A stretch of 64,000 nucleotides of DNA, taken from positions 1 to 64,000 of the forward strand of contig JADGHE010000012.1 of assembly GCA_019689555.1 (NCBI GenBank), given 5' to 3'. This DNA comes from Variibacter sp. Lineage in GTDB: Bacteria > Pseudomonadota > Alphaproteobacteria > Rhizobiales > Xanthobacteraceae. Positions 1-64,000 of the stretch are shown one piece after another. Every line of letters begins with the position of its first letter. The stretch's first letter is position 1. A program made the translations under genes and the position numbers. The notes beneath the pieces are model-generated. The model did no database searches, had not been told where the DNA came from, and saw nothing but the letters and a program-made list of their open reading frames with translations.

Positions 1-49
1 CGAAAACCCGCGCCGCCGCGCCCGCCCCCCCGGGGCCGGCCGGCCCGGC

Positions 50-80
50 GGGCCGCCCCGCCGGGCGGCCCTTTCCGTTT
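50..80 (+). terminator. Intrinsic terminator of an upstream gene outside the window
   Basis: A perfect 9-bp GC stem (50-58 pairing with 63-71) with a 4-base loop is followed by TTTCCGTTT. It would end transcription of a + strand gene lying upstream of the window. From gene order in related bacteria that gene is probably rpoC, but this cannot be seen here. It separates the str operon from that transcript. Confidence 0.7.
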
Positions 81-236
81 CGGGGGCGGGGGCGCGGAGG
101 CGGGGCGCCCCGGGGTCCCCTCCCGCCGCCGGCCCTCGCGCGGCGGGGAAACGGCCAGCGCCCCGGCCGAGCCCGGCCGGGCGCCCAAGATCGGCCCGCG
201 GGGCGACAATTTGCCCGTCGCCGCGGGCGGAACCTA

Positions 237-263
237 TTGACTTGGACGGTGCCGAACTATAGA
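237..263 (+). promoter_or_regulatory. Candidate sigma-70 promoter of the rpsL (str) operon
   Basis: TTGACT at 237-242 and TATAGA at 258-263 (spacer 15, or 15-17 depending on the -10 chosen) form the best promoter-like pair between the upstream terminator and rpsL. They sit in a locally AT-richer patch. Transcription from here would give a leader of about 270 nt. The short spacer lowers confidence. Confidence 0.45.
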
Positions 264-269
264 AACCGC

Positions 270-535
270 GCACTTTCCGGCAGGCGGTGAGTTCGTCGCA
301 ATCGGCACGGCGCGCCAAAGGCGCCTCGATTCTGAAAACTCAGACGCTGCCGCTGACAGAAGCTGTCAGATCGCTGGGGACACGACCGCGGGGGGTTGAT
401 CCCGTTGCGGTCCTCTGGGGAAGAAGCGCCGTTCCGCAGGCGATGCGGATGGCGCGGTTTGGCGTTGCGCGGGCGGAACCGCCCGCAAAGGAATAACATC
501 GGGACCCTCCGGGGCCTGAAAACGGGTGAAGTCGC
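270..535 (+). promoter_or_regulatory. Long structured rpsL leader
   Basis: The stretch between the candidate promoter and rpsL holds no convincing gene. It contains two perfect hairpins: 353-369 (7-bp stem, 3-nt loop) and 469-486 (8-bp GC stem, AA at the tip) about 50 nt before the rpsL start. A leader this long and structured fits feedback or attenuation control of a ribosomal-protein operon. Control itself is inference. Confidence 0.4.
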
Positions 536-907
536 ATGCCGACGATCAATCAACTGATCCGGAAGCCCCGGACACAGGTCAAGGCGCGCAACAAGGTACC
601 GGCGCTCAAGGCGTGTCCGCAGAAGCGCGGCGTGTGCACGCGCGTCTACACGACGACGCCCAAGAAGCCGAACTCGGCTCTGCGCAAGGTCGCCAAGGTG
701 CGGCTGACGAACGGGTTCGAGGTCATCGGCTACATCCCCGGCGAGGGCCACAACCTGCAGGAGCACTCTGTGGTCATGATCCGCGGCGGCCGCGTCAAGG
801 ACCTGCCGGGCGTGCGCTACCACATCATCCGCGGCGTGCTCGACACGCAGGGCGTCAAGAACCGCAAGCAGCGCCGCTCGAAGTACGGCGCCAAGCGGCC
901 GAAGTGA
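536..907 (+). CDS. rpsL: 30S ribosomal protein S12
   Basis: This is S12 (123 aa), a decoding-centre protein of the small ribosomal subunit. It opens [12 protein letters not shown] and carries the [11 protein letters not shown] loop (Lys43 and Lys44) and [11 protein letters not shown] (Lys88). These are the lysines whose replacement gives streptomycin resistance in other bacteria, and all are wild type here. Length matches the family. It is the first gene of the str operon (rpsL-rpsG-fusA-tuf), 120 nt ahead of rpsG, and has a long structured leader upstream. Confidence 0.98.
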
Positions 908-994
908 TCCGAGCTTGGCGAGGGTCCCCGGACACGAGGCGCGGCCGAGCGCGCTTCAAGATCAACCGATCAGGACGTGGTTCGCTGGCATTAG

Positions 995-1498
<504 letters not shown>

Positions 1499-1534
1499 CG
1501 ACAACAACGGCCAGCAGCCGTCAAGGATTTCTCA

Positions 1535-3610
<2,076 letters not shown>

Positions 3611-3662
3611 CCTTCAGGACCGGACAGTGTGAGACCCTGAGCCAGCTAGAGCGGAGAAATCC

Positions 3663-4853
<1,191 letters not shown>

Positions 4854-4862
4854 GGAGCCCGC

Positions 4863-4955
4863 GCGCCCGCGCAAGCGGGCGCCCCGCGTTCCGCCGCGGC
4901 GGGACAGAACCACCGATAGCGATGACGATGACTGGGTCGCCCGCCGCGCGGCGGG
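4863..4955 (+). promoter_or_regulatory. Hairpin-rich tuf-rpsJ spacer (S10 leader region)
   Basis: The spacer holds a perfect 8-bp stem capped by a GCAA tetraloop (4863-4882) and a perfect 16-bp GC palindrome (4940-4955) about 30 nt before rpsJ. In enteric bacteria the S10 leader is the target of L4 autoregulation. These hairpins are the natural candidates for an equivalent here, but that role is inferred only. Confidence 0.35.
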
Positions 4956-4983
4956 TGATCGCAGCCAGAAAGAAGACGAAACC

Positions 4984-5292
4984 ATGAACGGCCAGAACAT
5001 CAGGATCCGGCTCAAGGCGTTCGACCATCGCATTCTCGATGCGTCGACCCGCGAGATCGTCAACACGGCCAAGCGGACCGGCGCGCAGGTGCGCGGGCCG
5101 ATTCCGCTGCCGACCCGGATCGAGAAGTTCACCGTCAACCGCTCGCCGCACATCGACAAGAAGAGCCGCGAACAGTTCGAGATGCGAACGCACAAGCGGC
5201 TGCTCGACATCGTGGACCCGACCCCGCAGACGGTCGACGCGCTGATGAAGCTCGATCTCGCCGCCGGTGTCGATGTCGAGATCAAGCTCTGA
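4984..5292 (+). CDS. rpsJ: 30S ribosomal protein S10
   Basis: This is S10 (102 aa), part of the small-subunit head and of the NusB-S10 antitermination complex. It starts [19 protein letters not shown] and has the conserved [14 protein letters not shown] segment. The start at 4984 is chosen because the family N-terminus begins there; the frame is open further upstream but without family similarity. It is the first gene of the S10 operon, 55 nt before rplC. Confidence 0.98.
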
Positions 5293-5347
5293 GGCGCCAG
5301 GTGGGCGGCCGAGCCAAACGCAACCGCGCAGTCAAGGACGACAGGAA

Positions 5348-6088
5348 ATGCGTTCCGGAGTGATCGCGCAAAAGATGGGAATGACCCGGGTCTTCACCGA
5401 CTCGGGCGAGCACGTGCCGGTCACGGTGCTGAAGCTGCAGAACTGCCAGGTCATCGCCCATCGCTCGGTTGAGAAGAACGGCTATGTGGCGATGCAACTC
5501 GGTTCCGGCAGCCGCAAGCCGAAGAACGTGACGAAGGCCGAGCGCGGGCACTTCGCCGTCGCGAAGGTGGAGCCGAAGCGGCGCGTCGCCGAGTTCCGCG
5601 TGAGCGACGACAGCCTCATCCCGATCGGCGCGGAGATCACCGCCGACCATTTCGTCGTCGGGCAGTACGTCGACGTGACCGGCACCTCGATCGGCAAGGG
5701 CTATGCGGGCGGCATGAAGCGCTGGAACTTCGGCGGCCTGCGGGCGTCGCACGGCGTGTCCATCTCGCACCGCTCGATCGGTTCGACCGGCGGCCGCCAG
5801 GACCCCGGCAAGACCTTCAAGAACAAGAAGATGCCCGGCCATCTGGGCGTCGATCGGGTGACCACGCTCAACCTGCGCGTGGTGCAGACCGACGCGGAGC
5901 GGGGGCTCATCCTCGTCGAAGGCTCGGTGCCGGGCGCGAAGGGCGGATGGATCCTCGTGCGCGACGCGGTGAAGAAGGCGCTGCCGGCCGACGCGCCGAA
6001 GCCGGGCAAGTTCCGTCTGCCCGAGAGCGTCGCGGCGCCGGCGCAAGCCGAGGCGGCGGGTCAGAACGCGCCGAGTGAGGGAGCGTGA
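5348..6088 (+). CDS. rplC: 50S ribosomal protein L3
   Basis: This is L3 (246 aa), an early large-subunit assembly protein whose long loop reaches the peptidyl-transferase centre. The start [14 protein letters not shown] matches the family, and an AGGAAA ribosome-binding site lies just upstream. The central GMKRWNFGG region and the [17 protein letters not shown] loop are present. A roughly 20-residue Ala/Pro-rich C-terminal tail goes beyond the enteric protein, as is usual in alphaproteobacteria. It is followed at 4 nt by rplD. Confidence 0.97.
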
Positions 6089-6092
6089 GATC

Positions 6093-6713
6093 ATGCAGGT
6101 GAAGATCACCACGCTTGATGGCGGCGAGGCCGGCTCCGTCGAGCTGTCGGACGCCATTTTCGGGCTCGAGCCGCGGGAAGACATTCTCCAGCGGTGCGTC
6201 GTGTGGCAGCTGTCGCGTCGGCAGGCCGGCACGCACAAGGTCAAGAACCGCTCGGAGATCGCGCGCACCGGCAAGAAGATGTACCGGCAGAAAGGCACCG
6301 GCGGCGCCCGGCACGGGTCGGCGCGGGTGAACATCTTCCGCGGCGGCGGCCGCGCCTTCGGTCCGGTCGTGCGCAGCCACGCGATCGACCTGCCGAAGAA
6401 GGTGCGGGCGCTCGCATTGCGCCATGCGCTGTCCGCCAAGGCGCAGGACGGTGGCCTCGTGGTGCTCGATCGCGCGAGCCTCGACGAGGGCAAGACCAAG
6501 GCGCTGAAGGAGCGGTTCGGGAAACTCGGGCTCGCCAACGCGCTGATCGTCGACGGCGCCGCGGTGGACGAGAAGTTCGCGCTGGCCGCCCGCAACATCC
6601 CCAACATCGACGTGCTGCCGGTGCAGGGGATCAACGTCTACGACATTCTGCGGCGCGAGAAGCTGGTGCTCACGCGCGCCGCCGTCGATGCGCTGGAGGC
6701 GCGTTTCAAATGA
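6093..6713 (+). CDS. rplD: 50S ribosomal protein L4
   Basis: This is L4 (206 aa), which lines the peptide exit tunnel and in enterics represses the S10 operon. The conserved [12 protein letters not shown] loop is the tunnel-reaching extension, and [10 protein letters not shown] follows it. The start at 6093 ([10 protein letters not shown]) gives the family N-terminus; an in-frame start at 6075 would overlap rplC. Its stop overlaps the rplW start (ATGA), so the two are translationally coupled. Confidence 0.97.
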
Positions 6714-7015
6714 GTGCAGCTTCGGTCGAGCCGCGCCATTACGACGTCATCATCGCCCCGGTCATCACCGAGAAGGCGACGGCGGCGTCCGAGCGGAACC
6801 AGGTCATCTTCAAGGTCGCGAAGAACGCCACCAAGCCGCAGATCAAGGAGGCGGTGGAAAGGCTGTTCGACGTGAAGGTGAAGAGCGTGAACACGCTCGT
6901 GCGCAAGGGCAAGGTGCGCGCCTTCCGCGGCGTGAGGGGCGTGACGTCCGACGTCAAGAAGGCGATCGTGACCCTCGAGGAGGGGCACAGCATCGACGTG
7001 ACGACGGGCCTCTAG
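6710..7015 (+). CDS. rplW: 50S ribosomal protein L23
   Basis: This is L23 (101 aa), at the exit-tunnel mouth where it docks trigger factor and the signal recognition particle. The N-terminus [17 protein letters not shown] and the [13 protein letters not shown] stretch are family hallmarks. The ATG at 6710 overlaps the rplD stop by four bases, which fixes the start. It is followed at 25 nt by rplB. Confidence 0.97.
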
Positions 7016-7040
7016 GAGCGGGTCGCGAGGAAGAAGGCAC

Positions 7041-7877
7041 ATGGCACTGAAAACCTACAAGCCCACGACGCCGGGCCAGCGCCAGCTGGTCCTCGTGGAC
7101 CGTTCGGGCCTGTACCGCGGCGAGCCGGTGAAGCAGCTCACCCGGGGCAAGATCTCCACGGGCGGGCGCAACAACTACGGGCGCGTCACGGTGCGCTTCC
7201 GCGGCGGCGGCCACAAGCGCGCTTACCGCCTCATCGACTTCAAGCGCCGCAAGTTCGACGTGCCGGCGCGCGTGGAGCGGATCGAGTACGATCCGAACCG
7301 CACGAGCTTCATCGCGCTCATCCGATACGAGGACGGCGAGCTCTCTTACATTCTCGCGCCGCAGCGCCTCGCGGTCGGCGACACCGTGGTGGCCGGCGAG
7401 CATGTCGACGTGAAGCCCGGCAACGCCATGCCGCTGGCGAACATGCCGGTGGGCACGATCGTCCACAACGTCGAGCTCAAGATCGGCAAGGGCGGACAGA
7501 TCGCGCGCTCGGCCGGAACCTATGCGCAGATCGTCGGGCGCGACCGGGACTACGTCATCCTGCGGCTCAATTCGACCGAGCAGCGGCTCGTGCACGGACG
7601 ATGCATGGCGACGGTTGGCGCCGTGTCGAATCCGGACCATATGAACACGTCGCTCGGCAAGGCGGGCCGTACGCGCTGGCTCGGCTTCAGGCCGCACAAC
7701 CGCGGCGTCTCCATGAACCCGATCGATCATCCGCACGGCGGCGGCGAGGGCCGCACGTCGGGCGGGCGCCATCCCGTCACGCCTTGGGGCTTCCCGACCA
7801 AGGGCAAGAAGACGCGGAAGAACAAGGCGACGACGAAGTTCATCGTGTCGAGCCGCCACGACCGGAAGAAGAAGTAA
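7041..7877 (+). CDS. rplB: 50S ribosomal protein L2
   Basis: This is L2 (278 aa), needed for subunit association and for the peptidyl-transferase centre. It starts [15 protein letters not shown] and carries the C-terminal [20 protein letters not shown] motif with the conserved His implicated in activity. Length is normal. It sits 14 nt before rpsS in the S10 operon. Confidence 0.98.
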
Positions 7878-7891
7878 ACGAGGACGAACAC

Positions 7892-8170
7892 ATGCCGCGT
7901 TCGGTTTGGAAGGGTCCGTTCGTCGACGGCTATCTGTTGAAGAAGGCCGAGGCGTCGCGCGCGTCGGGGCGGCACGAGGTCATCAAGATCTGGAGCCGAC
8001 GGTCGACCATTCTGCCGCAGTTCGTGGGGCTCACGTTCGGCGTGCACAATGGCCAGAAGCATATTCCGGTCCTGGTGACCGAGGAGATGGTGGGCCACAA
8101 GTTCGGCGAATTCGCGCCGACGCGCACGTTCCACGGTCATGCCTCCGACCGCAAGGCCAAGCGCACGTGA
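7892..8170 (+). CDS. rpsS: 30S ribosomal protein S19
   Basis: This is S19 (92 aa), which pairs with S13 in the small-subunit head near the A-site finger. It starts [18 protein letters not shown] and ends in the basic [13 protein letters not shown] tail, both conserved. The start is the ATG at 7892 after a GAGGA ribosome-binding site; an upstream open frame reads through rplB and is a shadow. Confidence 0.98.
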
Positions 8171-8184
8171 GGTGAGGGTCAGTC

Positions 8185-8565
8185 ATGGGCAAGAAGAAAC
8201 GCGAGCGCGGCCTCGCTGAGAACGAAGCCAAGGCGGTCGCCCGCAACATCCGGGTGAGCCCGCAGAAGCTCAACCTCGTGGCGGCGCTCATCCGCGGCAA
8301 GAAGGTCGCGACGGCGCTCGCCGATCTGGAGTTCTCGCGCAAGCGCGTCGCGCGCGACGTGCGCAAGTGCCTGCAGTCGGCGATCGCCAACGCCGAGAAC
8401 AACCACGATCTCGACATCGACGATCTCGTGGTGGCGCAGGCGCATGTCGGGAAGGGGCTGGTCATGAAACGCTTTCACGCCCGTGCGCGCGGCCGCGCCG
8501 GACGCATCCAGAAGCCGTTCTCGCACCTGACGATCGTCGTGCGTCAGGTCGAGGCGAACGCTTAG
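8185..8565 (+). CDS. rplV: 50S ribosomal protein L22
   Basis: This is L22 (126 aa), whose beta-hairpin lines the exit tunnel near the macrolide-binding constriction. The family segments [20 protein letters not shown] and [15 protein letters not shown] are visible; the latter is the hairpin tip. The hairpin is intact, with no deletion of the kind linked to macrolide resistance. It lies 14 nt after rpsS and 15 nt before rpsC. Confidence 0.97.
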
Positions 8566-8580
8566 AGCGAGGGGCATCCC

Positions 8581-9279
8581 ATGGGTCAGAAGGTCAATCC
8601 GATCGGTTTGCGCCTCGGCATCAACCGCACCTGGGACTCGCGCTGGTTCGCCGGCAAGGCGGAGTACGGCAAGCTGCTGCACGAGGACATCAAGATCCGC
8701 GAAGCCCTGATGAAGGAGCTCAAGCAGGCCGCCGTGTCGCGCATCGTCATCGAGCGCCCGCACAAGAAGTGCCGGGTGACGATCCACTCGGCGCGGCCGG
8801 GCGTGGTCATCGGCAAGAAGGGCGCCGACATCGAGAAGCTGCGCAGGAAGGTGGCGAACCTCACGGAGTCGGACGTCGTCCTCAACATCGTCGAGATCCG
8901 CAAGCCGGAGCTCGACGCGCAGCTCGTCGCCGAATCGATTGCCCAGCAGCTCGAACGGCGCGTGGCCTTCCGCCGGGCGATGAAGCGGGCCGTGCAGTCG
9001 GCAATGCGGCTCGGAGCGGAGGGCATCCGCATCAACTGCTCCGGCCGGCTCGGCGGCGCCGAGATCGCGCGCATGGAGTGGTACCGCGAGGGCCGCGTGC
9101 CGTTGCACACGCTGCGCGCCGACGTCGACTTCGGCGTGGCGACGGCGTTTACGACCTACGGCACGTGCGGCGTCAAAGTGTGGATCTTCAAGGGCGAGAT
9201 CCTCGAGCACGATCCGATGGCGCAGGACAAGCGGCTCGCCGAGGGCGACGTCGGCCGTCCGCGGCGCGAGGCGGCGTGA
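8581..9279 (+). CDS. rpsC: 30S ribosomal protein S3
   Basis: This is S3 (232 aa), part of the mRNA entry channel and its helicase activity. It starts [22 protein letters not shown], includes the KH-domain [14 protein letters not shown] motif around residue 80, and the C-terminal domain with [10 protein letters not shown]. Length is normal. It is followed by rplP after 32 nt. Confidence 0.98.
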
Positions 9280-9311
9280 GCCGGGCGCGAAGGAGGGAAG
9301 AGGCGTAAGCC

Positions 9312-9725
9312 ATGCTGCAACCCAACCGCACGAAATTCCGCAAGGCGCACAAGGGCCGCATTCACGGCGTGGCGACGAGCGGCACCGAGCTCAGCTTCGG
9401 CCAGTACGGGCTCAAGGCGCTGGAGCCCGATCGCGTCTCCGCGCGCCAGATCGAGGCCGCGCGGCGGGCCATGACGCGCCACATGAAGCGCCTCGGGCGC
9501 GTGTGGATCCGCGTGTTCCCGGACGTTCCGGTGTCGAAGAAGCCCACCGAAGTGCGCATGGGCAAGGGCAAGGGCGCGCCCGAGCTGTGGGTGTGCCGCG
9601 TCAAGCCGGGGCGGGTGCTGTTCGAGATCGACGGCGTGCCGGACCAGCTCGCCCGCGAGGCGCTGGCGCTCGCCGCCGCCAAGCTGCCGATCAAGACGCG
9701 CTTCATCGCGCGCATCGCGGAATGA
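9312..9725 (+). CDS. rplP: 50S ribosomal protein L16
   Basis: This is L16 (137 aa), which organises the A site of the large subunit. It starts [16 protein letters not shown] and keeps the conserved MGKGKGAPE segment that contains the arginine-hydroxylation region known in enterics. Length matches the family. Its stop codon sits within the ribosome-binding site of rpmC, suggesting coupled translation. Confidence 0.98.
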
Positions 9726-9736
9726 GGATTTTCGCC

Positions 9737-9940
9737 ATGAAGGCCGAAGACCTGCGCACCATGACCCCGGATCAGCTCCGGGACGAGCTCCTGAAGCTCA
9801 AGAAGGAGCAGTTCAACCTGCGCTTCCAGCGGGCGACGGGGCAGCTCGAGAACACCGCGCGCGTGCGCCAGGTGCGGCGCGACATCGCCCGCATCCAGAC
9901 GATCGCGCGGGAAAAGCGCGCGGCCGCGCAGCCGAAATAA
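9737..9940 (+). CDS. rpmC: 50S ribosomal protein L29
   Basis: This is L29 (67 aa), a two-helix protein beside L23 at the exit tunnel. It has the family pattern [25 protein letters not shown] followed by a second basic helix. The start at 9737 (MKAEDL) is preferred because GAGG lies 9 nt upstream. An ATG at 9722 overlapping the rplP stop would add MRIFA without a good ribosome-binding site. Confidence 0.95.
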
Positions 9941-9958
9941 GCAAGGGGAATTGCATCG

Positions 9959-10234
9959 ATGCCGAAGCGCGTGCTGCAAGGCGTGGTGGTGAGCGACAAG
10001 CAGGACAAGACCGTGGTCGTCCGGGTCGAGCGGCGGTTCACCCATCCGCTCTTGAAGAAGACGGTCCGGCGCACCAAGAAGTACCACGCGCACGACGAGG
10101 CCAACGCCTATTCCGTCGGCGACATCGTGTGGATCGAGGAGCACCGGCCGATCTCGCGCACCAAGCGCTGGGCGGTGGTGCGTGGCGAAAAGAGAAACAG
10201 GCTCGCGGGCGAGCCTGCGGCGGACAAGACGTGA
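9959..10234 (+). CDS. rpsQ: 30S ribosomal protein S17
   Basis: This is S17 (91 aa), an OB-fold primary binder of the 16S 5' domain. It starts [21 protein letters not shown] and contains [12 protein letters not shown] and [18 protein letters not shown], all family features. It is the last gene of the S10 operon proper; the spc block starts 48 nt later with rplN, apparently on the same transcript because no terminator is visible. Confidence 0.97.
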
Positions 10235-10282
10235 CCGAGGGCCTTTTGCGCGTCTCGGAACACCAAAGAAAAGAGGTGCATC

Positions 10283-10651
10283 ATGATCCAGATGCAGACC
10301 AACCTTGACGTGGCGGACAATTCCGGCGCGCGGCGGGTCATGTGCATCAAGGTGCTAGGCGGCTCCAAGCGCAAATACGCGCGCGTGGGCGACACGATCG
10401 TGGTGTCGGTGAAGGAAGCCATTCCGCGCGGGCGCGTGAAGAAGGGCGACGTGATGAAGGCCGTCGTCGTGCGCACGGCGAAGGAAATCCGCCGCCCCGA
10501 CGGGTCGATCATCCGCTTCGATCGCAACGCGGCGGTGCTGGTCAACAACCAGGCCGAGCCGATCGGAACCCGCATTTTCGGGCCGGTCCCGCGCGAGCTG
10601 CGGGCGAAGAATCACATGAAGATCATTTCGCTGGCGCCCGAGGTGCTGTGA
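10283..10651 (+). CDS. rplN: 50S ribosomal protein L14
   Basis: This is L14 (122 aa), which contacts 16S rRNA in an intersubunit bridge and is the site where the silencing factor RsfS binds in other bacteria. It starts [17 protein letters not shown] and ends [16 protein letters not shown], as in the family. The stop overlaps the first base of the rplX start (TGATG), so translation is coupled. Confidence 0.98.
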
Positions 10652-10977
10652 TGGCTGCGAAGATCAAGAAGGGCGACCGCGTCGTGGTCCTCACCGGCCG
10701 CGACAAGGGGCGGACCGGCGAGGTGATCGAGGTGCGGCCGGCCGAGCGGCGCGCGCTCGTGCGCGGCGTCAACCTGGTCAAGCGGCACCAGCGCCAGACC
10801 GCGACGCAGGAGGGCGGCGTCATCACCAAGGAGGCGCCCATCGATCTGTCGAACCTCGCGATCGCGGATCCGAAGGACGGCAAACCGACGCGGGTTGGCT
10901 TCAAATTCGTTGGTGAAGGTCGCGACCGCAAGAAGGTGCGCTTCGCGAAGCGGTCGGGAGTCGAGATCGATGGCTGA
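10651..10977 (+). CDS. rplX: 50S ribosomal protein L24
   Basis: This is L24 (108 aa), an assembly initiator of the large subunit with a KOW motif ([20 protein letters not shown]). It includes the GVNLVKRHQ and PTRVGFK segments of the family. The start at 10651 overlaps the rplN stop. The rplE frame opens 8 nt before this gene ends. Confidence 0.97.
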
Positions 10978-11665
10978 CACGGAAAAGAAGGCCGCGGCGA
11001 AGTCGAGCCCGAAGGGCGACGGCGCGAAGGCGGCCAAGGCCCAGAAGGCGGACAAGGCCGAGCAGGCGCAGGTGGCGAAGGCCGAGGCCGGCGCCGAGAG
11101 GGCGCTCGCGATGGAGCCGAAGGCTCCGCCGCGGCTGCGCAAGTACTACGAAGAGGTGGTGCGCAAGGCGCTGATCGAGCGTTTCGGCTACAAGAACCCG
11201 ATGCAGGTGCCGGCGCTCGAGAAGATCGTGCTCAACATGGGCGTCGGCGAGGGCGTCAACGACCGCAAGAAGGTCGAGACCGCCGCGGCCGACCTCTCGC
11301 TGATCGCCGGGCAGAAGGCCGTCATCACCAAGTCGCGCAAGGCGGTGTCGAACTTCAAGCTGCGCGAGAATCAGCCGATCGGCTGCAAGGTGACGCTGCG
11401 CAAGGCGCGTATGTACGAGTTCGTCGATCGTCTGGTGAACATCGCGCTGCCGCGCGTGCGCGACTTCCGCGGGCTCAATCCGAAGAGCTTCGACGGCCGC
11501 GGCAACTACGCGCTCGGGATCAAGGAGCACATCATCTTTCCCGAGATCGACTACGACAAGACCGAGGCGGTGCTGGGCATGGACATCGTCATCTGCACCA
11601 CCGCGAAAACGGACGAAGAGGCGCGCGCGCTTCTGTCGGCCTTGAATTTCCCGTTCCGGCAGTGA
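10970..11665 (+). CDS. rplE: 50S ribosomal protein L5 with Ala/Lys-rich N-terminal extension
   Basis: This is L5 (231 aa from 10970), which binds 5S rRNA in the central protuberance. The normal family begins near residue 52 here ([10 protein letters not shown]), with [18 protein letters not shown] following. The first 47 residues are a low-complexity Ala/Lys/Glu stretch that most L5 proteins lack. A second in-frame ATG at 11111 has its own GAGAGG ribosome-binding site 9 nt upstream and would give a normal 184-aa protein. The ATG at 10970 overlaps rplX and also has GGGAG 9 nt upstream. Both starts are plausible. Codon use in the extension is typical of the genome. Confidence 0.93.
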
Positions 11666-11715
11666 GACGCCGCGGAAGGCGGCCCTCAGACGCGGACACT
11701 CAGGAGAGCCTTTGA

Positions 11716-12021
11716 ATGGCGAAGAAGAGTTCGATCGAAAAGAACGCCCGGCGGAGCAAGCTCGCGAAGCAGTATGCGGGCCGGCGCGCGCGGCTCAAGG
11801 CCATCGTGCGCGACAAGACCCTGCCGATGGAGGAGCGTTTCGCCGCGGCGCTGAAGCTCGCGGAGCTGCCGCGCAATTCCTCCCCGACACGCATCCGCAA
11901 TCGCTGCGAGATCACGGGGCGCCCGCGCGGCTACTACCGCAAGCTCAAGATGAGCCGCATCGCGCTGCGCGAGCTCGGGTCGAAGGGCCTGATCCCCGGC
12001 CTGGTCAAGTCGAGCTGGTGA
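11716..12021 (+). CDS. rpsN: 30S ribosomal protein S14 (zinc-free form)
   Basis: This is S14 (101 aa), part of the small-subunit head. The 101-residue length and absence of a CxxC zinc ribbon mark the C-minus, zinc-independent form. It starts [20 protein letters not shown] and ends [31 protein letters not shown] is conserved. Having this form means the gene does not depend on zinc supply. It lies between rplE and rpsH as in the standard spc order. Confidence 0.98.
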
Positions 12022-12034
12022 GGAGGGGAGCGCC

Positions 12035-12433
12035 ATGGCACTCAACGATCCGCTCGGGGACTTGATCACGCGCATCCGCAACGCGCAGATGCGCAAGAAG
12101 GCGAAGGTGACGAGCCCGGGCTCCAAGCTGCGGGCGAGCGTGCTCGAGATTCTCAAGAGCGAGGGTTACATTCGCGACTTCTCGACCGTGGAGTACGGCA
12201 ACGGCCGCACCGAGTTCGAGATCGAGCTTAAGTATTTCGACGGCCAGCCGGTGATCCGCGAGATCACCCGCGTCTCCAAGCCGGGCCGGCGGGTCTACGC
12301 CTCGGTCAAGAATCTGCCGCGCGTGGCCAACGGGCTCGGCGTCGCCATTCTGTCGACGCCGAAGGGCGTGATGGCGGACCATACCGCCCGGGAGCAGAAC
12401 GTCGGCGGAGAAATCCTCTGCACGGTGTTCTGA
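12035..12433 (+). CDS. rpsH: 30S ribosomal protein S8
   Basis: This is S8 (132 aa), a central-domain 16S rRNA binder and, in enterics, the translational repressor of the spc operon. It starts [19 protein letters not shown] and ends in [22 protein letters not shown], the RNA-binding region with the conserved family pattern. It has an AGGAGGGGAG ribosome-binding site and is 16 nt before rplF. Confidence 0.98.
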
Positions 12434-12449
12434 CGAGAAGGACCAGGAC

Positions 12450-12983
12450 ATGTCTCGTATCGGCAAGAAGCCTGTTCCCATTCCCGCCGGCGTCACGGCG
12501 GGCGTCGATGGGCAGACCGTGAAGGTGAAAGGGCCGAAGGGCGCGCTGGAGCTCGTGCTGCACGGCGATATCACGGCTTCCGTCGAGAACGGCGCGGTGA
12601 CCCTCAAGCCGCGGGCCGACACCAAGCGCGCGCGCTCCATGTGGGGGCTCTCCCGCACGCTGGTGTCGAACCTCATCACCGGCGTGACGCAGGGGTTCGA
12701 GAAGCGGCTCGAGATCAACGGCGTCGGCTACCGTGCGGCCGTGCAGGGCAAGAACCTGCAGCTCGCGCTCGGCTACAGCCACGACGTCGTCTATCCCATC
12801 CCGGAGGGGATTCAGATCGCGACGCCGCGCCCGACCGAGATCGTCGTCAGCGGCATCGACCGGCAGAAGGTCGGCCAGGTGGCCGCCGAGATTCGCCGCT
12901 TCCGCCCGCCGGAGCCCTACAAGGGCAAGGGCGTGAAGTACGCGGACGAATTCATCTTCCGGAAGGAAGGAAAGAAGAAATGA
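12450..12983 (+). CDS. rplF: 50S ribosomal protein L6
   Basis: This is L6 (177 aa), two repeated RNA-binding domains near the sarcin-ricin loop. It starts [15 protein letters not shown] and contains the C-terminal signature [24 protein letters not shown]. The purine-rich 3' end (GGAAGGAAGG) doubles as a ribosome-binding site for the next open frame, whose ATG overlaps the rplF stop as ATGA. Confidence 0.98.
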
Positions 12984-13162
12984 CGCTCGCAGAGTTCAAT
13001 GCGATCCAGCTCTCGCCGCGGGCGATCATCGTGCCGGCCGGCACGGTGAAGGCCGGCGACGCGCGCGGCGCCTCGGCCCGCTGGGTCGCGGAGCCCGCGC
13101 CGAAGGCGAAAGGCGCGGCGGGCACCGCCGTCCGGTATGGCGGCGCGGGCAAGAAGCACTAA
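12980..13162 (+). CDS. Unrecognised 60-aa basic protein between rplF and rplR
   Basis: A 60-codon open frame starts with an ATG overlapping the rplF stop (ATGA) behind a GGAAGG ribosome-binding site and ends 13 nt before rplR. In the standard spc operon rplF is followed directly by rplR, so this is an insertion. The product begins [19 protein letters not shown] and ends with a Gly/Ala/Lys-rich tail (GGAGKKH). It has no signal peptide or membrane segment and is basic. Only about 4 of 60 codons end in A or T, matching the neighbouring real genes. No family was recognised. It could be a lineage-specific ribosome-associated peptide or a coupling cistron that delivers ribosomes to rplR. Confidence 0.7.
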
Positions 13163-13175
13163 CGGAGCAACGTGC

Positions 13176-13538
13176 ATGGCCAAACATCGTAGCGCGACAG
13201 AGCGGCGCGAGCAGCGCGTCCGTCGGGCTGTGAAGGCCGCGGCCGGCGGCCGCCTGCGGCTCTCCGTCTTCCGCTCGTCGAAGCACATCTACGTTCAGCT
13301 CATCGACGATGCGAGGGGCGTGACGGTCGCGGCCGCCTCGTCGATCGACAAGGCGCTGCGTCCCAGCCTGAAGACCGGGGCGGACGTCAACGCGGCCAAG
13401 GCGGTCGGCAAGCTCGTCGCCGAGCGCGCCCTGCAGAAGGGCTATAAGGACGTGGTCTTCGACCGCGGCCGGTATCTCTACCACGGCCGCGTGAAGGCGC
13501 TGGCCGACGCGGCCCGTGAAGGAGGCTTGAACTTTTGA
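13176..13538 (+). CDS. rplR: 50S ribosomal protein L18
   Basis: This is L18 (120 aa), which binds 5S rRNA with L5. It starts [19 protein letters not shown], carries [20 protein letters not shown], and ends with [27 protein letters not shown] as in the family. The ATG at 13176 gives the family N-terminus. Its stop overlaps the rpsE start. Confidence 0.97.
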
Positions 13539-14134
13539 TGGCTACGCAACCGGAACGGTCCTCCGAGCGGGGACGCAAGAGCGGCGGACGCGAGCGCGAG
13601 CGCGAGGAGCGCGAGGGCGAATTCGTCGATAAGCTCGTCCACATCAACCGCGTCGCCAAGGTGGTGAAGGGCGGCCGGCGCTTCGGCTTCGCCGCCCTCG
13701 TCGTCGTCGGCGACCAGAAGGGGCGGGTGGGCTTCGGCCACGGCAAGGCGCGCGAGGTGCCCGAGGCGATCCGCAAGGCCACCGACGCCGCCAAGCGCAC
13801 GCTCATCCGCGTGCCGCTGCGCGAAGGCCGCACCCTGCACCACGACGTCGAGGGGCGGCACGGCGCGGGCAAGGTCATTCTGCGCGCGGCGCCCCCCGGC
13901 ACCGGCATCATCGCCGGCGGCCCGATGCGCGCGGTGTTCGAAACCCTCGGGGTGCAGGACGTGGTCGCGAAGTCGCTCGGCTCGTCCAATCCCTACAACA
14001 TGGTGCGCGCGACCTTCGACGCGCTGAGGCGGCAGGATTCGCCGCGCTCCGTGGCCGCCCGGCGGAACCTGAAGGTGTCCGTTCTGCAATCGCGCCGGCG
14101 CGAGCAGGAGGGCGAGCAGGCGGCGGTGGACTAA
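13538..14134 (+). CDS. rpsE: 30S ribosomal protein S5
   Basis: This is S5 (198 aa), important for decoding accuracy and the mRNA entry helicase. A charged Arg/Glu-rich N-terminus leads into the double-stranded RNA-binding domain ([21 protein letters not shown]) and the C-terminal [18 protein letters not shown] region with [15 protein letters not shown]. The start is ATG 13538, overlapping the rplR stop. A TTG directly before it has slightly better spacing (9 nt) from the GGAGG at 13521-13525 and could be used instead. Confidence 0.97.
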
Positions 14135-14170
14135 GCCCCGCCCCGGCCGCAGTTCTCAAGGAGAGTTATG

Positions 14171-14368
14171 ATGAACGCGACGACCAGCGGGAAAACGGTC
14201 AAGGTGAAGCAGACCGGTTCGCCGATTCGCCGCCGCCACGATCAGCGCGAGACGCTGATCGGACTCGGCCTCAACAAGATCGGCCGCGTCTCCGAACTGC
14301 CGGACAATCCCGCGGTCCGGGGCATGATCGCCAAGGTCTCGCACCTCGTCCGCGTGGTGGAGGAGTAG
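14171..14368 (+). CDS. rpmD: 50S ribosomal protein L30
   Basis: This is L30 (65 aa), a small large-subunit protein. The family core is [19 protein letters not shown] followed by [21 protein letters not shown]. Two adjacent ATG codons (14168 and 14171) are possible; the second has better spacing (7 nt) from GGAG at 14160-14163. It sits in the usual place between rpsE and rplO, with a 141-nt GC-rich spacer after it. Confidence 0.95.
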
Positions 14369-14509
14369 AAGCAGCCGTCGCCGCCGTCCGGCGCCGCAGG
14401 GGGCGCATTCGGCAGACCGCGGCGCCCGCCGCCGCGGCGGAAAGGCGGTGACGGCTCGATCGTCCGCTCGCGCGGACGAGGACAGGCAGAGAAAGATTGG
14501 ACGAAGCTC

Positions 14510-14998
14510 ATGAAGCTCAACGAACTCAGAGACAAGCCGGGGGCCCGCAAGGCGCGCATGCGTGTCGGCCGCGGCATCGGCTCGGGCAAGGGCAAGACCG
14601 CCGGCCGCGGCATCAAGGGCCAGAAGGCGCGCGCGGGCGTCACGCTGAAGGGCTTCGAAGGCGGGCAGATGCCGCTCCACCGGCGCCTGCCCAAGCGCGG
14701 CTTCAACAACATCTTCGCGAAGGACTACAACGAGGTGAACCTCGGGCGCCTGCAGGAGGCCATCGACGCCGGCAAGCTCGATCCCAACGCCACGATCGAC
14801 GTCGATGCGCTGATCAAGGCCGGGATCGTGCGCCGCCGCAAGGACGGCGTGCGCGTGCTCGGCATGGGCGAAATCAGGAGCAAGGTGACGCTTTCGGTCG
14901 CCGGCGCCTCGAAATCGGCCATCGCCGCCGTCGAGAAGGCCGGCGGCTCCGTGATCATTCTCGAACCCAGGAAGCAGGCGGACGAAGCGGCTGCGTAG
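14510..14998 (+). CDS. rplO: 50S ribosomal protein L15
   Basis: This is L15 (162 aa), a late-assembly large-subunit protein. It starts [26 protein letters not shown] and continues with [15 protein letters not shown] and [19 protein letters not shown], the family signature. It precedes secY. The 192-nt rplO-secY spacer is longer than usual and holds a palindromic element. Confidence 0.98.
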
Positions 14999-15025
14999 CG
15001 ACTATATATGTGATCGATCGGGCCG

Positions 15026-15065
15026 CTCATCCTTCGACCGCCGCCGGCGTCCAGCGCAGGATGAG
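15026..15065. repeat. Palindromic extragenic element in the rplO-secY spacer
   Basis: CTCATCCT at 15026-15033 and AGGATGAG at 15058-15065 form a perfect 8-bp inverted repeat around a GC-rich centre. The arms resemble the CTCATCC...GGATGAG extragenic palindromes known to be abundant in Bradyrhizobium-like genomes. A second element with the same CTCATCC/GGATGAG ends occurs at 20296-20356. In the transcript it would form a stem before secY. Confidence 0.5.
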
Positions 15066-15190
15066 GGAGCCGTGACGGCACAGGCACAGCGCCGTCCCCG
15101 GGCGCGCGGCGGCTTCGGCCGCCCAGGCCGGAGGGGCGGATACATCAAACGAACGTCACCCCGACGTTTCGTTTGAGGGAGCTTCTGAGC

Positions 15191-16522
15191 ATGGTCTCTG
15201 CAGCGGAGCAACTTGCGGCCAATCTCAATTTCGGCGCGCTCGCCAAGGCCGAGGAGCTGAAGAAGCGCATCTGGTTCACGCTGGGTGCGCTGCTCGTCTA
15301 TCGGCTCGGCACCTACATTCCGCTGCCCGGTATCGATCCGGCGGCCTGGGACCAGATCTTCCGCACCCAGGCGGGCGGCATTCTCGGCATGTTCAACATG
15401 TTCGCCGGCGGCGGCATCAACCGCATGGCGATCTTCGCGCTGAACATCATGCCGTACATCTCGGCGTCGATCATCCTGCAGCTGATGACGACGGTTTCGC
15501 CGACGCTGGAGCAGCTCAAGAAGGAGGGCGAGCAGGGGCGCAAGACGATCAACCAGTACACGCGCTACCTGACGGTGGTGCTCGCCGCCTTCCAGGCCTA
15601 CGGAATCGCGATCGGCCTTGAAGGGGCGGGCAGCGTGGTCGCCGAGCCCGGCTGGTTCTTCCGCATTTCGACCGTGATCACGCTGACCGGCGGCACCATG
15701 TTCCTCATGTGGCTGGGCGAGCAGGTGACCTCGCGCGGCGTCGGCAACGGCATTTCTCTCATCATCTTTGCGGGAATCGTGGCCGAACTGCCCTCGGCGC
15801 TCGCAGGAACGCTCGAGCTCGGCCGCCAGGGGGCGCTCTCCACCGGGATCATCCTCGGCGTGCTGGTGATGGCGGTGGCGGTGATCGCCTTCATCGTGTT
15901 CATGGAGCGCGCGCAGCGGCGGATCCTGATCCAGTATCCGAAGCGGCAGATCGGCAACCAGATGTTCGAAGGCCAGTCCTCGCACCTGCCGCTCAAGCTC
16001 AATACGTCGGGCGTCATCCCGCCGATCTTCGCCTCCTCGCTGCTGCTCCTGCCGGCGACGGTGGCGAACTTCAATGCGGGGCAGGGGCCGGAGTGGCTCA
16101 ACTTCATCACCACCCAGCTGAGCCACGGGCGCCCCCTGTTCATGTTCCTTTATGCGGCGCTCATCGTCTTCTTTGCCTTCTTCTATACGGCGGTCGTGTT
16201 CAACCCGACCGAGACCGCCGAAAACTTGAAGAAGCACGGCGGCTTCATCCCCGGCATCCGGCCCGGCGAACGCACCGCCGAATACATCGACTATGTGCTG
16301 TCGCGGATCACGGTGGTCGGCGCCGCCTATCTGACGGTCGTCTGCCTGATCCCCGAAATGCTGATTTCGTACGCGGCGGTGCCGTTCTACTTCGGGGGTA
16401 CTTCGCTGCTGATCGTCGTCAGCGTGACGATGGATACCGTGGCGCAGATCCAGGGCTATCTGCTGGCGCACCAGTACGAGGGCCTGATCAAGCGCGCGAA
16501 GCTGCGGGGGCGGCGAAGATGA
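15191..16522 (+). CDS. secY: Protein translocase subunit SecY
   Basis: This is SecY (443 aa), the central channel of the SecYEG translocon in the inner membrane. It shows the ten-helix pattern, with the first segment near residues 25-45 ([20 protein letters not shown]), the [15 protein letters not shown] cytoplasmic loop, and [18 protein letters not shown] before the last helices. The start at 15191 ([15 protein letters not shown]) is chosen over an upstream TTG because GAGGGAG lies 9 nt before it. Its stop overlaps the adk start as ATGA. Confidence 0.97.
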
Positions 16523-17127
16523 GGCTTATTCTGCTCGGCCCGCCGGGGGCCGGCAAAGGAACGCAGGCGCAACTCCTGGTTCAGAAACACGGAATCGTTC
16601 AACTCTCGACGGGCGACATGCTTCGCGCGGCGATCGCCGCGGGCACGCCGGTGGGCCAGAAGGCCAAAGACATCATGGCGCGGGGAGACCTCGTCTCCGA
16701 CGACGTGGTGGTCGCGATCGTCGCGGACCGGATCGACCAGCCGGATGCGCAGAACGGTTTCGTCCTCGACGGGTTCCCGCGCACCGTGCCGCAGGCCGAG
16801 GCCCTCGACCGCCTGCTGGCGGACAAGGGGCTCAAGCTCGACGCCGTCATCCAGCTCGCGGTGGACGAGGGCATTCTCCTGAAGCGCATCGAGAATCGCG
16901 TGGCCGAGCTCAAGCGCAAGGGCGAGCCGGTGCGGCCGGACGACAACCCCGAATCGCTGAAGATCCGACTCGAGGCCTACCGCCGGCAGACGGCGCCCTT
17001 GATCGACTACTATGGCAAGAGGGGTATTCTGCGCACGGTCGACGGCATGGCGCCGGTGCAGGAGGTCTCCGCGGAGATCGAGCGCGTGCTCGGGCCGGTC
17101 CACGAAAAAGGCGTTGCGAGAGGTTGA
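16519..17127 (+). CDS. adk: Adenylate kinase (short-LID form)
   Basis: This is adenylate kinase (202 aa), catalysing ATP + AMP to 2 ADP in the cytoplasm. The P-loop [10 protein letters not shown] is at residues 7-16, and LSTGDMLR and [14 protein letters not shown] form the AMP-binding region. The LID is short ([25 protein letters not shown]) and lacks the zinc cysteines, as in other rhizobial enzymes. The gene is translationally coupled to secY and lies inside the ribosomal-protein cluster as usual. Confidence 0.97.
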
Positions 17128-17296
17128 CGAAATCGCCGTGAATACATTAGTAAGCGGCACCCGTTTGGATCGCACGAAGACGTCGCCGGGCCCCTTGGAC
17201 AAGGGGGCGGGCGGCGACTTTTGCATGATCAGCAGCGACATTATTTCCCTGGCAGCGAATGGCCGGACCGCACCGGCCAGGCAGGAGTGAACGGCC

Positions 17297-17665
17297 TTGG
17301 CCCGCATCGCAGGCGTCAATATCCCGACCAACAAGCGCGTCGTCATCGCGCTGCAGTACATTCACGGAATCGGGCCCACCAAGGCCCAGGAAATCATTCA
17401 AAAGGTGGGCATCCCGGAGGACCGGCGCGTCTCGCAGCTGACGGATCAGGAGGTCCTCCAGATCCGCGAGGTCATCGACCGCGACTATGTCGTCGAGGGC
17501 GATCTGCGGCGCGAGGTCGCCATGAACATCAAGCGGCTTATGGATCTTGGCTGCTATCGGGGCCTGCGGCACCGGCGCGGACTTCCGGTGCGCGGCCAGA
17601 GGACCCACACCAACGCCCGCACCCGCAAGGGCCCGGCCAAGCCCATCGCGGGTAAGAAGAAGTAA
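17297..17665 (+). CDS. rpsM: 30S ribosomal protein S13
   Basis: This is S13 (122 aa), which contacts the P-site tRNA and the large subunit. It starts at a TTG codon (17297) giving [20 protein letters not shown]; no ATG gives the family N-terminus. The C-terminus [21 protein letters not shown] is conserved. A 169-nt spacer separates it from adk, and rpmJ is absent from its usual place, as is normal in alphaproteobacteria. Confidence 0.97.
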
Positions 17666-17739
17666 GCTTCAGGGATACCGGCGAAACGAGTCGGCGCCCG
17701 GGTTCCGCAGGCGGGCGCTGAGCGCGAAAGGATCAAGGA

Positions 17740-18129
17740 ATGGCGAAGGAAACCACGCGCGTCCGCCGCCGCGAGCGCAAGAACATCGCCTCCGGCGTCG
17801 CTCACGTGAACGCCAGCTTCAACAATACGATGATCTGCATCACCGACGTGCAGGGCAACACGATCGCCTGGTCCTCCGCCGGCGCGATGGGATTCAAGGG
17901 GTCGCGCAAGTCGACGCCCTACGCCGCGCAGGTGGCGGCCGAGGACGCCGCCCGCAAGGCGATGGAGCACGGCATGCGCACCCTCGAGGTGGAGGTCGCG
18001 GGGCCCGGCGCGGGCCGCGAATCGGCGCTGCGGGCGCTGCAGGCCGCGGGCTTCACCCTCACGTCCATTCGCGACGTGACGCCGATCCCGCACAATGGCT
18101 GCCGGCCGCGCAAGCGCCGGCGCGTCTGA
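17740..18129 (+). CDS. rpsK: 30S ribosomal protein S11
   Basis: This is S11 (129 aa), on the small-subunit platform next to the Shine-Dalgarno helix. It contains the family segments [20 protein letters not shown], [14 protein letters not shown], and the C-terminal [18 protein letters not shown]. It is followed by rpoA after 106 nt. Confidence 0.98.
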
Positions 18130-18235
18130 ACTGCGCGCGGGGCGAGCCCGAGGCTCGCCGCCCGTTTTCCCATGATCGCATGGGGCGCGCGCCCACTGCC
18201 GTAGCGAGGCGCGGCAAAACCGAACAGGTGATGAC

Positions 18236-19252
18236 GTGATCCACAAGAACTGGCAGGAACTGATCAAGCCGGAGAAGCTCCAGGTCACGCCGGGGGCCGA
18301 TCCGAAGCGGCAGGCCACCGTGGTGGCCGAGCCGCTCGAGCGCGGCTTTGGGCTCACGCTCGGCAATGCGTTGCGGCGCGTGCTCCTGTCCTCGTTGCAG
18401 GGCGCGGCCGTGCAGTCGGTTCACATCGACGGCGTGTTGCACGAGTTCTCGTCGATCGCGGGCGTCCGCGAGGACGTCACCGACATCGTGCTCAACATCA
18501 AGGACATCGCCATCCGCATGCACGGCGATGGTCCGAAGCGCATGGTGTTGAAGAAGCAGGGGCCCGGGCCCGTCACCGCCGGGGACATCTCGGCGGTGGG
18601 CGACATCGTGATCCTCAACCCCGAGCTCGTGCTCTGCACCCTCGACGAGGGCGCGGAGATCCGCATGGAGTTCACGGTCAACACCGGCAAGGGCTACGTG
18701 CCCGCCGAGCGCAACCGGCCCGAGGATGCGCCGATCGGCCTCATTCCGGTCGACAGCCTCTACTCGCCGGTCAAGAAGGTCTCCTACCGGGTCGAGAACA
18801 CCCGCGAGGGGCAGATCCTCGACTATGACAAGCTCACCATGTCGATCGAGACCAACGGCGCGGTGAGCCCCGAGGACGCGGTCGCCTATGCGGCGCGTAT
18901 CCTCCAGGATCAGCTCAACGTGTTCGTGAACTTCGAGGAGCCCAAGCGCGAGGCGGCCGCCGAGGCCATCCCGGATCTCGCCTTCAACCCGGCCTTCCTC
19001 AAGAAGGTCGACGAGCTCGAACTCTCCGTGCGTTCGGCCAATTGCCTGAAGAACGACAACATCGTCTATATCGGCGATCTGGTGCAGAAGACCGAAGCGG
19101 AGATGCTGCGCACGCCCAATTTCGGGCGCAAGTCGCTCAACGAGATCAAGGAAGTGCTGGCGCAGATGGGGCTCCATCTCGGCATGGAAGTGCCGGGCTG
19201 GCCGCCGGAGAACATCGAGGAACTGGCCAAGCGCTTCGAGGATCATTACTGA
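18236..19252 (+). CDS. rpoA: DNA-directed RNA polymerase alpha subunit
   Basis: This is the alpha subunit (338 aa), which nucleates RNA polymerase assembly and contacts UP elements and activators. The start is a GTG at 18236 giving [17 protein letters not shown], the alphaproteobacterial N-terminus. The N-terminal dimerisation domain has [23 protein letters not shown] residues around 45-60. The C-terminal domain begins near residue 250 with [17 protein letters not shown] and ends with [20 protein letters not shown]. It sits between rpsK and rplQ. Confidence 0.98.
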
Positions 19253-19259
19253 GTGGGTC

Positions 19260-19279
19260 GCGGCCGCCGCGGCGGCCGC
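19260..19279. repeat. Perfect 20-bp GC palindrome in the rpoA-rplQ spacer
   Basis: Positions 19260-19279 read identically on both strands and contain only G and C. It lies 8 bases after the rpoA stop and 22 bases before the rplQ start. It could form a stem that tunes rplQ expression relative to rpoA. No T-tract follows, so it is not an intrinsic terminator. Confidence 0.5.
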
Positions 19280-19301
19280 CTGTAACGCAGGGAAGACGGC
19301 C

Positions 19302-19718
19302 ATGCGCCACGGCAAAGTTCATCGCAAGCTCAACCGCACGGCCGAGCACCGGCGCGCCATGTTCGCCAACATGTGCGCGGCGCTCATCAAGCACGAGCAG
19401 ATCATCACGACGCTGCCGAAGGCGAAGGAGCTGCGCCCCATCGTCGAGAAGCTGGTCACGCTGGGCAAGCGCGGCGATCTGCATGCGCGCCGGCAGGCGA
19501 TCGCGGAGCTGCGCGACGTCGCGATGGTCAAGAAGCTCTTCGACGTGCTCGGGCCGCGCTACAAGGACCGCAACGGCGGCTATACCCGCGTGCTCAAGGC
19601 GGGCTTCCGCTACGGCGATTCGGCCCCCGTCGCCGTGATCGAATTCGTCGATCGCGACGTCGAGGCGAGGGGCAAGGATTCAGGGCCGGCCGCGACGGCC
19701 GAGGCGGCCGCGGCCTGA
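19302..19718 (+). CDS. rplQ: 50S ribosomal protein L17
   Basis: This is L17 (138 aa), a large-subunit protein near the exit tunnel. It starts [24 protein letters not shown] and contains the [32 protein letters not shown] region split over the family core; residues [13 protein letters not shown] follow. It has a short Ala-rich C-terminal tail. It is the last gene of the cluster; no T-tract terminator follows, but a pyrimidine-rich region begins about 200 nt later. Confidence 0.98.
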
Positions 19719-19911
19719 CGGCGGGCGGCACGGCTTCTCCTCTTCCTTCCGGCAATCGCACGCTTCCCGGCGTCGCACGGGCGCGGCGGCGCGGCCGTCG
19801 CGCGGGCGGGCAATAGCCCGCGATGGCGGGCTCGCGCCGGCCGCGGTCGGCGTGTCGGCCTCGGGCAGGTCTCCGCGCCAGGAATTGTGAGAGCGCGCCG
19901 CAAGCGGGAAG

Positions 19912-20060
19912 ATCGCTTCCTCTCCCGCTCACTCTCTCGGCCGCTCCCGAATGGCTCCTCCGCCCCTCGCGAATAATCTCTTCCTCTCGCCGCGAACGAA
20001 TCTCTCCCTGCTCACGAATTTCTCCTCTCCCTGCTCACGAATTTCTCCCCCTCCCCGTCA
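19912..20060 (+). terminator. Candidate Rho-dependent termination region
   Basis: The + strand here is strongly C- and T-rich and poor in G for about 140 bases, with little potential for structure. That is the composition of Rho-utilisation sites. It lies about 200 nt after rplQ, where the long ribosomal-protein transcript has no intrinsic terminator. The role is inferred from composition and position. Confidence 0.4.
19948..20048 (+). repeat. Array of five CGAATnnCTCC-like motifs, including a 23-bp tandem duplication
   Basis: Motif copies start at 19948, 19970, 19997, 20015 and 20038, all beginning CGAAT and ending in a CTC-type sequence. The last two lie in a perfect tandem duplication of 23 bp (20002-20024 and 20025-20047). 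Spacings of 18-27 bp are close to two helical turns. Confidence 0.7.
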
Positions 20061-20356
20061 GCCGGGAGAGGGCGGGTGAGGGGCAGGCGCGGAGCTCGGA
20101 CAATCGGGCGGGGAGCGGTTTCGGCACGCCAGCCCTCGCGTTAAGCCCTCCAGCCGCGCTTTCGCGCCGACCTCTCTCGGCGCCGCGGGGAGAGGTGAAG
20201 ATTCCGCCTGCGGCGAGGGTCGAGGTGAGGGGCAGATTACGCGCGGCCGAATCGGGCGGGGAGGTTTCGGTGCCCACCGGCTCCCGTTGAGCCTCCTCAT
20301 CCCGTGCGGGCGCTCCGACCTCTCCCGCTTCGCATGCAGGCGAGGGTTCGGATGAG
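20055..20356. repeat. Cluster of palindromic extragenic repeats
   Basis: Three elements follow one another: a GGGAGAGGGCGGGTGAGGGG stretch near 20062-20085; ACCTCTC at 20170-20176 paired with GAGAGGT at 20190-20196; and CTCATCC at 20296-20302 paired with GGATGAG at 20350-20356 enclosing another CCTCTCCC/GCGAGGG pair. These look like the extragenic palindrome families common in Rhizobiales. They are non-coding. Confidence 0.55.
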
Positions 20357-20630
20357 CCGGCGCCGCCTTTGAGCGCCCGACAGGACAGCTTGCCTGGCGG
20401 GCCGGCGGACCCTTCGCCGGCCGCGCGCGCTCATCAAAAATGAATACGGCCATGCAACATGGGCTGTTTTGCCGCCGGCTTGTCGCCGGCCTGCCGATCT
20501 TTTGCCTCAAACAACGAGGGTCCGCCACCTTTCTGCTTTAGAAATGCGCGGAATTACTGGTTCCTCTACGTCCGCGGGGAGCCGGAAAGGGATTCCTCGC
20601 AGCTTATTCTGTTCCGTAGCGAGGCTCTTA

Positions 20631-21359
20631 ATGAAGAAGACGACAGTTGCCTTGGCGGTCGCCGTCGCCGTCGGTGCAGCCCCTGCGCTTGCCGCCGACT
20701 TGCGCCGCGCGCCGCCTCCGCAAGCTCCCGCCTACACGCCGGCACCTCCGCCGTTGCTGTGGCACGGCTTCTATGTCGGCGGTCAGGTCGGCTACGCCTG
20801 GGGGCATGACCGCTCCGAGGAGTTCGTAACCGCGACCGGCCTGCCCACCGGGGTCGATTCCGGCTTCAACACCCGAGGCGTCGTGGGCGGCGCGCACATC
20901 GGGTACAACTACCAAATGTCCGGCCTCGTGCTCGGCGTCGAGGGCGACATCGAAGCCTCGGGCCTGCGCGGCCATGCGTCCGTCGCGGCGCCGGACACCA
21001 GCACGTCGTTCGAGAGCCGCTGGCAGGGTTCGGTGCGCGGGCGAATCGGCGCGGCGTTCGGTCCGGCGCTGCTCTATGTCACCGGCGGTGCCGCCTTCGC
21101 CAATCTCCGCCACGAGCTGTCCGTCGACCCCGGCCCGGCCGAGAGATTCGACCGGACCAAGGCCGGCTGGACCGTGGGCGCGGGCGCCGAATACGCCTTC
21201 TCCCCGAGCTGGAGCACCCGCCTCGAGTACCGGTACACGGATTTCGGCCGCCTCACGGACGTCTCCAGCGAGGCCGCGCCGGGATTCAGCTATCGGCACG
21301 ACCCGAACTTCCACACGGTCCGGCTCGGCCTGAGCTACCACTTCGGTTCGGGCCGCTAG
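20631..21359 (+). CDS. Outer-membrane beta-barrel protein (Omp25/Omp31-like)
   Basis: This 242-aa protein has a signal peptide (MKKTTVALAVAVAVGAAPALA, cleavage before ADLRR) and the ADL N-terminus typical of the rhizobial Omp25/Omp31 family. A Pro-rich linker leads into an eight-strand-type barrel with FYVGGQVGYAWG, GVVGGAHIGYNYQ, GRIGAAFGPALLYVTGGAAFAN, TVGAGAEYAFSPSWSTRLEYRY and a terminal LGLSYHFGSGR. The final residues are a little atypical because the barrel ends GSGR rather than on an aromatic residue. The start at 20631 has GAGG 6 nt upstream. An intrinsic terminator follows, so it is monocistronic. It is probably a structural or porin-like surface protein. Confidence 0.9.
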   Translation: MKKTTVALAVAVAVGAAPALAADLRRAPPPQAPAYTPAPPPLLWHGFYVGGQVGYAWGHDRSEEFVTATGLPTGVDSGFNTRGVVGGAHIGYNYQMSGLVLGVEGDIEASGLRGHASVAAPDTSTSFESRWQGSVRGRIGAAFGPALLYVTGGAAFANLRHELSVDPGPAERFDRTKAGWTVGAGAEYAFSPSWSTRLEYRYTDFGRLTDVSSEAAPGFSYRHDPNFHTVRLGLSYHFGSGR

Positions 21360-21706
21360 CCCGGCCGGCGAATCGGCCCGAATCGAGGACGGCCGACGAC
21401 GCTTCTGCCAAGACGCCTCCCGCGACGACACGGCCGTGGCCGGCGGGACGTGTCACGGTCACTGACAGGGGGCCTGCCGCGCGCAGGCCCCTTTCTTTTC
21501 AAAATCGGGTATCTTTTTTGGACATTCGGCGGCGCCGTCGGCTCCGCGGCCGCCCTTGCGCGGGATAATTGGGCGAAAAAGAGGCGTAACGATGTCTTAA
21601 CTGTAACCAGGAGTGGAGCAGATTGGATCGAAGTGTGGCTTTCAAACAATAGTCGCGGCGGGTTTTCGGGAGTAGAAATGCACCATCCTTGTTCCGGAGA
21701 GCCACA
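21360..21706. other. Intergenic region between the two outer-membrane protein genes
   Basis: It begins with the terminator of the first gene and continues as the leader of the second. No protein gene is credible. The AT-richer part (about 21580-21680) is the likely promoter area, but no consensus pair stands out. Confidence 0.6.
21469..21499 (+). terminator. Intrinsic terminator after the first outer-membrane protein gene
   Basis: A perfect 9-bp stem (21469-21477 with 21483-21491) and 5-base loop are followed by TTTCTTTT. It lies about 110 nt after the stop codon. Confidence 0.9.
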
Positions 21707-22414
21707 ATGAAGAAACTTACCCTTACCGTTGCAGGCGTGCTTGCGCTGGCCACTCTGCCCGCGACGGCCGCTGACTTGCGTCCTGCCGCGAAGGCGCCGG
21801 TGGCCCCCGTGGTGGCGCCCTTCAACTGGAGCGGCTTCTACATCGGTATCAACGGCGGCGGCGGCTGGGGCCGTTCGCGCCACAGCTTCCCCCTCACGGG
21901 GTTGTCGACGGGCGACTTCGACGTCGACGGCGGCCTCATCGGCGGCACGATCGGTGCCAACTTCCAGACCGGAGCCTTCGTCTTCGGTCTCGAGGGCGAC
22001 CTCGATTGGTCGGGCATCAAGGGCAGCACGGCGTGCCTGAACCAGGCGTTCACCTGCGAAACCGACAACCGCTGGCTCGGCACCGTCCGCGGCCGCATCG
22101 GCTATGCCATGGGCACGGTGATGCCCTACGTGACCGGCGGTCTCGCCGTCGGCGACATCCGGATGAGGACCATCTCGTTCGGCAGCGAGACGGAGACCAA
22201 GGCCGGCTGGACCCTCGGCGCGGGCCTCGAATTCGCTCTTAATCCGAGCTGGAGCATCAAGGGCGAGTATCTCTACGTCGATCTCGGCACCGCGACCTGC
22301 GGGACCGGTATCTGCGACGTGGGGGCCGACGACGTGCGCTTCCGCGCTCACGTTCTGCGCGCCGGCATCAACTACCGGTTCAACATCGGCGGACCGGTGG
22401 TGGCCAGCTACTGA
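21707..22414 (+). CDS. Outer-membrane beta-barrel protein (Omp25/Omp31-like), second copy
   Basis: This 235-aa paralogue has the signal peptide MKKLTLTVAGVLALATLPATA with cleavage before ADLRP. Barrel segments include FNWSGFYIGINGGGGWG, GGLIGGTIGANFQTGAFVFG, LGTVRGRIGYAMGTVMPYVTGG, WTLGAGLEFALNPSWSIKGEYLY and a terminal LRAGINYRF near the C-terminus, followed by a short tail. Two cysteine pairs (residues about 111-118 and 199-204) are unusual for the family and may form disulfides. The start at 21707 follows GGAGAG. It is monocistronic with its own terminator. Confidence 0.92.
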   Translation: MKKLTLTVAGVLALATLPATAADLRPAAKAPVAPVVAPFNWSGFYIGINGGGGWGRSRHSFPLTGLSTGDFDVDGGLIGGTIGANFQTGAFVFGLEGDLDWSGIKGSTACLNQAFTCETDNRWLGTVRGRIGYAMGTVMPYVTGGLAVGDIRMRTISFGSETETKAGWTLGAGLEFALNPSWSIKGEYLYVDLGTATCGTGICDVGADDVRFRAHVLRAGINYRFNIGGPVVASY

Positions 22415-22728
22415 TCGGCTTCCGCTGTCCTTCCTGCGAGGGGCCGGCCTTCTGGGCCGGCCCTTTTGCTGTGTGCCGAGCATGACCGACAGCTTGGAGG
22501 TGGAAATCCTCTATCCAGCCTGATGGCGGCGAAGGCTTAGCGAAGCGCAAGGGCGTTGCCGCGCCTTACCTGGCGCTGGAAGCCAGGCACGGCTCGCCGT
22601 TCGCGGCCGCGGCCGCCCGGGTGCTCGGCCGGCGCCGCGGATGCGCGGGGAGCGCCGCATTGGGGCCTTCAACCGCGAAGGCCAGGCTTCTATATCTCAC
22701 GAACCGTCGACTCGAGGTCTCGCCCCCG
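22415..22728. other. Intergenic region before the Do-type protease
   Basis: It starts with the terminator of the preceding gene. The remaining 260 bases hold no recognised gene, RNA or repeat and presumably carry the protease promoter. Confidence 0.5.
22441..22467 (+). terminator. Intrinsic terminator after the second outer-membrane protein gene
   Basis: A 9-bp GGCC-rich stem (22441-22449 with 22455-22463) and 5-base loop are followed by TTTT. It begins 26 nt after the stop codon. Confidence 0.88.
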
Positions 22729-24132
22729 ATGCGCCACCGCCTCTGCGCCGTGCTCGTTGCGCTCGTCGCCTTGCCCATCGGCCTGACGGCGGACGCCGCG
22801 GCCCAGGACCGGCGTGTGCCGGCCTCCGCCGCCGAGCTGCGGCTCTCCTTCGCGCCGGCCGTGCGCCGCGCCGCGCCTGCGGTGGTCAACGTCTACGCGG
22901 CCAAGATCGAGCGAATCAATCCCTTTTTCGACGACCCGCTGTTCCGCCGCTTCTTCGGCGGCCCCGGCATGGAGCGCAACCAAGTGCAGCGCTCGCTGGG
23001 CTCCGGCGTCATTGTCGATCCCGCCGGTTTCGTGGTCACCAACAACCACGTCATCGAGGGCGCGGACGAGATCAAGGTCGCGCTCGCCGACAAGCGCGAG
23101 TTCGAGGCCGATCTCGTGCTGAAAGACCCGCGCACCGATCTCGCCGTTCTGCGCATCAAGGGCGGGCGCGAGGCCTTTCCCGCCGTCGAGATCGGAAATC
23201 CCGACGAGCTCGAGGTGGGGGATGTCGTGCTCGCCATCGGCAATCCGTTCGGGGTCGGGCAGACGGTGACGCACGGAATCGTCTCCGCGCTCGCGCGCAC
23301 CCAGGTCGGAATCACCGACTACCAGTTCTTCATTCAGACGGACGCCGCCATCAATCCGGGCAATTCGGGCGGGGCGCTGGTCGATCTCGCCGGCCGGCTG
23401 GTCGGCATCAACACGGCGATCTATTCGCGCTCCGGCGGCTCGCAGGGAATCGGCTTCGCCATTCCGGCCAACATGGTCAAAGTGGTGATCGCCTCCGCCA
23501 AGGGCGGCGGCTCGACCGTCCGGCGGCCGTGGCTCGGCGCGCGGCTGCAGGCGGTGACGCCGGAGATCGCCGAAGGGCTCGGCCTCCCGCGGCCGACCGG
23601 CGCGCTGGTGGCGAGCGTGACGCCCGGCAGTCCCGCCGCCCGTGCGGGGCTCATGACCGGCGACCTCATCGTCGCCATCGACGGCCAGACGGTCGAGGAT
23701 ATGGACGCCTTCGGCTTCCGCTTCGCCACCAAGCCGCTGGGCGGCACGACGAATGCCGGGGTCCTGCGCAACGGAAAGGGGCTCACGCTCGCCATCCCGC
23801 TGGAGACGGCCCCGGAGATTCCGCCGCGCGAGCCTGTGCGGCTGCGCGGGCGCTCGCCGCTTTCGGGCGCGACGGTCGTCAATCTCTCCCCGGCCGTGGC
23901 CGAGGAGATGAGCCTCGACCCCAATCTTCGCGGCGTGGTCATCGCGGAGGTCGCCGAGGGCACCGCGGCCCAAATGCTGGGCCTGCGGCAGGGCGACATC
24001 GTGCTCGAGCTCAACGGCGAGAAGGTGACCCGCTCGCGCGACCTCGAGAGAATCACCCAGGTGCCGCACCGCCTCTGGCGGCTGCAGATCAGCCGCGGCG
24101 GGCAGATCATGACGACGGTCGTGGGCGGATAG
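22729..24132 (+). CDS. Periplasmic Do-family serine protease (DegP/DegQ type)
   Basis: This 467-aa protein is a HtrA-family protease that degrades misfolded envelope proteins. A signal peptide (about residues 1-25, ending DAAAQ) precedes a trypsin-like domain with the catalytic triad His in TNNHVIEG, Asp in DLAVLRI and Ser in NPGNSGGAL. Two PDZ domains follow, from RRPWLGARLQAVTPE and from LRGRSPLSGATVVNL; the second is less typical. The start at 22729 is chosen because the signal peptide begins there. It precedes rarA by 32 nt and may share its transcript. A second, membrane-anchored HtrA gene lies at 26.9-28.0 kb. Confidence 0.93.
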   Translation: MRHRLCAVLVALVALPIGLTADAAAQDRRVPASAAELRLSFAPAVRRAAPAVVNVYAAKIERINPFFDDPLFRRFFGGPGMERNQVQRSLGSGVIVDPAGFVVTNNHVIEGADEIKVALADKREFEADLVLKDPRTDLAVLRIKGGREAFPAVEIGNPDELEVGDVVLAIGNPFGVGQTVTHGIVSALARTQVGITDYQFFIQTDAAINPGNSGGALVDLAGRLVGINTAIYSRSGGSQGIGFAIPANMVKVVIASAKGGGSTVRRPWLGARLQAVTPEIAEGLGLPRPTGALVASVTPGSPAARAGLMTGDLIVAIDGQTVEDMDAFGFRFATKPLGGTTNAGVLRNGKGLTLAIPLETAPEIPPREPVRLRGRSPLSGATVVNLSPAVAEEMSLDPNLRGVVIAEVAEGTAAQMLGLRQGDIVLELNGEKVTRSRDLERITQVPHRLWRLQISRGGQIMTTVVGG

Positions 24133-24164
24133 TCCGCGCCCAGGCCGGACTGGAGCACAGCGCC

Positions 24165-25496
24165 TTGGCGCGAGGGCCGACGAAATCAGCGACCCTGTTC
24201 GAGGCGGCCGGGCTCGAAAGCGGGGCCCCGCGGCCGCTCGCCGACAAGCTGCGCCCGCAGCGGCTCGCCGAGGTCGTGGGCCAGGACCATCTGCTCGGGC
24301 CCGATGGCGCGCTCACCCGCATGCTCGAGGCGCGCTCGCTCGGCTCCCTCATCTTCTGGGGCCCCCCGGGCACGGGCAAGACCACGGTCGCGCGGCTGCT
24401 GGCGCAGGAAACGAGGCTCCACTTCGAGCAGATCTCCGCGGTCTTCTCCGGCGTCGCCGACCTCAAGAAGGTCTTCGACCAGGCGCGCGCGCGGCGGCAG
24501 ACCGGGCTCGGAACGCTGCTGTTCGTCGACGAGGTCCACCGCTTCAACCGGGCGCAGCAGGACTCGTTTCTGCCGGTTATGGAGGACGGCACGGTCGTCC
24601 TGGTCGGCGCGACCACCGAGAACCCCTCGTTCGAGCTCAACGCGGCTCTGCTGTCGCGGGCACGCGTGCTCGTCTTTCGGCCCCTCGATGCCACGGCCCT
24701 CGAGAAGCTGCTCGAGCGGGCGGAGACGATCGAGGGCAAGCGGCTTCCGCTCGATGCGGAGGCGCGTGCGGCGCTCGTGCGCATGGCGGACGGCGACGGC
24801 CGCGCGGCGCTGACCCTCGCCGAGGAGGTGTGGCGCGCCGCGCGCGCGGACGAGACCTTCGATCTCATCGCGTTGCAGCAAATCGTTCAGCGACGCGCGC
24901 CGATCTACGACAAGTCGCAGGACGGCCACTACAATCTCATTTCCGCGCTGCACAAGTCGGTGCGCGGCTCCGATCCCGACGCCGCCCTCTACTATCTCTG
25001 CCGCATGCTCGATGCCGGCGAGGACCCGCTCTACATCGCGCGGCGCGTGGTGCGCATGGCGATCGAGGACGTGGGGCTCGCCGACCCGCAGGCGCTCGTC
25101 GTCGCCAACGCCGCCAAGGACGCCTACGATTTCCTCGGCAGCCCCGAGGGCGAGCTCGCGATCGCGCAGGCGGTGATCTACATCGCCACGGCGCCGAAAT
25201 CGAACGCCGCCTATGTCGCCTTCGGGCAGGCGATGCAGGTCGCCAGGGAGGCGGGCTCGCTGCTGCCGCCCAAGCACATCCTCAACGCTCCGACGCGGCT
25301 GATGAGGGCGGAGGGGTACGGGCGCGGCTACGCCTACGACCACGACGAGGCAGACGCATTTTCGGGCCAGAACTATTTTCCTGAGGCGCTCGGCCGCCAT
25401 ATCTTCTATAATCCGCCGGAGCGCGGCTTCGAACGCGAAATCAAAAAGCGGCTAGAATACTGGGCGAGGCTGCGCAAGGAACGCGCAGGTTCATAA
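24165..25496 (+). CDS. rarA: Replication-associated recombination ATPase RarA (MgsA)
   Basis: This is RarA (443 aa), a clamp-loader-like AAA+ ATPase acting at stalled replication forks. The N-terminal part has PLADKLRPQRLAEVVGQDHL, Walker A GPPGTGKTT, Walker B LLFVDEVHRFNRAQQD and the ATTENPSFELN sensor. The C-terminal part has YDKSQDGHYNLISALHKSVRGSDPDAA split over the oligomerisation region. The start is taken as TTG 24165, with GGAG 9 nt upstream and no ATG that gives the N-terminus. It follows the protease gene closely. Confidence 0.95.
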   Translation: MARGPTKSATLFEAAGLESGAPRPLADKLRPQRLAEVVGQDHLLGPDGALTRMLEARSLGSLIFWGPPGTGKTTVARLLAQETRLHFEQISAVFSGVADLKKVFDQARARRQTGLGTLLFVDEVHRFNRAQQDSFLPVMEDGTVVLVGATTENPSFELNAALLSRARVLVFRPLDATALEKLLERAETIEGKRLPLDAEARAALVRMADGDGRAALTLAEEVWRAARADETFDLIALQQIVQRRAPIYDKSQDGHYNLISALHKSVRGSDPDAALYYLCRMLDAGEDPLYIARRVVRMAIEDVGLADPQALVVANAAKDAYDFLGSPEGELAIAQAVIYIATAPKSNAAYVAFGQAMQVAREAGSLLPPKHILNAPTRLMRAEGYGRGYAYDHDEADAFSGQNYFPEALGRHIFYNPPERGFEREIKKRLEYWARLRKERAGS

Positions 25497-25635
25497 AAAA
25501 AACAAAGCTGCGCATTAGACTGCTCAGCATAGGGCTCGGCGCCGCAGCCCCTGGCCGGGGGTTTGCAAGATCGGCAGAGCTGCCCTGAAGCGCCGCGGAA
25601 CGGCGCAGAAAAATGGACAGCCTCAGGGGCGTAAC

Positions 25636-25661
25636 GGAACCGTGCCCCGGTAGAGCAAGTT
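25636..25661 (+). promoter_or_regulatory. Possible EcfG-type stress promoter before the 139-aa gene
   Basis: GGAAC at 25636-25640 and GTT at 25659-25661 are separated by 18 nt (N17 plus a-GTT), close to the GGAAC-N16-17-cGTT consensus of the alphaproteobacterial general stress sigma factor EcfG. It lies about 45 nt before the ATG at 25705. The spacing and missing C make it a weak match. Confidence 0.35.
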
Positions 25662-25704
25662 AGAGAGCCAATCCGGCTGTTCATAGCAAGAGGAGAGAGC
25701 CGCT

Positions 25705-26124
25705 ATGTGCGACTACAGTTTGGAACATGTCGCATCCCGGCCTGCGAAGGTTGGCGATAAGCTGGTGACCACGAGCTTCCACAATTCGATCACGCGCGGA
25801 TTTGCGTCCGTCGATGAGCCGAATGTGGCGGTCTGCGTGCTCCCCGGAACCGAGATCGCATTCGAAGACAACGTGCAGTGCGATCCGGCTTTCGGCACGT
25901 TCGGAACCCAGAAGCTGGAGCAGAGAGTCGCTCGGTTCCGGCAGGTCAACCTCGACCAGCAGCACGCGCATCATGATGCGCTGGAGTTCCCGGACGGTCA
26001 GGTGGTGCTGCTTACGCGGCTTCGCGAAGGTCAGCGGGCGACTGTGCTGCAGTTGCCGGCCTCGTCGCAGCCGGAGCATGCGAAGGAGGATCGCGAGATT
26101 CGCATCCTCGACGAGGTTCACTAG
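25705..26124 (+). CDS. Conserved hypothetical protein (MCDYSL-type, 139 aa)
   Basis: This 139-aa soluble protein begins MCDYSLEHVASRPAKVGDKL and has a central NVAVCVLPGTEIAFEDNVQ and a His-rich QQHAHHDALEFPDGQ segment. From memory, similar proteins of unknown function with the same N-terminus are widespread in Rhizobiales. There is no signal peptide or membrane helix. The His cluster around residues 87-91 could bind metal, but that is speculation. An AGAGGAGAG ribosome-binding site fixes the start. A possible EcfG promoter lies upstream, so stress regulation is possible. No function is assigned. Confidence 0.85.
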   Translation: MCDYSLEHVASRPAKVGDKLVTTSFHNSITRGFASVDEPNVAVCVLPGTEIAFEDNVQCDPAFGTFGTQKLEQRVARFRQVNLDQQHAHHDALEFPDGQVVLLTRLREGQRATVLQLPASSQPEHAKEDREIRILDEVH

Positions 26125-26904
26125 CGCTCTTCCGATGGGAAACGCGGTGAACCGGGGCCGCGCCCGAGCGAAGGCCACGCTTTAGAGCCGGAGTTCGTTT
26201 CGCGACGTTGAAACGGGTACGGCGGCGTGTCTTCCGCTTGGCGCGGCACGGAGAACACCCATTATGCGGCACAGCCGCGGGGCGGTTGGAGCACGGCTCC
26301 GGCCGGCGGGGGGCAATCGACTGACGTCTTGCCGGCGCTGCGCGGTCCGCGGAGATGGTCGTCTTCGCGGCGATTTTTTTTGCCTCGTTCTCGACCCCCC
26401 CACAGCGCGGCACGATCTTTCTTGGCGTTGCGCCTCGCCTCATCCACGCCGCGACAAAGCCTATCCAAAGCGCGTCGGCGAATCCAAAGCGCGTCGGCGA
26501 AAATGCGCGGCGCGCGAAGGCGTAAAGGCGCACTGCGCAAACAAGCCAAGGAATAGCGCGCCGCGTGGACGAAAGCGCGCGACCGGAAGCTTGAACAACA
26601 CGCGCGATCGAACGCAACACGCGGGCGCGCCTGTGCGGAGCGGCCTGCGCAGAACGATCCCGTGGAGACGATCGCGAAGAAACGACGCCCGGACGGCCGA
26701 TGGTCGTGCCCCCGATGCCGTGCGGCGCAGGCGAAGCGCGGCGGTGCAGTGCTGATCCAAGGCCACGGTTTCGGCGCATCGGCTCGAAGTGAGGCCTCGG
26801 TCGCCGCGCGGGCTGTCGAAGCGGGGCCCGCGTCTGCGGCGCACCATTTGCGCGCTTCGCCGCGCGCGGGCCACGTCGTCTCCGCTCAGATCGAAACCGC
26901 TCTT
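26125..26904. other. 780-bp region without a recognised gene
   Basis: Open frames on both strands here have no family features and no good ribosome-binding site. The second half is unusually rich in GCGC and CGCG steps. A 19-bp tandem repeat lies at 26463-26500, and a run of eight Ts at 26374-26381 has no stem beside it. It could be the eroded remains of a gene or an unrecognised RNA locus. Confidence 0.5.
26463..26500. repeat. 19-bp tandem repeat, two copies
   Basis: Two identical 19-bp units (26463-26481 and 26482-26500) beginning ATCCAAAGCGCGTC stand side by side in otherwise unassigned DNA. Confidence 0.85.
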
Positions 26905-28014
26905 TTAAGAACTCTGGCCGAGATCGATCACCTGCACGTCGACCTTTCTCGTGCTCCCGTTGCGGCGAACCGTGAGCCGCACGGATTTGCCAACCCCCAC
27001 CTGCTCGAGCTCGTTGGTCAGGTCCGCGAGCTGGCGGACCGGCTTGTCGTTCACGCCGACGATGATGTCGCCGACCGTTCCGGTGTCGGTATCGACGCCG
27101 CGCAGCCCGGCGCGCTCCGCCGGCGAGCCGGGAATCGTGCGCACTACGACGACGCCTTCGACGCCGAGTTGGGTGGCCACCGCCTCGTTCGCGGCGATGA
27201 TGCCGATGCCCGGCGTCGGCACGCGCCCCTTCGCGATGAGCTGCGGAACCACGCGGTTGACGGTGTCGACAGGGATGGCGAATCCGATCCCGGCGTTCGA
27301 GCCGGACGGCGAGACGATGGCCGTGTTCACCCCGATCAGGCGTCCTGCGGAGTCGAGCAGCGGCCCGCCCGAATTCCCGGGATTGATCGCCGCATCGGTC
27401 TGGATCACGTCCGCGATCTCGCGGCCGGAGTTGGTCGGCAGGCGCCGGTGGAGCCCGCTGATCACGCCGGTGGTCAGCGTCTGATTCAGTCCGAACGGAT
27501 TGCCGATCGCGAAGACCGCCTGCCCGACCTTCAGGTCCGCCGAAGCGCCGAGCGGCACGGGCGGCGGCAGGGGTCCCGGCGCGAGAATGCGCAAGACCGC
27601 GAGATCGTAATGGGGCGCAACGCCGATCACCTCCGCCCGCTTCACCTCGCCGGACCCGAACCGCACCGCGACCGCACTCGTGCCCTCGACGACATGGTCG
27701 TTGGTGACGACGTGCCCCGCCGCGTCCCACAGGAAGCCGGTGCCCGATTGGGCCGCGGAACCCTGGAAGCCGAGCAGAGAGGATTCGGCCGAGGGCGCGC
27801 GCGCCACCACCTGCACGGTGGAGGGGGACACCCGTTCGAACAATTGGATCGTCGCCTGCTCGAGCGGCGACAGATCGCCGCGGGGCTCCACCGGCCGGGG
27901 GTTTGCGCTCGCGAACAGATACGGCTGCAGGTACGGCCGCAAATACGGCTCCACGGCGATCGTCCCGACGACGATCAGCAGCACGAGCAACAAGCGATTC
28001 GTTCGCTCCGACAT
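26905..28014 (-). CDS. Membrane-anchored HtrA protease with one PDZ domain (DegS-like)
   Basis: This 369-aa protein has an uncleaved N-terminal anchor (about residues 7-22, NRLLLVLLIVVGTIAV) and a periplasmic trypsin-like domain. The triad is His in TNDHVVEG, Asp in DLAVLRI and Ser in NPGNSGGPL, all intact. A single PDZ domain follows from about residue 265 (TPGIGIIAANEAVATQLGV). This layout is that of DegS-type regulatory proteases rather than DegP, though many rhizobial single-PDZ proteins of this kind have no known target. It is transcribed away from the rluC-like gene, sharing a 250-bp divergent spacer. Confidence 0.9.
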   Translation of the reverse strand: MSERTNRLLLVLLIVVGTIAVEPYLRPYLQPYLFASANPRPVEPRGDLSPLEQATIQLFERVSPSTVQVVARAPSAESSLLGFQGSAAQSGTGFLWDAAGHVVTNDHVVEGTSAVAVRFGSGEVKRAEVIGVAPHYDLAVLRILAPGPLPPPVPLGASADLKVGQAVFAIGNPFGLNQTLTTGVISGLHRRLPTNSGREIADVIQTDAAINPGNSGGPLLDSAGRLIGVNTAIVSPSGSNAGIGFAIPVDTVNRVVPQLIAKGRVPTPGIGIIAANEAVATQLGVEGVVVVRTIPGSPAERAGLRGVDTDTGTVGDIIVGVNDKPVRQLADLTNELEQVGVGKSVRLTVRRNGSTRKVDVQVIDLGQSS

Positions 28015-28264
28015 GAGGGCCTCCCACCAGGCGGCGCCGCGCGCCGCTCAAGCAAACGTCCGGCGCAGCACGGGGTTGCCCGGGGCGGGAGGTCCGCGGA
28101 CGTGGCCGGCGCGAACCCCGAAGGTCCGCGGCGGAGCCCTCCCGTCCGCGGGTGGCGAACCCTGGCGGCGCCGCCTATGTTGCCTATCCCTTTCTTGCCG
28201 CGCGGTCTCGCCCTACGCCTTGCGGCGAGCCTCTGCCGGCACGCGCCGGATGAAAGGTTTTCGT

Positions 28265-29362
28265 ATGCAGCGTCGCCTGAAGACAAGTCCTCGCGCGGCC
28301 CCCCGACCCATCGCCCGATCCGGCCTTGCGGTCCGGCAGGCGAACAGGGGGGACGACACCGCCGCAATTGCGACCGGCGTGCAGACGGTCTCCGTCGGCG
28401 CCGACGAGGCCGGCATGCGGGTCGACCGCTTTCTCGAAGCACGTTTCCCGGGCCTCTCCTTCAGTCACATTCAGCGCATCATTCGCAAGGGCGAGGTGCG
28501 CGTGAACGGAAAGCGGGTCGATTCCAAGGATCGCCTCGCCGCCGGGCAGGCCGTCCGCATCCCGCCGCTGAAGCTCGCCGGGCCGTCCGCCGCGGAGGAG
28601 CAGACCGGCGGGGACGAGGGCACCCGCGCCTTCCTCCAATCCCTCACGCTTTACGAGGACGACGACGTGCTCGTGCTCAACAAGCCGGCGGGGCTCGCGG
28701 TGCAGGGCGGCTCGGGCACCGTGCGCCATATCGACGGCATGCTGGGGGCCTTGCGCGACCGTTCCGGGCAGCGGCCGCGCCTCGTGCACCGGCTCGACAA
28801 GGACACCGCCGGCTGCCTCCTCGTCGCGAAGACGCGCTTTGCGGCGGCGGCCCTCGGCAAGACCTTCCGTTCGCGCGCGGCGCGGAAGATCTACTGGGCG
28901 CTGGTCGCCGGCGTGCCGAAGCCGAAGCAGGGGCGCATCTCGACGTTCCTCGCCAAGGAGGAGCGCGAGGACGACAGCGTGATGCGAATCGCCGCCCACG
29001 GCGAGGAGGGCGCAAGCCACGCCGTCACCTACTACGCCGTCGTCGAGACCGCCGCGCAGAAGCTCGCCTGGCTTTCGCTCAAGCCGGTGACGGGGCGCAC
29101 GCATCAGCTTCGCGCGCATTGCGCCTACATCAACCACCCGATTGTGGGGGACCCGAAATACTTTCAGAAGGAGAACTGGGAGCTGCCGGGCGGCATCCAA
29201 AACCGGCTGCACCTCCTCGCGCGCCGCATCGTCGTGCCGCATCCGCGCGGCGGCGTCATCGACGTCACGGCGCCGCTGCCGCCGCACATGCAGCAGTCCT
29301 GGAACCTGCTGGGCTTCGACACGACCGGCTACGATCCGATCGTCGAGGCGCCGGAGGAGTAG
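28265..29362 (+). CDS. rluC: RluA-family 23S rRNA pseudouridine synthase (RluC-like)
   Basis: This 365-aa enzyme converts uridines to pseudouridine in 23S rRNA. An N-terminal S4 RNA-binding domain (MRVDRFLEARFPGLSFSHIQ onward) precedes the catalytic domain with the HRLDKDTAG motif, whose Asp is the nucleophile, and KPVTGRTHQLRAHCA. The S4 domain favours RluC or RluD over RluA; RluC is the likelier but the distinction is not certain. The start at 28265 has AAAGG 7 nt upstream; an in-frame ATG at 28250 would add five residues. The first 35 residues are a basic, non-conserved extension. Confidence 0.9.
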   Translation: MQRRLKTSPRAAPRPIARSGLAVRQANRGDDTAAIATGVQTVSVGADEAGMRVDRFLEARFPGLSFSHIQRIIRKGEVRVNGKRVDSKDRLAAGQAVRIPPLKLAGPSAAEEQTGGDEGTRAFLQSLTLYEDDDVLVLNKPAGLAVQGGSGTVRHIDGMLGALRDRSGQRPRLVHRLDKDTAGCLLVAKTRFAAAALGKTFRSRAARKIYWALVAGVPKPKQGRISTFLAKEEREDDSVMRIAAHGEEGASHAVTYYAVVETAAQKLAWLSLKPVTGRTHQLRAHCAYINHPIVGDPKYFQKENWELPGGIQNRLHLLARRIVVPHPRGGVIDVTAPLPPHMQQSWNLLGFDTTGYDPIVEAPEE

Positions 29363-29473
29363 GGCAGGGCTGCCCCGAGCACGCGCCGGCTCCGGCCGCG
29401 CCCTCGCGTCCCAGGATTGTGTAGAAGCACGCGCCCGGCGCGACCGCGTCCGGGTTGTCCGTGAGGCGCGATC

Positions 29474-29490
29474 GGCCCCATATAGGGGCC
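29474..29490 (+). promoter_or_regulatory. Hairpin abutting the start codon of the small secreted protein
   Basis: A perfect 6-bp stem (29474-29479 with 29485-29490) encloses ATATA and ends directly at the ATG at 29491. It would block any ribosome-binding sequence. The same bases also read as a -10 element (CATATA or TATAGG) with TTGTCC at 29455-29460, which would give a leaderless transcript. Either reading is tentative. Confidence 0.35.
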
Positions 29491-29793
29491 ATGACGCACC
29501 GCCGAGCGCTGCCTTGGATCGTTGCCGCGGCCCTGGCGTCGCAGGCCGCCGCCGCCCAGCAGCCGCCCTTCGGGCCGCCCATCGACCCCAACCAGGTCTT
29601 TCAGGCGCAGCCGCGGCCGGCGCCGCCTCCGCCCCCGCCTTCGGCGGCCGCGCCTTCGGGCGCCGTCGGGCCGCCGCCCCCCGGCGAGGTTGCGGGCGAC
29701 CGCGTGGTCCGGTGCCATCACTTGGCCGCCGTGGAGCGCGTGCCGCCGCGCAAGCGCGGCAGCTACATCCACAACTGCATGCAGGCGAAATGA
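29491..29793 (+). CDS. Small proline-rich secreted protein of unknown function
   Basis: This 100-aa protein has a signal peptide (about residues 1-20, ending SQAAAA) followed by a Pro-rich segment and a basic C-terminal part with two cysteines (VVRCHHLAAVERVPPRKRGSY and HNC). The two cysteines could form a disulfide in the periplasm. No family was recognised. The start at 29491 is chosen for the signal peptide; no Shine-Dalgarno sequence is free because a hairpin abuts the ATG. It ends 8 nt from korB, which runs towards it. Confidence 0.65.
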   Translation: MTHRRALPWIVAAALASQAAAAQQPPFGPPIDPNQVFQAQPRPAPPPPPPSAAAPSGAVGPPPPGEVAGDRVVRCHHLAAVERVPPRKRGSYIHNCMQAK

Positions 29794-29801
29794 GCGCCCC
29801 G

Positions 29802-30857
29802 TCAGCGCAGGCCGGCGTTGAAGCGCTCGAGCGCGGCGGCACCGGGGCAGAGATCCTTCTCGGTCAGCGCGTTGAGGGGGGTGTCGACCGTGTTCAAGTG
29901 CTCGTGCAGGTCCTCGGGGTCGCGGTCGACGTAGAGGAGGCCAGTCACTATCTCGCCGAGCGCGGTGCGCTGCGCCAGATAGTTCATGGCGGCGATGCGA
30001 TCGTGCGGATCGTAGTCCGCCGCGAGCTTGCGCAGCGCAAGGCGCGAGCCGTCGTGCTGCTCCACGATCTCGAGCTCGCCCGGCGCATAGTCGACGGCGA
30101 TCGGCTCGCGCCCGGTGATGAAATCGAGGCGGTTCACGGCCCTGTTGTGCTCGCGCACGTAATCGAAGCTCTTGGTCGATCCCGCGTGGTTGTTGAAGGC
30201 GACGCACGGCGAGATCACGTCGATGAAGGCCGCGCCCTTGTGCTCGATCGCCGCCTTGATGAGGGGCACGAGCTGCGGCTTGTCGCCCGAGAAGGAGCGG
30301 GCGACGAAGGTCGCGCCGAGCTGCAAAGCGATCGCCACCATGTCAATGGGGCTGTCGTTGTTGACGGCGCCGCGCTTGGCCTTCGAGCCGCGGTCGGCCG
30401 TGGCGGAGAACTGGCCCTTGGTCAGGCCGTACACGCCGTTGTTCTCGACGATATAGACCATGTTCACGCCGCGCCGGATGGCGTGGGCGAACTGGCCGAA
30501 GCCGATCGACGCCGAATCGCCGTCGCCGGACACGCCGAGATAGATCAGGTCGCGGTTGGCGAGGTTGGCCCCGGTGAGGACGGACGGCATGCGCCCGTGC
30601 ACAGAGTTGAAGCCGTGCGAATTGCCGAGGAAGTAGGTCGGCGTCTTCGACGAGCAGCCGATGCCGGAAATCTTCGCCACCTTGTGCGGCTCGATCGCCA
30701 GCTCGAAGCAGGCCTGGATGATGGCGCCGGTGATCGAGTCGTGGCCGCAGCCGGCGCACAGCGTCGAGACCGAACCCTCGTAGTCGCGATGCGTATAGCC
30801 GAGCGCGTTCTTGGGCAGCGCCGGGTGGTGGAACTTCGGCTTGGCGAGATAGGTCAT
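29802..30857 (-). CDS. korB: 2-oxoacid:ferredoxin oxidoreductase, beta subunit (KorB)
   Basis: This 351-aa beta subunit binds thiamine diphosphate and, with KorA, oxidatively decarboxylates a 2-oxoacid (probably 2-oxoglutarate) to its acyl-CoA, reducing ferredoxin; the reaction can also run as CO2 fixation. Visible features are CAGCGH at residues 34-39, the GDGDSASIGFGQ thiamine-binding motif at 111-122, and ENNGVYGLTKGQ. No ferredoxin-type cluster is present in this subunit. It is the third gene of a - strand operon behind the flavoprotein and korA, 166 nt after korA with a nested hairpin in between. Confidence 0.93.
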   Translation of the reverse strand: MTYLAKPKFHHPALPKNALGYTHRDYEGSVSTLCAGCGHDSITGAIIQACFELAIEPHKVAKISGIGCSSKTPTYFLGNSHGFNSVHGRMPSVLTGANLANRDLIYLGVSGDGDSASIGFGQFAHAIRRGVNMVYIVENNGVYGLTKGQFSATADRGSKAKRGAVNNDSPIDMVAIALQLGATFVARSFSGDKPQLVPLIKAAIEHKGAAFIDVISPCVAFNNHAGSTKSFDYVREHNRAVNRLDFITGREPIAVDYAPGELEIVEQHDGSRLALRKLAADYDPHDRIAAMNYLAQRTALGEIVTGLLYVDRDPEDLHEHLNTVDTPLNALTEKDLCPGAAALERFNAGLR

Positions 30858-30889
30858 GGTCGTCCGCTCTCGTTGACCGCCCCCGGAAG

Positions 30890-30927
30890 AGGAGCGCCGG
30901 CGCGGGGCGCGCCGGAAAGGCGCTCCT
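30890..30927 (-). promoter_or_regulatory. Nested hairpin between korA and korB
   Basis: A perfect 9-bp outer stem (30890-30898 with 30919-30927) encloses a perfect 6-bp inner stem (30899-30904 with 30908-30913). It lies in the korA-korB spacer of the transcript, 33 nt before korB. No T-tract follows, so processing or differential stability of the two cistrons is more likely than termination. Confidence 0.5.
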
Positions 30928-31023
30928 GCCGCCATCTTAATCCACGCCCCGCCCGGGCGGTGCGGGCCGGCTTCCGCCTCTCGAAGCGCGACGGGCAAGG
31001 GCCGCACGGGGGGCGCACGCGCG

Positions 31024-32859
31024 TCATGACACCACCTTGCGCAGCGGCGTGACCTTCAGCGCATCGAGATGGTCGCCGATCGCGTGGGCGATGAAGCGCG
31101 CCGTGATCGGCGTGCCGTCGTAGTGCAGGATCGGCACGAGGCGCACCGGATCGAGATTGAGCTCGTTGACGAGCAGCAGGCGCAGCTGCGCGTCGCGGTT
31201 CTGCTCGACCACGAAGACGAAGTCGTGCTCGGAAACGAAATCGGTGACCGTCTGCGGGAAGGGGAAGGCGCGCACGCGCAGCATGTCGAGGTGCTGGCCC
31301 GCGGCCTTGAGCATGTCGATCGCCTCGTCCATGGCGGGCGCCGTCGAGCCGTAATAGATGACCCCGTGGCGCGTGGGCTTTTCGGCGTTGCGGCGGATCG
31401 GCGCCGGAACGAGTTCGCGCGCGGTCTCGAACTTGCGCAGCAGGCGCTGCATGTTGTCGACGTAGGGCCCGCCGTCCTCGGTGTAGCGCGCATAGCGGTC
31501 GCGCGAGGTGCCGCGGGTGAAGAAGGAGCCGCGCGTCGGATGCGTGCCGGGGAGGGTGCGATAGGGAATGCCGTCGCCGTCCACGTCGAGGTAGCGGCCG
31601 AATTCCTTGCCGGCCTCGAGGTCGGCGAAGGTCATGATCTTGCCGCGGTCGTATTTGCGCGCGTCGTCCCAGGCGAGCGGCGGGCAGAGGTGATGATTCA
31701 TGCCGATCTCGAGATCGAGCATGACGAACACCGGCGTCTGCAGCCGGTCGGCGAGATCGAAGGCGAGCGCGCCGAACTCGAACGCCTCCGTCGGGTCTTC
31801 GGGAAACAGCAGCACGTGCTTGGTGTCGCCGTGGGAGGCGTAGGCGCAGGAGACGATATCGCACTGCTGCGTGCGCGTCGGCATGCCGGTCGAGGGGCCG
31901 GCGCGCTGCACGTCGAAGACGACCGCCGGAATCTCCGCGAAATAGGCGAGCCCGAAGAACTCCTGCATGAGCGAGATGCCGGGCCCCGACGTGGCCGTGA
32001 AGGCGCGGGCGCCGTTCCAGGCCGCGCCGATCACCATGCCGATCGAGGCGAGCTCGTCCTCGGCCTGGATGATGGCGTATTTGTTCTTGCCGGTCTCCTT
32101 GTCGACGCGGAAGCGCGCGCAGTGGCGCGCGAAGGCGTCCGCCAGCGAGGAGGACGGCGTGATCGGATACCACGCGCACACGGTGGCGCCGCCATAGACG
32201 GCGCCGAGCGCGGCGGCCGAGTTGCCGTCGAGAAAGATGCGGTCGCCGATGGCGTCGGCGCGGCGCACGCGGAGCCCGATCGGGCACTCGAGATTCATCA
32301 GCGCATAGTCGCGGCCGAGATGCAGCGCGGCGACGTTCGGCGCGATCAGCCGGTCCTTGCCCTTGAACTGCTCGCTGATGAGCTTCTCCATCTCGGCGAC
32401 GTCGATGTCGAGCAGCGCCGAGAGCGCGCCGACATACATGATGTTCTTGAGAAGCTGGCGCTCGCGCGGATCGGTGTATTCCCGGTTGCAGATTGCGGTG
32501 AGCGGCACGCCGATGGCGGTGACGTCGGGGCGGAACCGCGACGGCGGCATCGGCTTCGTCGAGTCGTAGAAGAGATAGCCGCCGGGCTCGATCGCGGCGA
32601 CGTCCTTGTCCCAGGTCTGGGGGTTCATCGCCACCATGAGATCGACGCCGCCGCGCGACCCGAGATAGCCGGCCTCCGAGACGCGCACTTCGTACCAGGT
32701 CGGCAGGCCCTGGATGTTGGAGGGAAAGATGTTGCGCGGCGCGACGGGCACGCCCATCCGCAGCACCGAACGCGCGAACAGCTCGTTGGCGCTCGCCGAG
32801 CCGGAGCCGTTGACGTTGGCGAAACGAACGACGAAATCGTTCACGCGCTGGAGTGACAT
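31024..32859 (-). CDS. korA: 2-oxoacid:ferredoxin oxidoreductase, fused gamma-alpha subunit (KorA)
   Basis: This 611-aa subunit pairs with KorB. The gamma domain is N-terminal (NGSGSASANELFARSVLRMG, residues about 17-37) and the pyrimidine-binding alpha domain begins near residue 200 with GNSAAALGAVYGG and WYPITPSSSLADAF. Such gamma-alpha fusions occur in the two-subunit, oxygen-tolerant Kor type known from Mycobacterium and Magnetococcus-like bacteria. The start at 32859 overlaps the end of the upstream flavoprotein gene by 19 nt, indicating coupling. Substrate is inferred as 2-oxoglutarate; pyruvate or a branched-chain 2-oxoacid cannot be excluded. Confidence 0.92.
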   Translation of the reverse strand: MSLQRVNDFVVRFANVNGSGSASANELFARSVLRMGVPVAPRNIFPSNIQGLPTWYEVRVSEAGYLGSRGGVDLMVAMNPQTWDKDVAAIEPGGYLFYDSTKPMPPSRFRPDVTAIGVPLTAICNREYTDPRERQLLKNIMYVGALSALLDIDVAEMEKLISEQFKGKDRLIAPNVAALHLGRDYALMNLECPIGLRVRRADAIGDRIFLDGNSAAALGAVYGGATVCAWYPITPSSSLADAFARHCARFRVDKETGKNKYAIIQAEDELASIGMVIGAAWNGARAFTATSGPGISLMQEFFGLAYFAEIPAVVFDVQRAGPSTGMPTRTQQCDIVSCAYASHGDTKHVLLFPEDPTEAFEFGALAFDLADRLQTPVFVMLDLEIGMNHHLCPPLAWDDARKYDRGKIMTFADLEAGKEFGRYLDVDGDGIPYRTLPGTHPTRGSFFTRGTSRDRYARYTEDGGPYVDNMQRLLRKFETARELVPAPIRRNAEKPTRHGVIYYGSTAPAMDEAIDMLKAAGQHLDMLRVRAFPFPQTVTDFVSEHDFVFVVEQNRDAQLRLLLVNELNLDPVRLVPILHYDGTPITARFIAHAIGDHLDALKVTPLRKVVS

Positions 32860-34631
32860 GCGGGCCCCGCCTGTGTCATTTCGAGAAGGAACTTCTGCAT
32901 GTCCCAGGCGCCGGTCGGGCAGCGCTCCGCGCAGAGCCCGCAGTGCAGGCAGACGTCCTCGTCCTTCACCATCACGCGGCCGCTCTTGAGATTGTCGGCC
33001 ACGTAGAGGTCCTGGGACTTGTTGTTGGCGGGAGCCCTGAGCCGCTGGCGCAGCTCGTCCTCCTCGCCGTTCTCGGTGAAGGTGATGCAGTCCATCGGGC
33101 AGATGTCGACACAGGCGTCGCACTCGATGCACAGCGAGCCGGTGAAGACCGTCTGCACGTCGCAGTTCAGGCAGCGCTGGGCCTCGGCGAGGGCGAGGCT
33201 CGGATCGTAGCCGAGCTCCACCTCCACTCTCACGTCGCGCAGCGCGATCTCCTTGTCGCGGTGCGGCACCGGGTAGCGCTGGTCGGTCGTGATCTCGTTG
33301 TCATACGACCATTCGTGGATGCCCATCTTCTGGCTGGTGAGCGCCACGCGCGGGTCGGGGCGCACCGCGATGTCCTCGCCGCGGCAGTGCTTGTCGATCG
33401 AAATCGCGGCCTCGTGGCCGTGGGCGACGGCCCAGATGATGTTCTTCGGGCCGAAGGCGGCGTCGCCGCCGAAGAACACGCCGGGCCGCGTCGACTGCAT
33501 CGTCTTCGGATCGACCACCGGCATGTCCCACTTGTCGAAGGCGATGCCGATGTCACGCTCGATCCAGGGAAAGGCGTTCTCCTGACCCACCGCCACCAGC
33601 ACGTCGTCGCAGGGGAAGTGCTGGTCGGGCTCGCCCGTGGGGACGAGCTGACGGCGGCCCCGGGCGTCGCGCTCGGCCCTCACCTTCTCGAAGAGCACGC
33701 CGGTGAGGCGGCCGTTCTCGTGCGTGAAGGCCTTCGGGACGAGGTAATTGAAGATCGGGATGCCCTCGTTCAGGGCGTCCTCCTTCTCCCAGGGGGAGGC
33801 CTTCATCTCCTCGAAGCCGGAGCGGACCACCACCTTCACGTCCGCGCCGCCGAGGCGGCGCGCGGTGCGGCAGCAGTCCATGGCCGTGTTGCCGCCGCCG
33901 AGCACCACGACGCGCTTGCCGATCCTGTTTGTGTGGCCGAAGGAGACGCTCGAAAGCCAGTCGATGCCGATGTGGATATTGGCCGCCGCCTCCTTCCGCC
34001 CCGGAATGTCGAGATCGCGTCCGCGCGGGGCACCCGAGCCGACGAAGACGGCGTCATAGCCCTCCCCCAGCAGCGCCTTCAGGCTGTCGATGCGGCGGCC
34101 GCCCTGGAATTCGATGCCGAGCCCGAGGATGTAGCCGCATTCCTCGTCGAGCACTGCGTCCGGCAGACGGAATTTCGGTATCTGTGTGCGCATCATGCCG
34201 CCAGGCTGGAGGTCCTGGTCGAACACCACGCAGTGATAGCCGAGCGGCGCGAGGTCGCGCGCGACGGTGAGAGAGGCCGGGCCGGCGCCGATGACCGCAA
34301 TGCGCTTTCCGTTCTTGTGCGCGGCAGGCTTCGGCAGGCGGGCGCGGATGTCGTCCTTGTAGTCGGCGGCGACGCGCTTGAGCCGGCAGATCGCGACCGG
34401 TTCCTTCTCGACGCGGCCGCGCCGGCAGGCGGGTTCGCACGGCCGATCGCATGTGCGCCCGAGAATCCCGGGAAAGACGTTCGAGTACCAGTTGATCATG
34501 TAGGCGTCGCTGTAGCGGCCCTGCGCGATCAACCGGATGTATTCGGGAACCGGGGTGTGCGCGGGGCACGCCCATTGGCAGTCGACGACCTTGTGGAAGT
34601 AGTCGGGCGACGCGATGTCGGTGAGTTTCAT
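32841..34631 (-). CDS. GltD-like FAD/NAD(P)-dependent oxidoreductase with C-terminal 2x[4Fe-4S] domain
   Basis: This 596-aa electron-transfer flavoprotein is first in the kor operon. The N-terminal cysteines (18, 22, 61, 65, 69) resemble the Fe-S region of glutamate synthase small subunit. Two dinucleotide folds follow: GAGPASLT near 115 for FAD and VVLGGGNTAMD near 245 for NAD(P)H. The C-terminus is a two-cluster ferredoxin domain with CIECDACVDICP at about 501 and CLHCGLCAERCP at about 561. It probably passes electrons between KorAB and NAD(P)H, removing the need for a separate ferredoxin reductase. It overlaps korA by 19 nt. Confidence 0.9.
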   Translation of the reverse strand: MKLTDIASPDYFHKVVDCQWACPAHTPVPEYIRLIAQGRYSDAYMINWYSNVFPGILGRTCDRPCEPACRRGRVEKEPVAICRLKRVAADYKDDIRARLPKPAAHKNGKRIAVIGAGPASLTVARDLAPLGYHCVVFDQDLQPGGMMRTQIPKFRLPDAVLDEECGYILGLGIEFQGGRRIDSLKALLGEGYDAVFVGSGAPRGRDLDIPGRKEAAANIHIGIDWLSSVSFGHTNRIGKRVVVLGGGNTAMDCCRTARRLGGADVKVVVRSGFEEMKASPWEKEDALNEGIPIFNYLVPKAFTHENGRLTGVLFEKVRAERDARGRRQLVPTGEPDQHFPCDDVLVAVGQENAFPWIERDIGIAFDKWDMPVVDPKTMQSTRPGVFFGGDAAFGPKNIIWAVAHGHEAAISIDKHCRGEDIAVRPDPRVALTSQKMGIHEWSYDNEITTDQRYPVPHRDKEIALRDVRVEVELGYDPSLALAEAQRCLNCDVQTVFTGSLCIECDACVDICPMDCITFTENGEEDELRQRLRAPANNKSQDLYVADNLKSGRVMVKDEDVCLHCGLCAERCPTGAWDMQKFLLEMTQAGPACHSSA

Positions 34632-34900
34632 CGCCTCCTCTTAGGCCGCATCCGCCGTCGCGCCCCCGCAAGCGGGACACGAGCAACGATTTTGTTGGCC
34701 CGGCGTTTCCATCCCTTGTCGGCTCTCGCGGCCGACCCCGCGAACGGATACTAGTTTAGGCGCGCCGTAAAAGCCACAGGCCTATTCTGCCGTTTAGGTG
34801 AAGTTTATTTCCTGCTTCGGTGGGATCGGCGCGCCCGCGGCCCGTGGGCGACAAGGCTTGGCCCTGGCCCGTCGGGTCCCGATGGCCTACATGTCGGCCC

Positions 34901-35686
34901 ATGCGAGAGATTTTCGAGGACATCTTCAACCGTCCGGCCGTCGACCCGATGGAGGCTGCGCGCCGGGCCATGCGCCCGCCGCTGCGTCGGCGTTTCTACA
35001 AGGAGGTAGGGGTCGCTTCCCAGGACGGCGGCTTCGTCGTTCGTCTCGACGGGCGGCCGGTGCGCACCCCGGCGCGCCATGTGCTGGCGGCGCCGGCACG
35101 AGCGCTCGCGGAGGCGATCGCGGCCGAATGGGAGGGGGCGAAAGAGACGATCGATCCCGCCCGCATGCCGCTCACCCGCCTCGCCAACAGCATTCTCGAC
35201 GGTGTGGTGAATGCGCGCAGCGCCGTCGCGGACGACATCGTGAAATATCTCGGCGGCGACCTTCTATTCTACCGCGCCGCGCAACCGGAGAGCCTTGTCG
35301 CCGCGCAGGCGCGCCACTGGGACCCCATCGTCGACTGGGCGCATGAGGTGCTGGGTGCGCGCTTCATGCTGGCGGAAGGCGTGATGTTCGTCGCCCAGCC
35401 GGACGGCGCGCTGGCCGCGGGCCGGGCCGCGCTCCCCGACGATCCCTGGCGGCTCGGCGCGGTGCATGCGATCACCACGCTCACCGGTTCGGCGCTGCTC
35501 GCGCTCGCGGTGCTCCACGGACGCCTCTCGGCGGAGGACGCCTGGGCGGCCGCGCATGTCGACGAGGATTGGAACATGGCCCAGTGGGGCCGGGACGAAT
35601 GGGCGCTCCAGCGCCGCGCCTTCCGTTGGGACGAGATGCAGGCCGCGGCAACCGTGCTCGCGACGACGAGCAACCCTTCCGCCTGA
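34901..35686 (+). CDS. ATP12-family F1-ATPase assembly chaperone
   Basis: This 261-aa protein belongs to the ATP12 family, whose members bind the F1 alpha subunit during ATP synthase assembly in mitochondria and alphaproteobacteria. Features include RRRFYKEVGVASQDGGFVVRLDGRPVRTP split over residues about 27-55, MPLTRLANSILDGV, LGGDLLFYRA and AHVDEDWNMAQWGRDE near the C-terminus. The start at 34901 (MREIFEDIFNR) matches the family. It is divergent from the kor operon over a 269-bp spacer that holds both promoters. No ATP synthase genes are in the window. Confidence 0.93.
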   Translation: MREIFEDIFNRPAVDPMEAARRAMRPPLRRRFYKEVGVASQDGGFVVRLDGRPVRTPARHVLAAPARALAEAIAAEWEGAKETIDPARMPLTRLANSILDGVVNARSAVADDIVKYLGGDLLFYRAAQPESLVAAQARHWDPIVDWAHEVLGARFMLAEGVMFVAQPDGALAAGRAALPDDPWRLGAVHAITTLTGSALLALAVLHGRLSAEDAWAAAHVDEDWNMAQWGRDEWALQRRAFRWDEMQAAATVLATTSNPSA

Positions 35687-35721
35687 GCCTTTCCCGGCGA
35701 GGCGTGCCGGCCAGGCGCGCC

Positions 35722-36705
35722 TCAAGCCGCGCCCTTTTCTTCGCTCCGCGGTTCCGGGCTCGAGAGGTCGCCCGGGCCGGCCGCTGCGGCTGCGGCGGCG
35801 CCCTTCTCCGCGGCGGCTTCGTCCGTCCCTTGCCGGCGGACCTCCTCCTGCGCGGCGTCGACCGCGCTCCTGCCCGCTTCGGCCATCTCGCCCGCCCGAG
35901 CGGCCGCGGCTTCCTTCATCTGCTCGGTCACCTTGTCGCGCATCGGCCCGAGATGGGCGTCCTCCATCCGCGTCCGTGGCAGGGCTGCGCCGATGATGGC
36001 TCCGACCGCCAGGCCGAGCGCCCCGAGCAGCACCGGCTGCTCGCGGAAAGCGCGCGTGAGCGCGTCCCCGGCCGAGGATCCGGCGGCGGACATGCGCTGC
36101 CGGGCCTGCGCCGCCGCGTCCGCGGCCGCTGCCGCCTTGTCTCCGAGCGCGGCACCGGTCTCGCGGATCGTGGCGGCCGCGCCGGAGGCCATGTCGGCCG
36201 CGCGAGAGCCCATTTCGGCGGCGGACTCGCCGGCGGCGCGGGCGGCGTCGGTCAAGCCCGAGACGGCGCCGCGGGCGCCCGCCGCGGCGGAGGCCGCCCT
36301 ATCCCGCATCATGTCCGCAGCGGAGGCGGTCGCCTCGCGCGCGCCGCGGACGGCTTCGCGGACGGCTTCCGGTTCGCCCGGCGCGCCGCTCCAGCCGCTG
36401 GGCTGCGCGGCGGCGCCCCGAAGCATCGCTTGCCCGGGGCGGGTGTCCGACAGCATCAACCAGCCGATGCCGGCGCCGACGAGCGCGACCGCGAGCGGGT
36501 GGGCCTGCGCCTGCCGGCCGAGATTGCGCATGAAGTCCACGCCGCCCGAGGCCTGCGCGTAGCGCAGCGCTTGGTCGAGGATCTGCCCCGGGCTCATGCT
36601 GCTGCGGAACTCGTCCAGCGTCGCCGCGAGGCGCGCGCGGGTCTCTTCCGCTTCGTGCTCGAGCGTCGATGCGCTCTTGCCGTAGCCGTTGCCGTATGTG
36701 CTCAT
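35722..36705 (-). CDS. DUF3618 membrane protein
   Basis: This 327-aa protein has the DUF3618 N-terminal region (EHEAEETRARLAATLDEFRSSMSPGQILDQ, spanning residues about 17-45) followed by a short hydrophobic segment (PLAVALVGAGIGWLML). A long Ala-rich helical middle (about residues 110-215) of coiled or amphipathic character precedes a second membrane segment (LLGALGLAVGAIIGAALP) and an Ala/Glu tail. It is the last gene of a three-gene operon, overlapping the holin-like gene as ATGA. Related trios in rhizobia are annotated as nutrient-deprivation-induced, which agrees with the upstream EcfG-type promoter. The molecular role is unknown. Confidence 0.85.
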   Translation of the reverse strand: MSTYGNGYGKSASTLEHEAEETRARLAATLDEFRSSMSPGQILDQALRYAQASGGVDFMRNLGRQAQAHPLAVALVGAGIGWLMLSDTRPGQAMLRGAAAQPSGWSGAPGEPEAVREAVRGAREATASAADMMRDRAASAAAGARGAVSGLTDAARAAGESAAEMGSRAADMASGAAATIRETGAALGDKAAAAADAAAQARQRMSAAGSSAGDALTRAFREQPVLLGALGLAVGAIIGAALPRTRMEDAHLGPMRDKVTEQMKEAAAARAGEMAEAGRSAVDAAQEEVRRQGTDEAAAEKGAAAAAAAGPGDLSSPEPRSEEKGAA

Positions 36706-37103
36706 CCCACCTGCTCCTTTGCGACGGCGGCGTCCCGCTGAAGCTGGGTCATGGTCCGCGTGGGGGTGAGATTTCTGGCCTTCAGGCGACTCATGCCGAT
36801 GAGGGCGATGATGATGCCCACCACCAAAGCGGCCCCGCCGACGATGAGCGCCGCCCAGTGCTCCGCGAGGCCGCCCTCGCTCACCAGGGCGGCGACGGCC
36901 GCCTGCAGCAGCACCACGATCGCCGGCATCAGCAGCACGGCCCCGATCAGGACCATCACGAAGCCGGCGAAGGCCTGATTCATCTTCTCGGAGACCTCCG
37001 TGCGCGCGAGCTGCATCTCCTTCTGGAAAAGGTTCGTCACCTGCCTGAGGATGTCGGACACGATCTCCGGCACGGACCGCTTGTATTCCTGCGCCATGGT
37101 CAT
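36702..37103 (-). CDS. Phage-holin-3_6 / DUF1469-like membrane protein
   Basis: This 133-aa protein has an amphipathic N-terminal region (VSDILRQVTNLFQKEMQLARTE) and two membrane segments (about residues 47-72 and 82-105), the pattern of the Phage_holin_3_6 family, formerly DUF1469. Despite the name these are chromosomal inner-membrane proteins, not lysis proteins. Both ends overlap neighbours as ATGA (37100-37103 and 36702-36705), so the three genes are tightly coupled. An alternative ATG is two codons downstream. Confidence 0.85.
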   Translation of the reverse strand: MTMAQEYKRSVPEIVSDILRQVTNLFQKEMQLARTEVSEKMNQAFAGFVMVLIGAVLLMPAIVVLLQAAVAALVSEGGLAEHWAALIVGGAALVVGIIIALIGMSRLKARNLTPTRTMTQLQRDAAVAKEQVG

Positions 37104-37720
37104 GGGAGGCTCCCCTGTTGTTCGGCAGCTTGTTCGGCCCGATCGGCCGCAGGCCCGCTCACGGTCGAACCTCCGGGTCCGGCCCGTGCGCCGGTGTAGG
37201 TGGAGCCCGCCCTGTGTGGATCGCGGTCCTCGCCCTGAGCCGCCGACCAGACTTCGGGTGCGGCAGTGGGTGCGGCAGCGCGCGCCTCGTGGCGCGGCTC
37301 ATGACGCGAGCGATGCGCCGCGCGGCCCCCGCCGGGATCGGCTTGCGAACTCTTGAAGAAGCGGGCGAGCGCAAAGCCCACGGCGAGGCTCGCGCCGAAA
37401 AACGCGGTCGGCTGGGTCCGCGCAAAGCGCATGACGCCGCCGATCAGGTCGTCGATGCTACTCTCCCGCAAGGATGACGACAGACGGTCGACGCCCTCCG
37501 CCGCGCGATGGACGTAGTCCGCGACGGCCGGCATCGGCTCAAGCTCGTCCGCGGCGCTGTGCAGCGCGCGGGCGAGGCCGTCGATCTGCTGCGCGCCCGC
37601 CGCCTTCTGGTCTTCGGCGGTTTCGCGCATGACCTCGCCGGCGGCACCCGGGTGCGGCGCGGCGCGGCCGGAGGCCGCCTGCTGCGACCCGCCCGCCTCG
37701 TTCGACGATGTGGAATTCAT
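37100..37720 (-). CDS. Hypothetical membrane-associated protein, first gene of the stress trio
   Basis: This 206-aa protein has a low-complexity N-terminus, a helical segment with IDGLARALHSAADELEPMP and [20 protein letters not shown], and one hydrophobic segment (PTAFFGASLAVGFALARFFKS, about residues 108-128). The last 75 residues are polar, rich in Ala, Gly, Pro and Arg, and look disordered. It resembles the companion protein usually found beside DUF3618 and holin-like genes, but no named domain was recognised. It is the promoter-proximal gene of the operon, about 70 nt after an EcfG-like promoter. Confidence 0.75.
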   Translation of the reverse strand: MNSTSSNEAGGSQQAASGRAAPHPGAAGEVMRETAEDQKAAGAQQIDGLARALHSAADELEPMPAVADYVHRAAEGVDRLSSSLRESSIDDLIGGVMRFARTQPTAFFGASLAVGFALARFFKSSQADPGGGRAAHRSRHEPRHEARAAAPTAAPEVWSAAQGEDRDPHRAGSTYTGARAGPGGSTVSGPAADRAEQAAEQQGSLP

Positions 37721-37788
37721 GGCACGTCCTCGCGACCTGGATCGCTGCCGGCGTCGAGGCTCGGTGCTGTGGCGTCGGCGCTCCTGGA

Positions 37789-37816
37789 GCTAACCGCGCG
37801 TGAACCGTTGTGTTCC
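37789..37816 (-). promoter_or_regulatory. Candidate EcfG (general stress response) promoter
   Basis: On the - strand GGAAC (37816-37812) is followed after 16 nt by g-GTT (37795-37792), matching the GGAAC-N16-17-cGTT consensus of the alphaproteobacterial sigma factor EcfG except for the first -10 base. It lies about 70 nt before the ATG at 37720 and heads the DUF3618/holin-like operon, a class of genes known to respond to starvation. Confidence 0.65.
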
Positions 37817-37991
37817 AGGGCAGGGCGAGGATTGTTGCGGCCCTGGCGGCGCGAGGATGGGCATCAGGCCGCCGCACCGGGCGGCGCGCCGGCGTCGCCG
37901 CGGTTGTCGACCGCAAGACCGGCGTCGGGCCTGCCGGAGGCCGTCTCAAACGCCGTTTCGGAGCGGGTGTGCGCGCGTGGCCCGAAACGGC

Positions 37992-39047
37992 CTAGCCGGC
38001 GACGAGATCGGGCGTCGCCTCTTCGAGCCGTGACACGCCGCTCAGCGCCATCGCGCGGGCGAGCTCGTCCCGCAGGTGCTGGAGCACGTCGCGCACGCCG
38101 TCGGCGCCGCCGGTCGCCAGGCCCCACAGGACCGGGCGCCCCACCAATACGGCGCGCGCGCCGAGGGCGAGCGCCTTGAGGATGTCGGTGCCCCGCCGGA
38201 TGCCGCCGTCGACATAGACTTCGACACGCCGGCCGACCGCAGCGACCACCTCCGGCAGCGCGACCGCCGTCGTGACCGTGGTGTCGAGGTGCCGGCCGCC
38301 GTGATTGGACACGATCACGGCCTTGGCCCCGGCGTCGACGCAGCGGCGCGCCTCGTCCCCGCGCAGCACGCCCTTGACGAAGACGTCGATGGGGGAGCGC
38401 CGGGCGAGCCACTCCAGGTCGCGGAAGGTCGCCGGATAGATGACCTTGCCCTTCAAGGTCGGGTCATAGGCGGTCCGGCCCATGGGCGCGCCCGGCATGT
38501 TGACGTGGCGGATGTCGGGCGAAGGTTCGAGCGGGCAGCGCGCGGCGCGCGGGCTCCAGCCGTAGACCGGCTGGTCCACCGTGAGCACGACCGCACGGAA
38601 GCCGGCGGCCGCGAGCCGGTCGAGCAACGCCTCCTGCCAGGCGCGGTCCGGCACGAGATAGAGCTGGAACCATTGCGGCGCGCTGCCGCGCACGGCGGCG
38701 ATCTCCTCGATCGGCACGCTGGAGGTGGTCGACAGCGTGTAGATCGCGCCGGCCTCCGCCGCGCCGCGGGCGGTCGCCCGCTCGCCCTCGGGATGGATCG
38801 CCTTGTGCCGGCCGGAGGGCGCCACCATGATGGGCATCGCGACGCGCACGCCCTGGATTGTCGCCGAGGTGTCGATCTGCGTGATGTCGCGCAATACGCG
38901 CGGGCGCAGCCGCAGCGCCCGCCAGGCGGCGACGTTCTCGGCCGCGGTGATCTCGTCGTCGGCTCCGGTCGCGACGAAGGCGTAGGCGCCAGGGGACATG
39001 CGCGCCTTGGCCGCGGCCTCGAGCGCGTCGAAATCCATGCTGTCCAT
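37992..39047 (-). CDS. FMN-dependent alpha-hydroxy-acid oxidase/dehydrogenase
   Basis: This 351-aa flavoenzyme belongs to the (S)-2-hydroxy-acid oxidase family (lactate, glycolate or mandelate oxidising). It is a TIM barrel with MPIMVAPSGRHKAIHPEGE, ATARGAAEAGAIYTLSTTSS and QWFQLYLVPDR for FMN contacts. The catalytic His lies in SNHGGRHLD, with VYVDGGIRRGTDILKALALGA and LVGRPVLWGLA binding the FMN phosphate. Usual family proteins have GGRQLD, here GGRHLD. Length fits oxidases that lack the membrane insert of LldD. Substrate cannot be told from sequence. It is probably monocistronic. Confidence 0.9.
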   Translation of the reverse strand: MDSMDFDALEAAAKARMSPGAYAFVATGADDEITAAENVAAWRALRLRPRVLRDITQIDTSATIQGVRVAMPIMVAPSGRHKAIHPEGERATARGAAEAGAIYTLSTTSSVPIEEIAAVRGSAPQWFQLYLVPDRAWQEALLDRLAAAGFRAVVLTVDQPVYGWSPRAARCPLEPSPDIRHVNMPGAPMGRTAYDPTLKGKVIYPATFRDLEWLARRSPIDVFVKGVLRGDEARRCVDAGAKAVIVSNHGGRHLDTTVTTAVALPEVVAAVGRRVEVYVDGGIRRGTDILKALALGARAVLVGRPVLWGLATGGADGVRDVLQHLRDELARAMALSGVSRLEEATPDLVAG

Positions 39048-39062
39048 GTCGATCGGTCTTGC

Positions 39063-39470
39063 CTATGGGCGGGGGGAAGCCTGTCGGCCGATACGGCCGA
39101 GGTGAGTGAAGCCGAATCCGGCCTCGTATTTCAACCCGTAGCCGAGCAGGCGGTCGCCGCCGATATGCGCAAGCCAGATCAGCGCCACCGCGACGAGCTG
39201 GATGGCCGGGAGCAGCAGGCCGGCGATGGCGAGCGCGATGGGGCCGAGCGTGACGTGGGCGGCGTTGTAGACCCAGGCGCCGACGCGCGGGCCGGCGAGG
39301 TAGCCGAGAAAGCTGAGGTCGGGCAGCAGCACGAGGGCCGCGAAGAGCCACCAGGAGTCGGACACGCGGGGGTAGAGAACGAGCGCCAGCGCGAGCAGCG
39401 CCGCGCCTTCGAGCCGCAGCAGCCGGCGCGGAAGGCCCGCGACACCCGGCGGTTCGCGCGGCTCGGCCAT
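39063..39470 (-). CDS. DUF4260 integral membrane protein
   Basis: This 135-aa inner-membrane protein has four hydrophobic segments (from about LLRLEGAALLALALVLY to LAVALIWLAHIGGDRLLGYG) and ends with LKYEAGFGFTHLGRIGR, which fits the DUF4260 family. The start at 39470 (MAEPREPPG) is chosen because the family begins near there; an upstream start would run into the pccB promoter region. It lies 15 nt before the oxidase gene in the same direction, so they may be co-transcribed. Function is unknown. Confidence 0.8.
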   Translation of the reverse strand: MAEPREPPGVAGLPRRLLRLEGAALLALALVLYPRVSDSWWLFAALVLLPDLSFLGYLAGPRVGAWVYNAAHVTLGPIALAIAGLLLPAIQLVAVALIWLAHIGGDRLLGYGLKYEAGFGFTHLGRIGRQASPRP

Positions 39471-39634
39471 GATCCCATCCTTCCGGCCTGCGGCGGCGGC
39501 CTGCCGCCCCTCGCCAAGGATAGCGCGGATCGCGGCGGCGGCAATGGACGGCGCGAGGTGCGCCCGCGGCAATCGCGGCCGAGGGGCGGCCATGCTATGG
39601 GGGACTCGACGACGGGCTTGGGCCGGGGGACCGC

Positions 39635-41170
39635 ATGAAGGAGATCCTCGAAAAGCTGGAAGCGCGGCGCGCCAAGGCGCGCCTGGGCGGCGGAGAGGCG
39701 CGCATCGCCGCGCAGCACAAGCGCGGCAAGCTCACGGCGCGCGAGCGCCTCGCGCTGCTGCTCGACCGCGATTCGTTCGAAGAGTTCGACATGTTCGTCG
39801 AACACCGCTGCACCGAGTTCGGCATGGACAAGCAGCCGAAGATCCCGGGCGACGGCGTCGTCACCGGCTGGGGCACGGTGAACGGGCGCACGGTGTTCGT
39901 CTTCGCCAAGGACTTCACGGTGTTCGGCGGCTCGCTCTCGGAGACGCATGCGATCAAGATCACGAAGATCCAGGACATGGCGATGAAGGCGCGCGCGCCG
40001 ATCATCGGCCTGTTCGACGCCGGCGGCGCGCGCATCCAGGAGGGCGTGGCGGCGCTCGGCGGCTACGGCGACGTGTTCAAGCGCAACGTGCTCGCCTCCG
40101 GCGTGATTCCGCAGATCAGCGTCATCATGGGCCCGTGCGCGGGCGGCGACGTCTACTCGCCGGCGATGACCGACTTCATCTTCATGGTGCGCGACACGAG
40201 CTACATGTTCGTCACCGGCCCGGACGTGGTGAAGACCGTCACCAACGAGGTCGTGACCGCCGAGGAGCTCGGCGGCGCGCTCGTGCATACGACGAAGTCG
40301 GCCGTCGCCGACGGCGCCTACGACAACGACGTCGAATGCCTGCTGCAGATGCGGCGGCTGATCGACTTTCTGCCCTCGAACTGCACCTCCGGCGTGCCGG
40401 AATGGCCGAGCTTCGACGACGTCGAGCGCGAGGACGAGAGCCTCGACACGCTCGTGCCCGACAACCCCAACAAGCCCTACGACATCAAGGAGCTGATCCT
40501 GAAGGTGGCGGACGAGGGCGACTTCTTCGAAATCAGCGAGACCTTTGCGCGCAACATCGTGGTCGGCTTCGGCCGCATCGGCGGGCGCACGGTGGGCTTC
40601 GTCGCCAACCAGCCGATGGTGCTCGCCGGCGTGCTCGACGCCGACGCAAGCCGCAAGGCGGCGCGCTTCGTGCGCTTCTGCGACGCCTTCAACATTCCCA
40701 TCGTGACCTTCGTCGACGTGCCCGGTTTCCTGCCCGGCACGGCGCAGGAGTACGGCGGGCTCATCAAGCACGGCGCCAAGCTCCTCTTCGCCTACAGCCA
40801 GGCGACGGTGCCGCTCGTCACCGTCATCACCCGCAAGGCCTTCGGCGGCGCCTACGACGTGATGGCCTCAAAGCACGTGGGCGGCGACGTGAACTACGCC
40901 TGGCCGACGGCGCAGATCGCCGTCATGGGCGCGAAGGGGGCGGTGGAGATCATCTTCCGGCAGGACATCGGCGACCCGCAAAAGATCGCGGCGCGCACGC
41001 GCGAATACGAGGAGCGGTTCCTCTCGCCCTTCGTGGCTGCCGAGCGCGGCTATATCGACGAGGTCATTATGCCGCGCACGACGCGCCGCCGCATCGCCCG
41101 CGCGCTCGCCATGCTGCGCAACAAGACGGTGGAGCTGCCGCCGCGCAAGCACGACAATTTGCCGTTGTGA
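39635..41170 (+). CDS. pccB: Acyl-CoA (propionyl-CoA) carboxylase, carboxyltransferase subunit
   Basis: This 511-aa subunit transfers the carboxyl group from biotin to an acyl-CoA, normally propionyl-CoA, forming methylmalonyl-CoA. It shows both crotonase-like halves: [14 protein letters not shown] and [13 protein letters not shown] at the N-terminus, [13 protein letters not shown] and [14 protein letters not shown] in the middle, and [31 protein letters not shown] and [17 protein letters not shown] in the C-terminal half. The biotin-carboxylase subunit (pccA) is not next to it. It faces the Gly-rich protein gene over a 47-nt spacer. Confidence 0.93.
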
Positions 41171-41175
41171 AAGGT

Positions 41176-41198
41176 GGCCGGCCGCGCCGCGGCCGGCC
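41176..41198. terminator. Hairpin between convergent genes, possible bidirectional terminator
   Basis: A perfect 9-bp GGCC-rich stem (41176-41184 with 41190-41198) lies between the converging pccB and Gly-rich protein genes. It lacks a T-tract in either direction, so its terminator role is uncertain. Confidence 0.35.
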
Positions 41199-41217
41199 GC
41201 CGCCGTTCGAGCTTCGG

Positions 41218-41535
41218 CTATTTTCCGGCGCCGACGCCGACACCCGCACCCGCGCCGACTCCGGCTTTCGCACCGGCGCCGTTACGTCCGGTCTCGACCG
41301 AGCCTTTGCCGTTGGCCTTGCCCTCGACGCCGATCTTCGCGCCCGGCGCGGAGACCTGTCCGCTCGCGCCGCCCGATCCGGACACGGACCCGCCGGCGTC
41401 GGATCCCGCACCGACCGATCCCTGCGCGGAGCCGCGGTTCTGCGTGCCGACCGAAAGGCCCTGGGCAAGTGCCGGGCCGGCGGCCGTTGCCGCAATCGCC
41501 GCCACAATGAGCGCTGTCCTGATGGATTTGGTCAT
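41218..41535 (-). CDS. Secreted Gly/Ala-rich protein of unknown function
   Basis: This 105-aa protein has a clear signal peptide (MTKSIRTALIVAAIAATAAG, cleavage after ALA before QGLSVG) and a mature part composed almost entirely of Gly, Ser, Ala and Val repeats, ending in an alternating [12 protein letters not shown] stretch. No domain is recognised. The bias suggests an extracellular or periplasmic flexible protein. The start at 41535 follows AGGAGAAG. Confidence 0.75.
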   Translation of the reverse strand: MTKSIRTALIVAAIAATAAGPALAQGLSVGTQNRGSAQGSVGAGSDAGGSVSGSGGASGQVSAPGAKIGVEGKANGKGSVETGRNGAGAKAGVGAGAGVGVGAGK

Positions 41536-41904
41536 GGCTCTTCTCCTCATGTGCCGGGCGAGCGAACGATCATCGTGACGCCGCTGCGTCAGCCCGCGAT
41601 GCGTTCGCCGCCGCTCGATGAGCAACGCTGGGCTGCTCGGATGCCTTCGTCGCGGGCGCGATAAGGAGGCAATGCGGAGGTGGCGGATTCGCAGAGCCTT
41701 CGCGGTCATTTCAAGGAAAATTGGTGACCGCATTCGCCGTCCCGACGAGCCCCGCGTGGCGAAGCGGAATGCGCGGCCGCTCGTCAGGCAGAACGGGCAG
41801 GCGCGCAGGCGCGTGACGGTTTATACTCATGCCGGCTTATACGTGTGTGACGTACGTATGTGACGGCGGCTGGGGGCGCCGCTTGAGGCGACAGGAGCCT
41901 TTTC
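41536..41904. other. Divergent spacer between the Gly-rich protein and pirin genes
   Basis: No gene was seen. It must hold two promoters. On the pirin side there is a 13-bp direct repeat with a GTGACG/TATACG promoter-like pair (41813-41818 and 41838-41843, spacer 19). Confidence 0.5.
41840..41865 (+). repeat. 13-bp tandem direct repeat upstream of the pirin gene
   Basis: Two abutting 13-bp units (41840-41852 and 41853-41865) of the form TACGTGTGTGACG agree at 12 of 13 positions. They overlap a TATACG element and end 39 nt before the pirin ATG. Their position suggests an operator for a dimeric regulator. Confidence 0.6.
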
Positions 41905-42825
41905 ATGAGCTGGATGCCCTCGAACGACCCCGTGCTCGGCGACAAGCGCTCGTGCGACGCGCTCGAGCTCATCATCGTGCCGCGCGTGCGCGATCTCGGC
42001 GACGGCTTTGCGGTGCGCCGCGCGCTGCCGCACGGGCGGCGGCAGATGGTCGGGCCTTTCATCTTCTTCGACCAAATGGGGCCGGTGCAGTTCGTCACCG
42101 GCCAGGGGCTGGACGTGCGCCCGCATCCGCATATCGGGCTCGCGACCGTCACCTATCTCTTCGACGGGCGCGTCATGCACCGCGACAGCGAGGGCAATGC
42201 GCTCGAGATCGTGCCCGGCGCGATGAACCTGATGACGGCCGGGCGCGGCATCGCGCATTCGGAGCGCACGCCCGGCCACGCGCGCGCAGCCGGGCAAAAG
42301 ATGTTCGGCATCCAGAGCTGGATCGCGCTGCCGGAGACGCACGAGGAGACCGATCCGTCTTTCCAGCATTTCGACGCGGCCGACCTGCCCGTGGTCGAGG
42401 ACGGCGGCGTGTGGGCGCGCGTGATCGCAGGCTCCGCGTTCGGGCGGACCGCGCCGGTCGGCATGCTCTCGCCCTGGCTCTACGCCGAAGTGCGGCTCGC
42501 CGCCGGCGCGAGCGCGCCGCTCGATCCGAACCCGGAGGAACGCGCGATCTATGTGGTCGAGGGGGAGGTCGAAATTGCGGGCGAAGCGTTCGAGGGTCCG
42601 CGCCTCCTCGTCTTCCGCCCCGGCGATCGCATCACGGTGAAGGCGACGCGCCCGGCACGGCTGATGTTTCTCGGCGGCGCGCCGCTCGAGGGCCCGCGCT
42701 ACATCTGGTGGAATTTCGTTTCGTCGCGGCGCGAGCGGATCGAGCAGGCCAAGGAGGACTGGAAGACCGGCCGCTTCGCCCCGGTGCCGGGCGAGACCGA
42801 GTTCATCCCGCTGCCGGAAGCGTGA
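41905..42825 (+). CDS. Pirin-family protein
   Basis: This 306-aa cupin protein has the pirin metal site: His74 and His76 in RPHPHIGLATVTYLFDG, and His118 and Glu120 in GIAHSE. The two cupin halves end with PARLMFLGGAPLEGPRYIWWNFVSS, a common C-terminal pirin pattern. Family members include quercetin 2,3-dioxygenases and regulators of metabolic enzymes, so the role is open. It is preceded by a tandem direct repeat and followed by a small membrane protein gene. Confidence 0.92.
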   Translation: MSWMPSNDPVLGDKRSCDALELIIVPRVRDLGDGFAVRRALPHGRRQMVGPFIFFDQMGPVQFVTGQGLDVRPHPHIGLATVTYLFDGRVMHRDSEGNALEIVPGAMNLMTAGRGIAHSERTPGHARAAGQKMFGIQSWIALPETHEETDPSFQHFDAADLPVVEDGGVWARVIAGSAFGRTAPVGMLSPWLYAEVRLAAGASAPLDPNPEERAIYVVEGEVEIAGEAFEGPRLLVFRPGDRITVKATRPARLMFLGGAPLEGPRYIWWNFVSSRRERIEQAKEDWKTGRFAPVPGETEFIPLPEA

Positions 42826-42918
42826 CCCGCGCCCCCCTCTGGAGCGGGCGCGGGAAACCGTGGTAGGTGGCTGCGGCTGTGCGCTAGGGAAGAATTGCGG
42901 GCAGGCGAGGGGAGCCGC

Positions 42919-43104
42919 ATGAAAGACCATCCGCTTGTCATCAAGCTCATGTGCGTGGCGCTGGTCGCGAGCCTCATGGTTCCGATCGGCCGGCTCGCCT
43001 TTCCGCTCGTCGCCGACACGATCGGCACTCTTGAATTCAGCACCATCGAAGCGGTGATGAGCGCGACGCTCGGCTTCGGCCTCTACGCGGCGCTCTTCGG
43101 CTGA
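42919..43104 (+). CDS. Small membrane protein of unknown function (61 aa)
   Basis: This 61-aa protein begins MKDHPLVIKLMCVALVASLM and has two hydrophobic segments (about residues 9-33 and 45-60) linked by DTIGTLEFSTIEA. A GGGGAG ribosome-binding site lies before the ATG. I recall similar short hypothetical membrane proteins in Bradyrhizobium-like bacteria, but no named family. It lies 93 nt after the pirin gene in the same direction. Confidence 0.7.
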   Translation: MKDHPLVIKLMCVALVASLMVPIGRLAFPLVADTIGTLEFSTIEAVMSATLGFGLYAALFG

Positions 43105-43339
43105 GGACGCTCTGCGGCCGTGGGCCTCGCCGGCCGAGGCCGCGGGGCGCACGTGCCTGCGCCCGGCGCGCGAACGCCGCCCCTGCGGCGTCGCGTCGCT
43201 GTGCCGCATCAGGAAAACATCGTCGCTCCACCGTGGCGCTGCCGGGCAATCGCGGTATGGTCATGCGGCGCGCGGGGCCCTGCATCCCCGTGCGCGGCAG
43301 AACAACGAATGCGCCGAAGCGCAATCGAAGGGAGGAAGC

Positions 43340-44311
43340 ATGACCAGAGCATTGGCCGTCGCGGCCGGCATCGCCGCGCTCGCGCTGACGACACCCGCCG
43401 CCGTCGCCCAGACCTATCCCAACCGGCCGATCACCTTCATCATCGGCTTCGCGCCGGGCGGCCCCAGCGACGTGCTGTCGCGCATCATCGGTCGGCGCAT
43501 GGAGCAGGAGCTCAAGCAGCCGATGGTCATCGAGAACCGCGCCGGCGCGGGCGGCAGCCTCGCCGCGCAGATCGTCGCGCGCGCGGCGCCTGACGGCTAC
43601 ACCGTGATGCTCGGCACGAATGCAGCGCTCACCATCAACCCGAACGTCTTGAAGAACGTGGGCTACGACGCCGAGAAGGACTTCGACTACGTCTCCATGA
43701 TCGGCACGCAACCGGACGTGCTTTACGTTCATCCGTCCGTGGAGGCGAAGACCTTCGCCGACCTCATCGCCCTCGCCAAGGCGAACCCCGGCAAGCTCAA
43801 CTTCGGCTCCGGCGGCATCGGCACGCCGGCGCATCTCTCCGGCGAGCTTCTCAAGACCCGGGCGGGCGTCGACATCGCCCATGTGCCGTTCCGCGGCACG
43901 GGCCCGTCCGTGCAGGCGGTGGTCGCCGGCCATATCCAGATGGCGTTCAATCCGCCGGCGCCCCTCATCCCGTTCATTCAGAACGGCTCGATCCGCCCCC
44001 TCGCGGTCACCTCGCCCGAGCGCTCCGGCGCGCTGCCGGACGTACCGACGATTCACGAAAGCGGCTATCCCGGCTTCGACACCAAGAACTGGCACGGACT
44101 GGTGCTGCCGGCCGGCGCGCCGAAAGAGGTGATCGCCGTGCTCCAGCGCGCGCTGCACGCAACCCTCGCCGATCCCGCCGTGAAGAAGCAGCTCAACGAG
44201 CTCGGCGTCGATCTCAAGCCCGGCACGCCGGAGGAATTCCGCGCGGTGATCAGGCAGGAGCTGCCGATGTTCGCCGAGATCATCAAGACCGCCGGCATCA
44301 AAGTCGATTGA
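43340..44311 (+). CDS. Bug/TctC-family periplasmic solute receptor, copy 1
   Basis: This 323-aa protein is a substrate receptor of the tripartite tricarboxylate transporter type (Bug family). A signal peptide (residues 1-23, ending AAVAQ) precedes TYPNRPITFIIGFAPGGPSD, the dicarboxylate/tricarboxylate pocket loop, and APDGYTVMLGTNAA. The C-terminal KNWHGLVLPAGAPKEV is conserved among the three copies here. No membrane subunits TctA or TctB lie nearby, so it is an orphan receptor. It has GGGAGG upstream. Ligand unknown. Confidence 0.93.
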   Translation: MTRALAVAAGIAALALTTPAAVAQTYPNRPITFIIGFAPGGPSDVLSRIIGRRMEQELKQPMVIENRAGAGGSLAAQIVARAAPDGYTVMLGTNAALTINPNVLKNVGYDAEKDFDYVSMIGTQPDVLYVHPSVEAKTFADLIALAKANPGKLNFGSGGIGTPAHLSGELLKTRAGVDIAHVPFRGTGPSVQAVVAGHIQMAFNPPAPLIPFIQNGSIRPLAVTSPERSGALPDVPTIHESGYPGFDTKNWHGLVLPAGAPKEVIAVLQRALHATLADPAVKKQLNELGVDLKPGTPEEFRAVIRQELPMFAEIIKTAGIKVD

Positions 44312-44575
44312 GCGGAGGGCCGGCTGAGCGGACGGCGCGGGGCGGTGCCGTCAACGCCATCGCGCCGGCGCCAAATCGCGCTTCTCGACTCCGTCCATCA
44401 TCGCGGCAACCGCCGCGACGATGCCCCGGGCGCCCGCCCGCATTGCGGACGGCGTCTTCCGCGCGCCGGCAATGCGGTGGCCACGGATGCGGCGAAGCAC
44501 CATAATGCGCCGCGCGCTCTCTTCGGCCGCCGGTCAGGGGAGGGGCGCCACAGACCAAAGGGCGAGGAGGAAACG

Positions 44576-45544
44576 ATGAGGAGAAGGATTGCGCTGGCCG
44601 CCGGGCTCGCGCTGTTGGCCGCCGGCGGGCCCGCGACCGCGGCAGAATTTCCTACCAAGCCGATCACCTTCGTAATCGGCTTCGCGCCGGGCGGACCGAG
44701 CGACGTGATGGCGCGCATCGTCACGAAGCGCATGGAGCAGGAGCTCAAGCAGCCGGTCATCATCGAGAACCGCCCCGGGGCCGGCGGCGGCGTCGCGGGA
44801 ACCTCGGTCGCGCGGGCGGAACCCGACGGCTACACGGTGCTGCTCGGCACCGGCAGCCTGCTCGCCATCAACGCCAGCCTTTACAAGAATCTCGGCTACG
44901 ATCCGATCAAGGATTTCGAGCCGATCAGTCTGCTCGGCACGCAGACGAACGTGCTCTATACGCATCCGTCCGTCGGCGCCAAAACGCTTGCCGATCTCGT
45001 CGCGCTCATCAAGGCCAATCCGGGCAAGTACAATTTCGGCTCCGGCGGCATCGGCACGCCCGCGCATCTCGCCGGCGAGCTGCTCAAGATCAAGGGCGAC
45101 CTGAAGATGACTCATGTGCCGTTTCGCGGCACCGGGCCGTCGCTCCAGGCGGTGATCGCCGGTCACATCCAGATGGCGTTCAACCCGCCGCCGCCTCTGC
45201 TCGGCCATATCGAAAGCGGCGCCATCGTGCCGATCGCCGTGACCACGCTCAAGCGCACGGCGGCACTGCCCGACGTGCCGACCGTCGCCGAAAGCGGCTA
45301 TCCCGGCTTCGAGGCGACCACGTGGCACGGTCTCGTTGCGCCCGCCAACACGCCCAAGGACGTGATCGCGAAGCTGCACCACGCCTTCACCACGGCGCTC
45401 AACGATCCGCAGGTCCACAAGCAGCTCACCGACCTCGGCGTCGACGTGCAAACCACCTCGCCGGAGCAGTTCCGCGCCCATATCCAATCGGAAATTCCGA
45501 AGTGGGCCGAGGTCATCAAGGCGGCCGGCGTCAAGGTGGAGTGA
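44576..45544 (+). CDS. Bug/TctC-family periplasmic solute receptor, copy 2
   Basis: This 322-aa receptor is a close paralogue of the preceding gene. It has a signal peptide (residues 1-22, ending ATAAE) and the same FPTKPITFVIGFAPGGPSD pocket loop, RPGAGGGVAGTSVARAEPDGY, and C-terminal TTWHGLVAPANTPKDV. The start at 44576 follows GAGGAGG. It lies 53 nt before a metallo-beta-lactamase-fold hydrolase gene, possibly co-transcribed, which may act on the imported compound. No transport-channel genes are present. Confidence 0.93.
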   Translation: MRRRIALAAGLALLAAGGPATAAEFPTKPITFVIGFAPGGPSDVMARIVTKRMEQELKQPVIIENRPGAGGGVAGTSVARAEPDGYTVLLGTGSLLAINASLYKNLGYDPIKDFEPISLLGTQTNVLYTHPSVGAKTLADLVALIKANPGKYNFGSGGIGTPAHLAGELLKIKGDLKMTHVPFRGTGPSLQAVIAGHIQMAFNPPPPLLGHIESGAIVPIAVTTLKRTAALPDVPTVAESGYPGFEATTWHGLVAPANTPKDVIAKLHHAFTTALNDPQVHKQLTDLGVDVQTTSPEQFRAHIQSEIPKWAEVIKAAGVKVE

Positions 45545-45597
45545 GCGCGCGAGCCTGCGCGCGGTCGATCGAGGCCGCCGACGGAAAGGAGCGATCC

Positions 45598-46578
45598 ATG
45601 GTCGAACTTGTTCCCGTCGACGGCCTCGACATTCAGGTGCTGGTCGACAACGCGACCGACATCCTTTCGACCACGCCCGCCGGCGTCGAATCCGAATACG
45701 CCTCGTTTGCGCGGCGCGGCTTTCGCACGACCGGCGGGCGCTGCCTGTGCTGCGCCGTGCACGGCCTGTCGCTGCTCGTCACCGCCTGCCGCGGCGATGT
45801 GCGCCACACGGTCCTGTTCGACTCGGGGCCGGAGGAATACGCCTTCGAGCGCAACGTGACGCGGCTCGGGGTCGATCTCGGCGCGGTCGAAAGCATCGTT
45901 CTCTCGCACGGGCACTGGGACCATGCCGGCGCGATGCTGCTCGCGCTCAACATGATCCGCAGCCGCAACGGCGGCCGCGAGGTGCCCTACTATGCCCACC
46001 CCGGCATGTTTCGCACGCGCGGCGTCCGCCTGCCGGACGGGACCGTGCGGCCGATGGAGGACGTGCCGAGCGTCGCTGCGCTCGAAGCCTTCGGCGCCAA
46101 GGTCGTCAGCACGACGGAACCGCAGATCCTGCTCGACGGCATGTTTCTGGTGAGCGGGGAGATTCCTCGCGTCAGCGGCTTTGAGCCCGGCTATCCGGGC
46201 CAGGTGCGCAGAACCGAGGACGGAGAGGGCTGGGAGCCCGATCCGCTCGTCATCGACGAGCGCTTCCTCGCCGCCCATGTGGCCGGCAAGGGGCTCGTCG
46301 TGCTCAGTGCCTGCTCGCATGCCGGAATCGTCAATGTGCTGATCCATGCGCAAAAGCTGTTTCCGGGCGTGCCGCTGCATGCGGCCGTGGGAGGCCTGCA
46401 TCTTTCGGGCGCGAACGAGAGCATCATCCCGCAGACGATCGAGGGGCTGCGTGCCTTCGGTCTCGCGAGGATCGCCGCGGGTCACTGCACGGGCTGGCGG
46501 GCGATGACGGCGCTCGCCAACGCCTTCGGCGATCGGGTGCTGGCGCCGACGGCCGTGGGCAAACGCTTCAGCTTCTAG
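45598..46578 (+). CDS. Metallo-beta-lactamase-fold hydrolase (DHPS-like)
   Basis: This 326-aa enzyme has the zinc-binding HGHWDH motif at residues 104-109 (SHGHWDHAG), a further Cys/His region SACSHAGIVN near 240, and GHCTGW near the C-terminus. This arrangement fits the MBL subfamily related to archaeal dihydropteroate-precursor synthases and metal-dependent hydrolases. It lies between a solute receptor and an EamA transporter and may process the transported compound. No signal peptide was seen. The RCLCCAVHG Cys cluster near residue 48 is notable. Confidence 0.88.
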   Translation: MVELVPVDGLDIQVLVDNATDILSTTPAGVESEYASFARRGFRTTGGRCLCCAVHGLSLLVTACRGDVRHTVLFDSGPEEYAFERNVTRLGVDLGAVESIVLSHGHWDHAGAMLLALNMIRSRNGGREVPYYAHPGMFRTRGVRLPDGTVRPMEDVPSVAALEAFGAKVVSTTEPQILLDGMFLVSGEIPRVSGFEPGYPGQVRRTEDGEGWEPDPLVIDERFLAAHVAGKGLVVLSACSHAGIVNVLIHAQKLFPGVPLHAAVGGLHLSGANESIIPQTIEGLRAFGLARIAAGHCTGWRAMTALANAFGDRVLAPTAVGKRFSF

Positions 46579-46733
46579 AACGGTCCGGCGGGTTCCCGGC
46601 GCGTCCCTTTTGCAGGCTGCGCCGCGGAACGCAGAGCAGCCATGCGTGTCGCGGCCCCTTCCGTTCGGTTATAAGCGCGCGCGCTTCGCGGTCGCGAGGC
46701 CGCTTCAGCCAAAAGCCTGTACAGGATGGTCCC

Positions 46734-47696
46734 ATGCGCGAACGCATCGGCGTCATCGCGGCGGCGTCTTCGGCCGGTCTCGGCGGGGTGACCATTGCGA
46801 CGACGCGGCTGCTGGTGGCTGCCGCCGATCCGCTCACGATCAATGCCGTGCGCTTCGGCGTCGCCGTGCTGCTGCTGCTCGGGCTCGCGCTCGTCCTGCG
46901 CGTGCGCTGGCCGTGCCGGGAGGACTGGCTGGCGGTCGGGGTCCTGGGCGTTCTGGCCTACGTGGTCTTCAGCCTGCTGTTCGTCGCGGCCCTGCAGTTC
47001 ACCACGTCCGCGCGCGGGGGGCTCGCCTTCTCGACCCTGCCGCTGCAGACGATGATCATCGCCGCGCTCTCCGGGGTGGAGCGGCTGACGCTGCGCCGCA
47101 GCCTCGGCGTGCTGATCGCCATCGGCGGCGTCGCGACGGCGCTGGTGTCGGGATTGAAGGGCGCGCCCGAGGGCGCGTGGCGCGGCGACCTCATCATGGT
47201 CACCGGCGTCCTGTGCATGTCCGTCTATGTCGTCAGCGCGCGGCCCTTCATCGCGCGCTCCGATCCGCTCTCGTTCCTCACCATGGGGATGGGAATAGGC
47301 GAGGTGGTGCTGCTCGCGTTTGCGGCGTTGAGCGACGGGCCGTCTGCCCTGCTCGCCTTCGGCCCCGCGCAATGGCTCGCGATGGGCTTCGTCGCGATCG
47401 GAGGGGGCGCGGTCATGTTCTTCTTGTGGATCTTCGCGCTCGGCCGCACGACGCCGACGCAGGCCGCCGTTTCGGTGACGGTCAATCCCGTCGTCGCGGC
47501 GATCGCCGGCGCCCTGATGCTGGGGGAGCCGATCGGTCCGAGCCTGCTCGCGGGCCTCGTCTGCGTGATCGCGGGCGTGTGGATCGCGACCACCGAGGGG
47601 CGGGGGCGGAACAGGCCGACCGCCCCCCTCGAACTCGCGCGAAAGACGCAGCTCGCGCGCAAGACTCAGGGTTCACCGCGCCGTCCGCGCGATTGA
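46734..47696 (+). CDS. EamA-family (DMT superfamily) transporter
   Basis: This 320-aa inner-membrane protein has about ten hydrophobic segments in two EamA repeats (first from about residue 5, second from about residue 150). It shows DPLTINAVRFGVAVLLLLGLAL in the first repeat and RTTPTQAAVSVTVNPVVAAI in the second, which are typical. Members export amino acids or other metabolites. Its last 24 bases overlap the end of the converging small membrane protein gene. Confidence 0.9.
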   Translation: MRERIGVIAAASSAGLGGVTIATTRLLVAAADPLTINAVRFGVAVLLLLGLALVLRVRWPCREDWLAVGVLGVLAYVVFSLLFVAALQFTTSARGGLAFSTLPLQTMIIAALSGVERLTLRRSLGVLIAIGGVATALVSGLKGAPEGAWRGDLIMVTGVLCMSVYVVSARPFIARSDPLSFLTMGMGIGEVVLLAFAALSDGPSALLAFGPAQWLAMGFVAIGGGAVMFFLWIFALGRTTPTQAAVSVTVNPVVAAIAGALMLGEPIGPSLLAGLVCVIAGVWIATTEGRGRNRPTAPLELARKTQLARKTQGSPRRPRD

Positions 47697-48116
47697 CCAC
47701 GCGAGCGCGCACAGGGCCGCGAATGTGACGACGGCGTTCGCCGCGTGCGCGTACTCCCATTGCCGCCGCAGCGCCTCCCACTCCGGCGGCCGCACGGTCC
47801 AATTGGCGGTGGCGACATTGGCCGGGTAGGTCCAGGCGAAGAAAATCGCGAGCGTGGCGGCGATGCACAGGAACGCGAACAGGGGCAGCCCATAGGGCTC
47901 TCCGCGGCGCCAGGTGGCGATCGTGAGCGCGAGATCGGCCGTCAGCGCGCCGATCAGCACGAAGCCGAACAGCGCCCAGCCGCGATAGAGGCTCTGGGCG
48001 ACGAAGTAGGCGTCCTGCGGCATGCCGATCTTGTTCGGCATCTCGAACAGGTGCGCCCCCGCCGGCACGAGCGCGAGCGCGGTCAGGATCAAGGCCAGGA
48101 ATCGGAGTAGGGTCAT
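47673..48116 (-). CDS. Small integral membrane protein, DUF1772-like
   Basis: This 147-aa protein has four hydrophobic segments, the first at MTLLRFLALILTALALVPAG, followed by AHLFEMPNKIGMPQDAY, then segments near residues 50-68, 78-96 and 124-145. The layout and the HLFEMPNK loop suggest the DUF1772 group, but this is uncertain. The start at 48116 is the first Met of the membrane segment. It converges on the EamA gene with a 24-nt tail-to-tail overlap. Confidence 0.6.
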   Translation of the reverse strand: MTLLRFLALILTALALVPAGAHLFEMPNKIGMPQDAYFVAQSLYRGWALFGFVLIGALTADLALTIATWRRGEPYGLPLFAFLCIAATLAIFFAWTYPANVATANWTVRPPEWEALRRQWEYAHAANAVVTFAALCALAWSIARTAR

Positions 48117-48223
48117 GCGCGGCTCCCGGTCGCGCGGAGGCCGGGCCGTCCACGCGGGCGGGCACCATTCTACATCCGATCTGGCTCGCTCCGCGCGTTC
48201 CTGTTGGGAGCGGCCGGCAGGCG

Positions 48224-48676
48224 TCAGTCCGACCCCGCGGTGCTGCCCGCCGGAATTACGATCTGGGTCTGGATCACCAGCGCGGCGAGCTTGCCGTCCC
48301 CGCGCGTGATGCGCGTCTGCCACACCATGGTGGTGCGGCCCTTGTGCAGGGGCGTGCACACCGCGCGGGCGACGTCGCCGGTCGGAATGGAAGCAAAGAA
48401 GTTGATCTTGCTCTCGATGGTCGCGGTGCGCTGCCCGGGGGCGAGGTTGACGATCGTCGCGGCGCCGCCCAGGTGATCGGCGAGCGCGACGACCGCGCCG
48501 CCATGGACGATCTCGCTCGGATTGCTCAGGTGCTCCGTCACCGGCAGCTCGGCCTCCACCCGGTCGAGCGACAGGAAGGTGATGCGCGCTCCGATGAGCT
48601 GGAAGAAGGGGTGCGGCCGCTCCTCGAAGCGGCGCAGCTTGGCGGGATCGACGCTTCCGTCGGTCGCAATCGGCAT
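48224..48676 (-). CDS. PaaI-family hot-dog thioesterase, copy A
   Basis: This 150-aa hot-dog-fold enzyme probably hydrolyses an aromatic or fatty acyl-CoA. The family motif VHGGAVVALADHLGGAA carries the catalytic-region His-Gly-Gly, and TIESKINFFASIPTGD and GRTTMVWQTRITRGDGKLAA are shared with its neighbour. It is about 55% identical to the next gene by eye and lies 64 nt after it, so the pair arose by tandem duplication. Confidence 0.88.
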   Translation of the reverse strand: MPIATDGSVDPAKLRRFEERPHPFFQLIGARITFLSLDRVEAELPVTEHLSNPSEIVHGGAVVALADHLGGAATIVNLAPGQRTATIESKINFFASIPTGDVARAVCTPLHKGRTTMVWQTRITRGDGKLAALVIQTQIVIPAGSTAGSD

Positions 48677-48740
48677 CGGGCGTGTCCAGGCGGTTTTTTT
48701 TTGGCGGGCACGGCGCGTGGGGCCGCGCGGCGCGGCGGCG

Positions 48741-49178
48741 TCAGCCCTTGTGCATCACGAGCTGGGTCTGGGTCACCAGCGCGGCGAGCTTGCCGTCCGC
48801 GCGCGTGACGCGCGTCTGCCAAACCATGGTGGTGCGGCCGCGGTGGAGGGGCGTGCACTCGGCGCGGATCGTCTCGCCGAGGGGGACCGCGGCGAAGAAG
48901 TTCGTCTTGCTCTCGATGGTCGTCGTGCTGGCACCGCGCGGCAGATTGAGCGCCGTCGCGGTGCCACCCAGATTGTCGGCGAGCGCCATCAGTGCCCCGC
49001 CGTGCAGAACGCCGTTGCGGTTGCCCAGCTCCTCGCGCACCACCAGCTCGGCCACGACCCGATCGCGCGAGACATGCGTGATCTTCGATCCGATCAGCTC
49101 GGCGAAGGGAGGCTGCATGGCGGCGATTCGCTGCAGCCTCTGTTCCTCCGTTTCAGCGGCCTCCTCGATCTCGGTCAT
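48741..49178 (-). CDS. PaaI-family hot-dog thioesterase, copy B
   Basis: This 145-aa paralogue has VLHGGALMALADNLGGTA, TIESKTNFFAAVPLGE and GRTTMVWQTRVTRADGKLAA. DNA similarity to copy A is highest over the C-terminal third, where long stretches are identical. The start at 49178 (MTEIEEA) gives the family N-terminus. It is transcribed before copy A and lies 73 nt after the formaldehyde dehydrogenase gene in the same direction, so the three may form one transcript. Confidence 0.88.
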   Translation of the reverse strand: MTEIEEAAETEEQRLQRIAAMQPPFAELIGSKITHVSRDRVVAELVVREELGNRNGVLHGGALMALADNLGGTATALNLPRGASTTTIESKTNFFAAVPLGETIRAECTPLHRGRTTMVWQTRVTRADGKLAALVTQTQLVMHKG

Positions 49179-49251
49179 GGCGCGGTCACCGTGGTCTCGG
49201 GCTCTTGTCGCCGGGGAATTGGCACGACGGCGGGGCGGGATCAACCCTGTC

Positions 49252-50379
49252 TCAGTACACGATCACGGAGCGGATGCTCTCGCCCGCGCGCATCAGCTCG
49301 AAGGCGCGGTTGATGTCCGAAAGCGGCATCGTGTGGGTGATCATCGGGTCGATCTCGATCTTGCCCTGCATGTACCAGTCGACGATCTTGGGCACGTCCG
49401 TCCGCCCTCTCGCGCCTCCGAAGGCGCTGCCCTTCCACACGCGCCCGGTGACGAGCTGGAACGGCCGCGTCGAAATCTCCGCGCCCGCCGGCGCGACCCC
49501 GATGATGATCGACTGCCCCCAGCCGCGGTGGCACGCCTCCAGCGCCTGGCGCATCACCTTGACATTGCCCGTGCAGTCGAAGGTGTAGTCGGCGCCGCCG
49601 ATCTGGTCCTCACGCGTCTTGGTCAGGTTCACGAGATAGGGCACGAGGTCGTCGCCCACCTCGTTCGGATTGACGAAGTGGGTCATGCCGAAGCGCTCGC
49701 CCCACGCCTTCTTGGCCGGGTTGACGTCGACCCCGATGATCATGTCGGCGCCGACGAGCCGCAGCCCCTGGATCACGTTGAGGCCGATGCCGCCGAGGCC
49801 GAACACGATCGCCTTCGCCCCGGGCTCCACCTTCGCCGTGTTGATGACGGCGCCGATGCCCGTCGTCACCCCGCAGCCGATGTAGCAGACCTTGTCGAAG
49901 GGAGCGTCCTCGCGAATCTTCGCCACCGCGATCTCCGGCAGCACGGTGAAGTTCGCGAAGGTCGAGCAGCCCATGTAGTGGTGCAGCTTCCTGCCCTCGA
50001 TCGAAAAGCGCGAGGTGCCGTCCGGCATCACCCCCTGGCCCTGCGTCGCGCGGATCGCCGTGCACAGATTGGTCTTGCGCGACAGACAGGAAGGGCACTG
50101 CCGGCATTCCGGCGTGTAGAGGGGAATCACGTGGTCCCCCTTCTTCACCGAGGTCACGCCGGGGCCGACGTCGACCACCACGCCCGCGCCCTCGTGGCCG
50201 AGAATCACGGGAAAGAGACCTTCCGGGTCGGCGCCGGAGAGCGTGAACTCGTCCGTGTGGCAGACGCCGGTCGCCTTGATCTCCACCAGCACCTCGCCGG
50301 CCCGCGGGCCCTCGAGCTGAACTGTGGTCACCTCCAACGGCTTGCCTGCCTCGAATGCCACCGCCGCACGTACGTCCAT
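49252..50379 (-). CDS. frmA: S-(hydroxymethyl)glutathione dehydrogenase / class III alcohol dehydrogenase
   Basis: This 375-aa zinc enzyme oxidises the glutathione adduct of formaldehyde with NAD+, and is also a long-chain alcohol dehydrogenase and S-nitrosoglutathione reductase. Catalytic zinc ligands lie in GVCHTDEFT and LGHEGAGVV, and the structural zinc cysteines in [15 protein letters not shown]. The NAD fold has [14 protein letters not shown] neighbouring esterase (fghA) is not seen, and the class III call rests on overall similarity, so a related zinc alcohol dehydrogenase is possible. It is divergent from the broken Bug gene. Confidence 0.87.
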
Positions 50380-50605
50380 CCATATCCTCCGTTCAAGGTT
50401 CGCCCCCCCTCGAGAGAGTGGGAACCAGCCACCCGGCGAAAGCGCAGTCTAGACAGGCCCGCCGGCCGGGACGCAAGGCTCGCGCGCTTTCGCCGGCCGC
50501 GCAGGGCGACCGTCGGCGCCATTGTCCTTGCGGGCGGGGACGCGCATTCTCCTCCGCAAAGAACAACGACTGCCGTTCAGGAGCGAAACGCCAAGGGAGA
50601 GGACC

Positions 50606-51577
50606 ATGAGGACGCTCTTTGCCTGCGTGGTGGCGCTGGGGGCGATGCTGGGAGCGGGCCCCGCAGCATCCGCCGCCGATTACCCCAACCGGCCGGTCAC
50701 GCTCGTGCTCGGCTTCGCGCCCGGGGGCCCGAGCGACGTACTGGCCCGGCTGGTCAGCCGCAAGATGGAGCAGATCCTCAAACAGCCGGTCGTGATCGAC
50801 AACCGGCCCGGGGCGAGCGGCGCGGTCGCCTCCCAGGCCGTCGCCCGGGCCGCCCCGGACGGCTACACGCTCCTGCTCGCGAGCAGCGCCATGCTCGCCA
50901 TCAACCCGCAGCTGTACCCGAATGTCGGCTACGATCCGATCAAGGACTTCGAGCCGATCACGGTCCTCGGCACGCAGCCGAGCGTCATCTACGTCCACCC
51001 GTCGGTGCCCGTGAAATCCCTGGCCGAGCTCGTCGCCCATGCCAAGGCCAATCCGGGCAGGCTCAATTTCGCGACCGGCGGCAAGGCCACCCCGCAGCAT
51101 CTCGCGGGCGAGCTGCTGAAGCTCAGGGCGGGAATCGCCATCACCCACGTGCCCTACAAGGGGACAGGTCCCGCCCTGCAGGACGTGATCGCGGGCCACG
51201 TGCAGATCGGCATCTCGGCGGCCGCTCCCGTGGTCTCGAACATCCAGAGCGGGTCGATCCGGCCGATGGCGGTGACCACGGCCAAGCGCGCCGCCGCTCT
51301 GCCCGACGTTCCGACGGTGGCGGAGCAGGGCTACCCCGGCTTCGACGCCAACACCTAGCACGGCATCGTGGCCCCGGCCGGCACTCCGGCCGCCGTCGTC
51401 GAGACCGTGCATCGCGCGGTCGTGGGCGCCCTGAACGATCCGCAAATCCGAAAGCAGGCCGACGATCTCGGCCTCGAGATCGTCGGCAATGCGCCGGAGG
51501 CGTTCCGCGCCATGCTCGAGGACGACCTTCCCCGCTGGGCGGAGATCATCAAGGCCTCGGGCACCAAGGGGGACTGA
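50606..51577 (+). pseudogene. Bug/TctC-family solute receptor, copy 3, with an in-frame amber codon
   Basis: The frame encodes a complete Bug receptor of 323 codons, with signal peptide (ending ASAA), DYPNRPVTLVLGFAPGGPSD and the usual fold, but codon 251 (51356-51358) is TAG. Copies 1 and 2 have Trp (TGG) at this place within NWHGLV and TWHGLV, so one G-to-A change explains it. After the stop the frame continues HGIVAPAGTPAAVVETV to a normal end at 51577, with undisturbed codon use. Truncation would remove the last 72 residues and the end of the fold, so it is probably inactive. The lesion looks recent, or could be a sequencing error. Confidence 0.85.
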
Positions 51578-52203
51578 GGGAGGCGGGGGCCTCGCGGCTG
51601 CCCGGCGGCGCGGCTCGAGGCCTGCCCGCGCGCGGTTGCGGTTGCGGCCGTGTCCGGCCGCGGCGCGGGCTTCCGCCGGCGAGCCGGGGGGCGCCCGGCG
51701 CACGCTCCTCGCCTTGCGAGCGCGCGCGAAAAGGCCGCTTCCCGAGACGGCGAAAATCGAGTCGGACGAGAAGCTTGGCGGCGGGCGACCGAGATTTCGA
51801 TTCAGGGGGCTGCGAGATCGATTCAAGGGCTTCACAAAGCGATCGAGGGCGCCGTTCACAAATCGATTCAGGGGGAGGGACTTCGCAGAGCGATTGCAGA
51901 GCGATTCAAGGGCGCAGGCTTCTTCCCGAATCGATTCAACGGGCGGCCGCAGGCGGCGTCGGCCGCGGCGGCAAAAACCGCGCCCTCGGGCGGGATTTGT
52001 CGAGTCCGTTCATCGCGTTCCGGGCGCGAGCGCGCAAAGTGAATCAAGAAATTCAACCGCGCTCACCGCTTTGGCGGAGGCGCGCCGGCGCGCGCGGCCG
52101 GTCGGCTCGCGCCGCGTCGGAGCTGCATCCGTCCACAGGTCGGGCATGGCTTGACTTTGCCCATCGGGGAGGGTTTTTCGGCGCGTCTACCTAAGGCGCG
52201 CTC
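51578..52203. other. 626-bp non-coding region before fabD, rich in GANTC and repeats
   Basis: No family-like protein is encoded. Open frames present encode repetitive Arg/Ser/Gly peptides produced by the DNA repeats. The region carries a cluster of degenerate direct repeats and nine GANTC sites, and it must include the fabD promoter. Confidence 0.6.
51759..52045. repeat. Degenerate CGATTCA-GGG direct repeats with nine GANTC sites
   Basis: Five copies of a TCGATTCA(A/G)GGG-like unit begin near 51796, 51817, 51862, 51900 and 51930, spaced 21-45 bp. GANTC sites, the target of the alphaproteobacterial methylase CcrM, occur at 51759, 51799, 51820, 51865, 51903, 51928, 51933, 52002 and 52041. By base composition about one would be expected in this length. 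Confidence 0.7.
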
Positions 52204-53154
52204 ATGTCCATCGCTTTCATCTTTCCGGGCCAAGGGAGCCAGTCCGTCGGTATGGGCAAGGCCCTGGCCGAAAATTTTCCGGTCGCCCGCGCGGTTTTCG
52301 AGGAGGTCGACGAGGCGCTCGGGGAGGCTCTCACCGCCACGATGTGGGAGGGGCCGGCCGAGCGGCTCACGCTCACCGAGAATGCGCAGCCGGCGCTGAT
52401 GGCGGTGTCGCTCGCCGCCACGCGGGTGCTCGAAGCCGAGGCGGGGCTCGATCTCGCGCGCGATGCGCAGTTCGTGGCCGGCCATTCGCTGGGCGAATAT
52501 TCGGCGCTGGCGGCGGCCGGCGCGTTCACGATCGCCGACACCGCGCGCCTTTTGCGCATCCGCGGCCGGGCCATGCAGCAGGCGGTGCCGGTCGGGGCCG
52601 GCGCGATGGCCGCGGTCATGGGCCTCGAACTCGCTGAGGCCCAGGCCGTCGCCGCGGAGGCGGCGCAGGGCGAGGTCTGCGAGGCGGCGAACGACAACGG
52701 CGGCGGCCAGGTGGTGCTGTCGGGCTCCAAGGCGGCGATCGACCGCGCGGTCGAGATCGCCAAGGCGCGGGGGGCGAAGAGGGCCATCCTGCTTCCGGTG
52801 TCCGCCCCCTTCCATTGCGCGCTGATGAAGCCCGCGGCCGAGGCCATGGCGGAGGCGCTCGCGCAAGTGGCAGTCAAGGCGCCGAAAGTTCCGCTCGTCG
52901 CCAATGTGCTGGCGCGCCCCATCACCGATCCGGCCGAGATCGTCCGCAGCCTGGTCGCGCAGGTCACCGGCACGGTGCGCTGGCGCGAGTCGGTCGCCTT
53001 CATGGGCGAGGCCGGGGTGACGACCTTCTACGAACTCGGCGCCGGCAAGGTCCTGAGCGGCCTCGTCAAGCGCATCGTCGAGGGCGCGAGCGGAATTTCC
53101 ATCGGCACGCCCGAGGACGTGGCCGCGTTCAGGGCGGCGCGCGCCGCGGCCTGA
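52204..53154 (+). CDS. fabD: Malonyl-CoA:ACP transacylase
   Basis: This 316-aa enzyme loads malonyl groups onto acyl carrier protein for fatty-acid synthesis. It has FIFPGQGSQSVGMG at residues 5-18, the active-site Ser in GHSLGEYSAL near residue 95, and the catalytic His in PVSAPFHCALM near 203. Length is normal. It heads the fabD-fabG-acpP-fabF block, 44 nt before fabG, downstream of a repeat-rich non-coding region. Confidence 0.97.
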   Translation: MSIAFIFPGQGSQSVGMGKALAENFPVARAVFEEVDEALGEALTATMWEGPAERLTLTENAQPALMAVSLAATRVLEAEAGLDLARDAQFVAGHSLGEYSALAAAGAFTIADTARLLRIRGRAMQQAVPVGAGAMAAVMGLELAEAQAVAAEAAQGEVCEAANDNGGGQVVLSGSKAAIDRAVEIAKARGAKRAILLPVSAPFHCALMKPAAEAMAEALAQVAVKAPKVPLVANVLARPITDPAEIVRSLVAQVTGTVRWRESVAFMGEAGVTTFYELGAGKVLSGLVKRIVEGASGISIGTPEDVAAFRAARAAA

Positions 53155-53198
53155 CGAGCAAGCCACGATTGCGACTGAGCGGAGAGGAGGCCCGGCGC

Positions 53199-53936
53199 AT
53201 GTTCGACCTGACCGGCAGAACGGCCTTGGTGACCGGCGCGAGCGGCGGAATCGGCAGCGCCATCGCCCGCGCGCTGCACCGGCAGGGCGCCGTGGTAACG
53301 CTTTCGGGCACGCGGCGCGAAGCGCTCGACGCGCTCGCCGCCTCGCTGGGCGAACGCTGCCATGTTGTGCCGTGCAATCTCGCCGACAAGGACGAGGTCG
53401 AGACGCTCGTGCCCCGCGCCGAGGAGGCGATGGGCCAGCTCGACATTCTGGTCGCCAATGCGGGCGTCACCCGCGACAACCTCTTCGTGCAGCTGCGTGA
53501 CGAGGACTGGGAGCAGGTGCTCGCCGTCAACCTCACGGCGACCTTCAAGCTCGCGCGCGCGGCCGTGCGCGGCATGATGCGCCGCCGATTCGGGCGCGTG
53601 ATCGCCATCACGTCCGTCGTGGGGGTCACGGGCAATCCCGGTCAGGGCAATTATGCCGCTGCCAAGGCCGGCCTCATCGGCATGATGAAGTCGATCGCCC
53701 AAGAATACGCTCGGCGGGGAATCACGGCGAACAGCGTGGCGCCCGGCTTCATCGCGACGCCGATGACCGACAAGCTCAACGAAAAGCAGCGGGAATCGAT
53801 CCTCGCCCGCGTGCCTGCGGGCCGCCTCGGCAGTCCGGAGGACGTTGCGAGCGCCGTCGTCTACCTCGCCTCCGACGAGGCCGCCTACGTCACCGGGCAG
53901 ACGCTGCACGTGAACGGCGGCATGGCCATGATCTGA
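53199..53936 (+). CDS. fabG: 3-oxoacyl-ACP reductase
   Basis: This 245-aa short-chain dehydrogenase reduces 3-oxoacyl-ACP with NADPH. It has the GASGGIGSAIA cofactor loop, NAGVTRDNLF, catalytic Ser in ITSVVGVTG, and Tyr and Lys in GQGNYAAAKAG. The C-terminus AAYVTGQTLHVNGGMAMI is typical of FabG. The start at 53199 follows GGAGAGGAGG. It precedes acpP by 226 nt. Confidence 0.97.
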   Translation: MFDLTGRTALVTGASGGIGSAIARALHRQGAVVTLSGTRREALDALAASLGERCHVVPCNLADKDEVETLVPRAEEAMGQLDILVANAGVTRDNLFVQLRDEDWEQVLAVNLTATFKLARAAVRGMMRRRFGRVIAITSVVGVTGNPGQGNYAAAKAGLIGMMKSIAQEYARRGITANSVAPGFIATPMTDKLNEKQRESILARVPAGRLGSPEDVASAVVYLASDEAAYVTGQTLHVNGGMAMI

Positions 53937-53990
53937 GGCGGGATTTCGCGGTGGAGCGGGCGTTGAAAGGCTTTGGGATGGCGTGCGGGT

Positions 53991-54018
53991 TTGCTGGTCA
54001 AGCCCGACGAAGTATGTT
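53991..54018 (+). promoter_or_regulatory. Candidate promoter of acpP
   Basis: TTGCTG at 53991-53996 and TATGTT at 54013-54018 with a 16-nt spacer lie in the fabG-acpP gap. A GC-rich stem (GGAGC...GCTCC) follows just downstream in the leader. Acyl carrier protein is very abundant, so its own promoter is expected. Confidence 0.4.
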
Positions 54019-54162
54019 ACCGGAGCCCGGCTTAGCTGGAGCGCCGGGCCCGGGCCGGGTGCTCCATGCGCGGCGGCCGTGCGGCGGCTGCTGAGACATC
54101 ACACACAAGAGCCTACGGGTTGCGTTTGTCGCCGGCCCATTCGAAACGGACGAGGTTGAACG

Positions 54163-54402
54163 ATGAGCAATATTGCCGAGCGGGTAAAGAAAATCGTCGT
54201 GGAGCATCTGGGCGTAGAAGCCGACAAGGTCACCGAAAACGCCAGCTTCATCGACGATCTCGGCGCGGACAGCCTCGATACGGTCGAGCTCGTTATGGCC
54301 TTCGAGGAGGAGTTCGGTTGCGAAATCCCCGATGACGCGGCCGAAACCATTCTGACGGTGGGCGACGCCGTCAAGTTTCTTGAAAAGAACGCCAAGAACT
54401 GA
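54163..54402 (+). CDS. acpP: Acyl carrier protein
   Basis: This 79-aa acidic protein carries acyl chains on a phosphopantetheine attached to Ser in [11 protein letters not shown] near residue 37. It starts [19 protein letters not shown], the typical N-terminus, and ends in [12 protein letters not shown]. It lies between fabG and fabF as in related bacteria. Confidence 0.98.
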
Positions 54403-54508
54403 TCTGTCCCACCGCCGTTCCCACCGACGCCTGAGCGCCGCGGGCCGCGCTATGCCGATGCGCGGGATCCTTGTACGATCGTGCTCCGGGAGGACTTGAA
54501 GCCGCACC

Positions 54509-55771
54509 ATGAGACGGGTTGTCATCACCGGGCTTGGTATGGTCACGCCGCTCGGCTGTGGCGTCGAGGTCACGTGGAAGCGCCTGCTGGCAGGCGAGAG
54601 CGGCGCGCGCCGGGTCGAGCACTTCGACGTGTCCGACCTGCCGGCCAAGATCGCTTGCCAGATCCCGCGCGGCGACGGCTCCAACGGCACCTACAATCCC
54701 GACCAGTGGATGGAGCCCAAGGAGCAGCGGCGGGTGGACGAGTTCATCACCTTCGCGATGTGCGCGGCGCGCCAGGCGCTCGACGACGCGGGCTGGCATC
54801 CGAAGACCCGCGAAGAGCAGATCAGCACCGGCGTGCTCATCGGCTCGGGGATCGGCGGCATTCAGAGCATCGCGGAAACGGCGATCACCCTGAAGGAGAA
54901 GGGGCCGCGCCGCGTCTCGCCGTTCTTCATTCCGAGCTCGATCATCAATCTGGCCTCGGGCCACGTCTCGATCGCGTTCGGCCTCAAGGGCCCGAACCAC
55001 GCGGTCGTGACCGCGTGCTCGACCGGCGCGCATGCGATCGGCGACGCCGGGCGGCTGATCGCTCTCGGAGACGCCGACGTGATGGTGGCCGGCGGCGCCG
55101 AATCGCCCGTGAATCGCCTGTCGATTGCGGGCTTCTCCGCCTGCCGCGCGCTGTCCACCGCGTTCAACGACACGCCGGAGCGCGCCTCGCGCCCCTATGA
55201 CCGCGATCGCGACGGATTCGTGATGGGCGAGGGCGCGGGCGTCGTGGTGCTCGAGGAATACGAGCACGCCAAGCGGCGCGGCGCGCGCATCTATGCCGAG
55301 CTCGTCGGCTACGGCCTCTCCGGCGACGCCTATCACATCACCGCGCCGGCCGAGGACGGCGACGGCGCGTACCGCTGCATGACCGCCGCGATCAAGCGCG
55401 CCGGCATCTCGCCCTCGGAGATCGACTACATCAACGCGCACGGAACTTCGACGCCGCTCGGCGACGAGATCGAGCTCGCCGCGGTGGAGCGCGTGGTCGG
55501 CAACGCGGCGGGGCGCATCTCCATGTCCTCGACGAAGTCGTCGATCGGGCATCTGCTCGGCGCGGCCGGGGCCGTCGAAGCGATCTTCTCGGTGCTCGCC
55601 ATCCGCGATCAGATCGCGCCGCCGACCATCAACCTGGACAACCCGTCGGTCGAAACGGCGATCGACCTCGTTCCGCACACGGCGCGCCCGCGCAAGATCG
55701 ACGTCGTGTTGTCCAATTCGTTCGGATTCGGCGGCACCAACGCGAGCCTGGTGCTGCGGCGGGTGCAATAA
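54509..55771 (+). CDS. fabF: 3-oxoacyl-ACP synthase II
   Basis: This 420-aa condensing enzyme elongates acyl-ACP with malonyl-ACP and governs unsaturated chain length. The catalytic Cys is in VTACSTGAHAIGDA near residue 169, and the His pair is in NAHGTSTPLGD and KSSIGHLLGAAG. NSFGFGGTNASLVL is the conserved end. It starts MRRVVITGLGMVTPLG after GGAGGA and is followed by mltG after 159 nt. Confidence 0.98.
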   Translation: MRRVVITGLGMVTPLGCGVEVTWKRLLAGESGARRVEHFDVSDLPAKIACQIPRGDGSNGTYNPDQWMEPKEQRRVDEFITFAMCAARQALDDAGWHPKTREEQISTGVLIGSGIGGIQSIAETAITLKEKGPRRVSPFFIPSSIINLASGHVSIAFGLKGPNHAVVTACSTGAHAIGDAGRLIALGDADVMVAGGAESPVNRLSIAGFSACRALSTAFNDTPERASRPYDRDRDGFVMGEGAGVVVLEEYEHAKRRGARIYAELVGYGLSGDAYHITAPAEDGDGAYRCMTAAIKRAGISPSEIDYINAHGTSTPLGDEIELAAVERVVGNAAGRISMSSTKSSIGHLLGAAGAVEAIFSVLAIRDQIAPPTINLDNPSVETAIDLVPHTARPRKIDVVLSNSFGFGGTNASLVLRRVQ

Positions 55772-55930
55772 AGCGCGGCCCGGTCCGCCCTTTCGCCACA
55801 TTTGCTCTTACGCTTCGGCCCGGAGCGCGGGCGATGCGAGAAGGACCGCGCGCGACCGAACCGATTCACGAGCGATCAGGCTTGCGGCCGGTGATCCGCT
55901 GCGACGATCGCCCTTTTCTGAGTGGTGCAC

Positions 55931-57247
55931 ATGGCGGATGAACAGCGCCAGCAAGGCGGCGCGGCCGCGCCGCAGGAGGGCGAGAGCCAGCCTGCACGGC
56001 CGGAGTCGGAGGCGGCGTCCACCGGCGGCGGCGAGCCGGCGCGAATCACCCCGCGCAGCGCGCGGGCGCGGCTCCAGCCCGAGCGGGTGCCGCATCCCGC
56101 GTCGCGGCCGTCGCGGCGCGTGCGCCATCCGATCGTCGTCGCCGGCAATGCGATCTTCACCACGATCGTCATTCTGGCCATCGTGGTCGGGGTCGCGCTC
56201 GCCATCGGCAAGCAGCGCTTCGAGGCGCCGGGGCCTCTGCAGAGCGATAAGATCGTGAACATTCCGCGCTCCGGCGTGCGCGAGGTGGCCGAACTTCTGG
56301 AGCGCGAGGGCGTCATCGACCAGCCGTGGGTCTTCATCGGCGGCGTGTTCGCGCTCAAGGCCCGGGACGACCTGAAGGCCGGCGAATATCTCTTCCAGAA
56401 GCACGCGAGCCTGCGCGACGTGCTCGACACGATCATCGAAGGAAAGGTCGTCCAGCACCAGATCACGATTCCGGAGGGCCTGACCTCGGAGCAGGTGGTC
56501 GCGCGCCTGCTCGAGAACGAGGTTTTGACCGGAAGCGTGCGTGAAATCCCGCGCGAGGGCACGCTGCTTCCGGAGACCTACAGGTTCACGCGCGGCACCA
56601 CGCGCGAGCAGTTGATCCAACGCATGCAGCAGAGCCTCCGCCGCGTGCTGCAGGAGGCGTGGGAGCGGCGCAGCCCGGACCTTCCGATCAAGACGCCGGA
56701 GCAGCTCTTGGTGATCGCTTCGATCATCGAGAAGGAGACGAGCCGGCCGGACGAGCGCAGCCGCGTCGCCGCCGTCTTCATGAACCGGCTGCGCCAGCGC
56801 ATGAAGCTGCAGTCGGACCCGACGATCATCTACGGCCTCGTCGGCGGCAAGGGCAGTCTCGGCCGGCCGATCATGCGCAGCGAGATCGAGCAGCCGACTC
56901 CCTACAACACCTATGTCATCGACGGGCTGCCGCCCGGACCGATCGCCAATCCGGGGCGCGCTTCGATCGAAGCCGCGGCCAATCCGGCGCGCACCAAGGA
57001 GCTCTACTTCGTGGCCGACGGCGCCGGCGGGCACGCCTTCGCCGAAACCCTCGAGCAGCATCAGCGCAACGTCGCGCGGCTGCGCCAGATCGAGCAGCAG
57101 GCGCGGGAGGCGGGCCGCGCGCCGTCCGACGCGACGCCGCCGGCGGCCGCCGCGCCCGACGCGCCGCAGGAAACGCCCGCCGCCTCCGCGCCGGCCGCGC
57201 CGCGCCCGGCGGCGCGGCCGCAGGGCCGTTCCAGCCGCCGCCAATAG
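55931..57247 (+). CDS. mltG: Endolytic murein transglycosylase MltG
   Basis: This 438-aa inner-membrane enzyme cleaves nascent peptidoglycan strands to set glycan length. A polar N-terminus of about 65 residues precedes one membrane segment (about residues 71-95) and the YceG domain. The catalytic Glu lies in IASIIEKETSRPDERSRVAAVF near residue 270, with SDPTIIYG and PYNTYVIDGLPPGPIANPG following. A 60-residue Ala/Pro tail is not part of the family. ATG 55931 is preferred; two GTG codons just upstream are alternatives because the ribosome-binding site is weak. Confidence 0.95.
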   Translation: MADEQRQQGGAAAPQEGESQPARPESEAASTGGGEPARITPRSARARLQPERVPHPASRPSRRVRHPIVVAGNAIFTTIVILAIVVGVALAIGKQRFEAPGPLQSDKIVNIPRSGVREVAELLEREGVIDQPWVFIGGVFALKARDDLKAGEYLFQKHASLRDVLDTIIEGKVVQHQITIPEGLTSEQVVARLLENEVLTGSVREIPREGTLLPETYRFTRGTTREQLIQRMQQSLRRVLQEAWERRSPDLPIKTPEQLLVIASIIEKETSRPDERSRVAAVFMNRLRQRMKLQSDPTIIYGLVGGKGSLGRPIMRSEIEQPTPYNTYVIDGLPPGPIANPGRASIEAAANPARTKELYFVADGAGGHAFAETLEQHQRNVARLRQIEQQAREAGRAPSDATPPAAAAPDAPQETPAASAPAAPRPAARPQGRSSRRQ

Positions 57248-57348
57248 CCGCCGTCTTCGACTCGCCCGCGCTTGTGAGCGCCGGGCAGGCCGGCTAAGGT
57301 CCCGCGCGCTTTCGCCCCCCGGACCTTCTCATTTGCGAGTTTGATTGC

Positions 57349-58233
57349 ATGGCGCTGTCGAGCATGACCGGCTTCGCGCGAACGCACGGCGTTTGCGGCA
57401 GCTATGTCTGGGGCTGGGAGATCAAGTCGGTCAACGGCAAGGGGCTCGAGCTGCGCCTGCGCCTGCCGCCGGGTTGGGACGCCGTGGAGGTCGCCGTCCG
57501 CGCGGAAGCCAAGGCGCTCGTGCGCGGCAATGTGTTCGCGACTCTCACCGTCAAGCGCGAGGGCGTCACCCCCGTCGTGCGGGTGAATCACTCCGTCCTC
57601 AACGCAATTCTGCCCACCCTGCGCGAGCTCGGCGAGCGCATCGCGGCGCAGCCCGCCTCGATCGACGGCATTCTCGCCATCAAGGGCGTGATCGAAGTGC
57701 TCGATCAGGACGAGGACCCCGAGGAGCACGCGGCGGCCGAGCGCGCCATCGTCGCAGGCTTCAATGCGGCGGTCGCGGAGCTCGTGGAAATGCGCCTGCG
57801 CGAGGGAGCGGCGCTCCAGCGCGTCTTGATGCAGCGGCTCGACGAGATCGACGCGCTGCGTTTGCGCGCCGAGCGCACGCCCGGACGCCAGCCGGCCGCC
57901 ATCAAGGCGCGTCTTGCGGAGCAGATCGCCATGCTGACGGAGACGCCCGGGCGCTTCGATCTCGACCGCCTGCACCAGGAGGCGCTGCTGATGGCCGCCA
58001 AAGCCGATATCCGCGAGGAGCTCGACCGCATCGCGGCGCATGTCGAGCAGGCGCGCAAGCTGCTGGCCGAGGGCGGCCCGGTCGGGCGGCGACTGGACTT
58101 TCTCGCCCAGGAGTTTAATCGCGAGGTGAACACGCTGTGCTCCAAGTCGAACGACGTCGAGCTCACCACCGTGGGGCTGGAGCTCAAGAACGTCGTCGAG
58201 CAGTTTCGCGAGCAGGTGCAGAACCTGGAGTAG
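57349..58233 (+). CDS. yicC: YicC-family protein (stress-induced endoribonuclease family)
   Basis: This 294-aa protein starts ALSSMTGFAR, the YicC signature, and carries the N-terminal YicC and C-terminal DUF1732 domains, with RLDFLAQEFNREVNTLCSKS near the end. Enteric YicC is reported to act in RNA decay; the exact role here is inferred. It precedes gmk by 4 nt, the arrangement usual in many proteobacteria. Confidence 0.95.
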   Translation: MALSSMTGFARTHGVCGSYVWGWEIKSVNGKGLELRLRLPPGWDAVEVAVRAEAKALVRGNVFATLTVKREGVTPVVRVNHSVLNAILPTLRELGERIAAQPASIDGILAIKGVIEVLDQDEDPEEHAAAERAIVAGFNAAVAELVEMRLREGAALQRVLMQRLDEIDALRLRAERTPGRQPAAIKARLAEQIAMLTETPGRFDLDRLHQEALLMAAKADIREELDRIAAHVEQARKLLAEGGPVGRRLDFLAQEFNREVNTLCSKSNDVELTTVGLELKNVVEQFREQVQNLE

Positions 58234-58237
58234 GGGA

Positions 58238-58891
58238 ATGGGGGGTGAAACGGCGGACCCCGCGATGGTTCGTCGCCGCGGGCTGATGCTGGTGCTGTCC
58301 TCGCCGTCCGGCGCGGGCAAGACGTCGCTGTCGCGGCGGCTGCTGCAGGCCGATCCGTGCCTCGAACTCTCCATCTCGGTCACGACGCGCCCGCCGCGGC
58401 CCGGCGAAATCGACGGTCACGACTATCACTTCGTCGACCGCGCCCGGTACGACGCCATGGTGCGCAACGGGGAACTCCTGGAGCGGGCCGAGGTCTTCGG
58501 CTTCCATTACGGGACGCCGCGACAGCCGGTCGAAGCGGCGCTGCAACGGGGCAAGGACGTGCTCTTCGACATCGACTGGCAAGGCACGCAGCAGCTCCGC
58601 GATTCGGCCCGCGCGGACCTCGTCAGCGTGTTCGTGCTGCCTCCCTCCATCGCCGAGCTCGAACGCCGCCTGCGCAGCCGGGCGCAGGACAGCGAGGAAG
58701 TGATCCGCGCCCGCATGAGCAAGGCCGCGGACGAAATGAGCCACTGGCCGGAATACGACTACGTCATCATCAACCGCGATCTCGACCAGGCCTTCGCCGA
58801 TCTGCGGGCGATCCTCGCGGCGGAGCGGCTGAAGCGCGAGCGTCAGATCGGGCTCGCCGATTTCGTGCGCTCGCTGCGGGACAAGATTTGA
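58238..58891 (+). CDS. gmk: Guanylate kinase
   Basis: This 217-aa kinase phosphorylates GMP to GDP. The P-loop is SSPSGAGKTSLSRRLL, GMP contacts lie in SVTTRPPRPGEIDGHDYHFVDR, and FGFHYGTPRQPVE and DIDWQGTQQL are conserved. The start at 58238 gives a nine-residue leader before the family core; ATG 58265 is a possible alternative. It lies 4 nt after yicC and converges on the alcohol dehydrogenase gene. Confidence 0.97.
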   Translation: MGGETADPAMVRRRGLMLVLSSPSGAGKTSLSRRLLQADPCLELSISVTTRPPRPGEIDGHDYHFVDRARYDAMVRNGELLERAEVFGFHYGTPRQPVEAALQRGKDVLFDIDWQGTQQLRDSARADLVSVFVLPPSIAELERRLRSRAQDSEEVIRARMSKAADEMSHWPEYDYVIINRDLDQAFADLRAILAAERLKRERQIGLADFVRSLRDKI

Positions 58892-58908
58892 CCTGGGGCC
58901 GCGCGCCG

Positions 58909-59964
58909 TCAGGGCCTCAGCACGACGCGCCCGACGATCCGCCCCGCGCGCAGGTCGTCGAGCGTGCGCTGCGCCTCGCGAAGCGGCCGCTCGGCGATGG
59001 GAATTGCGGGCGGCTCGCCGGCGCGGGCGAGGTCGAGCATCGCGCGGGCTTCCGCGAGCGTGCCGACGAAGGTGCCCTCGATCGTCATCACCTTGAGCGG
59101 GAACATCGGCACCGGCGTCGAGAAGGCGCCGCCGAGCAGGCCCGCCACCACCACCTTGCCGCCCTTGGCGAGGGCCGCCGTCGCAAAGGCGAGCGAGCGG
59201 TCGGAGCCGACGAAGTCGCAGGCCGCGAGCACGCCGCCGCCGGTCAACGCCGCGATCTGCCGGCGCGCGTCGGGATCGGCGGGGTCGAAGGCGGCCGCGG
59301 CGCCGGCTGCGAGCGCTGCCGCGCGCTTGGCAGCGTCGATATCGGCGACGATCGGCGCCTGCGCGAAGAGCCGGCGCGCGAAGGCGAGCGCCATCATGCC
59401 CACGCCGCCGAGCCCGACCAGCAGCAGCGGACCCTGGCCGGCGCGGTGCGCCACCTTCTTGAGCGCCGAAAAGGCGGTGAGGCCCGAGCACATGTAGGCC
59501 GCGGCCAGCGCCGTCGGCAGCGGCGCATAGTCGAGCAGATAGCGCGGATGCGGCACCAGGACGTGGGTGGCGAAGCCCCCGTCGACGGTGACGCCGAGGT
59601 GCCGCGGCGCGGCGCAGAGATGTTCCTCCGCGCGCCGGCAGGCGGCGCAGGCGCCGCAGCCGATCCAGGGGAAGACCGCGACCGCCCGGCCGGGCGCGAT
59701 CTCGGCCGCGGGTCCCGCCGCCTCGACCACGCCGGCGATTTCGTGCCCGAGCGTGAAGGGCAGGGTGCGCCCCGCCGTGATGTCGAGCCGGCGCTCGCCG
59801 CCCATCGCGAAATAGCCGTCCTGCAGGTGAACGTCCGAATGGCACACGCCGCACCGTTCGATGCGGACCAGCACCTCGGTTCCCGTCGGCGTGGGAAGTT
59901 CGGCGACGGTCTCGCACAGCGGCGTCGCATAGGCGGTCAGGGATTGGCGTCTGAACAGCGGCAT
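58909..59964 (-). CDS. Zinc-dependent medium-chain alcohol dehydrogenase
   Basis: This 351-aa enzyme has the catalytic zinc ligands in GVCHSDVHLQDG and LGHEIAGVV, and four structural zinc cysteines in GCGACAACRRAEEHLC. The Rossmann fold shows LVGLGGVGMMALAFA. Short-chain primary alcohols are typical substrates for this AdhP-like subgroup, but the substrate cannot be fixed. It stands between gmk and rsmA, which are usually adjacent in related genomes, so it looks inserted. It runs in the same direction as rsmA, 21 nt after it. Confidence 0.88.
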   Translation of the reverse strand: MPLFRRQSLTAYATPLCETVAELPTPTGTEVLVRIERCGVCHSDVHLQDGYFAMGGERRLDITAGRTLPFTLGHEIAGVVEAAGPAAEIAPGRAVAVFPWIGCGACAACRRAEEHLCAAPRHLGVTVDGGFATHVLVPHPRYLLDYAPLPTALAAAYMCSGLTAFSALKKVAHRAGQGPLLLVGLGGVGMMALAFARRLFAQAPIVADIDAAKRAAALAAGAAAAFDPADPDARRQIAALTGGGVLAACDFVGSDRSLAFATAALAKGGKVVVAGLLGGAFSTPVPMFPLKVMTIEGTFVGTLAEARAMLDLARAGEPPAIPIAERPLREAQRTLDDLRAGRIVGRVVLRP

Positions 59965-59985
59965 GGCGTGGGGCCCCGCCGGCCA

Positions 59986-60843
59986 TCATGCCCCGGGTCG
60001 GGCCGTCGTGGCCAGCGCCTGCGCGAGCGCGACGAAGCCCGCGACCGGCACCTCCTCGGCCCGCGCCGTCGCCGCGATGCCGGCGGCGGCAAGCAGCGGG
60101 TGGGGATCGAGGCCGAGCGCGCGCAGGCTCTGGCGCAGCATCTTCCGGCGCTGGCCGAAGGCGGCTTCCGTCACTCGTTCGAGCATCGGCAGCGGGCAGG
60201 GGAGGGGTTCGGGGCGCGGCACGAGCTGCACCAGCGAGGAGACCACCTTGGGCGGCGGCACGAAGGCCGAGGGCGCGATGTCGAACAGGATTCGCGGCTC
60301 CGTGCGCCACTGGGCGAGCACGGCGAGGCGGCCGTAGCTCTTCGCACCGGGCGCGGCGACGATGCGCTCGGCGACCTCGCGCTGAAACATGAGCACCAGC
60401 CGGTCGTACCAGGGCGGCCACGGCTCGAGGCTGAGCCAGCGTACCAGCAGCGCGGTGGCGATGTTGTAGGGGAGGTTGGCGACGATGCGGGCCGGCCCGC
60501 CGCCGAGATAGGGGGCGGGATCGAAGCGCAGCGCGTCGCCGTTCACGATCGCGAGCCGCCCCTCCGCGCGCGCGGCGATCTCCTCGAGCGCAGCGATGCA
60601 GCGCGCGTCGCGCTCGACCGCGACGACACGGCGCGCTCCGTGCGCGAGCAGCGCGCGCGTGAGCCCGCCGGGGCCGGGGCCGACCTCGATCACCGTCACC
60701 CCTGCGAGCGGCCCCGCGGCGCGCGCGATGCGCCCGGTGAGGTTGAGGTCGAAGATGAAGTTCTGGCCGAGCGACTTGCGCGCGCTGAGGCCGTGAGCGC
60801 GGATCACTTCGCGCAGGGGAGGCAGCTCGTCGAGCCCGCCCAA
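59986..60843 (-). CDS. rsmA: 16S rRNA dimethyladenosine transferase
   Basis: This 285-aa enzyme (KsgA) dimethylates two adenines in the 3'-terminal loop of 16S rRNA. It has [12 protein letters not shown], the SAM-binding [14 protein letters not shown], and the catalytic [15 protein letters not shown]. The start is a TTG at 60843 giving [18 protein letters not shown], which matches the family N-terminus; no ATG does. Its loss gives kasugamycin resistance in other bacteria. It lies 32 nt after pdxA. Confidence 0.95.
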
Positions 60844-60875
60844 GTGTCACCGCCTCAGGGGCTGTACGGGCTCGG

Positions 60876-61898
60876 TCACGTCACCGGCTCGTCCGCCGGG
60901 GCCGTCAGCCGGTCGGCGAGCGCGAGCGCGGCGGCGAGGCTCGCGGGGCTCGCCCGGCCCGTCCCGGCGATGTCGAAGGCCGTGCCATGGTCGGGCGAGG
61001 TGCGCACGAACGGCAGGCCGAGCGTCACGTTGACGGCGTGATCGAAAGCCAGGGTCTTGATCGGGATCAGTGCCTGGTCGTGGTACATGCACAGCGCCGC
61101 GTCGTAGCGCGCGCGGGCGGCCGCGTGGAACATCGTGTCGGCGGGGAGCGGCCCGCGGATGTCGATGCCCTCCGCCTGCAAGGCGGCGACCGCGGGGGCG
61201 ACCACGTCGCGATCCTCGGGGCCGAGCGCGCCGTCCTCGCCGGCATGGGGATTGAGCCCCGCGGCCACGAGCCGCGGACGGGCGATGCGGAAGCGCAACT
61301 TGAGATCGCGGGCCACGATCCGCCCGGTCTCCACGATCAGGTCGCGCGTGAGCTGGCGCGGCACGTCGCGCAGCGCGACATGCACGGTGACCGGCACGAC
61401 GGCGAGCTCCGGGGCCCACAGCATCATCACCGGATGCGGCTCCGCCGCGCCCAAAAGCTCGGCCGCGAGGCGGGCCAGATATTCGGTGTGGCCGGGATCG
61501 GTAAAGCCGTTGCGGTACAGCACCGCCTTCGCGACCGGATTGGTCACGAGCGCGCGCGCGCGACCGTGGACGACGTCGGCGACGGCGCGACGGATCGCCG
61601 CGATCGCCGCCGGCGCGCTCGACTCGTCGGGACGGCCGGGCTCCGCGGTCACCGGCAGGCCGAGCGGAACCACCGGAAGGCTTGCGGCGAAGGCCGCCGC
61701 GGCGGCTTCCGGCTCGACCACGGCGACCGGCACGTCGAGGCCGATCCGGTGCGCCCTACGGCGCAGGAAATCGGGGTCGGCGGCGACGTAAAAGGGAGGA
61801 AGCCCCCGCGCGTTCCGCTCGAGCCACAGCGCGAGCGTGATGTCGGGGCCAATGCCGGCCGGCTCGCCGAGCGTGACCGCCAGTGGCCGCTGCGTCAT
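60876..61898 (-). CDS. pdxA: 4-hydroxythreonine-4-phosphate dehydrogenase
   Basis: This 340-aa NAD-dependent enzyme acts in pyridoxal 5'-phosphate synthesis. It begins RPLAVTLGEPAGIGPDI, has the metal-binding His residues in VTVHVALRDVPRQL, GLNPHAGEDGALGPED and SPDHGTAFDIAGTGRASP, and MYHDQALIPIKTL. All expected residues are present. It lies between surA (5 nt upstream) and rsmA in the conserved lptD-surA-pdxA-rsmA order. Confidence 0.96.
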   Translation of the reverse strand: MTQRPLAVTLGEPAGIGPDITLALWLERNARGLPPFYVAADPDFLRRRAHRIGLDVPVAVVEPEAAAAAFAASLPVVPLGLPVTAEPGRPDESSAPAAIAAIRRAVADVVHGRARALVTNPVAKAVLYRNGFTDPGHTEYLARLAAELLGAAEPHPVMMLWAPELAVVPVTVHVALRDVPRQLTRDLIVETGRIVARDLKLRFRIARPRLVAAGLNPHAGEDGALGPEDRDVVAPAVAALQAEGIDIRGPLPADTMFHAAARARYDAALCMYHDQALIPIKTLAFDHAVNVTLGLPFVRTSPDHGTAFDIAGTGRASPASLAAALALADRLTAPADEPVT

Positions 61899-61903
61899 CG
61901 CCG

Positions 61904-62848
61904 CTACCGGATCTCGATCGCGGAGCTGCGGCGGAGCTGCTGCAGATACTGCTTACCCTGCGCCGCAAACCGCTCGCCGAACAGCTCCTCACGGACGTCG
62001 CGCTCGAGGCCGGTGTCGCCCCGCGCCTGCCGCTTCTCGCACAATGCGAAGACCTCGATGCCGTTCGGCGTCACCTCCGGCGGAGTCAATCCGCCGACCT
62101 TGGTGTTGTCCAGCACCTCCCGCAGCTTGGCCGGCAGGTCGCCGGACAGGCGCACGATGGGCTCGCGGACGACGACGTCGCGCAGCCCGCGCGCAAGGCG
62201 CAATCCCTCCTCGCAGTTCTGGAACCGGCTGCGCAGGCCTTCCGCCTCGCGCCGGCGGGCCATCAGGGCGGCGTCGCCGCCCTCCCGCCGCACCACGAGC
62301 AGGATCGGCCGCAGCGTGTACTCGTAGGCCGCCGCGTTCTTGTCGTTCTTCTGGCGCGAGGAGATGATCTCCTGGACCTCGCGGTCGCGCACCTGAAGAT
62401 TGTTGCCGAACTTGCCGCGCACGATCTGGTTCCAGGCGAGATCGGCGCGCAGCTTGTTCTTGAGCGCGGTGATGCTGATTCCGGCGCCGGCCAGCGCCTT
62501 CGCGAACTGCTCGGGCGAGGCGCGCATGCGCGCCGCCATGCCGGCGACCACGTTGTCGACTTCGGAATCGGATATCTCGATCCGGTAGCGCCGGGCCGTC
62601 TGCATCTTCAGCCGCTCGTCGATCAGTTCGTCGATCACCTCCTTGCGGCTCGGCGTCTTGTGGTTCGAGACCTGGATCAGGCGCGTGCGTTGCTCGACGT
62701 CCACCGCCGTAATGGGCTCGCCATTGACCCGCGCCACGACCTGCTGCGCCAGGGCGGGGGCGAAGCCGCCGGCAGACAACAGCAAGAGCGCCGCGGCCAA
62801 GGCGACAATGCGGGCTCTTCGCCGGATCATGGTTGCGTTCCTCAGCAT
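61904..62848 (-). CDS. surA: Periplasmic peptidyl-prolyl isomerase / chaperone SurA
   Basis: This 314-aa chaperone helps outer-membrane proteins fold. A signal peptide (about residues 8-35, ending APALAQ) precedes the N-terminal SurA chaperone region with VVARVNGEPITAVDVEQRTR and IDELIDERLKMQTARR. A parvulin-like region lies in the second half and looks weakly conserved. The start at 62848 is supported by AGGAG immediately upstream; an ATG six codons later is an alternative. It follows lptD in the same direction with a 199-nt gap. Confidence 0.9.
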   Translation of the reverse strand: MLRNATMIRRRARIVALAAALLLLSAGGFAPALAQQVVARVNGEPITAVDVEQRTRLIQVSNHKTPSRKEVIDELIDERLKMQTARRYRIEISDSEVDNVVAGMAARMRASPEQFAKALAGAGISITALKNKLRADLAWNQIVRGKFGNNLQVRDREVQEIISSRQKNDKNAAAYEYTLRPILLVVRREGGDAALMARRREAEGLRSRFQNCEEGLRLARGLRDVVVREPIVRLSGDLPAKLREVLDNTKVGGLTPPEVTPNGIEVFALCEKRQARGDTGLERDVREELFGERFAAQGKQYLQQLRRSSAIEIR

Positions 62849-63047
62849 TTTTCTCCTGCGAAGCTGCGGGTCTCCCCCTCAGCGGCTCGATCGGTCGCCC
62901 TCCGTGACCACCTCGCCAGCCCCATGCGAGCGTTCGAAGCCGCGGCGGCGGGCGCCGAAGCCGTCCCCCCGCGCAGCCGGACAGGCGAAAGCGAACGCGG
63001 CTTCGGCGCAAGACGGGCTTCGGCGCAATCCATGAGGCCCTGACGCT

Positions 63048-64000
63048 CTAGAACAGGCCGAAGCTCGAGGCGCCGCCGCTGTTGCCCGGTCCGCCCACCT
63101 GCTGCGTGAACGACGTCCCGCCGAGCGTGCGCAGACTGATCTGCAGCAGGAAGACACGGTTCGGGACGATGTCGCCGCGATAACCATAGTTGGTCGAGTA
63201 GAGCATGCTCAGCGAGATGCACTCGTCGATGTAGCCGACGCCGAAGGTCGCGGTGTTCAGCTTCGAACTGTCGATGCTGTAGAGCGCGGAGGCCGACATC
63301 GACCAGTTGGGAGACAGTTTCACGCTGGCCGCCGGCATGATGCCCTCGCGCGGCACCAGAATCCCGACCTCGGGCTGCGCATCGTAGCGGCCGTAGGTCA
63401 GCGAGGTCGTCCACCGGTCGAAGTTGAGCCGCCCCTCGAGCTCCAGGCGGCGCGTCGCGAAGGTCTGCTCGTCGAAGCGGAACCGCGACGCGAAGGTGTA
63501 GGTCTTGTTCGGCTGGAAGATGACCCGGCCGACATAGTCCGAGCGCGCGGTCTCGAGCCCGCTCGCGAGGCCCGTATTCGCCATGTCGGCCACGGCGTAG
63601 GAGTTGACGCCGAACAAGTGATACGACTGGCCGAACAGCGCGTTCAGGTAGCCCGCATTGTTGAAGTGCGCCGTGTACTGCAGGGCGACGTTGGCCCGGC
63701 CGCCGCCCTCGACCCGGTCCCACCCCGAGAACTTGTTGAGCGTCAAGAGATTGATGTCGTCGAACAGCAGGCTCTGCGAGTCCTCGTTGGGGAAGCGGCC
63801 GATCTGCGGCTCGTTCGGGCGGGCGATGACCTGCACCGTCGGTTCGATCGTCTGCGCGCCCCAGGAATGCGTGCTGATGAAGGGATAGCGGTATTCGAGG
63901 CCGATCGCCGGCATCGCCCGCGCGAGGCTGTCGTCCCCGGGATGGATGAAGTTCGCGGTCGACGGGTCGGGATTGATCGAGACGGAGGCGAGGTCGGCGC
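63048..64000 (-). CDS. lptD: LPS-assembly protein LptD, C-terminal part (5' end outside window)
   Basis: This is the 3' portion (317 codons) of LptD, the outer-membrane beta-barrel that inserts lipopolysaccharide. The frame is open to the window edge, with no start. Features include DSLARAMPAIGLEYRYPF, PTVQVIARPNE, SQSLLFDDINLLTLNKFSGWDRVEGG, and a chain of alternating barrel strands ending in VFLLQISLRTLGG and a short Gly-rich tail. The N-terminal OstA domain is not in the window. It heads the - strand lptD-surA-pdxA-rsmA cluster. Confidence 0.92.
   Translation of the reverse strand, partial: ADLASVSINPDPSTANFIHPGDDSLARAMPAIGLEYRYPFISTHSWGAQTIEPTVQVIARPNEPQIGRFPNEDSQSLLFDDINLLTLNKFSGWDRVEGGGRANVALQYTAHFNNAGYLNALFGQSYHLFGVNSYAVADMANTGLASGLETARSDYVGRVIFQPNKTYTFASRFRFDEQTFATRRLELEGRLNFDRWTTSLTYGRYDAQPEVGILVPREGIMPAASVKLSPNWSMSASALYSIDSSKLNTATFGVGYIDECISLSMLYSTNYGYRGDIVPNRVFLLQISLRTLGGTSFTQQVGGPGNSGGASSFGLF

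Follow-up and report, generated by a model that had tools for sequence, protein, structure and literature searches.

Nine GANTC sites, at which CcrM methylation could act, are crowded into 287 bp (51759-52045) upstream of fabD, and the question raised by this locus is whether they tie the gene to the cell cycle, mark an array of protein-binding sites or an RNA gene, or are the by-product of something else. We investigated it in a window, i.e. the whole stretch of 64,000 nucleotides that was analysed, which lies on contig C101 of a genome of 3.31 Mb (108 contigs, 99.17% complete). Tentatively, we put first the explanation that five 12-bp sites, nearly identical to each other, form a lineage-specific array for a DNA-binding protein, in which GANTC would be incidental.

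GANTC density and direct repeats upstream of fabD

The nine sites start at 51759, 51799, 51820, 51865, 51903, 51928, 51933, 52002 and 52041. From base composition, 0.77-0.92 GANTC are expected in 287 bp, in agreement with the roughly tenfold excess claimed by the sequence-only reading, and the spacer upstream of fabD (626 bp), shuffled 5000 times with its dinucleotides preserved, gave a top 287-bp count of 7. The window as a whole is poor in GANTC (134 observed, 324 expected). A 464-kb sample of the same genome, made of the window and 20 stretches of 20 kb picked, non-randomly, from large contigs, contained 835 GANTC with a top 287-bp count of 6 outside the fabD locus; the cluster is an outlier and 51759-52045 is the densest 287 bp for GANTC within this sample. 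The second highest count in the sample was found upstream of a Suv3-like helicase gene on contig C94, with six GANTC in 263 bp (L139 9609-9871). The count of nine is not unique, because the genome's own ctrA promoter, outside the sample, carries nine GANTC in 190 bp (L159 3009-3198, contig C27) and is denser than the fabD cluster. The nine sites are not independent either, because five of them are one repeat and the site at 51928 overlaps it, in the palindrome GAATCGATTC (51928-51937).

The repeated unit around GATTC, which had been noticed from the letters, was recovered as a 12-bp direct repeat with the core CGATTCA[A/G]GGG, its CGATTCA being at 51798, 51819, 51864, 51902 and 51932. Repeat comparison placed copies 1 (51797-51808) and 3 (51863-51874), both TCGATTCAGGGG, copy 2 (51818-51829, TCGATTCAAGGG), copy 4 (51901-51912, GCGATTCAAGGG) and copy 5 (51931-51942, TCGATTCAACGG), the last of which overlaps the palindrome. 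Two possible decayed copies lacking GANTC, at 51839-51850 (GCGATCGAGGGC, with GCGATCGAGGG at 51840) and 51890-51901 (GCGATTGCAGAG, with GCGATTGCAGA at 51891), are distinguished by their place only, their scores being at chance level and no higher than those of single matches elsewhere in the 464-kb sample. In a weight-matrix scan of that sample the five intact copies rank top; of the decayed copies, the better one is outscored by one unrelated match and equalled by two others. All copies have the same orientation (+ strand) and, both decayed ones included, follow each other in steps of 21, 21, 24, 27, 11 and 30 bp. Site search gave three GANTC that are neither repeat nor palindrome, i.e. GAGTC at 51759-51763 and 52002-52006 and GAATC at 52041-52045, the last being the GANTC closest to fabD.

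The spacer itself (51578-52203) separates fabD (52204-53154, + strand; Pfam PF00698, E = 6e-39) from the remnant of a gene of the TctC family (tripartite tricarboxylate receptor), and none of the three ORFs tested across it (51489-52151 +, 51650-52039 + and 50396-51859 −) matches a Pfam family at E ≤ 0.001, a hit of E = 0.37 in one of them being taken as chance. The TctC gene (50522-51577, + strand) is split by an in-frame TAG at 51356-51358 into a first piece (50522-51355; PF03401, E = 3.6e-61, profile 2-202) and a C-terminal piece that ends at TGA (51359-51577; PF03401, E = 3.9e-8, profile 207-273). The two pieces align to successive stretches of the Pfam model, and the split reflects either recent pseudogene formation or an error in the assembly. 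Further upstream, two neighbouring thioesterase-like genes on the − strand (48224-48676 and 48741-49244) look by eye like paralogues, the second with a Pfam 4HBT match.

The fabD locus in relatives and the repeat in its own genome

We compared 110 fabD loci in total, of which 30 came from 61 genomes, counting the own one, and the others were the best 80 of 555; fabD was matched in 61 of the 61 genomes of the first relative search. The nearest relatives compared belong to other genera of one family, with no congener among them, and the closest FabD among the named loci (best 80 of 555) include those of Xanthobacteraceae, Bradyrhizobium and Rhodoplanes. Two of the 107 other fabD regions (L119 and L132) begin within or at fabD, their "upstream" values being artefacts, which leaves 105 usable regions, the best 80 of 555 included. 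L086 and L105 have less than 200 bp upstream, and the independent regions are fewer, because the upstream sequences of L042 and L094, of L043 and L091, and of L044 and L113 are identical.

In the 105 usable upstream regions (700 bp each, from the set with the best 80 of 555), the maximum GANTC count in 287 bp was 5 and no CGATTCA was found; two GANTC or fewer were counted in 101 of the 107 region values of this same set, the two artefacts being among the 107. Among the 105 other fabD regions that have 600 bp or more (best 80 of 555 included), none has a 7-mer occurring five times within 200 bp; the most-repeated one reaches four times, in one region. A cluster comparable to that of the window was thus not found upstream of fabD in these 105 regions, drawn in part from the best 80 of 555 and with no congener, and such an absence from close relatives was what the sequence-only reading had named as counting against its cell-cycle proposal.

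The same set was used to place the promoter. A strict promoter form (TTGAC, spacer, GTGTCTT-like) was found in 74 of 108 fabD upstream regions (best 80 of 555 included). The fabD region of the window does not pass this strict pattern and presents a looser version, the predicted core promoter CTTGACT ... GGGTTTTTCGGCG at 52150-52184 (+ strand), whose form and place are alike in many relatives. Its −35 starts at 52151, 53 bp before the start codon; a simple sigma-70 scan of 51500-52300 gave no promoter and missed the predicted fabD one too. Counted from this predicted −35, the array is situated about 210-355 bp upstream, and the nearest GANTC, ending at 52045, stops 106 bp short of it.

The neighbourhood of the window's fabD is unusual. 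Among the 109 other loci (best 80 of 555 included), rpsF lies divergently upstream of fabD in 76, at 235 to 2891 bp; the 33 without rpsF comprise 18 with at most 1500 bp of upstream DNA and 15 with 3000 bp. In the genome of the window rpsF is located on another contig (L217, C51:8704-9168), where it adjoins a gene read by eye as a peroxiredoxin. Because the usual divergent neighbour sits elsewhere, the spacer before fabD is probably new in this lineage.

When the whole spacer was the query and two candidates per genome were scored, 89 of 296 family genomes (counting the own one) showed matches; the listed matches span query positions 2-181 and 340-552, mainly GC-rich parts. The array was consequently searched alone, again with two candidates per genome scored. 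Nine of 391 family genomes, own included, then had matches at E ≤ 0.01, the eight non-self ones being of 20-48 bp with E values from 8.2e-4 to 0.0096, and in the order the only genome of 397 at E ≤ 0.001 was the own one. At this depth of two candidates per genome, neither the 390 other genomes of the family nor the 396 of the order yielded a copy of the array.

Within the own genome, where 40 of 135 candidates were scored and 40 matches reached E ≤ 10, the array did not turn up a second time. The strongest non-self match (E = 1.4e-4) falls within the GC-rich part of the array query. A dispersed repeat or mobile element was rejected, no second array having appeared among the candidates scored. 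The search for the repeat elsewhere in the genome, one of the checks attached to the original observation, therefore gave single matches and no further array. The genome contains CGATTCANNGG seventeen times, the array accounting for five, and a search for GATTC triples gave seven matches at five locations, which include the array and ctrA. Outside the array, exact CGATTCAAGGG occurs twice, single and intergenic in both cases (gene starts judged by eye), between hsp20 and an alpha/beta hydrolase gene on contig C103 (L164 3728) and between fliL and flgF on contig C30 (L163 4659). In the match on C103, CTTCACAA follows three bases later, like in the array. These two may be chance, because base composition predicts, as an estimate, about three CGATTCARGGG per genome; a regulon defined by the motif was rejected, the two being indistinguishable from chance. 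The other ten single CGATTCANNGG matches were checked for overlapping open frames, which at this G+C are uninformative on genes.

Binding sites or a decaying repeat

In the explanation that we put first, a candidate DNA-binding protein would bind the array, whose five sites, with perhaps two decayed ones interspersed, share one orientation. The spacer would have arisen when fabD separated from rpsF, GANTC would be present in the site by its letters and not as a selected target, and the bound array may act on fabD. Among the options raised by the sequence-only reading, a protein-binding array is the one that fits best, the binding itself being still putative.

The five intact copies are 88% identical in the 12-bp core, compared to 34% and 23% in the 11-bp flanks before and after it. 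The core is kept while the flanks are unlike, as expected of an array of direct-repeat binding sites. The single orientation and the absence of a folding signal point in the same direction, as does the intergenic place of the two other exact CGATTCAAGGG, which may be chance matches. On the other side, when the two decayed copies are added, identity over the seven drops to 75% in the core and climbs to 42% in the upstream flank, with 22% downstream; two copies have TTCACAAA in common, as a duplication would give; and the distance from the promoter, itself predicted, is large.

The reading that follows close behind, which we consider possible though somewhat less probable, is that the array is the neutral remnant of a short tandem repeat in a rearrangement spacer, decaying and functionless, with GANTC as by-catch. 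The displaced rpsF, on C51 when 76 of 109 other loci (best 80 of 555 included) have it upstream of fabD, the premature stop in the upstream TctC gene, the 42% identity of the seven-copy upstream flank and the failure to find the array in the relatives searched are all consistent with it. So is the result of TRF, which describes the array with a period of 21 bp, 3.6 copies and 71% matches. Three of the 64 TRF rows with periods of 15-40 in the 464-kb sample, the array included, reach its score and copy number; the array is therefore uncommon and not alone.

The intact cores are, however, far better kept than the flanks, and this is what a decaying repeat seldom gives. Evenly decaying tandem arrays were simulated with a 24-bp unit and seven copies in 15 settings, 2250 arrays in all, each best core being selected in the same way as in the real array. 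The observed core identity was reached by 139 of the 2250, and together with equally unlike flanks by 1 of 2250. As only one simulated array is as uneven as the real one, a kept core is favoured, with a simple model in which the copies have a star-like history and change independently. A housekeeping operon would, if the array works as an operator, have gained lineage-specific control after losing its usual neighbour.

Proposed CcrM control, minor alternatives and known systems

The original proposal, that the region is under CcrM and GcrA control and that GANTC methylation times fabD transcription to replication, now appears improbable. The genome has the parts: a RAMA domain of the CcrM type (PF18755), which marks a putative CcrM, is encoded on contig C90, and GcrA (PF07750) on contig C66. 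Among the control genomes, the RAMA profile matched Caulobacter only out of 14, and the GcrA profile matched Caulobacter and, unexpectedly, Sulfolobus acidocaldarius. The outlying density of the cluster stands as well, and the GANTC depletion of the window fits the description, in the part of PMC3973325 that bears on it, of alphaproteobacterial CcrM genomes, in which GANTC is generally rarer than expected and over-represented between genes. The own ctrA promoter, finally, likewise has nine sites.

The position of the sites does not fit. None of the nine lies within 100 bp of the predicted −35. According to the relevant passage of PMC7987155, the GcrA targets of Caulobacter were defined by a GANTC lying between −40 and +40 relative to the start site, moderate repositioning being tolerated; around the predicted fabD start, no GANTC falls within about −40 to +40. 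The same passage gives the extended motif YGAKTCK as a hypothesis for GcrA in Caulobacter that was unsupported in Brevundimonas, so that the motif is a weak test. YGAKTCK is fitted by 2 of the nine sites, which does not exceed the sample-wide rate of 234 in 835, and by none of the five repeat sites; with 3 of 9, ctrA is not singled out either. Direct GcrA control of fabD via the cluster is thus unlikely: the parts of the cell-cycle claim that held are the RAMA domain, GcrA and the outlying cluster, and what speaks against it is the distance of more than 100 bp from the predicted promoter, the repeat without YGAKTCK (the weak test) and the absence of a fabD cluster in the relatives examined.

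The behaviour of ctrA among relatives is also different. A search of 41 genomes returned 30 ctrA loci: 24 belong to the family, the own locus among them, and the remaining 6 to other families of the order. In these regions of 500 bp each the maximum 287-bp GANTC count had a median of 5 and a range of 1 to 9. At least four GANTC in 287 bp were found in 27 of the 30, compared to a maximum of 5 in the 105 usable fabD regions (best 80 of 555 included), and many of the ctrA sites recur across loci at about 250, 241, 160, 122 and 85 bp before the start. The cluster of the own genome, between ctrA and a gene read by eye as fliI, is a picture of a GANTC cluster recurring among relatives. A high number of GANTC is not needed for control, because the Caulobacter ctrA P1 promoter has one, as stated in the portion of PMC3667746 concerned.

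TTGACTC was found in the last 320 bp of 10 of the 108 fabD regions, from the set including the best 80 of 555 (L032, L054, L056, L075, L086, L092, L110, L122, L128 and L136). In nine of these ten it is at the −35 place, and the promoter itself therefore carries GANTC; judged on these letters, such fabD regions would be a better place than the window to seek CcrM control of fabD.

A further improbable reading, slightly less credible than CcrM control by itself, is a methylation-gated operator array. Each site having a GANTC in its core, CcrM methylation would compete with the candidate protein at all five simultaneously, and the genes of fatty-acid synthesis would come under a graded switch dependent on replication, arisen in this lineage after the separation of fabD and rpsF. 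Two others are very improbable. A small RNA or structured leader would suit a long spacer with internal repeats, but the RNA gene that had been offered as an option was rejected: Rfam gave 0 matches at the gathering score in the window, no tRNA was found, the folding z-scores of −0.97 and 0.40 on the two strands are not unusual, the relatives searched, with two candidates per genome scored, yielded no counterpart, and a simple scan, which also misses the predicted fabD promoter, found no promoter-like or terminator-like site. A repeat within a small protein-coding gene across the array would suit the frame-keeping steps of 21, 21, 24, 27 and 30 bp and the long open frames that span it, but such frames are common at this G+C, the ORFs tested are without a Pfam family, and the 11-bp step (51891 to 51902) breaks the frame, an argument that does not decide by itself because this step alone leaves it.

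Literature searches found no work linking GANTC with fabD and none that brings FasR together with fatty acid biosynthesis in Rhodobacter sphaeroides. The promoters shielded by MucR or CtrA, where GANTC is locally hypomethylated (PMC5172544), resemble the locus in having several upstream GANTC that a protein could cover, four in one such promoter; the main text of that source, however, is without the words "cluster" and "repeats". The ctrA promoters of the Alphaproteobacteria, under CcrM and GcrA, are alike in their many intergenic GANTC, nine each for ctrA and fabD in the own genome. The ctrA sites have varied flanks and positions that recur in relatives, whereas the fabD sites are mostly one repeat, not found in the relatives searched and away from the predicted promoter. 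The comparison carries a caution, since one short repeat can yield a dense GANTC cluster as a by-product.

Iteron-like arrays and multi-site operators are known arrays of direct-repeat protein-binding sites, and in the kind of array nothing new was seen here. The fabD array differs from them in its irregular spacing, and its protein is a candidate only; it is like them in its short non-palindromic core, present in several copies of one orientation and separated by divergent spacers.
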